DNA of 42,562 bases. Source: Chloroflexota bacterium (GTDB lineage Bacteria > Chloroflexota > Anaerolineae > Promineifilales > Promineifilaceae). The DNA lies in contig JAHEJP010000003.1 of the NCBI GenBank assembly GCA_024638855.1, positions 1 to 42,562 of the forward strand, written 5' to 3'. The position numbers were made by a program, and so were the translations under genes. Below are positions 1 through 42,562 of the stretch, piece by piece (the stretch's first letter is position 1; each line of letters starts with the position of its first letter). The notes below the pieces were generated by a model. It had not been told where the DNA came from. It made no database searches and saw only the letters and a program-made list of their open reading frames with translations.

Positions 1-152
1 TTCCACGCGCACTGACTGGGCGCACCATTTTGAGGTATAGAGCATGATATCTTTTTCTGACGATTGATCCATGATAACAGTTTGCCCATTCACGAGTCGA
101 TTGTGGCAGACAAAATCATTTGAAGCGAAATTGTTGATTAGACAGCTAGAAT

Positions 153-494
153 TTAGCCGTCCTCTTCTTCAGAGTCGGTGGGCTGGCTTACCTCTTTCGC
201 TTCATATTCTTCAAGGGAGATGTACCGGCCGCCTTGAATGTCGGCATGCGTCATATTTAGGCCACGATCAAAATGGGCAACCGTTGGTATTCTCTGAAAA
301 CACCGGCTATCCACGATGGTTTTATGCCATTCATAGCCATCATCGGTCGGACTCAGGTCGTATTGTTTATTAATTCGTAAGCGGACCTTTGCCTCGCATC
401 GGTCGCACTGAACGTAAACAAAAAAGCCTTCGGGGTCCGCCTTTCGGTTTTGATTTGAATCTTCACTACCAAATAGTCTCTTTAAGAAGCTCAT
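153..494 (-). CDS. conserved hypothetical protein, small, with one CxxC motif (CDRC) and acidic C-terminus
   Basis: 113-aa ORF; ordered composition (MSFLKRLFGSED...VQCDRCEAKVRLRINKQYDLSP...); no family recognised with certainty. Confidence 0.6.
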   Translation of the reverse strand: MSFLKRLFGSEDSNQNRKADPEGFFVYVQCDRCEAKVRLRINKQYDLSPTDDGYEWHKTIVDSRCFQRIPTVAHFDRGLNMTHADIQGGRYISLEEYEAKEVSQPTDSEEEDG

Positions 495-750
495 CGTTTA
501 ATTCTACTGTGAGGTAGTCTTTGAGCAAAATATCCGATCCCTTTTAGTATTTATTTCATCCTTGCGGATCTGAACTAATTCAAATGGTGAAGCGCCGAGG
601 CCACAAGCAAGCGGCGTTCTACTAATAGCCTTTTTCCAATGATGAAACCCGTTTTAATCAATCGCCAGGATCGTTTGCTTCTCACCCATATTTGGGCTAG
701 ACTACATGACATAATCTACATGTAGTGCCGGTAACTGAATAGGAAACAGG

Positions 751-3078
751 ATGGGGGATTTCAGATTTGAGGTCTGGCCCACAGAATATCCAGTCATAAC
801 GCAACATTTTGGGGCTAATCCATTAAATTATGCGCAATTCGGGCTTCCGGGGCATGATGGCATCGATATCAAAGCTCCTATTGGGAGCAAAGTCTTTTGC
901 GTAGCCCCTGGGGAAGTATTCCGGATCAATAATAATCCGAGCGGGCATAATTATGGCATCCACGTTCGCGTCGCTCACCAGGATGGTTACAAGACTGTCT
1001 ACGCGCATTTGCAAAAAGTGTTCGTACGAACGGGTCAAATCGTCGAAGCAGGCACAGTACTAGGCCTGGCTGATAACACCGGCAACAGCTTCGGTTCGCA
1101 TCTCCACATCACTCTGAAGAAGAAGGACGCCAAATACGATAATTGGCCGTACGAGATAATCGATCCCACCCGGTATTTATTGCCTCTGTTAGGGTGGAAG
1201 AAACCGGCCGGCCCGTTTGTCAAAGGCTGGGTATTGGCCGATTCGATCTTCAGCCATGACGATTTGGCTCAGGTTAATGCCGGCGGCGCAACTTTATATA
1301 TCAATCGCGATATTAAGAAACTCATTCCGGCCGGTACTATCATCGTCGTTCGTATGCAGAAGAAGCCATTTGTCCAGGTGAGCGTTTCCCTTGCTGCCAT
1401 TGGCCTGGACGATCAAGCTAAACCGAAACCGGCGGCCGAACCCCCACCAATTGTATCCACTGTCGATGGTTGGGCTTGGAAACGCTTTCTGACCGTTGCA
1501 GGCAAGCAGGCTGTGGTCGGTTCCCACGGTATCAATCTGAGGACTAGACCAGAACGAAATGCCACCAATATTGGCGTGATCAAAGCCAGCAGCACAGTGA
1601 CCATTATCGGCGCGCCAAAAGAATTGTACATACCGGTTCGCGTCCGGCGCAATGACTTCATAGAACCGGTCAACCTACCCGACCCACCTCCCGATCCGGC
1701 CATCATGCCACCGAAAGAAGGTTATTTGGGCTGGGTCCTGACTCAATTTTTAAGCCCCAATGGCAGGCGACAAGCCTTGACTTCCCGCCTTGGCGTTAAT
1801 TTGCGAAGCAAACCTGATAGAACAGGCCAAACAATTGGCCTTGTAAAAGCCTACGCAACCATCAGCATTGCCGGACCAGCCCGCGGAGAATATACGCCGG
1901 TGCTCACACGCAAGGCGGATGTATTGAATGCAATAGATCCAATACCAAACGTGGCCATGCCGGATCCCTGGCCCAAAGAAGCGACGCCGACGGCTCTGCC
2001 CAAGCCTGATCATGATACAACGCCGGGCTGGGCGTTCACCAATGGTCTAGTTGTTAGCGGATATCAAGCCAAGGTGGCTCGTTATGGTAGTAATTTGAGG
2101 GCGTCGCCACAGCGCGACGCGACGAAGATCGGATTCGTTCCCGCGGGCACACCTATCTCCGTGACAGGGCCCGCCAAGGGGGAATATACGCCGGTGCGCG
2201 TACGAGATGATCTTCTAAAACCGCCTATCGCCGACGATGAGGTTTCAGACCCCGATTCTCAGACCATCGGCCGGGTTCGCATCGGTCTTCACGCCTCGGC
2301 CGATCCGCCCATAAGTGAGGCCGAACACGAGGAATTCGCCGCCCTCCGGCCGAGCATCATCAAGGTACTTTCGTTTCATAGCGCGGAGGATATTCGTCGT
2401 TTGGCAAAGGCGCATCCGGAAGCACAATTTATCGTCAGGGCATTTCTTTCCTTCAGTGGTCGCAACATCAGCCCTGGTAAATTCCTTGAATATACGCTTG
2501 GTGATGTCCGTCGCAGCCTGGATCAGCTGCAAGGCCGGCGGGTGTTAGTGGAATTGCACAACGAACCTAACTTGGCTGAAGAAGGCCTGGGAAGTAGTTG
2601 GTCCGACGGCGCAACCTTCAGCGTATGGTGGCGCGAACTGTTGAAGCGTTATCGTCAGGCGCTTCCCAACGCCCGCTTTATTTTTCCAGGATTAACGCCG
2701 GGCACTACCGTGACAGGAGTGAAACTGGATCACATTCAATTCCTGGAAGCCAGTCGAGCAGCTGTCGAAGCGGCCGATGGTCTGGGTATACATGTTTACT
2801 GGTCAGATGTCCATAGTATGGCGAAGGCTTTGGACCAGGTCGACGATTACATCAGCCGTTTTCGTTCGCGAAATATGTGGATCACTGAAGCCAGTCGAAA
2901 GGGAAGGGGTTTGCCGGCCAACCTAATGGCCCAGGAATATCTACGATTCTGGCGTGAGCTACAAAACCGCCCCGTCATCCAAGGCGTCACTTATTTTGTA
3001 GCCTCGGCCAGCAATCCAAAATTCGCCAGCGAAGTATGGGTTGGCAAGGATATTGGGCGCCTGGTCGGCAGGCGATAG
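751..3078 (+). CDS. M23-family peptidase domain + three SH3b-like repeats + C-terminal GH-A-like TIM-barrel domain
   Basis: 775 aa; M23 motifs GHDGIDI (HxxxD) and SHLHITL (HxH); three repeats of the type G.NLR..P......IG......I.I.GPA.GEYTPV; C-terminal ELHNEPN and WITEASRKG resemble the acid/base and nucleophile strands of clan GH-A. Confidence 0.85.
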   Translation: MGDFRFEVWPTEYPVITQHFGANPLNYAQFGLPGHDGIDIKAPIGSKVFCVAPGEVFRINNNPSGHNYGIHVRVAHQDGYKTVYAHLQKVFVRTGQIVEAGTVLGLADNTGNSFGSHLHITLKKKDAKYDNWPYEIIDPTRYLLPLLGWKKPAGPFVKGWVLADSIFSHDDLAQVNAGGATLYINRDIKKLIPAGTIIVVRMQKKPFVQVSVSLAAIGLDDQAKPKPAAEPPPIVSTVDGWAWKRFLTVAGKQAVVGSHGINLRTRPERNATNIGVIKASSTVTIIGAPKELYIPVRVRRNDFIEPVNLPDPPPDPAIMPPKEGYLGWVLTQFLSPNGRRQALTSRLGVNLRSKPDRTGQTIGLVKAYATISIAGPARGEYTPVLTRKADVLNAIDPIPNVAMPDPWPKEATPTALPKPDHDTTPGWAFTNGLVVSGYQAKVARYGSNLRASPQRDATKIGFVPAGTPISVTGPAKGEYTPVRVRDDLLKPPIADDEVSDPDSQTIGRVRIGLHASADPPISEAEHEEFAALRPSIIKVLSFHSAEDIRRLAKAHPEAQFIVRAFLSFSGRNISPGKFLEYTLGDVRRSLDQLQGRRVLVELHNEPNLAEEGLGSSWSDGATFSVWWRELLKRYRQALPNARFIFPGLTPGTTVTGVKLDHIQFLEASRAAVEAADGLGIHVYWSDVHSMAKALDQVDDYISRFRSRNMWITEASRKGRGLPANLMAQEYLRFWRELQNRPVIQGVTYFVASASNPKFASEVWVGKDIGRLVGRR

Positions 3079-3106
3079 AGGCTTGGGCGTTTAGGCACCT
3101 GGGCGC

Positions 3107-6100
3107 TCAGGCTCTGCCTACTAGCTCTCTAAATCTAGGATCGTTTCGAATGGCTTCCAGATCCGGATCACGGCGCGCCCAATCCAATTGAACCTGGTGT
3201 TTTTCCAGGGCAATCCTCAGGAGATCGATGGCTCGATCCGCGTTGCCGGCGATAGCTTCTACGCAGGCTTGATTGTATTCGCTTTCACCGGCTATGAGTT
3301 CTCGAGCCACCCTGATCTCTTTCTCGTAGTCTCGTTGGCGTCCAAGCCGCCTATATAGTCCTGCCAGTGACCCACGCGATAGAGCATCGTCAGGGTTTAA
3401 CTCGATTGCTCTTCTGTAGACTGATAAGGCTTTCTCACTCTGGTCCGTTGCATTATAGACATCGGCCAAATTAGCGAAGGCCGTTGAATTTTGAGGATCT
3501 AGCTGAACCGCTTTTTCAAAGGCAGCCAGTGCTTCTTGCCAGGAATCGTTATCTCGATGGGCATTCCCTAAACCGATGTAGGTCGCTGGATCGCTCGGAT
3601 CAAGTCGCAAGGCTTCTTTATAATTTTCAATGGCATCATCTCCCCGGCCGAGATCGGTTTGAACATCGCCCAGGCCGCGGTGAGCAGCCGGATCTTGACT
3701 CTCCAGGCGAACAGCTCGTTCAAAAGCACTTAGAGCTTCAAAAGGACGCTTTAGGCCTCGATAGATATTGCCCAGACCGATATATGATGGCGTGTGCTTG
3801 GCGTCTATCTTTAGGGCACGCTGGTAAGCGCTAATCGCTTCGTCAATACGCCCTTGGCGGGTAAATACATCGCCGAGCCCAGAACGAGGGGCTGGATCCT
3901 TCGGATCAAGATTGATCGCTTCTTTGTAAGCTCCAAGGGCGCCATCGATATTTCCCAGGCGAAGGTTAACTGTGCCCATTCCTGTGTAAATGGCTGCATG
4001 GTCTGGCACCAGTCGTAATGCTTGTTCATACGCTAACTGGGCCTCCTGATCGCGGCCGAGTTTGATATATGCATCGCCAATTCCGGCTAGGGCTTCGCCG
4101 TTTTGTGGGTCCAGTTCTAATGCTTGTTGTAGGAATTCCAATCCTTGATCGATTTGACCCTTTTGCAGGTAGGCTGTTCCCAAGCCACTGTAGGTGATCG
4201 AATCTTGCGGCGCTAATTTCTGCGCCCGTTCGAAAGAGTCTAGCGCTTCAACACTGCGACCAGTCTTTAAATACAGCCTTCCCAATTGTTGGTGAGCGGC
4301 TGGATCATTTGGATTTACGTTGATCGCATGGCGATAGGCTGTGATAGCGTCGCTCGACCTTCCCATCTCTTTATAGACCCTAGCCGCTCCATGATACGGT
4401 TCGGTATAATCTTCCTGGCGCTCAAGGGCATATTGGTAGGCTCGTAGCGCTTCATCACTGCGACCTTTGGCTTGTTGTATATTGCCAACCCGATAATAGG
4501 CGCCGGCGTTATTCGGATCAAGTCTTAGGGCTTGCCGGTAAGCATCCAACGCTTCATCAACTTGACCTTGGGCATAATATGTGTCGCCGATACCGGTATA
4601 GGCATCGGCTTGTTCGGGTTGTAATTCCAGAGCCTGGATGTAGGCTGCATTCGCTTCTTCGTACAAACCGGCTTCGCTGCGGGCTCTTCCCAGACAAATG
4701 TGTAGATCGGCCGAATCTAGACCTAAGGCTTGAGCTTGTTGTAGCGCTTCCATCGCCTGATCATATTGGCTCAATGTTAGCAAAGCCTTGCCCAGCCTGA
4801 AGTAAGCTAAACGATTTTCAGGATCGAGCTCTAAAGTGCGGCGGAATCCTGCGGCAGCCTCTTCATTTCGGCCTAGTTCAGCCAAAGCCCGGGCATGACC
4901 ATAATGAGCGGCAGCTTGCGTTGGCTCCAGTTCAATGGCTCGTTCATATGCTTCAATAGCTGCCTCGGGTTGGTTGCGATGGGTCAGAACCCGGCCGAGG
5001 TTATGGTATACAGAGGCGTTCTGGTCATCGAACTCTAGAGCTCGCCGGTAAGATGAGTCCGCCTCTGAAAAATGTCCCAACGCCAATTGCGCGTTTCCCA
5101 AACCTTCATGAGCGACTGGATCTTCAGGCGCCAGGGTTATGGCTTTCCTAAATGCTTTTAACGCTCTTTCGTGACTACCCTGTTCGGCGCAAGCCCGACC
5201 CGCGCCTTTTAATGCGGCCACATTGTCCGGTTCTAGATTTAAGGCCTGCCAGAAAGCGGCTAATGACCGACGTAGATTTCCTAGAGCAGCCTCAACTAGC
5301 CCGGTGCCTACGTAGGAACGGGGGCGGGGGGGATACGCTTCTAAAGCTCGCCTATACATCTCGCGGGCATCATGCTGGTTATTTTGAGCGAGATAGATAT
5401 CTCCTAATCCGTTTAGGGCATCTACATTGTTAGGATCGTCGGCCAAGACTTGTTGAAAGACATTGATGGCGCCGTCTGTCCTGCCTAAGGCCGCATAAAG
5501 GTCGCCTAAGTCATTAAGGGATACAGATGCCGGATCCGCGTCCAAGGCCTTCTCGTAGTTGAGCTGCGCTTCCTCGGGTTGGCCTAGAGCCTGGTAAACC
5601 TTACCCATGCCCCGGTAGGCGGCAGCCATCTCCGGTTCGATAGCCAGGGCTTGGTGATAAGCCTCAAGCGCTTCCTGATAACGGCCGGCAACGGCAAAAG
5701 AATCTCCTAGGCCACGATAGGCGTTTGGATCACTATTATTGCGGCTAGTTGCTGCCTCGAAAGCCGAATGGGCTTCCTCCTGACGGCCTGTAGCCAAGTA
5801 TATATCGCCCAGTCCCCGGCGGGGAGCTGCAAGATTGGGCGCTGTCTCCACGGCCGATCGGTAGGCTTCTTCAGACTCGTCATATCTTCCTAAGGCAGCG
5901 TATACATCACCCAGACCTTGATAGGCTAAGCCATCATCGGGATCGTCTTTGACGGCCTGTTGGTAGTGGAGAAGTGCCGAATCGTACCGTCTCAGTTTCT
6001 TGTATTGATCGGCCAGTTGTTGGCGGGATACCTTAATTGAAGGATTAAGCTCAAAAGCCCTTTCATAAGCACGAACCGCATCCTCGGATCGCCCAAACTT

Positions 6101-9100
6101 AATGTAAACGGCCCCCAGGCCGGCCAATGCCACAGGCCAATTTGGCCTAAGGGTTAAAGCTTGCTGGTAAGCCTCTTCCGCTTTTTCTATTTCTCCGGCT
6201 GCCTCATAAGCCTCTGCCAAACCATAGTAGACGTTGGCGTCCTTATTCTGTAGTTCAAGCGATTGCTGATAGGCCACAATTGCTTCAGGATATAAGCCGA
6301 GTTGTCTTTGAATATCTGCCAAACCTGCATAAGCGCCAGCATCACCAGCATTCAAATCGATGGCTAACCTGTAAGCGGCTAATGCTTCCTGGGGGCGATT
6401 CAACCTACGATAAACGTCGGCTAAACCCCGGTGCGGTTCAGATTGTCCGGAATCCAACTCCAGAGAACGTCGGAAACTGAGCATTGCTTTTTCGTGTCTG
6501 TCTGTTGAAGCGTACAAAAGGCCCAGACTCGTTAGGGGAAGTGCCCAATCCGGGCTGAGTTCGGCCGCCTTGCGATAGGCTTTTTCTGCATCTTTATGGC
6601 GGTTGAGTTGCTGGTAAACATCACCTAGCCCATGGTGAACGGCCGCTTCCTGGCTGTCCAATTCATGAGCGCGTTTATATGAAGCCAGTGCTTTGTCGTA
6701 TTCTCCTAGCGACAGAAATGCCCGGCCTAAGCCCAAGTGAGCGTTCAAATGATATGGGTCGATTTTTATGGCTTGCTGATAAGCTTTCAGTGCTTCTTCG
6801 GCTTGGTCCAGCGTCAAGTAGGTGTTTCCTAATCCAGTATAGGCAACCGGATCCTTTGCATTAAGGGCCAATGCTTGTTGATGGGCATCAATTGCTTCGC
6901 CGGTCCGGCCCAATTCCCCGTAAATGTCTCCTAACTTATTAAATGCGCCCGCGTACTTCGAATTTAGTTCGAGGACGCGCTGATAGGCGCTGATGGCCTC
7001 AACTTTCTTTCCTTGGGCTTTATTTAAATCGCCAAGGGCTTCATAGGCATCAGCCGCAGCAGGATCTAATCGAATGGCTGTATCTAAAGCCGAAGCGGCC
7101 TCTTCAAATCGATTGTGCTGGGTGTACAAACGACCAAGGCTGATATATGGGTCTGGATCATCAGGACTATACCTGATGGCTTCACGATACGTCCGCATTG
7201 CCTGCCGTAACTGCCTGAGCTGGACAAGCGTATTGCCGAGACCGATGTAAGCGGCCGCATATTCAGGATCAATATTGATAGCTCGCTCATAAGCCTCGCT
7301 GGCCGCATTGGGCATGTTGAGCTCGAGGTAAACATCGCCCAAGCCTTTTTGCGCCTGGGCTGCTTCTGGAGCCAACTCAAGCGCCCTTTGGTACGTAGCG
7401 ATAGCCTTTTTATATTGACTTTCTTGGACGTAAGCATCACCAAGACCGATCTGGATATCCGCATTGACCGGATCAAGCTCGATGGCCCGCCAATAAGCGG
7501 GCAAAGCCTTGTTTACCAGACCTTGAGCCCGGAAAACATTGCCAAGTCCGTAATAAGCAGGAGCGTAATCCGGATCGATTTCGGATGCTTTTTGGTACGC
7601 TTCTTGAGCTTTAGCAATATCTTTCAATGCGAATAATGCATCGCCCAAACCAACTAGGGATCCTGGGCTTTCCTTATCACGATTAACAGCTCCCTCAAAT
7701 GCTGACAAGGCATCATCGTAATGCCCCAGGGCCAGGTAGATTTCACCCAGACTCTGGTATGAAAACTCGTAGCTGGAATCTATGCTTATCGCATTTTGGT
7801 GCGCCGCTAATGCATCAGCATATCGGCCGCTAGCCCGGTATGCCTGGGCTAAGTTCTCGTAGGTAGCTGCCCTGGTGTCTCCCAAGAGTATCGCTTGTTG
7901 AAAAGCGTCGATGGCCTTATCGTATTGCCTAGCATCGGCATAAAGCTCGCCCTTACCGGCCCAAGGTATGCCGGCCTGGGGATCTAACTCTATCGCTGTA
8001 TCGATAGCCGTTGATGCTGATTCAGGTCTGTGAAGGGTTCTGTAAGCGCTACCGATACCGCAATAGGCTCCAACACATTGCGGATCGATCTCGATCGCTC
8101 GCTGGTAGCTAGACACAGCATTATCAGTTAAACCGGCCGACAGGTAGGCGTCGCCCAGAGCGTTTTGCACATTTGCCCGATCAACCCCCATTTGTTCGGC
8201 TTCCTGTAAAACTTTGAGCGCCTCGTTGGTTCGACCTGAGGCCAAGTACATTTGGCCAAGACCGATGCGCGCATTAACGAACCTGGCATCCTGCTTGATG
8301 GCCCGTTCATACGCGGAAATCGCCTCCTGAGAGTTGCCCATGGCCTGGTGAATTTCCCCTATACCACCATGGCTCATGGCCGATTCTGGGTCCACCCTTA
8401 AGGCCTGGTCGAAAGCTTCTTGCGCTTCCGCATGTTTGTTCTGCGCTTTATAGATATTGCCCAAGGCGCTATATGATGCTGCATGTTGCGGGTTGATTTC
8501 GAGCGCTTGTTGCAGGGCTTGAACAGCTTCATCATATTGTTGGCCTGCTCCCAGGTTGACGCCCTGTAAATACCAGGCGAAGTGTCGTTTGGGAAACCAT
8601 TCCAGGATTCGTTGAAGGAGTCTTTCGACCGTGACATTATAAATTGGACTATAGCGATCATCTGGCCACAGTAAACGATGGGCGAGTAATTCGTAAGCCT
8701 CGGCTAACTGGACTTTTAGCAAAGTGCCCTCGGCCGGCAAGCCAGCCTCCACCTGTTCAAACCACCCTTGAGCAACGTCGAATTGACCCTGTCGGAGAAG
8801 TTGGTTTCCTCTTAGCAGGCTTAATATCGCTTTTCGTTCTGCAGCATTTTCTCCGTCGAGCCAACCCCGTTCTTCAAGGCGAGTCAACACCCGAACCAGT
8901 GCTTGTCCATCCTCAGTAGCCCTAAGAACTTTATATAGCCGCTCGCTACTTTCGCTCAAGCCTTGCCACTCGCCGATGATTTCAACTAAGCCTTTTTGGA
9001 GATCAGGATTGTAGGCCATGCCCTCGACGTACCTGGGAATGACCCAATGCCAGGCCTGCGTCTCATCAACCCAGAAGTAGTAATGGGCTTGATCCAAGAT

Positions 9101-10615
9101 AGCCTTGGTCCAATAATCGTCCTGGCACCGTTTTTCTAGCAGTGGTAATTCGGCTTCATGGCTCGCCAGGCGCTCCTTCAAAGCCTCGATGGCTCGCATG
9201 TTGAGATCTCTGACCCGCTTACTGGTTCGTCGGACCTCAGCCTGCAAATACTCCTTAAAGAAAACGGCCGGATCATCGTGCAGGCGAGCCCTATCGGCGT
9301 GAACCGAGGCATAGTCGCGTTCCAAACGCCTCAGCAATTCTTCGAGGTCGAATTTTCCGCCATCCTGGGGCTGCAGCATCGCTCGCAGTAGGTCGACATC
9401 GCCCCTGGCCAAAGCCAAGGCATAAAGCGCTTGCTTGTCTGACTCGGCTACAACATGCTGTAGATAGCGATCAGTCATTTTCTGGACGATTTGACCGCTT
9501 CCATATAGATCATGGCTGTCGCCGACAATTTCTTCCAGGGATGCGCCGGCCTTCCATATATCGGCCGCCTCTTTAACAGCCAGGGGAATCCCGCGAGTAA
9601 CCCGGCTAATGGCTTCGACTTCCTGCCCGGAAAGTTCCCGCTCTGGCGCGCAAAATTCGAAATAGGTGCGAATGTCCTCGATGGACAAAGGAAGCATGTC
9701 GTAGGCTAATAAGCGCCGAGGGCTATCGTCGGCGTACCCTTTAAAATATTCGGCACCAAATTGACGGCTTTCCACTAGGTCATTCCGACCGCTGATGATC
9801 CATATCACCCGCGGACCAGCTGCTCTGGTTATCGTTCGGATCCAGATGTCATCGCGGTCGACGATTTCGTAGGAATCGAGAACTATCAAGAGTCGTTGGT
9901 TCTTTGCCACCCGGTCGAAACCTCGAGCCAAAGAAAGGGCGATTTGATCGTAGGGATTCAGGAAAAAATCAAAATGATCGGGTTTTAAGTGGGCTCTCAA
10001 CTGGGTTTCAATCGCCCGCTGAAGCTTGACAGCCTGCTCGGCGCCAACTTTGATGCCGGCCTCCAAAAATGCTTCTACCATCTCTTCGCCTGTATCGCCG
10101 ATCATAGGCAGACGCGTTCGCACTATCTTGGCCAGAGCATCGACGCTTAAACTGCGCAAGATGGCCATCTCATCCCAGTCGTTTTCAGCAGTGATTGCCG
10201 CCGCTACTTTTCGACCTGCTTCCTCCCGCTTCTTTACTGCCTTACGATAGGCAGCAAATTGGCGGCCCCATTTTTTACGAATGGACGCGGCGTGCATCAC
10301 CTTAAAAACAGTGTCAGGATTGATCTGGTCCCGGCCAACCTGAAGCCCGGGAAATTTTTTACGTTCATCTTCCCAGTCGAGCCAAAGAACCTCAAACTTT
10401 CCTGCAAATGGCGGATCTTGCTGGGCAATATCCCTGATTCGTTTGGCCAGGGTTGTCTTGCCTGATCCACCATCGCCGTACAATAAGACGACATACGGCA
10501 AAAGCTCCTTCACAGGTGAATCGAGCACCTCATTCAGAGCGGCGCGAATTTGTTTTTGTTCTTCTACTCGGCCGACGAAGAGTTTGTTATCAACGGTAAT
10601 CGGTTGGTCCGGCAT
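3107..10615 (-). CDS. giant STAND-type NTPase with very long TPR array (2502 aa)
   Basis: Walker A GDGGSGKTTLAKRI near the N-terminus, Walker B-like RLLIVLDSYE, then WIISGRND; from about residue 675 onward continuous 34-aa TPR units (GLGDVY..LGR..EA..AY..AL.LDP), about 50 units estimated from length. Confidence 0.93.
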   Translation of the reverse strand: MPDQPITVDNKLFVGRVEEQKQIRAALNEVLDSPVKELLPYVVLLYGDGGSGKTTLAKRIRDIAQQDPPFAGKFEVLWLDWEDERKKFPGLQVGRDQINPDTVFKVMHAASIRKKWGRQFAAYRKAVKKREEAGRKVAAAITAENDWDEMAILRSLSVDALAKIVRTRLPMIGDTGEEMVEAFLEAGIKVGAEQAVKLQRAIETQLRAHLKPDHFDFFLNPYDQIALSLARGFDRVAKNQRLLIVLDSYEIVDRDDIWIRTITRAAGPRVIWIISGRNDLVESRQFGAEYFKGYADDSPRRLLAYDMLPLSIEDIRTYFEFCAPERELSGQEVEAISRVTRGIPLAVKEAADIWKAGASLEEIVGDSHDLYGSGQIVQKMTDRYLQHVVAESDKQALYALALARGDVDLLRAMLQPQDGGKFDLEELLRRLERDYASVHADRARLHDDPAVFFKEYLQAEVRRTSKRVRDLNMRAIEALKERLASHEAELPLLEKRCQDDYWTKAILDQAHYYFWVDETQAWHWVIPRYVEGMAYNPDLQKGLVEIIGEWQGLSESSERLYKVLRATEDGQALVRVLTRLEERGWLDGENAAERKAILSLLRGNQLLRQGQFDVAQGWFEQVEAGLPAEGTLLKVQLAEAYELLAHRLLWPDDRYSPIYNVTVERLLQRILEWFPKRHFAWYLQGVNLGAGQQYDEAVQALQQALEINPQHAASYSALGNIYKAQNKHAEAQEAFDQALRVDPESAMSHGGIGEIHQAMGNSQEAISAYERAIKQDARFVNARIGLGQMYLASGRTNEALKVLQEAEQMGVDRANVQNALGDAYLSAGLTDNAVSSYQRAIEIDPQCVGAYCGIGSAYRTLHRPESASTAIDTAIELDPQAGIPWAGKGELYADARQYDKAIDAFQQAILLGDTRAATYENLAQAYRASGRYADALAAHQNAISIDSSYEFSYQSLGEIYLALGHYDDALSAFEGAVNRDKESPGSLVGLGDALFALKDIAKAQEAYQKASEIDPDYAPAYYGLGNVFRAQGLVNKALPAYWRAIELDPVNADIQIGLGDAYVQESQYKKAIATYQRALELAPEAAQAQKGLGDVYLELNMPNAASEAYERAINIDPEYAAAYIGLGNTLVQLRQLRQAMRTYREAIRYSPDDPDPYISLGRLYTQHNRFEEAASALDTAIRLDPAAADAYEALGDLNKAQGKKVEAISAYQRVLELNSKYAGAFNKLGDIYGELGRTGEAIDAHQQALALNAKDPVAYTGLGNTYLTLDQAEEALKAYQQAIKIDPYHLNAHLGLGRAFLSLGEYDKALASYKRAHELDSQEAAVHHGLGDVYQQLNRHKDAEKAYRKAAELSPDWALPLTSLGLLYASTDRHEKAMLSFRRSLELDSGQSEPHRGLADVYRRLNRPQEALAAYRLAIDLNAGDAGAYAGLADIQRQLGLYPEAIVAYQQSLELQNKDANVYYGLAEAYEAAGEIEKAEEAYQQALTLRPNWPVALAGLGAVYIKFGRSEDAVRAYERAFELNPSIKVSRQQLADQYKKLRRYDSALLHYQQAVKDDPDDGLAYQGLGDVYAALGRYDESEEAYRSAVETAPNLAAPRRGLGDIYLATGRQEEAHSAFEAATSRNNSDPNAYRGLGDSFAVAGRYQEALEAYHQALAIEPEMAAAYRGMGKVYQALGQPEEAQLNYEKALDADPASVSLNDLGDLYAALGRTDGAINVFQQVLADDPNNVDALNGLGDIYLAQNNQHDAREMYRRALEAYPPRPRSYVGTGLVEAALGNLRRSLAAFWQALNLEPDNVAALKGAGRACAEQGSHERALKAFRKAITLAPEDPVAHEGLGNAQLALGHFSEADSSYRRALEFDDQNASVYHNLGRVLTHRNQPEAAIEAYERAIELEPTQAAAHYGHARALAELGRNEEAAAGFRRTLELDPENRLAYFRLGKALLTLSQYDQAMEALQQAQALGLDSADLHICLGRARSEAGLYEEANAAYIQALELQPEQADAYTGIGDTYYAQGQVDEALDAYRQALRLDPNNAGAYYRVGNIQQAKGRSDEALRAYQYALERQEDYTEPYHGAARVYKEMGRSSDAITAYRHAINVNPNDPAAHQQLGRLYLKTGRSVEALDSFERAQKLAPQDSITYSGLGTAYLQKGQIDQGLEFLQQALELDPQNGEALAGIGDAYIKLGRDQEAQLAYEQALRLVPDHAAIYTGMGTVNLRLGNIDGALGAYKEAINLDPKDPAPRSGLGDVFTRQGRIDEAISAYQRALKIDAKHTPSYIGLGNIYRGLKRPFEALSAFERAVRLESQDPAAHRGLGDVQTDLGRGDDAIENYKEALRLDPSDPATYIGLGNAHRDNDSWQEALAAFEKAVQLDPQNSTAFANLADVYNATDQSEKALSVYRRAIELNPDDALSRGSLAGLYRRLGRQRDYEKEIRVARELIAGESEYNQACVEAIAGNADRAIDLLRIALEKHQVQLDWARRDPDLEAIRNDPRFRELVGRA

Positions 10616-10831
10616 CGCAAACTCCGACTCGCTTCAAGATGACTAAATAAGCTATGGGCGGACCCCGTGGCTACAATGCAAAAGCTAGGGAGCAAATCTC
10701 CCCGCTATCGGCGCGACCTTGAGTATCCAATTTTTGGCACTACAACTTAAATATGACCTAAATTTACAAGGAAAACCCCTACATGTCAAGGTGACTTCAG
10801 TTAGGGTCACACATATATGCCTTCGGAACTA

Positions 10832-10860
10832 TTGACAGGAGCATGCCATTGGTGTAATGT
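10832..10860 (+). promoter_or_regulatory. candidate sigma70-like promoter upstream of ftsZ
   Basis: TTGACA at 10832-10837; TGTAAT at 10853-10858 (15-nt spacer) or TAATGT at 10855-10860 (17-nt spacer). Confidence 0.35.
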
Positions 10861-11016
10861 AGCGTCGATATCTTATTGTAGTATCCATAATTGAATACCG
10901 TTAGCGACGATCGGCGGCCTTTCCTTTTAAGCGAGTGCCATTTGCTGTTTTGACCCAGGCAAGACCGCATGATCCAGGCTTATTGTTTATCCATTAGTTC
11001 TTGTTGGAGTATTGTC

Positions 11017-12138
11017 ATGCAGAGGACGCCTGAACTAGACAGCCATGCTGTCATCCGAGTCATTGGGGTTGGGGGAGGTGGCAGCAATGCCGTCGATCGT
11101 ATGATTGGCGCGGGCCTGAGAGGTGTAGATTTCATTTCAATGAACACCGATGGGCAAGCGCTGATTCGTTCCAGTGCGCCGCATCGTCTTCGAATAGGAG
11201 AAAGTACAACTCGGGGCTTAGGCTCCGGCGGTGATCCATCCATAGGTGAAAAGGCCGCCACTGAGTCCATTGACCAGGTTTATGAAGTGGTCAAAGGCGC
11301 TGATATGGTATTCGTGACGGCTGGAATGGGGGGCGGAACAGGCACTGGCGGTGCCCCAGTGGTGGCCCGTGAAGCCCGAGAACAAGGAGCTTTGACAATC
11401 GGCGTGGTGACAAAACCCTTTTTCTTTGAGGGCACCAGGCGTACTGCCTTAGCTCTTGAAGGCATCGAAAAACTTAGGGAAGAGGTTGATACGCTTATCG
11501 TCATTCCCAATGATCGCATCTTAGAATTAACTGATAGGCGCATGACCCTGACGGAGTCGTTCACCTTGGCCGATGATTTTTTGCGCCAGGGTATCCAGGG
11601 CATCAGCGAATTGATCACCGTGCCGGGTCTTATCAACCTGGATTTTGCCGATGTTAAGACCATTATGGCTGAAGGTGGCGCTGCGCTCATGGCAGTCGGC
11701 GAAGGTACCGGCGAGGATCGAGCTCGACTTGCCGCCGAACAGGCCATCAGCTCCAATTTGCTGGATATCACCATCGATGGCGCCAAAGGCGTCCTGTTTA
11801 ATGTTACGGGAGGGCCTGATCTATCGCTATTTGAAGTTTATGATTCAGCATCAATCGTTCGGGAGACAACACACCCGGATGCAAATGTCATCTTTGGGGC
11901 GGTAATAGACGAAAATATGCATAATAAGATTCGGATTACTGTCGTTGCTACAGGCTTCGAACGATCGGAGCTAAGACAACATATGGTGGAGCGTCGAGAG
12001 GTTCAAGAAACGCCGGCCAAACGAAGTGAGCCATCTCCTCCGTCGCCAACAAAAAAGCAACCAGGGCAAAGTGCCTGGGCGCGGCCTAATTTTGCCCAGA
12101 ATGATCTGGCGATTCCGGCTTTCCTTCGCCGTCGTTGA
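11017..12138 (+). CDS. ftsZ: cell division protein FtsZ (canonical copy)
   Basis: GVGGGGSNAVDRM, GGGTGTGGAPVVA tubulin signature, GLINLDFADVKTIM T7 loop, C-terminal conserved peptide LAIPAFLRRR. The ORF track starts at 10969; ATG at 11017 preferred because GGAG lies 7 nt upstream and homology begins there. Confidence 0.95.
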   Translation: MQRTPELDSHAVIRVIGVGGGGSNAVDRMIGAGLRGVDFISMNTDGQALIRSSAPHRLRIGESTTRGLGSGGDPSIGEKAATESIDQVYEVVKGADMVFVTAGMGGGTGTGGAPVVAREAREQGALTIGVVTKPFFFEGTRRTALALEGIEKLREEVDTLIVIPNDRILELTDRRMTLTESFTLADDFLRQGIQGISELITVPGLINLDFADVKTIMAEGGAALMAVGEGTGEDRARLAAEQAISSNLLDITIDGAKGVLFNVTGGPDLSLFEVYDSASIVRETTHPDANVIFGAVIDENMHNKIRITVVATGFERSELRQHMVERREVQETPAKRSEPSPPSPTKKQPGQSAWARPNFAQNDLAIPAFLRRR

Positions 12139-12197
12139 GTGTCTTTCATGTAAATGAACCAAATTCGCTCTCATCTTCTTACACATCCCCTCTGCGT

Positions 12198-12235
12198 GCT
12201 CCCTCTGCCTCATGGCAGAGGGAGCTATCCCTTTT
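12198..12235 (+). terminator. perfect 12-bp hairpin between the two ftsZ genes, followed by a T-run; candidate terminator/attenuator
   Basis: GCTCCCTCTGCC (12198-12209) TCAT GGCAGAGGGAGC (12214-12225), then tatccctttttg. Confidence 0.55.
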
Positions 12236-12288
12236 TGACCTGGTCATTGGGCTGAGGACTGGATCAAACTTAAGGCGGGTGTTGGTAT

Positions 12289-13344
12289 ATGCAACGCAGA
12301 AAACGATCGCAACAACTGGCCCGCATTCACGTAGTTGGCATCGGAAGCGGGGGAAAGAGCGCTGTCAATGGTATGATAGCCAGCGGCGTATACGGCCCCG
12401 ATTACTTGACCATCGACACCGACGTTACCACTTTTAGAGAATCCAAAGCACGCCAGCATATTCACCTGGGTGAAGTCGAAGCCGTTAGCGAGGGAACCAG
12501 CGGCGAAGCCGCTCGCGGCCGGCGGGCAGCAGCAGGTTCTGTCGAGGCTATCAGCAATGCTTTACGAGGCAGTGATTTGGTCTTTATCCTAGCCGGCCTA
12601 GGGGGTGGTACAGGTACTGGGGCTTCCCCGATAGTTGCCCAAACAGCCAAGGGATTAGGCGCTCTGGTGGTGGGCATCGTTACATATCCCTATCCGTTTG
12701 AGGGAGAAATGAGGGCCACTACGGCTCGGCTTGGAGTAGCCCAGCTCCGGAATTGGACTGATACTTTAATTGTGATTCCTAACGAGCGCTTGCTCGAATC
12801 TTCAGGAGGATCAATCCCATTTCATGAGACTTATCGTTTGGCTCAACAGATTTGGCGTCAAAGCGTTCAAGGAGTCAGTGATCTCATCAATCAATCCGGG
12901 CTCATTAACGTTGATTTTGCCGATGTTCGCTCAATTGTCTCTGAAGGGGGTGGGGCGATCATCGCTACCGGTAGGGCCAGTGGTGAGAATCGCGCTAAAC
13001 GAGCGGCTGAACAGGCCACCCACTCCGAGTTACTAGGTATTACGATTGACGGAGCTCATGGGGTGTTACTTAATGTCTGCGGTGGCGCGGATATGGGATT
13101 GCTTGAGGTAGAGCAAGCGGCCGAGATCATCACCCAACGGACGCATAGCGATGCTAATGTGATCTTTGGCGCGGCTGTCAACCAGGCTTTAGTGGATGAG
13201 ATAAGGGTGACAGTACTGGCCACAGGGTTCACCTTCGCAGGCGCTTCCCGGAACGCTGGTCCCGATTTACGGAAGTTCGTCCGCCCCAAATCTGTCGCCC
13301 CTACATGGCAACTAGAGCCAATTCCCCTTAATCGCGGAAGATAA
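12289..13344 (+). CDS. divergent FtsZ paralog lacking the C-terminal conserved peptide
   Basis: 351 aa; [15 protein letters not shown] signature and [15 protein letters not shown]7 loop present; N-terminal loop reads [13 protein letters not shown]; ends [10 protein letters not shown] with no DIPAFLR-type tail. Confidence 0.93.
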
Positions 13345-13452
13345 CCTGGCGACGTACTCGATTAGGCCCGTAAACTTTCTCCAATCTCAGCTTTATAGAT
13401 TCTACTGTCGGTCGCCTAAGATTGTGATGCCCCAAGATTGACTCAAGGACTA

Positions 13453-14610
13453 TTAAAGTTGTGCGATGGCCCTTGATAGTTGTTGGCGCCATTCGAGGGA
13501 GTCAAGCCTGGCCCATAAACCCGGAAACTCGACCAATAGCCTTTTTAATTCTATCTCTCGTGCTTGGCGATAGAGCCCAACACCAACCGCGAGTCCCTCT
13601 TCTTCATTGTTGTCCAGCATATCCATATGAACCCGGACATCATTCAGATCCCCCAGGTGAGTGAGAAGCTCTTTGACGGTATCGATGTTTTCATTTACAG
13701 AAATTCCTAAGACCGGCTGGAAGAATTCCAATGTATACCGTAATTCTTTGATTTGAATTCTGAGCATATGCAGGCGTTGTAGATCAACATCGTCAAGATA
13801 GACATCATAAGCACGGACGTTTGCCAATTTTTCATAAAGAAAAACCGGCGCCAGGTGGCTCACCTTGGATGGCATCAGTGTCCCTGACAGAGCCAAAACG
13901 CCTTCACCCTCACTATGGCTGAACCTTTCGAACTCTGCTAACAGCAATGAGTATTTGCTCTTGGCCAGATAGTGGCGAACTTTTTCGTCGGCATATTGTT
14001 TTCTAATCTGCCAGTAGTCCCGCATTTTGCGAAGGGCGTCTAGATCGGTAGCCTTTAACTGGTCGGAAGCCTCACTCTCTTCCAAGTAGCCTTCTAGCTT
14101 GTATAGAAAAACAGCTAAATCCCGCGACCGGCCTAGGCGGTGCATAAATTTCCGGAAACGACGCCGGTAACGGTCTAATAATCCTGCCTCGTAATAGGGT
14201 TTGAACAGACGAAAAGCTGTACGCAATTGGCGTATCGTTTTTCGTGTTTCGTGGACGGCCGTAACGCTGGTTGTGGTTTCTAGGTCGACTTCAAATTCCT
14301 TGATCTTCAGAACTAAACCGGCCATGATCCGGCGACCAGCTTCGGCGATCGGATCGTCGGCCGAAAAAAGTCGGAAGGTCATAATATTCGCCGGGAATAG
14401 CGCCATCCGCTGGCGTTTATAGGCTCGTTGCATTTGGCGAACATGAGTGATGGACACCTGCAGTTCTGCGGCGATTTGCTCCTGAGTCAGACCATCATCG
14501 GCCAATAGTAGAATATTCGCCCGCTTCAAATATGCTGTACCGGACGAGCTCCTGTCCACGAAGGATGACAACGAATCGCGTTCCTCCGGGGTTAGAATTG
14601 GTTCTGGCAT
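13453..14610 (-). CDS. HTH (IS630-transposase-like N-terminus) - CHAD domain fusion protein
   Basis: N-term LTPEERDSLSSFVDRSSSGTAYLKRANILLLADDGLTQEQIAAELQVSITHVRQMQRAYKRQR; CHAD hallmarks VHETRKTIRQLRTAFRLFKPYY, FMHRLGRSRDLAVF, IQIKELRYTLEFF, LGDLNDVRVHMDML. Confidence 0.88.
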   Translation of the reverse strand: MPEPILTPEERDSLSSFVDRSSSGTAYLKRANILLLADDGLTQEQIAAELQVSITHVRQMQRAYKRQRMALFPANIMTFRLFSADDPIAEAGRRIMAGLVLKIKEFEVDLETTTSVTAVHETRKTIRQLRTAFRLFKPYYEAGLLDRYRRRFRKFMHRLGRSRDLAVFLYKLEGYLEESEASDQLKATDLDALRKMRDYWQIRKQYADEKVRHYLAKSKYSLLLAEFERFSHSEGEGVLALSGTLMPSKVSHLAPVFLYEKLANVRAYDVYLDDVDLQRLHMLRIQIKELRYTLEFFQPVLGISVNENIDTVKELLTHLGDLNDVRVHMDMLDNNEEEGLAVGVGLYRQAREIELKRLLVEFPGLWARLDSLEWRQQLSRAIAQL

Positions 14611-14831
14611 AGGTCGATTATAACAATTGGCCAGCGCTGTACAATTCGAAAGGCGACCAACTCAATCAGCCAGCCGCCTTTCCTTCTCGCATTTATCGTT
14701 CGGCTTTATAAAATATTTACTGTCAGGCGCAGGAAACCTCGACCGAACAAAGTCCATCGCTCTCTGTTTTTCAATTCAGCTGTACGATTTCGTTCAGGTC
14801 AACTTGATATGCCAGATGCGCTGGTTCAAAT

Positions 14832-15986
14832 TTATTTCCGGAACAACTCTCGGACGACAATATTACGCTGTATTTGGCTGGTGCCCTCGTAAATCTGGAA
14901 AATTTTGGCGTCTCGCATCAGTTTTTCGACGGGATACTCAGACATATATCCATAACCGCCGAATACTTGAACGGCGTCGGTGGTGACTTTCATGCAGGCA
15001 TCAGCGGCATAGGCCTTGGCAAAGGCAGCGGCCGTCGTATTCCGTTCACCGGCATCGACTGACCAGGCCGCTTTCCAGACCAACATCCTTGAAGCCTCGA
15101 CTTGCATGGCCATATCGGCGACCATGTGTCCCATGACCTGATGCTGCCAGAGAGGTTTACCCCACGTGGTTCGCTCTTTCGCATACTGTATGGACTCGTC
15201 TAAAGCTCTTTGGGCTACGCCCACAGCCCCGGCCGCAGTTGGCGGCCGGCTGCGATCGAAGACCTTCATAGCGATCATGAAGCCTATACCTTCCTGGCCC
15301 AGCAAATGGCTTGCCGGCACTTTAACATCCTCAAAAACCACTTCGGCCGTATCTGAGGCATGCTGGCCCATCTTGTCAAAGGGCTTGCCAACGCTCACAC
15401 CCTCCCAATCCCTGTCAACGATAAAACAACTCATACCGTTATAGCGTTGAGAGGGATCGGTGTAAGCGAAAACCGTGTAGTAATTGGCAACCGTGGCGCC
15501 GGTGATGAACATTTTGCTGCCGTTTAAGATGTAGTGGTCGCCATTTTTGGTTGCCGTGGTTTTTATTCCGGCTACATCAGATCCTGCCTCAGGTTCGGTA
15601 GCACAATATCCAGCTAACTCACCGTCAGCCATCCGCCCCCCATATTCCTTTTTTTGTTCATCGCTGCCGGCGATCAAAATGGGGGAGAAGGCCAGGCCAT
15701 TGACACCTATGGCGGTACTCATTCCCGAACAACCCCAGGCGAGCTCTTCTGCGACCAGTGTTTCTTCAAACAAGCTAAGTCCTAATCCTCCGTAATCCTC
15801 CGGTACGCTCATGGCCGTCAAGCCCATTTCTTGGGCTTTTTTGATGACAGGCCAGGGAAATTCATGAGATTTATCGTAATGTTCGGCCACCGGCGCAATC
15901 TCGTTCCGGGCAAAATCACGAGCCAATTGCTGAATCATCACTTGTTCTTCCGTCAGCCCAAAGCTGACGCTGCCGTTTTTGCTCAT
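14832..15986 (-). CDS. acyl-CoA dehydrogenase
   Basis: YCATEPEAGSDVAGIKTTA, FDRSRPPTAAGAVGVAQRALDE, YEGTSQIQRNIVVRELF C-terminal catalytic-Glu region. Confidence 0.95.
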   Translation of the reverse strand: MSKNGSVSFGLTEEQVMIQQLARDFARNEIAPVAEHYDKSHEFPWPVIKKAQEMGLTAMSVPEDYGGLGLSLFEETLVAEELAWGCSGMSTAIGVNGLAFSPILIAGSDEQKKEYGGRMADGELAGYCATEPEAGSDVAGIKTTATKNGDHYILNGSKMFITGATVANYYTVFAYTDPSQRYNGMSCFIVDRDWEGVSVGKPFDKMGQHASDTAEVVFEDVKVPASHLLGQEGIGFMIAMKVFDRSRPPTAAGAVGVAQRALDESIQYAKERTTWGKPLWQHQVMGHMVADMAMQVEASRMLVWKAAWSVDAGERNTTAAAFAKAYAADACMKVTTDAVQVFGGYGYMSEYPVEKLMRDAKIFQIYEGTSQIQRNIVVRELFRK

Positions 15987-16102
15987 TGTTCTGCTCCTTT
16001 GTCTCGACAGAATTCAAACTCAGTCCTCTACATGTAGGCCTTTCACCAGTACATGCAGGTCAAGAAAAACGTCTTACTTTGAACAACAAATTTACATAAT
16101 GT

Positions 16103-17656
16103 TTATTCTAAGGATCGCAACTCAGTCTTCAGAATCTTTCCGGTGGCATTCATGGGCAATGTATCGCGGAACTCAATGATTCGTGGGTATTTGTAGTCGG
16201 CAATGGTATCTTTAGTCCAGGCGATGAGTTCTTTTTCGGTGATGGAGGTTTCGCCAACTGGGACGACGAAGGCTTTGATCTCCTCGCCATATTGCTCGTC
16301 GGGTATGCCTATGACGGCAGCCAGACTGACTTGGGGATGGCTCATCAATGCCTCCTCCACCTCCCTTGGATAGACGTTAAAACCACCACGTATCACCATG
16401 TCCTTTACGCGATCGACGATGTAGATATAGCCGTCTTCGTCCATCTGGCCAATATCGCCGGTGTGAAACCAACCACCACGAAAAGCGTCAGCCGAAGCCC
16501 CCGGCCGGTTGAAATAGCCTTTCATGACATTATGACCACGAATCAAAATTTCACCCAACTCGCCCTGGGTTAATTCCTTGTCAAGCTCGTCTACAATCCG
16601 AATATCAATACCCCACACTGGCAAGCCCACCGAACCGGGTTTTCTTTCCCGATCCAGGCGGTTAAAACTGGCTACAGGGCTTGTTTCCGACAAACCGTAC
16701 CCTTCCTGGATCTTCACCGAGAATTTCTCTTCGAAAGCCTGCATAACATCCAGGGGCATTGCTGCCCCTCCAGAAACACTCAATCGTAAATTCTCAGAAA
16801 TTTTCTTGAGATCAAACTTCTCCGCATCAGGATGGTTCAATATGGCCCAGTACATGGTCGGCACACCTGCGAAAAATGTGACATTGTCACGTTGCATGAT
16901 CCCCAGCGCTGCGCCGGCATCAAAGCGGGGAAGGAGAGAGAGAGTAGCACCCGTATAAAATCCAGCATTCATTTGCACCGTTTGGCCGAAGGAGTGGAAT
17001 AGGGGAAGCGTGATCAAATGAATGTCGTGGTCAGCCTTACCGAAAAGATTGTCTGCCAGGCGGGCGTTCATGACCATGTTAGAGTGTGAAAGTTCGGCTC
17101 CTTTTGGCTGGCCTGTCGTGCCGCTGGTATAAAGAATGACGGCCGTATCATCTGCCATCGTCTGAACGGTACCAAATTTGGGAGACTGCTTCGCCATCAG
17201 CATCCCCAATGTCTTGACGCCCTCGATGGATGGCGCCGCTGCCGGGTCGACCGTGATCAAAAAGAAATGCTCGCATTCCGCGGTCTCTTGGAAACCCGCG
17301 TAACCCATTTTGCCCATCGGCAATTGGTCAGTCCCCTCGAAGCAGAAATAGGCCTTGGATTGCGAATCTTTGAGATGATAAGCTATTTCCCGGCTTTTGA
17401 GCAGTACGTTCAGAGGGACGACAACAGCGCCTGCTTTTAAGATGCCATAGTAGACGATGGGGAAAAAAGGAAGATTTGGACAGCTAAGAGCGACTTTGTC
17501 ACCCTTTTGTATGCCCAAGTTAGATAGACCATTGGCTACTTGGTTTGCCGCCGCGTTCACAGCCGCATAGGGCAATTTGGTGTCATTTAATACAATGGCC
17601 ATCCTGTCCGGGTGATCGCGGGTTGTATCTTCCAATAGCGTCGCCAGGTTTAACAT
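16103..17656 (-). CDS. long-chain fatty-acid/acyl-CoA ligase (AMP-dependent synthetase)
   Basis: ANL motifs ILYTSGTTGQPKGAELSH, GYGLSETSPV, GWFHTGDIGQMDEDGYIYIVDRVKDMVIRGGFNVYPREVEE, NATGKILKTEL. Confidence 0.94.
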   Translation of the reverse strand: MLNLATLLEDTTRDHPDRMAIVLNDTKLPYAAVNAAANQVANGLSNLGIQKGDKVALSCPNLPFFPIVYYGILKAGAVVVPLNVLLKSREIAYHLKDSQSKAYFCFEGTDQLPMGKMGYAGFQETAECEHFFLITVDPAAAPSIEGVKTLGMLMAKQSPKFGTVQTMADDTAVILYTSGTTGQPKGAELSHSNMVMNARLADNLFGKADHDIHLITLPLFHSFGQTVQMNAGFYTGATLSLLPRFDAGAALGIMQRDNVTFFAGVPTMYWAILNHPDAEKFDLKKISENLRLSVSGGAAMPLDVMQAFEEKFSVKIQEGYGLSETSPVASFNRLDRERKPGSVGLPVWGIDIRIVDELDKELTQGELGEILIRGHNVMKGYFNRPGASADAFRGGWFHTGDIGQMDEDGYIYIVDRVKDMVIRGGFNVYPREVEEALMSHPQVSLAAVIGIPDEQYGEEIKAFVVPVGETSITEKELIAWTKDTIADYKYPRIIEFRDTLPMNATGKILKTELRSLE

Positions 17657-17796
17657 CTTCGCTCTCCTCTATCTCTATTCACAGATCGAATTTAAAAGAT
17701 ACAAGTGCGGTCCAGATGGCCTTTATGAAACATGTTTGGCTGAACCACCGATTTATTCAATTTGACAGGGCGATAAATTCAAGGGTCTACCCTGTT

Positions 17797-18435
17797 TTAA
17801 TGCTCTGATTCCGAAGGCGTTTCCGCGTCATTTTCAGCCTCCCCTTTACTCACTTCACCACCCTCTTCTTCAGCGGGCTCTTCTGACGTCAAAGCCTCTT
17901 CTTCCTTCATATCTTCCGCTGGTGCAGCGGTATCGGCTTCTAATTGTTCGGCCTTGGTCAAATCGACGGTAATGATACCTGATTTGCCACCAGTCTCGAT
18001 CACGGCTTGTTTTACGACCATTCGTTTTTCGGCAACCGGTCCCTCGACGTATACTTTGGCCAGAGCAAAACCCACAATGTGGGCTTCTGCGTCGATCATG
18101 ACATCGCCTACTGTGCCCACCTTTGTACCCCCGGCCGTATCAATATCTCGTCCTTGAAGCTCATCGCGTCGTAGCCACAATTCCACCTCGGGTGTGTCGA
18201 CATTGTCGGTGACCACATCCGGTCCACTAACCAAGACGGCATCAACACCAAGAACCGTGATGTGATCACGGCGAATCGCTCTTATTTTACGGTTGATGAG
18301 CCCTTCCCTTCCCAGAAATATGCCGGTTAAAATATCCAGATCGAGATCTAGGAAAAGATCCTTCACTGAGCCCAGTTGCCGGCCGTCGATCACACTATAT
18401 ATCGGTTTTCCAATCAATTCCTTGCCAATGCGCAT
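17797..18435 (-). CDS. double PRC-barrel domain protein with highly acidic C-terminal tail
   Basis: MRIGKELIGKPIYSVIDGRQLGSVKDLFLD and ...GRDIDTAGGTKVGTVGDVMIDAEAHIVGFA; ATG at 18435 preferred over 18528 because of an AGGAGGAG-like SD immediately upstream. Confidence 0.82.
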   Translation of the reverse strand: MRIGKELIGKPIYSVIDGRQLGSVKDLFLDLDLDILTGIFLGREGLINRKIRAIRRDHITVLGVDAVLVSGPDVVTDNVDTPEVELWLRRDELQGRDIDTAGGTKVGTVGDVMIDAEAHIVGFALAKVYVEGPVAEKRMVVKQAVIETGGKSGIITVDLTKAEQLEADTAAPAEDMKEEEALTSEEPAEEEGGEVSKGEAENDAETPSESEH

Positions 18436-18683
18436 TTTTTCTCCTCCTAAAGTGGAATCTAAGAAAATGTGTAGGTGCAACAACAACCCCAGGCCACACT
18501 GTTCATATGCCAACCCGATCGGGTACATCAGGCGAATAAAATCTTACAGACTCGCTACTCTTGATTATAATCAGAGATTAGGGAGTGGTAAAGCAGCTTG
18601 TTATAATCACTTTCCCTGATTACCTATCGGGATAGCGATGTTTCCAGACGTCAAAGATACAATTAACCTAAAGGAGCAGCTTC

Positions 18684-19961
18684 GTGTCCAATTCTTTTGA
18701 TCCTTACGTAGTACGCAAACAATTCCCTTCCCTGAACCAGATAGTGACCGGCCGTCCGGCTATTTTCTTTGATGGACCTGGTGGAACGCAGACTCCTCAG
18801 AGTGTGATCGATACTATGAGCCACTATCTGGCCAATGATAACAGTAATTTAGGCGGCGCTTTTAAAACCAGTCGCCAGACGGTCCAGGTCGCCGCACAAG
18901 CTCGACAAGCAATAGCCGATTTTTTTAACGCCAATCGCCCTGAAGAGATCGCCTTCGGTCAAAACATGACCAGCTTAACCTTTGCCGTAAGCAGGGCAAT
19001 AAGCCGGACCTGGCACCCAGGCGATGAGATTGTCGTCACCTGGTTAGACCATGATGCCAATATCACGCCTTGGGTACTCGCTGCCCAGGACAAGGGAGTG
19101 ACCGTTCGTTGGCTACAGTTTCAGGTCGAAGATTGTACATTGAATGCAGACCACCTGGCTGAATTATTAAATGAACGGACGCGCCTGGTGGCTGTGACCT
19201 TTGCCTCTAATGCCGTTGGTAGCATTGTTGATGTGGCCAGGGTTGCCGAATTGGCGCACGAAGTTGGCGCGCATGTTTACGTTGATGCCGTCCACTACAC
19301 ACCCCACAATCCTGTCGACGTTCAAGCCCTCGACTGTGATTTTTTGGTGGCCTCGGCTTACAAATTCTTTGGACCACATACGGGCATCCTATATGGCAAG
19401 TACGAATTGTTGGAGAAACTTGAGGCGTACAAAGTCCGTCCGGCTCCAGATTCGCCACCAGGAAAGTGGGAAACCGGCACCCAGAGCTTTGAGAGTCTTG
19501 CTGGTGTAAATGCTGCGATTGACTATTTGGAATCTATTGGCCAGGTGTACGGACAATCAATTACAGGTGAATTGGGTCGTTATGGCGGCCGACCGTTAAG
19601 GCTGAAACAAGCCATGGCAGTGATAAAGGAGTACGAAGAAACTCTCAGCCTTCATTTCCTTGAGCGGGCTACCGAGGTACCAGGTTTTCGGGTATACGGC
19701 ATTACCGACGTTGAAAGATTGGCCGAGAGAGCGCCAACTTTCGCCGTTAGCCTGGAAGGCTATACGCCTCGTGAAGTGGCCCGATCTTTGGGTGAAGAGG
19801 GGATTTTCGTTTGGGACGGTCACTATTACGCCGTTGCCGTGATGGAACAGCTGGATACACTGCACGCCGGTGGTCTCGTACGTGTTGGTTTCGCTCACTA
19901 CAATACTGTGGAGGAGATAAACCTTATGATCGACCATTTGAAGCGATTGACCGAGGCTTGA
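18684..19961 (+). CDS. class V aminotransferase, cysteine desulfurase-like protein
   Basis: FDGPGGTQTPQSVIDTMSHYL, VYVDAVHYTPHNPVDVQALDCDFLVASAYKFFGPHTGILYG (PLP-Lys region). Confidence 0.9.
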   Translation: MSNSFDPYVVRKQFPSLNQIVTGRPAIFFDGPGGTQTPQSVIDTMSHYLANDNSNLGGAFKTSRQTVQVAAQARQAIADFFNANRPEEIAFGQNMTSLTFAVSRAISRTWHPGDEIVVTWLDHDANITPWVLAAQDKGVTVRWLQFQVEDCTLNADHLAELLNERTRLVAVTFASNAVGSIVDVARVAELAHEVGAHVYVDAVHYTPHNPVDVQALDCDFLVASAYKFFGPHTGILYGKYELLEKLEAYKVRPAPDSPPGKWETGTQSFESLAGVNAAIDYLESIGQVYGQSITGELGRYGGRPLRLKQAMAVIKEYEETLSLHFLERATEVPGFRVYGITDVERLAERAPTFAVSLEGYTPREVARSLGEEGIFVWDGHYYAVAVMEQLDTLHAGGLVRVGFAHYNTVEEINLMIDHLKRLTEA

Positions 19962-20068
19962 GTGTGTCATGTCTTTAAAAAATGAGAGAAACCTTTGGCA
20001 TCCTAAACGCTGATTGACAGCATCTGATGTCAAGATATAATGATCACCGTTCATTTCTCATTGATTCC

Positions 20069-20094
20069 GCGGTTTGAGTTATGGGCTCGACCGC
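20069..20094 (+). other. imperfect hairpin downstream of the cysteine desulfurase-like gene
   Basis: GCGGTTTGAG / CTCGACCGC with 7-nt loop TTATGGG; no clear T-tract. Confidence 0.35.
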
Positions 20095-20127
20095 ACTGCT
20101 ATCCTTTCTAGTAAGGAGGTGGTGTCT

Positions 20128-20181
20128 ATGGATAGTTATTTATCTAAAGGCACCGTAGCGCCACCTCCGCGAAAGCGGTAA
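20128..20181 (+). CDS. short leader ORF MDSYLSKGTVAPPPRKR upstream of homoserine dehydrogenase
   Basis: ATG preceded by AAGGAGGT (20113-20120), 8 nt between GGAGG and ATG; stop TAA at 20179-20181; not in the supplied ORF track because of its length. Confidence 0.5.
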   Translation: MDSYLSKGTVAPPPRKR

Positions 20182-20192
20182 CGCTACGGTGC
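20150..20192 (+). promoter_or_regulatory. nested RNA hairpin in the homoserine dehydrogenase leader
   Basis: Outer 11-bp stem GCACCGTAGCG (20150-20160)/CGCTACGGTGC (20182-20192); inner CCGC-GAAA-GCGG (20167-20178) with GNRA tetraloop. Confidence 0.65.
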
Positions 20193-20273
20193 ACACGCAG
20201 AGGCCCTGGTCCGTATGGATTGGGGTCTTTGTTTTACCAGGAAGGTTTCGGTTCTGACTAGGTCTGGAATGGC

Positions 20274-20320
20274 CTGTATTCAGGAGCCAATTTGCTGAAT
20301 ACAGTGAATTTCAATTTTTT
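20274..20320 (+). promoter_or_regulatory. perfect 10-bp hairpin just upstream of the homoserine dehydrogenase SD, followed by T6
   Basis: CTGTATTCAG (20274-20283) / CTGAATACAG (20295-20304), 11-nt loop; T6 at 20315-20320; AGGAGG SD at 20321-20326. Confidence 0.55.
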
Positions 20321-20330
20321 AGGAGGTCTC

Positions 20331-21392
20331 ATGAATCATATGCCGGTCGTCATATTTGGTGCGGGTGGGGTTGGACAGGCATTGTTTCGCCAGTTAGTGA
20401 TGACGAGGGAAGTGGTGGCGAGTCGAAATCGATGCCATTTTGACATCGTGGCCGTTTTGGACAGTAGCAGTTGGGTATGGCAGCCGGCCGGTTTATCTGA
20501 CGAACAATTGGATCAGATTATTAAGCAAAAGGAGACTGGCCAATCATTGGGTAGTGATAGACCGGAAATTCAGAAAATATTCGACATTCTATCTGAAGCA
20601 GGTTTAGTCGGCGGTCTTTTAGTCGATGTGACGGCCGCAGACGGTATGGAGCCTGTCATTGACCAAGCCTTGGAAAGTCAACATGGTGTGGTTTTGGCAA
20701 ACAAGAAGCCGCTAACTGGCCCTTGGGAGCATACTCGCCGCTATTACAATCATCCTTGTTTGCGATATGAATCAACTGTAGGTGGGGGGCAACCTGTCAT
20801 CAGTACCCTGCGTTATCTGCGGGATACTGGCGATCCGGTGATCAACATCGAAGGGCAGTTAAGCGGCACTTTGGGTTATATTTGTAGCCAACTCGATAGG
20901 GAAACGCCATTTTCCGAAGCACTGGCTGCAGCAAGAGCCAGGGGCTTCACAGAACCAGATCCGCGCGAGGATTTGGGGGGGCGTGATGTGATGCGGAAAA
21001 TCATGATATTGGGAAGATTGGCCGGTTGGCCGCTAGAAGAGGCCGATATTGAGGTAGAATCACTCTATCATCCGGCTCTCAGCCATCTATCAGTCAGCGA
21101 GTTTATGAACGCGTCTGTGGCTATGGATCCGTCCTTGGCGGACCGGGTACGGAGCGCAAAAGAAGAAGTGCAAGTGTTGCGCTATGTGGCTCAGGTTGAT
21201 GATAACGGCGGATCGGTAGGCTTGACGGGTATTCCAAAAGGTAGCCCTCTGGCCGATCTCAAATACATCAGCTTTCGAACCGGCCGGTATAAAGATGAAC
21301 CGATGATGATCGGGGGTAAAGGTGCAGGGGTTGAAATGACAGCCGCCGGCGTGCTAGGCGATATGATTGGCCTCAGCAGAGAGATGTTATGA
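20331..21392 (+). CDS. homoserine dehydrogenase family protein (no ACT domain)
   Basis: VVIFGAGGVGQALFRQL, VVLANKKPLTG, YESTVGGGQPVISTLRYL, EGQLSGTLGYI, GFTEPDPREDLGGRDVMRKIMILGR; start at 20331 preferred because AGGAGG is 4 nt upstream. Confidence 0.9.
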   Translation: MNHMPVVIFGAGGVGQALFRQLVMTREVVASRNRCHFDIVAVLDSSSWVWQPAGLSDEQLDQIIKQKETGQSLGSDRPEIQKIFDILSEAGLVGGLLVDVTAADGMEPVIDQALESQHGVVLANKKPLTGPWEHTRRYYNHPCLRYESTVGGGQPVISTLRYLRDTGDPVINIEGQLSGTLGYICSQLDRETPFSEALAAARARGFTEPDPREDLGGRDVMRKIMILGRLAGWPLEEADIEVESLYHPALSHLSVSEFMNASVAMDPSLADRVRSAKEEVQVLRYVAQVDDNGGSVGLTGIPKGSPLADLKYISFRTGRYKDEPMMIGGKGAGVEMTAAGVLGDMIGLSREML

Positions 21393-22448
21393 TCCTGCCT
21401 CACTTTCTGCCTCTTCCTGTGTAGGCTGGCTATTAAATGGTCCAAAAACCAGGTTTGCGCCCACGACGAATAACTGCTGTCCTTCGACCAAAGGGTCACT
21501 AACCAGATTGCCATTCCAATCCCCAATAGCATCAACCTCGACATCATACCATTCGGCCAGATCGGCAAGATTCGTTTCAGCGATCACATCTTCACTTGTC
21601 ACGATGTAAACGGCACCATCGACTGGCGGAATGAGAAGAGACTCTTCTCCGATGGTAGCTCCGGTAGCTAACTTTTGGATATTGCCTTGGATAATGGCGG
21701 TCGTTGAAACGCCAAACTTCTGGGCCAGGCAAAATAGGCCTTCACCGGAGCCCGGTTGATATTCTATGACTTGTTCTCTCGCCGGTTGGGGGCTGCAATC
21801 CACCTCTTCAACTGTTTCGGCCTCTTGAGGGATATAAATGACAAATCCAATGGGTACTGACGCCAATGAACCCAATGCCGCCAATCGTTGGAGATTTGCA
21901 GCAACCAATTCATCAAGGGTCACGTCGCAAAGCTGAGCTATACCAGCCAGCGTATTTCCCGGTAATATTCTATGGGCTGTACAGAATGGGATCTGGAGTT
22001 CATCACCAACGGACAAGGGGAATTCCCCGGCGCTGGTAAACCCATTGGCAAAGACCAGGGAATCCAGCGAGATGCTGAACTGCTCAGAAATTCCGATCAG
22101 CGTATCGCCAGGTTGGACAGTATAGAATGTGGGTTCAGGGAGAGGAGTTGCCGTCGCCGTTGGTTCTGGTGGTGATGTTGGCGAAGGAGGAGCTGCCGTC
22201 ATCGATACTGAAGGTTCGGCTGGTTCAGACACGATTGTCGCTTCTGCAATAGCCGGCGTTTCAGTTACCTGGGGCGCCTGGGTTTCTAACAGAGCCTGGA
22301 TTGGTGTTCCAGCTATTTTGGTCTCGGTCGCCAGTGGTACGGCGGTTTCTTCATTTCCCTGGCAGGCGGTAATCACGGTCAAGATCGAGAGGACGATGAA
22401 TAGTGAAGCGGTGCTAAATTTCATGGATTGAAATAACTTTTGAGCCAT
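21387..22448 (-). CDS. LysM-repeat lipoprotein
   Basis: N-terminal hydrophobic segment with lipobox-like ITAC; LysM motif YTVQPGDTLIGISEQFSISLDSLVFANGF, then further degenerate LysM-like units. Confidence 0.85.
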   Translation of the reverse strand: MAQKLFQSMKFSTASLFIVLSILTVITACQGNEETAVPLATETKIAGTPIQALLETQAPQVTETPAIAEATIVSEPAEPSVSMTAAPPSPTSPPEPTATATPLPEPTFYTVQPGDTLIGISEQFSISLDSLVFANGFTSAGEFPLSVGDELQIPFCTAHRILPGNTLAGIAQLCDVTLDELVAANLQRLAALGSLASVPIGFVIYIPQEAETVEEVDCSPQPAREQVIEYQPGSGEGLFCLAQKFGVSTTAIIQGNIQKLATGATIGEESLLIPPVDGAVYIVTSEDVIAETNLADLAEWYDVEVDAIGDWNGNLVSDPLVEGQQLFVVGANLVFGPFNSQPTQEEAESEAGS

Positions 22449-22533
22449 AAATCACCCCTTATATATTCTTTGGGGAACATTGGACCTGGTGCGCCAAATC
22501 GATGACAAGCTAATGAAGATCCTGCCCTATTCG

Positions 22534-24063
22534 TTATGGATCACGACTACCCTCTATTATGGCAAAGGGCGTTTGAATCGCAGTTCGGTTGCGTTGTAAT
22601 GGAAAGTCAACACCATCAGGAAACTCGAACTCTTGTTTGAAGCCGCCGTCGATATGCAGTGCGACTAATAGGTTTTTAGATTCGGAACCGGGCTCGATGG
22701 TTACGCTTACATCTCGATGAAAACCGGCCGGCAGCCAGGTCATCCCCAAGATTTCTACTTCTTCCGAATCATTGTTTTTAACTACCACCCAGGTATCGAC
22801 GTCGACGACAATCATAGGAATGGTGATAGTATTATCTTCAGATAACTGTTGATCGCGCGTCACCAGGAAATTACCGGCATCGGTTCGAATACTAAAAGGA
22901 TTTGGCAACCGCTCCTGGTATCGTACCAAGGGATCGGTACGAGGGAAGCCAAACTCGCCCAAATCTTCTAAATCCTCGTGAAGCATCAAATGTAAAATTG
23001 GGGTTACTGCAGATTCGGTGACGCTGATGGCAACCCGGTGGTTTAAGCCGTCTGTTAATGCCGACCAGCCAATGATATTGCCAAAGTCGCCATCTTCGTC
23101 CTGGTAGACGACTATCCAGCCCGGACCATTGCTGGTAGCCCTTTCGACGTGGATAATCCCGTCCAAGGCTGGTTGGTCGACGACGAAGATATCGGGAGGC
23201 AATCTGAGCTGAAAGATAGTTTGCACGGCCAGACCATCAATGACGATTGGCTTGTCTGTTGCGGGATCGTCAAAATGGCCGGGTTCACCAGCATCTATGT
23301 ACAAAACTGCGTGAAGAGTCGGCGTGGCATCAAACCAGTTGATTTTGATGGCCAAATTTTCTTGTTCACCTTTCATAACTGGGGCGTAGCCTAGCATTGG
23401 GCCGGGTTGCCCATCATCGTCGATATGCACGGCTATCCAGGACTGGGTTGCGGCCGTGACATTGTCGATCAACAATGAGCCATCTTCACTCAAATCCTGG
23501 TCCGAAACAGTTACCGAAGGATAGGTAAAGTCAAAATCTACCGCAATGCTCTCTTGTACCAAACCAGATCCGGCCCGAACCGGATTGTCTGGCCCTGGAT
23601 ATTCGAATGTCCCTATTTCTCCTGAATCAACATGCAAACTGACATGAAGAATGGGCGTTGCCTGAAATGGGTCAATAGTTATGGAAATGTCCTGGCTATC
23701 TCCATCGCTCACATTGGTGAAGCCAAGTAATTCGCCAGCTTCGCCATCGTCGTCGGCAAATACCGCAATCCAACTATCGTCTAAGGCGGTCACCAGGTCG
23801 ATGTTCAAGCGGCCTTCTTCTGCCAGTACCTGATCGGAAATCGACAATGAGGCCATTGGAGCTTCCAGGGTATTCGTGGCCACAGGGGTAGATGTGATGG
23901 CCGTAGTTGCCGAGGATGCCGGGCGAATGGTCGCCGTGGCCTTAGCCGTCTCAGACGGCAGGACAGCGTTTTCATTATCCTGGCTTTGAGAACACGCCGC
24001 CAGAAAAATGACTAAGACGATAACCGAAAGCCAACTAGATCTCACTATCCTACGGCCGTTCAC
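22534..24063 (-). CDS. lipoprotein with four tandem ~110-aa repeats (DUF7282-like)
   Basis: LAAC lipobox; repeated VSDQ.L.EDG.L.ID.VTA...SWIAVH.DDDG.PG..LG... Confidence 0.75.
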   Translation of the reverse strand: MNGRRIVRSSWLSVIVLVIFLAACSQSQDNENAVLPSETAKATATIRPASSATTAITSTPVATNTLEAPMASLSISDQVLAEEGRLNIDLVTALDDSWIAVFADDDGEAGELLGFTNVSDGDSQDISITIDPFQATPILHVSLHVDSGEIGTFEYPGPDNPVRAGSGLVQESIAVDFDFTYPSVTVSDQDLSEDGSLLIDNVTAATQSWIAVHIDDDGQPGPMLGYAPVMKGEQENLAIKINWFDATPTLHAVLYIDAGEPGHFDDPATDKPIVIDGLAVQTIFQLRLPPDIFVVDQPALDGIIHVERATSNGPGWIVVYQDEDGDFGNIIGWSALTDGLNHRVAISVTESAVTPILHLMLHEDLEDLGEFGFPRTDPLVRYQERLPNPFSIRTDAGNFLVTRDQQLSEDNTITIPMIVVDVDTWVVVKNNDSEEVEILGMTWLPAGFHRDVSVTIEPGSESKNLLVALHIDGGFKQEFEFPDGVDFPLQRNRTAIQTPFAIIEGSRDP

Positions 24064-24606
24064 GAACCTGATTGTAAGTCAACCGGTAGGAAAAGTGAAG
24101 AAAATTAAGCAAAATATGAGCCGGATCAATAGCTTGAACCCCTTTCTACAATCACTAAATGGTGCGCAGATCCATCTGACAGCGAAGAGATGGGCTTATA
24201 AAAGACCCTTTTTGATTATGATAGGATCCTTACGGTTTTTGGGGGAGACGTGAATTCCGCCAGCCGGATGGAATCTCATGGTTTACCGGGCTAGGTGCAA
24301 ATTACTGGTAAAACCTATGAATTATTTGCCAGCCAAGGGGAGTCTTAGACGTCAAGGGAAAGAGGGCAATGGAGACTTGGTTCGTCAAGGGCATGCGGTC
24401 GCCAGCAAATGAGACGCGTGTCGGCAAATCCTAGGCAATTCCTGTCATCTGTTTTGGATCTATAGACTGGGTGGGTTTCGGGTTATGAAACTTTTCCTGG
24501 TCCCGATGTACCCTTGGAAAGTGTGGCCAACCGTGGCAGGATCAGGTTGCCTTCATCTCGTATTTGTGTGTGAATCAAAAAGTGACATCAAAGACCGCGC
24601 CTCGGT

Positions 24607-25486
24607 ATGAAGGATCGTGGATGCAAACGATCCTCTATGTTACTGCTATCGTTTTTGTTCATGTTGGGCCTCTACTATTATTGGTTCGCTCTTGCCAATC
24701 GACACGTAATATTTCTCTATGGTCATCTAGGTGCTAGCCCTTTCGATTCGAGAACAGTCGGTCGTTATTGGATGACCGGCTCTGTAGCCGCGGGAGCGGT
24801 TTTACTTTTATATGTATTCGTAAACTGGCTAGCCGGACGGATAAGTGGTTAAAATTACCGGACATATGATCCGCCTGCCTGGTGGCAAATCTGGCTGTTA
24901 GCTGCGCCTTTCCTTGTCACCAGTATCCTGGCTATCACGATGACTCAGAATCAGCCGACCATGCCCTGGGCAATCGCGCTACGGTGCACGGTGATTGCCT
25001 TGGTCGGTTTGGCCCTGGCGCTTCTTCCCGGCTCCCTGGCTGCACATCGGCCGGCAGACCTGACCTGTATGGCGCTCTTTGGCCTAGGATTCTGCCCCAC
25101 GCTGCTACTTTTGCGAATCATCGAACTTCCGAGCTGGGGTTTTGTGTCTCTCCAACAGGCATATCTGATCTTAACCACAACAAGTCTCATGGGATTTGCC
25201 TGGTTGGTCGGATTATCCTATCTCAGAGCAAAATTAAACTACGCGTCTAATATTTAGTCACTTGCTTTTCTCCGGCCTAGCTATTTGTTATCTGTTTTTA
25301 CCCCTAGCTCACTACTTGTTACTGGTTCCGCCAAGCTTCCGCTATATCAGTGCCGCAACGAATTTTTTCGCTTACCAACCTGAGCTACAGGTAGCCATCT
25401 TTATTCTGGCGACAGTGCTCGCCGTTGGTCTTGCCAAATTGCAGTCAGTATTTTCAAATTCTGCAAGCGAACAAATATGGGATTGA
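24607..25486 (+). pseudogene. decayed polytopic membrane protein gene (in-frame stop plus frameshift)
   Basis: 24607-24852 and 24940-25257 are in the same frame, separated by TAA at 24850-24852, with readable hydrophobic sequence (NYRTYDPPAWWQIWLLAAPFLVTSILAIT) bridging them; hydrophobic coding sequence resumes in another frame near 25256 (SHLLFSGLAICYLFLPLAHYLLL). Confidence 0.6.
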
Positions 25487-25526
25487 CCTTAAGCAACAAC
25501 GAGTTAAAAAGAATTGGAGAAGATTG

Positions 25527-25712
25527 ATGAATAAACGAGAACTGTATCATTTGCTGTTAGGTTTGTTTCTTCTTGGACTGCTTGCATCTTCAATTCTCTT
25601 GATATCGGAAGTCGCCTTATCTGATCATGTCGCCGATCAGTTGTACCAGTTTGACATCTTCCAGGATCACCATAGTCACGAATTGTATATGCCAACCATC
25701 TTAGATCGATAA
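25527..25712 (+). CDS. small single-TM protein, possibly truncated
   Basis: MNKRELYHLLLGLFLLGLLASSILLISEVAL...; GGAGA upstream of ATG 25527. Confidence 0.45.
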   Translation: MNKRELYHLLLGLFLLGLLASSILLISEVALSDHVADQLYQFDIFQDHHSHELYMPTILDR

Positions 25713-25857
25713 ACAGCATCACTCAAACTGGGATATTGCAGATGAGTTAATGCCAAACAATTTGGCTAAATACGCTGTCTAAGAATGGAGTAGTCTAAGC
25801 CAAGAAACAGCAGAGGCGGCTGTCAACAACGATAGTGAAGGCCCGAATTTGGCATCA

Positions 25858-28371
25858 TCAAGGAAATTCTTCTAACAAGAAAGCATCTTCTCGTTTTTCT
25901 GTCAACTGATCAGATTGAGTCACCAGCAATCGTTGCCCGGAACTCTCATCGTACCATCCCAGCCACAATTGGTAACTGCCAGGTTCTACACTTTCCGTCG
26001 ACAATTGGATCGTATCTTCGACTATTTCTCCCTCTTCCCACCAATTTGTTGGATAAGTCCACTTCATGGGAATGCTATCGACTTGGGCAGCTAATTCGCC
26101 TGTTCTGTTGTTTACTAAGTGAAGAAAAACTTTGTAAGATTCACCTATTCGCTTCAGTGCCCCCCACCTTAAATCCACCGATAACATCTCACCGACATCT
26201 TGATTTACATCGAACTCTATCAGGGCCAAGCTTTCCCCCCAGTGGGCGACGGCCATATAATAAATATCGTCTGGGTCAAATACCGATTCTCGCGGCAAGG
26301 TTAAATAGTTCACATTGCCGATCTTGATGGTTTCCCCTCTATTTTGTGATTCACCATCGGGAAACACGAACAACTCTATGGAGTAGTCGCCACCATCAAG
26401 ATATGGCGACATATTCATTGAATATTCCTCGAAAACTATCTCATCCTTATCCCAGTTGCTGGTCGGCCAGCTAGTAGATATGGCTTGACAGACCTCTTGA
26501 ACAGCTATTTGCTCGGTATTAACAACTTGCAAGCAAACGTCATAATCTTCGGTGATGGCCTGGTTGCTCGCCCAGTGAATTGTGGCGATAAAATTCATGC
26601 CTTGACGAAGCTCAACAGGGGTAACCGAATGCTTAATCAAGCCTAATCCCGGAATTCCGGTATCGATCATCGGCACGTCTTCGCCGATCGTGATCGATGT
26701 GCCAAATACGACCAACTCAGCATCTTCAAATACCGGCTCCAGGCCCAACCACTCTTTCCAGCTGTCGAGTTCCTCAACTGTTAGAAAGTTCTTGTGCAGA
26801 ATCAAGTAACGCACGTTGGCATCTGCCAATGACTTGAGCTGACTTCCAACTTGCGCGATTTCATCTGGTGGAGCGTTGGTCTTGGGAGAGCGCGATAAAC
26901 TGGGTACACTGTCAATGAATTCAAATGCTTCCCGGGGTGTTCGCGCGGTTTTTCCACCAACCAAGGGTTTGCCATGTTCCGATTGATAGTACATATAGTT
27001 TTCTATATAGCGCCGGTTATGCATCGGCAAGTTTAGAATGGCAAAATCCTCTTCCTCATTGGCTAACTGACTAAACCACTGTGGAACGGTCAGTGGGAGC
27101 ATGGGATAGGTGACGGCATACTCGAACAAGATGAAACCCACGACCAGAACCCAGAGCAACCAGGACTGAATATGGCTCAAATTTTGACGCTGCATGAGTG
27201 ATTGAACGCCAAGGGCGGCCAGCAACGCTACTGGTATTGAGAGTATCACATTGAATCGTTCCGGGTTGCGAATCATACGGAATAATGAGATATCATCTAG
27301 CAAGCGATATGGCAAAGGTAAATACGGTTGCCCATTGATCACCAGGTCGCTTCCTAGGGCTAAAACAATGTAAAGAAATGTGGCCAAAATCCAGAATCGT
27401 GCTTTCGGAAACTGCCGAATTGCACCATATACAGCCAGAAGAAGCGTTGTGAAGCCGAGGAAGGGTACAAAAACCTTACTAACCCCAAAATTGCTGTAGA
27501 AACGTTCAAACACCAGCTGTCCCCATATTGGATGGTAGCGGCTTGGTATAAAGTAGGCCAGAAAATCGCTATGATACCCTTCTGTAACTGCGAAGAGATC
27601 CTCTGGATATGCACGGCTGAACTGGGCTGATAATAACGGCCACAAGAGTGGCAACATGATTAGCAAGCTGATAAGCCCAGTCAATAAGGTTAGTTTTAAT
27701 AACCGGTAGGTTCTAATTTGAGGTTGAGTTGCCAAGCAATAGAGGAAATAAATAAATAGCAAGAGGCCACCAATCACCAACATTTGCCACCGACTGATAC
27801 CGATAAGAGCAACAAAGACAGCGAAAATCAAGGCGTCAACCAGTCTTTGTTTCTGCATCAACCTCATAAGATACAGGAGGGCTAAGGGTACCCAGCCGAT
27901 TAAAATGAGATTGGGATGGTGATGATTTGAGAGAGTGAAGGGCCAAAAGGCAACGATTATACAGGCTACAAATGAGGCCGGTTGCGACCCTGTCACTTCG
28001 CGAGCCAGCAAATAAGTAGCAAATCCGTTAAAGACTATGATACCTAAGAAGATCAAGGAGTAGGCAGTGGCTTCATTCAAAAAGGCTTGTAAAAGCAGCC
28101 AGATGAGGATATTGAACCAAGCAAAATTGTGCCAGTAGAGTGGCGTTCCAACTGGGTGAAATATCTGATCGGTGAAGAATATCCCCCGACCCGCTTGGAG
28201 GGAATCTCGTACCCATCGGGCCGTCCATAGATGCACATAAGCGTCACCATCACTTCCGGGGATCTGCCTGCCCAGTTGGGCGGCAACCGGCCAGATCATA
28301 ACAACTGTAAGCAAGATAAGAACGACAACTACAAGAGCAGGGAGGAGATAGGCACTAACACGCAAACGCAT
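25858..28371 (-). CDS. polytopic membrane protein, GT-C-type glycosyltransferase-like N-terminus with soluble C-terminal domains
   Basis: 837 aa; multiple TM helices; early luminal motif PGSDGDAYVHLWTARWV; C-terminal half lacks TM helices and looks beta-rich. Confidence 0.7.
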   Translation of the reverse strand: MRLRVSAYLLPALVVVVLILLTVVMIWPVAAQLGRQIPGSDGDAYVHLWTARWVRDSLQAGRGIFFTDQIFHPVGTPLYWHNFAWFNILIWLLLQAFLNEATAYSLIFLGIIVFNGFATYLLAREVTGSQPASFVACIIVAFWPFTLSNHHHPNLILIGWVPLALLYLMRLMQKQRLVDALIFAVFVALIGISRWQMLVIGGLLLFIYFLYCLATQPQIRTYRLLKLTLLTGLISLLIMLPLLWPLLSAQFSRAYPEDLFAVTEGYHSDFLAYFIPSRYHPIWGQLVFERFYSNFGVSKVFVPFLGFTTLLLAVYGAIRQFPKARFWILATFLYIVLALGSDLVINGQPYLPLPYRLLDDISLFRMIRNPERFNVILSIPVALLAALGVQSLMQRQNLSHIQSWLLWVLVVGFILFEYAVTYPMLPLTVPQWFSQLANEEEDFAILNLPMHNRRYIENYMYYQSEHGKPLVGGKTARTPREAFEFIDSVPSLSRSPKTNAPPDEIAQVGSQLKSLADANVRYLILHKNFLTVEELDSWKEWLGLEPVFEDAELVVFGTSITIGEDVPMIDTGIPGLGLIKHSVTPVELRQGMNFIATIHWASNQAITEDYDVCLQVVNTEQIAVQEVCQAISTSWPTSNWDKDEIVFEEYSMNMSPYLDGGDYSIELFVFPDGESQNRGETIKIGNVNYLTLPRESVFDPDDIYYMAVAHWGESLALIEFDVNQDVGEMLSVDLRWGALKRIGESYKVFLHLVNNRTGELAAQVDSIPMKWTYPTNWWEEGEIVEDTIQLSTESVEPGSYQLWLGWYDESSGQRLLVTQSDQLTEKREDAFLLEEFP

Positions 28372-28442
28372 TGCTCGAAAGCTTACTCTTAATGATATTG
28401 GCTGTTAAATAGCGCTTGATTCATTTCTGCAGGTAGTGACTT

Positions 28443-29990
28443 TTACTCGACGACTCGTCGATAGATTTTAATGCTTCTGTAGTCGTCTTGAATGATCTTT
28501 TCTATCTGAAAATTACTATCTATATAAGAATCGGTCTTTTCTATCTCCTCTTCCGACAAATAGAAGAAGGAAGGATTATCGTAAACCAAGTAATTTGCCT
28601 CCATCAATGTATCCATAACACTGTCGTAAGTCCTAGTATAAAGGAAGTCATACGGCCGGTCGGCATAATAACCCAAAACAGTACCTTCGTGGACAATGAC
28701 GATGGTTTCGCCAGATGGTGTGGTTTCAGACAAATACTGGCCAGCATCTCGGAGGACGCTGTAATATCGATCGTTGTCGAACATTCGGGTCTGATAAAAC
28801 TGTGTCCACCAGGCCTCTGGATTGCGCCAATTTCCCGAACGAGGTAATTGCAACGGCGAAATACTCCAGGCCGCGACAATTAAAAGGATGATCCCCATTG
28901 TCAATAAAACCGGTCTTCTAACTTTGCGCCTCAACCAGCCGGTGACCTGAGGCCAATCTATCAACAAGTTAATCAAAATAGCCATCATGGGAATGATACC
29001 AATGATATGGCGAGGTTCTCTTAAGGCAACGAGTAATGAATAGGCCAGGTTAAAACCAATGTATAGAATGAGCAGGGCCGTTACCGGCGGTAATTTTCGA
29101 GGCCGAAAAAAGACCATCATGAGAAGCGCTACCATAAAAAAAAGCACTGTCTCCCAGCCTAATAATTGTGATCCAATCGTAATCAACCAGACTTGAAAAG
29201 GTATTCCTAACCGGGCGTCATGGATAATTACCTCAGTGGAACCCGTTGCAGAATTGAGCCAACGACTTAATGTTCCCTGCAAGTGAGGAGGACTAAGGAC
29301 GGCTATCCAGCCTATCCACAAAACCAAAGCAACGATTACCGGTAACCCAACCCAGATAGCATTTGATAACCGTTTTTTCCAACTTGAGCCACGAGTAACC
29401 ACATAAAGTAGAGCAGCAAACCAAAAAATAATTGCATTCTCACGCAACAGCACGGCTACAGCCATGCTGATACCAGCCCAGGCGAGAAAATTATTGGTGC
29501 CTTTTGATTCCCATTTCACCAGGAAATGCAAGCCTAATAAGAGGAAAAATACCATGGGAATTTCGGCTCGCAGGAAGAAGGAATAATATGTAAAAAAGGG
29601 ATTGAGAGCCAATGTAAGAGCTGCTGCCAAACCAGTCAGGCGATCTTGTAATTCAGCACCAATAGCAAAACATAAAAGGATGCAACCAACGGCAAAAATT
29701 GAGGTGAGCAATCTTAAAGTTAAGAGATTTTCTCCCAGCACAAGAGTGCTAAGACCTAAAAAATATTGGTATAATGGCGTATGGTCTGCATAGAGAACCC
29801 CTTCCCCCATTGATCGCTCGGCAATGCCCGTTTGCCTAATGCTACGAGCAACGTTTAAATATATCGCTTCATCATATTCAGGCAGATCGACAGTCAAGGC
29901 CAAAGCCAGCTGAAAGAGAAGGAAAATCGTGATAGTTACTGCGAGCAGCAATAGAACGGAGGTCTGATTGCCTTTCAGTAATCGTTGCAT
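28443..29990 (-). CDS. glycosyltransferase family 39/ArnT-like membrane protein
   Basis: LPEYDEAIYLNVARSIRQTG ... YADHTPLYQYFLGLSTLVLGENLLTLRLLTSIFAV typical of the PMT/ArnT first luminal loop; many TM helices. Confidence 0.82.
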   Translation of the reverse strand: MQRLLKGNQTSVLLLLAVTITIFLLFQLALALTVDLPEYDEAIYLNVARSIRQTGIAERSMGEGVLYADHTPLYQYFLGLSTLVLGENLLTLRLLTSIFAVGCILLCFAIGAELQDRLTGLAAALTLALNPFFTYYSFFLRAEIPMVFFLLLGLHFLVKWESKGTNNFLAWAGISMAVAVLLRENAIIFWFAALLYVVTRGSSWKKRLSNAIWVGLPVIVALVLWIGWIAVLSPPHLQGTLSRWLNSATGSTEVIIHDARLGIPFQVWLITIGSQLLGWETVLFFMVALLMMVFFRPRKLPPVTALLILYIGFNLAYSLLVALREPRHIIGIIPMMAILINLLIDWPQVTGWLRRKVRRPVLLTMGIILLIVAAWSISPLQLPRSGNWRNPEAWWTQFYQTRMFDNDRYYSVLRDAGQYLSETTPSGETIVIVHEGTVLGYYADRPYDFLYTRTYDSVMDTLMEANYLVYDNPSFFYLSEEEIEKTDSYIDSNFQIEKIIQDDYRSIKIYRRVVE

Positions 29991-30311
29991 TTTAGCCGCT
30001 ACGCCGATTTGCAGATTCGGTTTCTTAGCCTAGAGATTATCACTTAATTACCCAAATTTTGCCCTAATAAGGGCACAAGTCATCAAAGATGAGAAACATC
30101 GATAGACTTCCCAGCAAATATTGACCACAACATCTGGCTTGCAAAAGGGAAACTATCACTATGAACAATCATAACAGATATTCGCCTTGAGCGAGCTTGG
30201 CAATTACAAGCGGGTGTACGAAAGAGCTGTCAGGAAACGGTAGCGTAAACGGTTGGTTTGCCCCGGACAAACTAGAAGAATTGTCTAGCGAAAACTCCTT
30301 ACCGGGCCACT

Positions 30312-32930
30312 TCATTCTGGTGATTGGTGTTTGTTTACCTGGGCCTCGATTCGCTGAAGTTGGTCCTCTAATTTGCGAACTTTATCATTCAACTCTTCCA
30401 TCTGTTTCTTTAAAGCAGATCCATCACTTTTATCTTCGCCTCGTAAAGATTGGATCATCTTTTCCGTGTAGACTTGCATCTGTTTTGAAAGGCTACTTTT
30501 ATATGCTTCTAACGACGGGATGGCTTCGGGTGCCGGCATATCTTTGAGGCCGGTCGCCGCGCGCCAGCGAACGTTCTCCCAGGGATCGCGTAGTAAATCG
30601 GTCAAGATCTCAACGACCTGCTCTCGTTTCAACTTATCTAAACCTTGTCCAATGTCGGCTAGAGCAGTTGTTATCGTCGGGCGGACTCGGTTTGAGTGTT
30701 TGCCGTAAACTACTTCTTCAATCAGGTAATCTGTCGCCTCATCGCGCCGGGAGGCGGCTATGCCTTCAAATGCCCCGGATTGGGCCAAGCCATTGAAGCC
30801 AGTTTGCCGGCTACCTTCAAGCAGTACTTGCCATTGAGCATTATTGCGTTGGGCGCCCATCGCGGCGAATGCTTCTCGCTGGGCTGTTGGTTTAAGTTCG
30901 CCTGCCAACCTTTCGCCAATAGCATCTCGAATACGAATGTCCCGATATTTGCCGGCTGCTCGGAATATCGCCGGTAAGACTAAAGGGTCTTGTTCAGTCT
31001 GGATTATTTCCACAAGGCCCTTCAGGGAGACATCGCTATTAGCTTTCGCCAGGGCTTTAACGAATTCCTCCCGTACCCCCCAAAATGGCTCGATGGGATA
31101 GGCAGCTATGATCGCCTCAATATTGGTTCGTTTGCCGGTCTTAACCAATTCACGGGCCGCAAGAATGCGGCCGATAATATCGTCCGCTTCGGTCAGCTGT
31201 CTGCGTAACATCGGATCGCCAGGGTTAAAAGTGAGCTTGTGCAGAACCTTATACCCAGGATCGAAACGTACTTGATCCGGTTCTACCGACATGGAAATGA
31301 CAAAAGTATGTTTGGTGTCCTTAATCTTAACCGGTAGCCGGTGTTCCTTGCCTTCGATGGTCCAACCCAGGTCGGTAGAAAAAACAAAGGCCGGAATTCC
31401 TTTCTCCATATCGACCTGTGTTTGTTCAATTTCGAAGACACCTTGTTTTAGCTTAGCGTCGTATTCAAAGGAAACCTTCAGGTCGGGATAACCTGGTGAC
31501 CGAAACCATTGATCGAAAAACTTACCTAGTGAACGCCCGGAATGTTCCTCCAATACATAGCGAAAATCGTCGGTTTCGACAACTTGGCCGTTATGTCGCT
31601 TCAGATAATCGCGAACGGCCGACCAGAAAAGTTCGTCGCCTAATTCGCGGCGCAGAGTGTGCAGCCTGCAAGCGCCGCCGGGATACAAATGACGATCGTA
31701 CATCTGCCAGGACGATTTGAAACGGCGGGTGACAATTGGTCGCCTGTAGCGCTCGTCAGCTTCCTGGAAGTACAAAGTTGCATTATCAAGATAGATGAAT
31801 TGGGCTTCATCCTCGCTCCTTTCCTCTTCAGACCAACACTGTTCCATGTATGTAGCCCATGACTCCTTCAACCAGGCATGAGCGAAATCACGGATGACGA
31901 CGGCGTCGCCAAAGTAGCTGTGAGCCATCTCGTGCAAATTGATGACGTCGACTATCCAGCCTATCTCCTGGTCCAAATCCTCATCGAGCACGAAATAATC
32001 ACCCCAACTTACCAGAGAGATGTTCTCCATTGCCCCACCCATAATAGGCAGAGCAAACTGGTAATATTTGGGGTAGGGGAAGGGCATATCCAGTTTTTTG
32101 GTCATCCAGTTCATCATGGATCTGGTCTTCCCGAATGAACGGCGTAAATCATCGACGGTGTGTTCAGGCGAACTGAAATAGGCCAGTTCGATCTTTTGAT
32201 TTTCTGATTCGTATAGCCCGTCGTCGGCGCGAACGAAATCGCCAATAGCGAAGCAGACCAGGTAACTTGGACATAGTTGATCCAAGCGCCAGTGGGCGGT
32301 TTTTGTGCTATCGTCATGTGATTCCTCATTCACCAGGTAACCGTTAGCCAGGATGGTAAATCGCTCTTCTGCACGAAGATGGAAATCCAATGTTGTCCTG
32401 ACATTTGGTAAGTCGATGGCAGGTAGCCAGTGACGCGCCCGCTCGGTCTCATGATCGGTGGCCGCGTACCAGGCTTGGTCTGGGTAAGCCTCATTTGGCG
32501 AGGAGAAATATAGACCGTCAACGGGTTCGACCACTTTGTAAGTCACAGCAATTAGTCGTTCTTCGCTACTTTTGAAGGATTCGAACCAGTTGATGGCAAT
32601 CTCTTGACCATCGTAGCTCCAGACCAACGGATGGCCCTGGGGATCGCTGACCTCAAGGTCAACAAAATCGACGGCATTTAAGCGAATTTCCGTCGGGCCG
32701 TCGCTACGAGCCTTCACAGTTGTTGTCACCGTTCCACTGGCTGATTTATTGATTAAGTCAAGGAACAAATCGATATCCATATGGATCGGTTCTAATTCTA
32801 GATCGGGTGGATAAACTTCAGGTGTACTAGGATTTTCGAAGTCAGATGTTCGGTTGATTAGTTGACGGTGAACTTTGAATCGTTCGATAGTTGGCATTTC
32901 CTTTTGTCCTTTTATTGACAGGATTGTCAT
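30312..32930 (-). CDS. M1-family aminopeptidase with C-terminal HEAT-like repeats and coiled coil
   Basis: GGAMENISLVSW (GAMEN) and HEMAH-X18-E zinc site; HEAT-like C-terminal repeats; C-terminal MEELNDKVRKLEDQLQRIEAQVNK. Alternative start at 32897 (MPTIERF). Confidence 0.93.
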   Translation of the reverse strand: MTILSIKGQKEMPTIERFKVHRQLINRTSDFENPSTPEVYPPDLELEPIHMDIDLFLDLINKSASGTVTTTVKARSDGPTEIRLNAVDFVDLEVSDPQGHPLVWSYDGQEIAINWFESFKSSEERLIAVTYKVVEPVDGLYFSSPNEAYPDQAWYAATDHETERARHWLPAIDLPNVRTTLDFHLRAEERFTILANGYLVNEESHDDSTKTAHWRLDQLCPSYLVCFAIGDFVRADDGLYESENQKIELAYFSSPEHTVDDLRRSFGKTRSMMNWMTKKLDMPFPYPKYYQFALPIMGGAMENISLVSWGDYFVLDEDLDQEIGWIVDVINLHEMAHSYFGDAVVIRDFAHAWLKESWATYMEQCWSEEERSEDEAQFIYLDNATLYFQEADERYRRPIVTRRFKSSWQMYDRHLYPGGACRLHTLRRELGDELFWSAVRDYLKRHNGQVVETDDFRYVLEEHSGRSLGKFFDQWFRSPGYPDLKVSFEYDAKLKQGVFEIEQTQVDMEKGIPAFVFSTDLGWTIEGKEHRLPVKIKDTKHTFVISMSVEPDQVRFDPGYKVLHKLTFNPGDPMLRRQLTEADDIIGRILAARELVKTGKRTNIEAIIAAYPIEPFWGVREEFVKALAKANSDVSLKGLVEIIQTEQDPLVLPAIFRAAGKYRDIRIRDAIGERLAGELKPTAQREAFAAMGAQRNNAQWQVLLEGSRQTGFNGLAQSGAFEGIAASRRDEATDYLIEEVVYGKHSNRVRPTITTALADIGQGLDKLKREQVVEILTDLLRDPWENVRWRAATGLKDMPAPEAIPSLEAYKSSLSKQMQVYTEKMIQSLRGEDKSDGSALKKQMEELNDKVRKLEDQLQRIEAQVNKHQSPE

Positions 32931-33360
32931 GGTTTATATTTGAAGTGGGCAAGGCATGACACTTCGGGGTGCAACGGCTGTCAAGATGTTCTTATTAATG
33001 TGTCAACCATTGCAGGCAAGAAACCGCGTCAAAAGATACCGGATTGTCTTTAATTGTACAAGGCACTCGGTAAGTCATTTTTTGGTGCAAGTGTAAGGAC
33101 CTATTCAGTTTTAAACATTGGAAGATTTACCGTTAATGGCTCGCGTTTTCCAGATTCAACGGCCGGAGAGGTTTCCATCTTTCAAGTTGAACAGCTGGGG
33201 TTAATTGTCTGATGGGATCTGAACTGCGATCGAATTCTTCTTGAGATTAGACCAGACTGATAGCTCTACGCCGACCCATGCCCCTGGGCCTGCCTCCTCC
33301 TAATCAGCTGGAGAAGGCAAGCCCTATGATCTGGCTAGAGACCATTACGCAGACAGCTGT

Positions 33361-36300
33361 TCATTCTTCAGTATTGTTCTTGGAAAAAGTGACCAGCGGG
33401 ATGAGGTAGGTGTATTGAACATTAGACGGCAATAATTCGCCATAGGTACAAGTCACGTTGGCACCTTGAAATAAATCGCCTGTCAATTCAGTGCAACTTG
33501 TCCAGGGTCCGGCCGGTCCATCACCAATCGCCGAATAGGTTATGGTGCGGCTTTCACCGATTCTACTTGGGATGAACGATACACCGATATCTGGGCCGCC
33601 CCATGGCAAGGTTCCGACACCATCGACGTAGAGACTCTCGCCGTTAGAACCGTTCCCGTTTTCAGCCCCTGTCGTTCCCTTGGATGTATCGCCGCAAAAG
33701 GGACCATAAGCAAAGGTAATATGGTCCGTTCCCCGTTCCAACCATATCTGAAAGGTGAAGGTAGAAGCTGGATCACCAAAACGGGGCACATTTTCCCACT
33801 CGAGAACATCCCATGAACGTTCGCCATCGGTGACAGCGCCGATGTACCAATTACCGCCGCCACCCAGGTTAAGATCAGCCCACCAGGGAGCCAATATATT
33901 ATTGGGCGCGGCCGGATCAGGCAGGTTTTGGTTGAAGAACGAAGCCGACACGCCGCTGGTGGTTCCCATCTCAAAGGTGCCGTTTACCGACCAGAGACCT
34001 TCAGTATAATGCTCGCCCATATAGGTGATATCAAGACCTGAGACGAGAAAAGCCCCGTCGTCACAATTTGACGGGCATCCAGCCGGAGAAAAGCCTAATT
34101 CAGCCATCGATTGGAAGCCGAATAAAGTTAGCGGTTCGAGTTTGACCGACGGATCATTCGCGCCCGAAAGTTGGCCTGCTATGGTAAAGGCGTGATTCGA
34201 TTCTACGATCGCGCCTTCCAAGCCCCCCTCAACAAGCGTCAGCTGGCTCGGTAGATCTTCGGCCAGGATGAATGCAGAGTCCTGGTATGAGTTGTTGCTG
34301 ATTGTGATATTACAATGGGTCTCGTTACCAATGTCGAGCGTCGTCGGCGTGCACTCCTTGTCCAAAGTTAGCGCGGGTTCTGCACGTACGATGGTGATGG
34401 GAAATCGAAGCGAAATTTCATCGTTTGTCAGGAAAAGTGTTGCCGAACGATACTCGCCAATAGGTACGTGACGGGCATCGACCGTAATGTCAAACGTGCG
34501 ATCAGCTCCGGCCGCAATAGTGATTGATTCGGGAGCATGAACGGTTAGGTCCGCTGGGCTATCGACGACCGTTTGCCAGGTGGTCGATTGGAGTAATTCA
34601 CTATGGATAGTTCGCTTTACCGTAATTTGGCCAGGCATATCGGGCACGTAGAGACTTGGGTAGTTGGTATTCCAGAGCTCGTCCTTTAGAGAGTTGAAGC
34701 TTTCAACGCTGTCAGAGATCGTTAGTCCAGGATTGGTTAACCGGTTTAGATCAACCCGGCCGGAACCAGCGTTGAACGGCCCGGCCGGCGTATGGCCGTC
34801 TTGTTTCACAAGGTTTCCATTGGCCGTCATCATCAAAGCTGATTTTATCTGCCCTGGTGTCCAATCGGGATGGAGCGCCTTCACCAAGGCTGCGCTGCCA
34901 GCGACGATAGGGCTAGACATGGAAGTTCCCTGCATCGTCCGGAATAGCTGCCCGGTCGCCCCGCCGCTGATCGACGCCGGGGTTGGCGTATGGCCGGCGA
35001 AAATTTGAACGCCAGGAGCGGTGATATCTGGTTTGCTGATGCCCAGCTTCTGCCCTGGCCCACCTTTTGAGCTGAAGGAAGCCATCACATCCCCTTGTGT
35101 AACCGTAGCGGAACTGGCGCTGATAGTGGCGGATACGACCTCATGGTTGGCCATTAACTCCAGGAGACTTTGGCCGGCCGCATAATCCAGGTGCACACTG
35201 GGCAGGAAGTGATTGTCGGCTGCTAAATCCTGTTCGCTGGGATTGTAAAGCAGCATACCACCGGCGCCGCCAACGGCAACATGATAGCTCTTGGCCACGC
35301 GGGTCGATCCTCCGCGGCGACAAATGACGATTTCACCGTTGAAGGTGTCGACGGGGAAGGCGCTTGAACATGATTCCTGTCCGGCTGGAGGTAAGACCAC
35401 CCGGACCGGAGAGGGCAAACCGTTGGTCAATGTTGAACCTTCTAAGGTTAAACTCTCCTCGTCACCGGCCAGCGTGACCGTACTCATGAATTGGCGATTC
35501 GAAGTGCTGGCGGCAACCGTTGTTGTCCAGGGCCCTCGATGAGCGACAGTATTCAGAGCCCCACCGGAATTGCCGGCCGATGCAGCCACGAATACACCAT
35601 TCTCGTAAGCCACGCTGAAAGCCTGTTCTACGATATCTTGAAATGGATCTGCTCCGCCACTGATGGAGAAATTTAGGATATCTACTTCGTCGAGGATGGC
35701 CTGCTCGATAGCGGCTAAAGAGTCACTTTGATAACAACCGGCATCATTACATACTTTGTACATAATGACATGCGCACGTGGGGCGATACCGGTGACCGTG
35801 CCATGAGGCACTCCAAATACATTGGCCGATACGGCCCCATTGCCGGTAGCGGTACTGGAGGTATGCGTCCCGTGCCCATTGGCATCCCTGGCTGATGAAT
35901 ATTCGCTAACCTTCAATCCCAGGAGCGACTTGTAGGTATCGGTGAAATCATAGGCGCCGATTAACTTGTTGTTACATTCAAAGGGTGCATCGTTGATATT
36001 CCAGTTGGTGTTTCCAAAGTCACAGGTACTGCGCGGCGTAGCTGCAAATCCATTAGCCCCAGGCATAACGGGCGGAACCGGGTAAGGATCGCCATGAGGA
36101 TCGGGATCGGCATATGAAGGATGCTCTGGCCAAATGCCTGTGTCAATAATGCCGACGGTGACACCGGAACCGGCGAGTTCAGGGCCCCCCAATTCATTCC
36201 AAAAAACTGGCGCGCCGACAAATCCTGGGCTTGAATCGGTATCAGGTTGCATGAGCCGGTCGAGGTAAACGCCGGTTACGCCTTTTAGAGAGGCCAGGGA

Positions 36301-36669
36301 CTCAACTTTTTCGCCATCAACTACCAATGAAGCGCCATTGAATAATTGGAAGTTGTGGATTACATGGCCGCTGGTCGAGGCTTCTAAGAGCGACGAATTC
36401 ACGCCTTCTTCATACGTAACGATGACGCTGACATCCTCAAATTGCGCTGCTGGAATACCTTGGTTTGCATAGAAGGCTCCCGGGTCCACTGGCGTTGAGG
36501 CATCGATTTCCTTGGCATGGATCAACGAAGCATCTGCCAACGAAGTTGTTTTTGGGGTGGCAACCAGATGGCCACTTTCTTGGGCGGTGCCTGCCGAAGC
36601 AGATAGCACCAGGAGAATCATCAGGAGCAAGGTGGCGACAGTCCCTTTTCCCGATAGTTTATTAGGCAT
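33361..36669 (-). CDS. secreted subtilisin-like (S8) serine protease with I9-like propeptide and PA-like insert
   Basis: Catalytic motifs VGIIDTGIWPEHPSY, NGHGTHTSSTATG, GTSMSSPIVAGSAAL; N-terminal signal peptide. Confidence 0.95.
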   Translation of the reverse strand: MPNKLSGKGTVATLLLMILLVLSASAGTAQESGHLVATPKTTSLADASLIHAKEIDASTPVDPGAFYANQGIPAAQFEDVSVIVTYEEGVNSSLLEASTSGHVIHNFQLFNGASLVVDGEKVESLASLKGVTGVYLDRLMQPDTDSSPGFVGAPVFWNELGGPELAGSGVTVGIIDTGIWPEHPSYADPDPHGDPYPVPPVMPGANGFAATPRSTCDFGNTNWNINDAPFECNNKLIGAYDFTDTYKSLLGLKVSEYSSARDANGHGTHTSSTATGNGAVSANVFGVPHGTVTGIAPRAHVIMYKVCNDAGCYQSDSLAAIEQAILDEVDILNFSISGGADPFQDIVEQAFSVAYENGVFVAASAGNSGGALNTVAHRGPWTTTVAASTSNRQFMSTVTLAGDEESLTLEGSTLTNGLPSPVRVVLPPAGQESCSSAFPVDTFNGEIVICRRGGSTRVAKSYHVAVGGAGGMLLYNPSEQDLAADNHFLPSVHLDYAAGQSLLELMANHEVVSATISASSATVTQGDVMASFSSKGGPGQKLGISKPDITAPGVQIFAGHTPTPASISGGATGQLFRTMQGTSMSSPIVAGSAALVKALHPDWTPGQIKSALMMTANGNLVKQDGHTPAGPFNAGSGRVDLNRLTNPGLTISDSVESFNSLKDELWNTNYPSLYVPDMPGQITVKRTIHSELLQSTTWQTVVDSPADLTVHAPESITIAAGADRTFDITVDARHVPIGEYRSATLFLTNDEISLRFPITIVRAEPALTLDKECTPTTLDIGNETHCNITISNNSYQDSAFILAEDLPSQLTLVEGGLEGAIVESNHAFTIAGQLSGANDPSVKLEPLTLFGFQSMAELGFSPAGCPSNCDDGAFLVSGLDITYMGEHYTEGLWSVNGTFEMGTTSGVSASFFNQNLPDPAAPNNILAPWWADLNLGGGGNWYIGAVTDGERSWDVLEWENVPRFGDPASTFTFQIWLERGTDHITFAYGPFCGDTSKGTTGAENGNGSNGESLYVDGVGTLPWGGPDIGVSFIPSRIGESRTITYSAIGDGPAGPWTSCTELTGDLFQGANVTCTYGELLPSNVQYTYLIPLVTFSKNNTEE

Positions 36670-37083
36670 AATAATTGCTTCCTTCGGACTGTCTTATAAA
36701 TGAATGTTTTGGACCGCTGCCGAGTTTAAAAATAAATGGTTCTGGCCACAATTAGGCGAACGAAACTGGAACTTTGTTGTTTAGTTTGATCGATCGCAAA
36801 GTCGAATTCCATAGCGAAGAATTCCCACGGACTTTGGTAATCCGTACGTGGGTACTGGCTAATAGCAAAGGTGAAAAGCTTGCCTGCAAACCAGGATATT
36901 AACCTCAAAACATGACTAATTTCTCGAGGCTAATTCTCTTAGTTGGGCAGGTTCGTTCCCGGATGAGGTTTTAGTGAAACAGTGTGATGAAGACTCGTTC
37001 TTTGAGGTAGTTAGAGAGAGGCTGACTTCTCAAAGACTTGACGGGGGTGATGTAAATCTTGACGCTTGACCGGGCTTACTTAT

Positions 37084-37126
37084 TAAAAATAAAAAGCGGG
37101 TATGGGTCGATCTTCCCATACCCGCT
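37084..37126 (-). terminator. Rho-independent terminator downstream of pckA
   Basis: On the minus strand AGCGGGTATGGG AAGATCGA CCCATACCCGCT followed by TTTTATTTTTAATA; perfect 12-bp stem. Confidence 0.92.
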
Positions 37127-37165
37127 GATGATCTGCTAACCAAGGGATATCGAAATGAGAATCGC

Positions 37166-38809
37166 TTAGATCACCGGACCCGCATCTCTGATTTCGACCG
37201 GGCAATCTTCGGCAAATTTTTTGAAGTTGTCAATGAAGCGAGAGGCTAACTGGCGATACTTACTATCGTATTCGTCCTTACTGGGCCAAGATTCGGACGG
37301 ATAGAGAACGCTTTCCGGCACATCTGGACAGCTCTTAGGCACTTGGAAACCAAAGACCGAGTCGGTGTAGTAATCAACGTCATTCAGCTCTCCGCTGAGA
37401 GCGGCATTTAATAGCCGGCGGGTATGCTGAATGCTTATGCGTTTGCCAATGCCATAAGATCCGCCGACCCAGCCGGTGTTGAGAATCCAACAAGTGACGC
37501 CAAATCGTTCAACTTTGCGCCGAAGTAAGTCGGCGTAAAACATGGGGCGGTGGACCATGAACGGCGCACCGAAACAGGCGCTGAACGTTATTTCCGGCTC
37601 TTCGCCCAAGCCCACTTCAGTACCACCCACTTTCGACGTGTATCCCGAGATGAAGTGATATACAGCCTGGTCAGGCGTCAACCTAGCTATAGGAGGCATT
37701 ACCCCTTGAGCGTCACAGGTCAACAAAATGATGTTTTTAGGGTGACCGCCCTTTTTTTCTGGAACCGCATTGCCGATGAATTCCAAGGGATAGGAGGCTC
37801 GAGTGTTTTCGGTGATTGCATCGTCGTCGAGGTCGATGAGTCGCGTGACGGGATCGTAGATTACATTTTCGAGAATGGTGCCGAAACTGCGGGTACAAGA
37901 GTAGATTTCTGGCTCGGCCGAAGACGATAGCTGAATGACCTTAGCATAGCAACCGCCTTCGAAGTTGAAGACGCCGTCGTCGCTCCAACCATGTTCGTCA
38001 TCGCCAATCAAGCCCCGACCCGGATCGGCCGAGAGGGTGGTTTTACCGGTGCCCGAAAGGCCAAAAAACAAACCCACATCACCTTCATCACCTTGATTGG
38101 CCGAACAATGCATGGTCATGACGCCTTCCAAGGGTAAGAGGTAGTTCATGACGGTGAAAATCGACTTCTTTATCTCGCCGCCATAGGCTGTGCCGCCGAT
38201 GAGGGCCAGTTGCTGTTCAAGATTCAGCAGGATAAAGGTGCCGGATCTCGTCCCATCGATCGATTCAAAAGCATTGAAAGATGGCGCGCATAAAACCGTG
38301 AATTCGGGTACATGGAGCCGGTACTCTTCGCGGTTTTTAAGCGATAAAAACATATTTCTGGCGAAGTGACTGTGCCAGGCGAATTCTGTGACAATCCGCA
38401 CCGGTAAACGGTAATCCGGATCGGCACCTGCATAACAATCCTGCACAAAGACATCTCGTCCTTGCAAAAAACCTTGCATACGATTGTAGACTTCGTTGAA
38501 CTGACCCGGACTGATCGGCCGGTTATAATCGCCCCACCAAATTCGGTCTTCAGAATCCGGATGGCGGACGACGAACTTGTCTTGAGCAGCTCGGGCAGTG
38601 TGTTTGCCGCTATCGACGATAATAGGCCCCATTTTTGATATGTGGCCTTCCGCGCGAAACACGATTTCTTCGTAAAGAGATTCTGTCGGCAGGTTCCAGT
38701 AGACCTTGCGTAAGTTCGTGAGCCCGTGGTTCTTCAACCCGTACTCACTGCTAAGCGCCGAGGCCTGGTTTTCTGCCGGAGATTTGATGTTCAATAAGTT
38801 GTTGCTCAT
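37166..38809 (-). CDS. pckA: phosphoenolpyruvate carboxykinase (ATP)
   Basis: GLSGTGKTTLSADPGRGLIGDDEHGW kinase-1a loop; FSACFGAPFMVHRP; NTGWVGGSYGIGKRISIQHTR. Confidence 0.97.
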   Translation of the reverse strand: MSNNLLNIKSPAENQASALSSEYGLKNHGLTNLRKVYWNLPTESLYEEIVFRAEGHISKMGPIIVDSGKHTARAAQDKFVVRHPDSEDRIWWGDYNRPISPGQFNEVYNRMQGFLQGRDVFVQDCYAGADPDYRLPVRIVTEFAWHSHFARNMFLSLKNREEYRLHVPEFTVLCAPSFNAFESIDGTRSGTFILLNLEQQLALIGGTAYGGEIKKSIFTVMNYLLPLEGVMTMHCSANQGDEGDVGLFFGLSGTGKTTLSADPGRGLIGDDEHGWSDDGVFNFEGGCYAKVIQLSSSAEPEIYSCTRSFGTILENVIYDPVTRLIDLDDDAITENTRASYPLEFIGNAVPEKKGGHPKNIILLTCDAQGVMPPIARLTPDQAVYHFISGYTSKVGGTEVGLGEEPEITFSACFGAPFMVHRPMFYADLLRRKVERFGVTCWILNTGWVGGSYGIGKRISIQHTRRLLNAALSGELNDVDYYTDSVFGFQVPKSCPDVPESVLYPSESWPSKDEYDSKYRQLASRFIDNFKKFAEDCPVEIRDAGPVI

Positions 38810-40023
38810 AGCCAGTCCCTAATTAACTTGCGATCGCCAATGTAGATTTCATTCGGTGCATTGGGGTCGAGAGCCCATTTCAAACGCTCGACGCCTACTT
38901 TGATATCTTTAACTGAGCCCGCATAACTGAGGCGTAAATGACCTTCCATACCAAAGGCTGATCCTGGCACAGTTACGACCAACGCTTTCTCCAACAAAAA
39001 GGTCGCCAGGCTAACTGAGTTTTTCCCATATGCCCGAAAATCTGGTAGACAGTAGAAGGTGCCGTTTGGCTTGGATACCTTGATGTCGGTGAAGGCTTGC
39101 AACTCCTGCATCATGATATCTCGATTGTTTTGGATGGTTAGGCGTAAATTCTCCACCAAACTCTGCATACCTGTCAGGGCTCCTTCGGCCGCTGCCTGGG
39201 ATACCACGGATGGGCAAGAGGTGATCTGGCTTTGTACATTAGCCATCACTTCCACCAGCCGGCGGTTGCCGATAGCCCAACCAATGCGGAAACCCGTCAT
39301 GCCATATAATTTGGAAACCCCATTCACGACGATGATACGCGTGTTTTCCACGTCTTTGTCAGTGTAATTGTAGGCCGAGGGCGACTGCCTTCCATCAAAT
39401 ACCAGTCGATGATAAATATCGTCCAAGATCAGGTAGATATCTTTTCGCTCACAATATTCGACGATGTCGGCCACAAACGCATCGGAATACATCATGCCCG
39501 ATGGATTGTTTGGACTGTTGAGGATGATCGCTTTGGTATAGGAGCTGGTGGCCTCTTCGATTTCTGCCATTCGCGGCTGGAAGGTGCCATCTTCAGGGGT
39601 GACGATCACCGGGATCCCATAGACCATCTTGACCATCTCGGGATAGCTTACCCAGTAAGGGGCCATCAAGATAACCTCGTCTTGGGGGTTGAGGATCGAG
39701 AACAAGATATTGTAAATCGACTGCTTTGCCCCTGTCGAAACAATGACGTTTTCAGGTGCGACCAATCGTCCGTAATTTTCCTCCGTGTAGCGGATGATGG
39801 CTTTCTTGAGTGATGGAAGCCCATCGGTGGGGGCGTATTTGATATCGCCGGCCTTCAATTTAGCGGCCGAACCAAGAACGGCCGTGATCGGCGCCTTATT
39901 CTTTGGTTCTCCGCCACCAAGATGAACGACCGGCTCACCCTTCACTCGCAGAAGACGAGCCGCCTCGTTGAGTTTCAGGGTAGGCGACTCTTCAATTGAG
40001 CTGGCGAGCTTGCTGATGCTCAT
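38806..40023 (-). CDS. class I PLP aminotransferase (aspartate aminotransferase-like)
   Basis: STGAKQSIYNILFSILNPQDEVILMAPYWVSYPEM, NSPNNPSGMMY, VNGVSKLYGMTGFRIGW PLP-Lys. Confidence 0.93.
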   Translation of the reverse strand: MSISKLASSIEESPTLKLNEAARLLRVKGEPVVHLGGGEPKNKAPITAVLGSAAKLKAGDIKYAPTDGLPSLKKAIIRYTEENYGRLVAPENVIVSTGAKQSIYNILFSILNPQDEVILMAPYWVSYPEMVKMVYGIPVIVTPEDGTFQPRMAEIEEATSSYTKAIILNSPNNPSGMMYSDAFVADIVEYCERKDIYLILDDIYHRLVFDGRQSPSAYNYTDKDVENTRIIVVNGVSKLYGMTGFRIGWAIGNRRLVEVMANVQSQITSCPSVVSQAAAEGALTGMQSLVENLRLTIQNNRDIMMQELQAFTDIKVSKPNGTFYCLPDFRAYGKNSVSLATFLLEKALVVTVPGSAFGMEGHLRLSYAGSVKDIKVGVERLKWALDPNAPNEIYIGDRKLIRDWL

Positions 40024-40252
40024 AAGCTGGAATACCTCCTATAAAAGTTTTCGCGGACCAAAGGCCTGCGTTTAGCGTTTGTGGTAGAACCATCTCACGC
40101 CGAAACAAATTCGACAATTATACTAGCCTGCGACGAACAGTTCCATAGCAGATTGTGAAACGATGAACGAATGCCGGCTTTGCCTAAACCCGGATGGGTT
40201 TCTGTGCCATTAATGGCCGTCTTTAAAAGCCGTCACTGATGGTCAAAACCAG

Positions 40253-42022
40253 TCAGCCGTTTTGCAACCAAAGAACTTCGAAGGGCTCCAGCTTCAATGG
40301 TAATTGGCCGTTGGAGGCGAAAAAGTTGCGCTTGTTGAGGAGATCGACCCAGTCACTTCCGGTTGCTCCGGGTATTGAGTTCAGGTCAATGGTTATTTGA
40401 TGTTCTTGGAACGTAACATTATGTAAACAAATAACGCGGACCTGCTCGTCAGGGGAGATCCGGCCGAGGGCGAATATCGCCTTGTGGCAAAATAGAACGA
40501 TTTGTTCGCCGTTTGGGTGAAAGGCAGGGCTGGATCTTCTGGCTGTCAGAAGCCGGCGACAACCCGTAAAAACTTGGTGTCGTAAATGGTCCGGTTCGGA
40601 TAAGGCGCTTTCCAATTCAACCAGGTCTAACTTTTCTCGGTTGACAGTTCGGGCTCTGCCCGTCACCGTGACGCCCTCGAGCCAGCCGCGGGATCCGAAG
40701 AGACTATGAAAGTAAATACCGGGTACGCCGCGCAAAGCCAACATGATGGCCTGGGAAGCAAGGAATCTTTTAGCGACAAAGGATGGATTCTCGCCGCTTA
40801 TGCCTGGCCTGGCTAGAGCATCAAGATAGTTGATATTTAGTTCGTAAGGAGTTCTCGAGCCATCGGCTTGCACTCTATATGAAACAAGACCACCCAAGGC
40901 TTCCACGTCATCGACCATGTGGTCGATCTCACCTTCACTCAAAATTCCACGAACGGGCGTTAGGCCAATCCCATCATGAGAAGCGAGGAAATTAAAATAG
41001 GTGGTTTGATTCCCGGGTAAGCTCAATGACTCCGCCCACCTTGACAGGTGTTCCGTATTGCCACTTTGGAAAGTATGTAAGGTAAGGGGAGGCAGAGAAA
41101 AGTTATATATCATTTGGGCTTCGTTTGTGCCGTCGCCAAAGTAAGAGATATTGTCTTGATGGGGAACATTGGTTTCGGTGATAAGGGCAACGTTGGGAGC
41201 TAATAGGTCCAGTACCTTGCGCATTAACTGGATGATACGATGCGTTTGGGGAAGGTGAATGCACGAGGTGCCAATTTCTTTCCAAATGAAGGCAATGGCA
41301 TCTAGGCGTATAAATTGTGCGCCTTTTGCTACATAAAATAATAAGATTTCTAAGACACTTAAGAGCAAATCGGGATTGGCAAAATTGAGATCGATTTGAT
41401 CGGCGCTGAAAGTCGTCCAGACTGACCTCTCAAGCGATCGTCCATTGCCAGCGGCTTGAAGTACGGGTGTTAGCAAGGGAGTAGTGCGGGGCCGGAAGAC
41501 GCTGGACAAGTCCGTAGTCGGTTCCACAACTGTGAAGAAATTCCGGTAAGGATCCTCATTAGCTAAAAAGCCTTTAAACCAGTCGCTCTCGGCCGATATA
41601 TGGTTGATCACAGCATCAAACATCAATTTGAATTGTTTACTGATTAGACTGATATCATCCCAACTACCCAGGTTTGGGTCGACCTGACGGTAATCAATGA
41701 TCGAAAAACCATCATCTGAAGAATAAGGGAAGAAGGGCAGGATGTGAATGGTGCTAATTACATCGGATATTTGAAGCTTCAGGAATTCTGCCAAGGTCGA
41801 TAAGGGAGCCTCACCCCTCGTTTGGACCATGTCACCGTAGGTGATCAAAACGCTGTCTGTTTCGTCGAAGCGGCCGGAAGAGGCTAATGGCGCTATAGCA
41901 GGATTTTCATCTTGAAAGTCGTCAAGCAATCGACACAGCTTCTCAAATGCCAACCGACCTTCTTCTTCACCATATAAGAACCGCAGGTCTTGCAAGAGCC
42001 GGTCTTGACGATTGGTCTTCAT
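40253..42022 (-). CDS. GH13 family enzyme, sucrose/glucosylglycerate phosphorylase-like
   Basis: DDGFSIIDYRQVDPNLGSW, MFDAVINHIS, FIRLDAIAFIWKEIGTSCIHLPQTH, ALITETNVPHQDNISYFG, NFLASHDGIGLTPVRGIL. Confidence 0.87.
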   Translation of the reverse strand: MKTNRQDRLLQDLRFLYGEEEGRLAFEKLCRLLDDFQDENPAIAPLASSGRFDETDSVLITYGDMVQTRGEAPLSTLAEFLKLQISDVISTIHILPFFPYSSDDGFSIIDYRQVDPNLGSWDDISLISKQFKLMFDAVINHISAESDWFKGFLANEDPYRNFFTVVEPTTDLSSVFRPRTTPLLTPVLQAAGNGRSLERSVWTTFSADQIDLNFANPDLLLSVLEILLFYVAKGAQFIRLDAIAFIWKEIGTSCIHLPQTHRIIQLMRKVLDLLAPNVALITETNVPHQDNISYFGDGTNEAQMIYNFSLPPLTLHTFQSGNTEHLSRWAESLSLPGNQTTYFNFLASHDGIGLTPVRGILSEGEIDHMVDDVEALGGLVSYRVQADGSRTPYELNINYLDALARPGISGENPSFVAKRFLASQAIMLALRGVPGIYFHSLFGSRGWLEGVTVTGRARTVNREKLDLVELESALSEPDHLRHQVFTGCRRLLTARRSSPAFHPNGEQIVLFCHKAIFALGRISPDEQVRVICLHNVTFQEHQITIDLNSIPGATGSDWVDLLNKRNFFASNGQLPLKLEPFEVLWLQNG

Positions 42023-42038
42023 TGATTGTACCGGGCTG

Positions 42039-42562
42039 TTAGGTCTTCAATACATCCAAAAGCGGCTCCAGGTGCCCCCGGAGTGCATTTAGGGAGAAAT
42101 GTTTCTGGCCGATCTTGTAGTTGTGGTCAACTGTCTTTTGACGCAATTCACTGTTTGTCAGCAACTCGACCGCTTCGTCAGCCGTTCGATCGATGATGTC
42201 ATGTTCAATTTGTGCCAGGCCCTGGTTGTCGCGACCATACAGTTTCGAACCGAGCGATACAGTGCGCAGTCCTGTGCTTTTTATGTCAGCCCGGTAGACT
42301 GGGTATTCAAACAGCATGAATGGCAAGCGGGCGCGAATCGCTTCTAATAGCTGGTTGCCCCAACCTTCCCAAAGGCTGGGGTAGGTCACAAAATCTGCGT
42401 AGACGTACGAATCCCAAAGAGAATAATGCTTTTTTCCCATAATGAAGTGCCGCTGGCCATCGATATGATCGCCGACAAAAAGCGCATCAATCTCACTCTG
42501 ATTGATCTTTTCTTTAAGCTGGTTAAGGTAAAGTCCGGTGAGATCGTCAAAGGTGTAGCCTG
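42039..42562 (-). CDS. glycosyltransferase (group 1-like), N-terminus cut by window edge
   Basis: YADFVTYPSLWEGWGNQLLEAIRARLPFMLFEYPVYRADI; reading frame stays open to 42562 (…GYTFDDLTGLYLNQLKEKINQSEIDALFVGDHIDGQRHFIMGKKHYS). Confidence 0.8.
   Translation of the reverse strand, partial: GYTFDDLTGLYLNQLKEKINQSEIDALFVGDHIDGQRHFIMGKKHYSLWDSYVYADFVTYPSLWEGWGNQLLEAIRARLPFMLFEYPVYRADIKSTGLRTVSLGSKLYGRDNQGLAQIEHDIIDRTADEAVELLTNSELRQKTVDHNYKIGQKHFSLNALRGHLEPLLDVLKT

Follow-up and report, generated by a model that had tools for sequence, protein, structure and literature searches.

A single-copy RNA element of Chloroflexota that may act as a stand-alone, ribosome-driven conformational switch

The 42,562-nt stretch of Chloroflexota DNA analyzed here (the window) carries, upstream of a homoserine dehydrogenase gene, an element that we read, with about even confidence, as an undescribed, stand-alone and conserved small RNA gene acting as a ribosome-driven conformational switch. 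More tentatively, it could be a phylum-wide Chloroflexota housekeeping RNA, present once in each genome, by which free ribosomes are sensed or buffered; the act of translation, and not its product, would be what is conserved, and a terminating ribosome would hold open the helix that otherwise shuts the Shine-Dalgarno sequence (SD) of the RNA. Few conserved RNAs occur in one copy throughout a phylum, and those that do tend to serve basic functions (6S RNA, tmRNA and SRP RNA). An RNA of this kind would be a compact and testable case of gating by ribosomes instead of by a metabolite, and would give a handle on translation control in Chloroflexota, a phylum with little genetics. The features of the window that are used below are the following:

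20014–20041, + strand: predicted promoter TTGACA-16-TATAAT, matching the sigma-70 consensus at 12/12 positions, with transcription predicted to start near 20048.
20098–20104, + strand: 5' box GC(T/C)ATCC, with G in 85/86, C in 86/86 and A in 86/86 copies of alignment A2.
20113–20125, + strand: SD AAGGAGGT (from 20113) and segment 1, GGAGGTGGTGT (20115–20125), which pairs with 20158–20168.
20128–20181, + strand: mini-ORF MDSYLSKGTVAPPPRKR, stop codon TAA at 20179–20181; an ORF of 15–20 codons is present in 84/86 copies.
20150–20160, + strand: 5' arm of hairpin P1, GCACCGTAGCG; 98.4% paired, with double-sided changes at 12/12 modelled pairs.
20158–20168, + strand: segment 2, the anti-SD inside the ORF, GCGCCACCTCC; its pairing with segment 1 (P0) was followed in 86 copies.
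20182–20192, + strand: segment 3, the 3' arm of P1 after the stop codon, CGCTACGGTGC; its last base lies 13 nt past the first base of the stop codon.
20199–20236, + strand: terminator-like hairpin (AGAGGCCCTGGTCC gtat GGATTGGGGTCTTT) followed by the T-run GTTTT; 98.6% paired, with 12/12 pairs covarying.
20331–21392, + strand: homoserine dehydrogenase gene (PF00742, 5e-38), a neighbour of the element and not its obligate partner.

The anatomy of the element is well supported by comparison of its copies. An earlier note on this DNA had described a 17-codon ORF with its SD, an anti-SD inside the ORF and a hairpin at 20113–20192, and all of these coordinates were verified. The outer stem (20150–20160/20182–20192) has 11 bp and encloses an inner CCGC-GAAA-GCGG, and GGAGGTGG (20115–20122) is the exact complement of CCACCTCC (20161–20168), with a wobble extension to 20125/20158. 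The first three bases of segment 2 also belong to the 5' arm of P1, and the pairings 1:2 and 2:3 are mutually exclusive at the shared bases. The promoter, the hairpin with its T-run at 20199–20236 and the independence of the element from the dehydrogenase gene were absent from that description. The region 20100–20260 folded with −69.8 kcal/mol (z = −5.7 against dinucleotide shuffles), and its minimum-energy and centroid structures corresponded to two competing states. This z-score, together with the conserved pairing, indicated that the structure at 20113–20192 was not due to chance.

The helices were followed in A2, an alignment of 86 copies that had been fitted to the P1 model, so that the slid controls carry the most weight. 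The pairs of P1 and of the terminator-like hairpin were formed in 98.5% of the cells and both-sided changes were observed at 24/24 pairs. Doubly changed cells amounted to 418, compared with 105 in the shuffled and 51–93 in the slid controls. In the copies of the family, the SD GGAGGTG, the GTAGC/GCTAC stem and the terminator hairpin were kept, and the peptide drifted. P0 was paired in 95.8% of the cells. Ribosome binding keeps the SD constant, GGAGGTG being invariant in 86/86 copies; the variation of P0 was therefore mostly one-sided, and the argument for this helix comes mainly from conserved complementarity and from one doubly changing pair. This pair, at SD position 30, was G-C in 48 copies and A-U in 32, and the SD base covaried with both of its alternative partners (G-C-G in 47 copies and A-T-A in 18). 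The pairings 1:2 and 2:3 were both kept under base change in single loci, as GATGC/GCATT/AATGC in L006 and as GGCGC/GCGCC/GCGC in L010.

The GC(T/C)ATCC box upstream of the SD was near-invariant throughout the class, and no consistent pairing partner was found for it across the copies. A helix between this box and the early codons (e.g., GGATAG) was considered and rejected: good pairing was obtained only with T at base 3, no compensation was seen when this base was C, and the overall helix length was near that of shuffled sequences.

Regarding the ends of the putative RNA, a promoter-like site of at least 9/12 was found upstream of 57/59 copies tested (11.5 expected in shuffles), and these sites lay in a similar place, mostly with a 17-nt spacing and an 11/12 match. 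The hairpin at 20199–20236 was not called as a terminator by a simple consensus scan of the window, so a terminator role is proposed from its structure and conservation. From its sequence, the element thus appears to have its own promoter and a terminator-like end, independent of its neighbours, as a trans-acting small RNA requires.

The distribution of the element was analyzed with two covariance models, R1, built from the copies upstream of the dehydrogenase gene, and R2, built from 86 copies. R1 detected one full copy in 50/52 genomes of the family and gave no match in the other two (G004 and G014) or in four genomes of a sister family (the order-mates G035–G038). In the class, R1 matched 226/397 genomes and R2, at E ≤ 1e-7, found exactly one copy in each of 199/297 near-complete genomes and no match in about a third of the class genomes; most genomes were metagenome-assembled and related, and these counts are not independent events. 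In the phylum, 140/399 genomes gave a match at E ≤ 1e-4. When 40 Bacteroidota genomes were searched, the best score was 31 bits, and the two best matches (31 and 29 bits; in one case only a terminator, in the other an SD-like site with a terminator) lacked the features of the element. A score of about 31 bits was therefore taken as the noise level, and the phylum matches were counted as firm only above about 35 bits. Twenty copies from other classes were read, and the better ones had the same plan in a shifted register, for example with an SD GGTGATGCCC-ATG, the ORF segment GGGCATCACC and again GGTGATGCCC after the stop codon. The identity of segments 1 and 3 in these copies is what would be expected of two competitors for segment 2. 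Viral copies were not supported: two sequences in IMG/VR that fitted the pattern did not show the other features and did not match the model.

The surroundings of the element changed from family to family. The nearest downstream ORFs differed among 40 copies from other families, and about half of them were convergent. The convergent genes close behind the terminator that were confirmed by Pfam included a short-chain dehydrogenase, a member of the ornithine cyclodeaminase family, an HNH endonuclease, a phosphofructokinase, a glycosyltransferase, a LysM-YkuD protein and a histidine kinase, and the neighbours on the same strand ranged from AIR synthase-like proteins to TilS, HSP20 and radical SAM proteins. 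These shifting and often convergent neighbours, together with the retention of the element where the dehydrogenase gene is missing (see below), suggest that the element is a transcription unit of its own. A gene that looks AIR synthase-related (HypE-like) was downstream on the same strand in about 10 of the 40 copies (L167, L169, L173, L178, L179, L180, L186, L188, L192 and L199; confirmed by Pfam in L178 and L199), and this neighbourhood may be an old synteny.

A clear pattern was also observed in the reading frame. The start codon was 27, 30, 33 or 36 nt away from P1, a distance divisible by three in 85/85 copies, and the frame was kept despite indels of −3, +3 and +6. In 84/85 copies the stop codon reached first in this frame was located 7–24 nt ahead of the last base of P1, compared with 3 and 0 copies for the other two frames; the early in-phase stops of the +1 frame are in part a consequence of the conserved GTAGC. 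The spacing from the stop codon to the end of the P1 arm was 13–14 nt in 52/85 copies and 11–17 nt in 75/85. A ribosome with a stop codon in its A site reaches about 12–13 nt downstream, and the spacing is close to this value. The peptide itself did not show purifying selection, the N/S-type (dN/dS-like) ratio being 1.08 for codons 2–8. A frame that is strictly kept and a peptide that is not fit selection on the act of translation, and point to translation itself as the signal. The earlier proposal of a translation-linked switch, in which sequestration of the SD alternates with the outer stem, was reinforced by this frame, by the conservation of both helices and by the SD base that covaries with both partners.

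Folding energies were consistent with such an alternation. When segment 3 was left out of the fold, to represent the nascent state, the SD was fully paired, with a median free fraction of 0.001, and in the full core RNA the SD was about 0.51 free, the P1 state being the more stable in 72/85 copies. The energies of P0 and P1 were close in many copies, and some folded mainly as P0; the free fraction of the SD was 0.04 in the window and 0.00 in both L003 and L161. Thermodynamic folding of the truncated and full RNA thus predicts an SD that is hidden by a metastable hairpin. Once P1 has formed, its loop contains the anti-SD tail, and an H-type pseudoknot of this tail with the SD, as suggested in the earlier note, may be possible.

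In the switch that we propose, an RNA of roughly 190 nt, predicted to run from near 20048 to 20236, would be transcribed, and in the nascent RNA segment 2 would pair with segment 1 and block the loading of ribosomes. Once segment 3 has been made, P1 would capture segment 2 and the SD would be largely freed; the anti-SD tail would be left in the P1 loop, where a pseudoknot contact with the SD may persist. A ribosome would then load at the near-perfect SD, translate the 15–20 codons and terminate about 13 nt short of the P1 end. From this position the terminating ribosome would cover the 3' arm of P1 and hold the RNA open. The state of the RNA would in this way reflect the supply of free ribosomes, or titrate them. 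It is this geometry that leads us to infer a ribosome-sensing role. The output could be the titration of 30S subunits by the near-perfect SD; alternatively, the CACCUCC loop, when exposed, might pair with other mRNAs.

An alternative that we consider rather unlikely is a trans-acting or dual-function small RNA, in which the anti-SD tail of the P1 loop (CACCUCC, a copy of the 3' end of 16S rRNA) would pair with the SDs of other mRNAs, and translation of the ORF would mask or expose this tail. A stand-alone gene with a strong promoter, a terminator-like end and a C-rich loop agrees with this explanation, and so does the conservation of the anti-SD in L189 and L204, where the reading frame relative to it is different. 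Nevertheless, the loop can be occupied by the SD of the same RNA, and a pure pairing RNA would need neither the frame nor the position of the stop codon. The same copies bear on the suggestion that a PPP motif senses EF-P or proline status, which was not supported: the CCTCC is kept as an anti-SD and the frame against it can differ, PPP occurred in only 6/86 peptides, and PP was also lost in some. Segment 2 has the class-wide sequence GCATCACCTCC, which contains AUCACCUCC, the usual 3' tail of 16S rRNA, and the adjacent CCGTAG resembles helix 45; segment 2 may mimic the 16S 3' end.

The codons of the mini-ORF suggested another explanation, which we regard as improbable, namely a codon-specific sensor in which early in-frame AGU serine codons would slow the ribosomes and set the fold. 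These codons were present in frame within codons 2–8 in 77/85 copies of A2 and off-frame in 2/85; in the copies from other classes the values were 17/20 in frame and 0/20 off-frame. Furthermore, AGU accounted for 19% of the codons, compared with 0.5% in the neighbouring genes. However, the bases responsible for this enrichment also produce many TAG/TAA triplets in another frame, and a constraint on the sequence and one on the codons are inseparable here.

The reading of the element as a leader of homoserine dehydrogenase, given in the earlier note, did not hold for an element that is single-copy and class-wide, has unrelated and often convergent neighbours, and persists in the congener G001 without the gene; a plausible but wrong amino-acid-leader annotation is thereby removed. 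An attenuator, in which translation of the leader would govern read-through into the dehydrogenase gene, appears more doubtful still than the codon sensor. The same element was often found upstream of relatives of the dehydrogenase in the genomes of the family, adjoining the gene in 20/25 genomes with both, and in L003, L009, L010 and L022 only about 15–30 nt separated the terminator from the dehydrogenase ATG, leaving no space for a second promoter, so that some read-through is needed in these loci. Against an attenuator, the element was apart from the gene in the other 5 genomes. In G001 (L161 and L141) the flanks were those of the window, a cysteine desulfurase-like gene on one side and a LysM gene on the other, and the dehydrogenase gene was missing between them, the element being kept. 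In several genomes of the family the element and the gene were on separate contigs, and the neighbours of the element, named by sequence inspection, were a Lon-like protease, a GyrI-like gene, argJ and others. Other families carried convergent or unrelated genes downstream, and neither PPP nor Thr was conserved. Additionally, no antiterminator was detected: by inspection of alignments A1 and A2, the 3' arm of P1 and the 5' arm of the terminator neither overlapped nor paired, and no sequence able to pair with the terminator in this way was found. Classical Thr/Met attenuation was rejected, as the one Thr codon occurred mainly within one family, with Ala elsewhere.

The element resembles the trp, thr and his leader-peptide attenuators in its short ORF, its exclusive helices 1:2 and 2:3 and the terminator hairpin after the ORF. 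In contrast to them, it has no common regulated downstream gene and no run of codons for the amino acid of a pathway, its terminator has no competing antiterminator, and its segment 1 is the SD itself. The leader-derived rnTrpL/peTrpL of Sinorhizobium (PMC7298713) is comparable in being a short, terminated RNA that contains a leader ORF and may act in trans. It originates, however, from a genuine trp attenuator whose leader peptide is conserved, whereas the element described here stands alone.

It is very unlikely that the element is a gene for a small peptide, functional or toxic, with an mRNA whose SD is masked while it is being made, as in type I toxin mRNAs. A nascent metastable hairpin that sequesters the SD is known from the aapA3/IsoA3 type I toxin mRNA (PMC6733600), and in the mRNAs of aapA3/IsoA3 and hok/Sok, as predicted for the element, the SD is masked in the growing transcript by a hairpin whose anti-SD belongs to the ORF. 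The kept ORF would also agree with a peptide gene, but the final fold of the element tends to free the SD, not to lock it, and the peptides, with the N/S ratio of 1.08 given above, were polar, did not contain a membrane-like stretch and differed in sequence in other classes; no antisense antitoxin was noticed. The element is therefore in part attenuator-like and in part like a type I toxin mRNA, and fails a defining feature of each. It also shares with the SAM-II and preQ1-II riboswitches and with the rpsO and alpha-operon r-protein sites an SD that could be a strand of an H-type pseudoknot, here with P1; unlike these, it has neither an aptamer nor a downstream coding gene, and the pairing partner lies inside the ORF that is controlled.

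A search against Rfam 15 (6S RNA, SRP RNA, tmRNA, riboswitches and others) gave no match at the curated cut-offs for the element of the window or for 20 related loci, and at loose thresholds only chance matches were obtained for the element of the window. No description was found in the openly searchable literature, outside subscription journals and preprints, on Chloroflexi small RNAs, leader peptides or anti-SD switches. A surrogate of 6S RNA was rejected, as a separate 6S RNA is present in the genome.

Finally, a perfect 10-bp inverted repeat, CTGTATTCAG...CTGAATACAG, was observed at 20274–20283/20295–20304, between the terminator and the homoserine dehydrogenase gene, and is possibly an operator or a hairpin for that gene.
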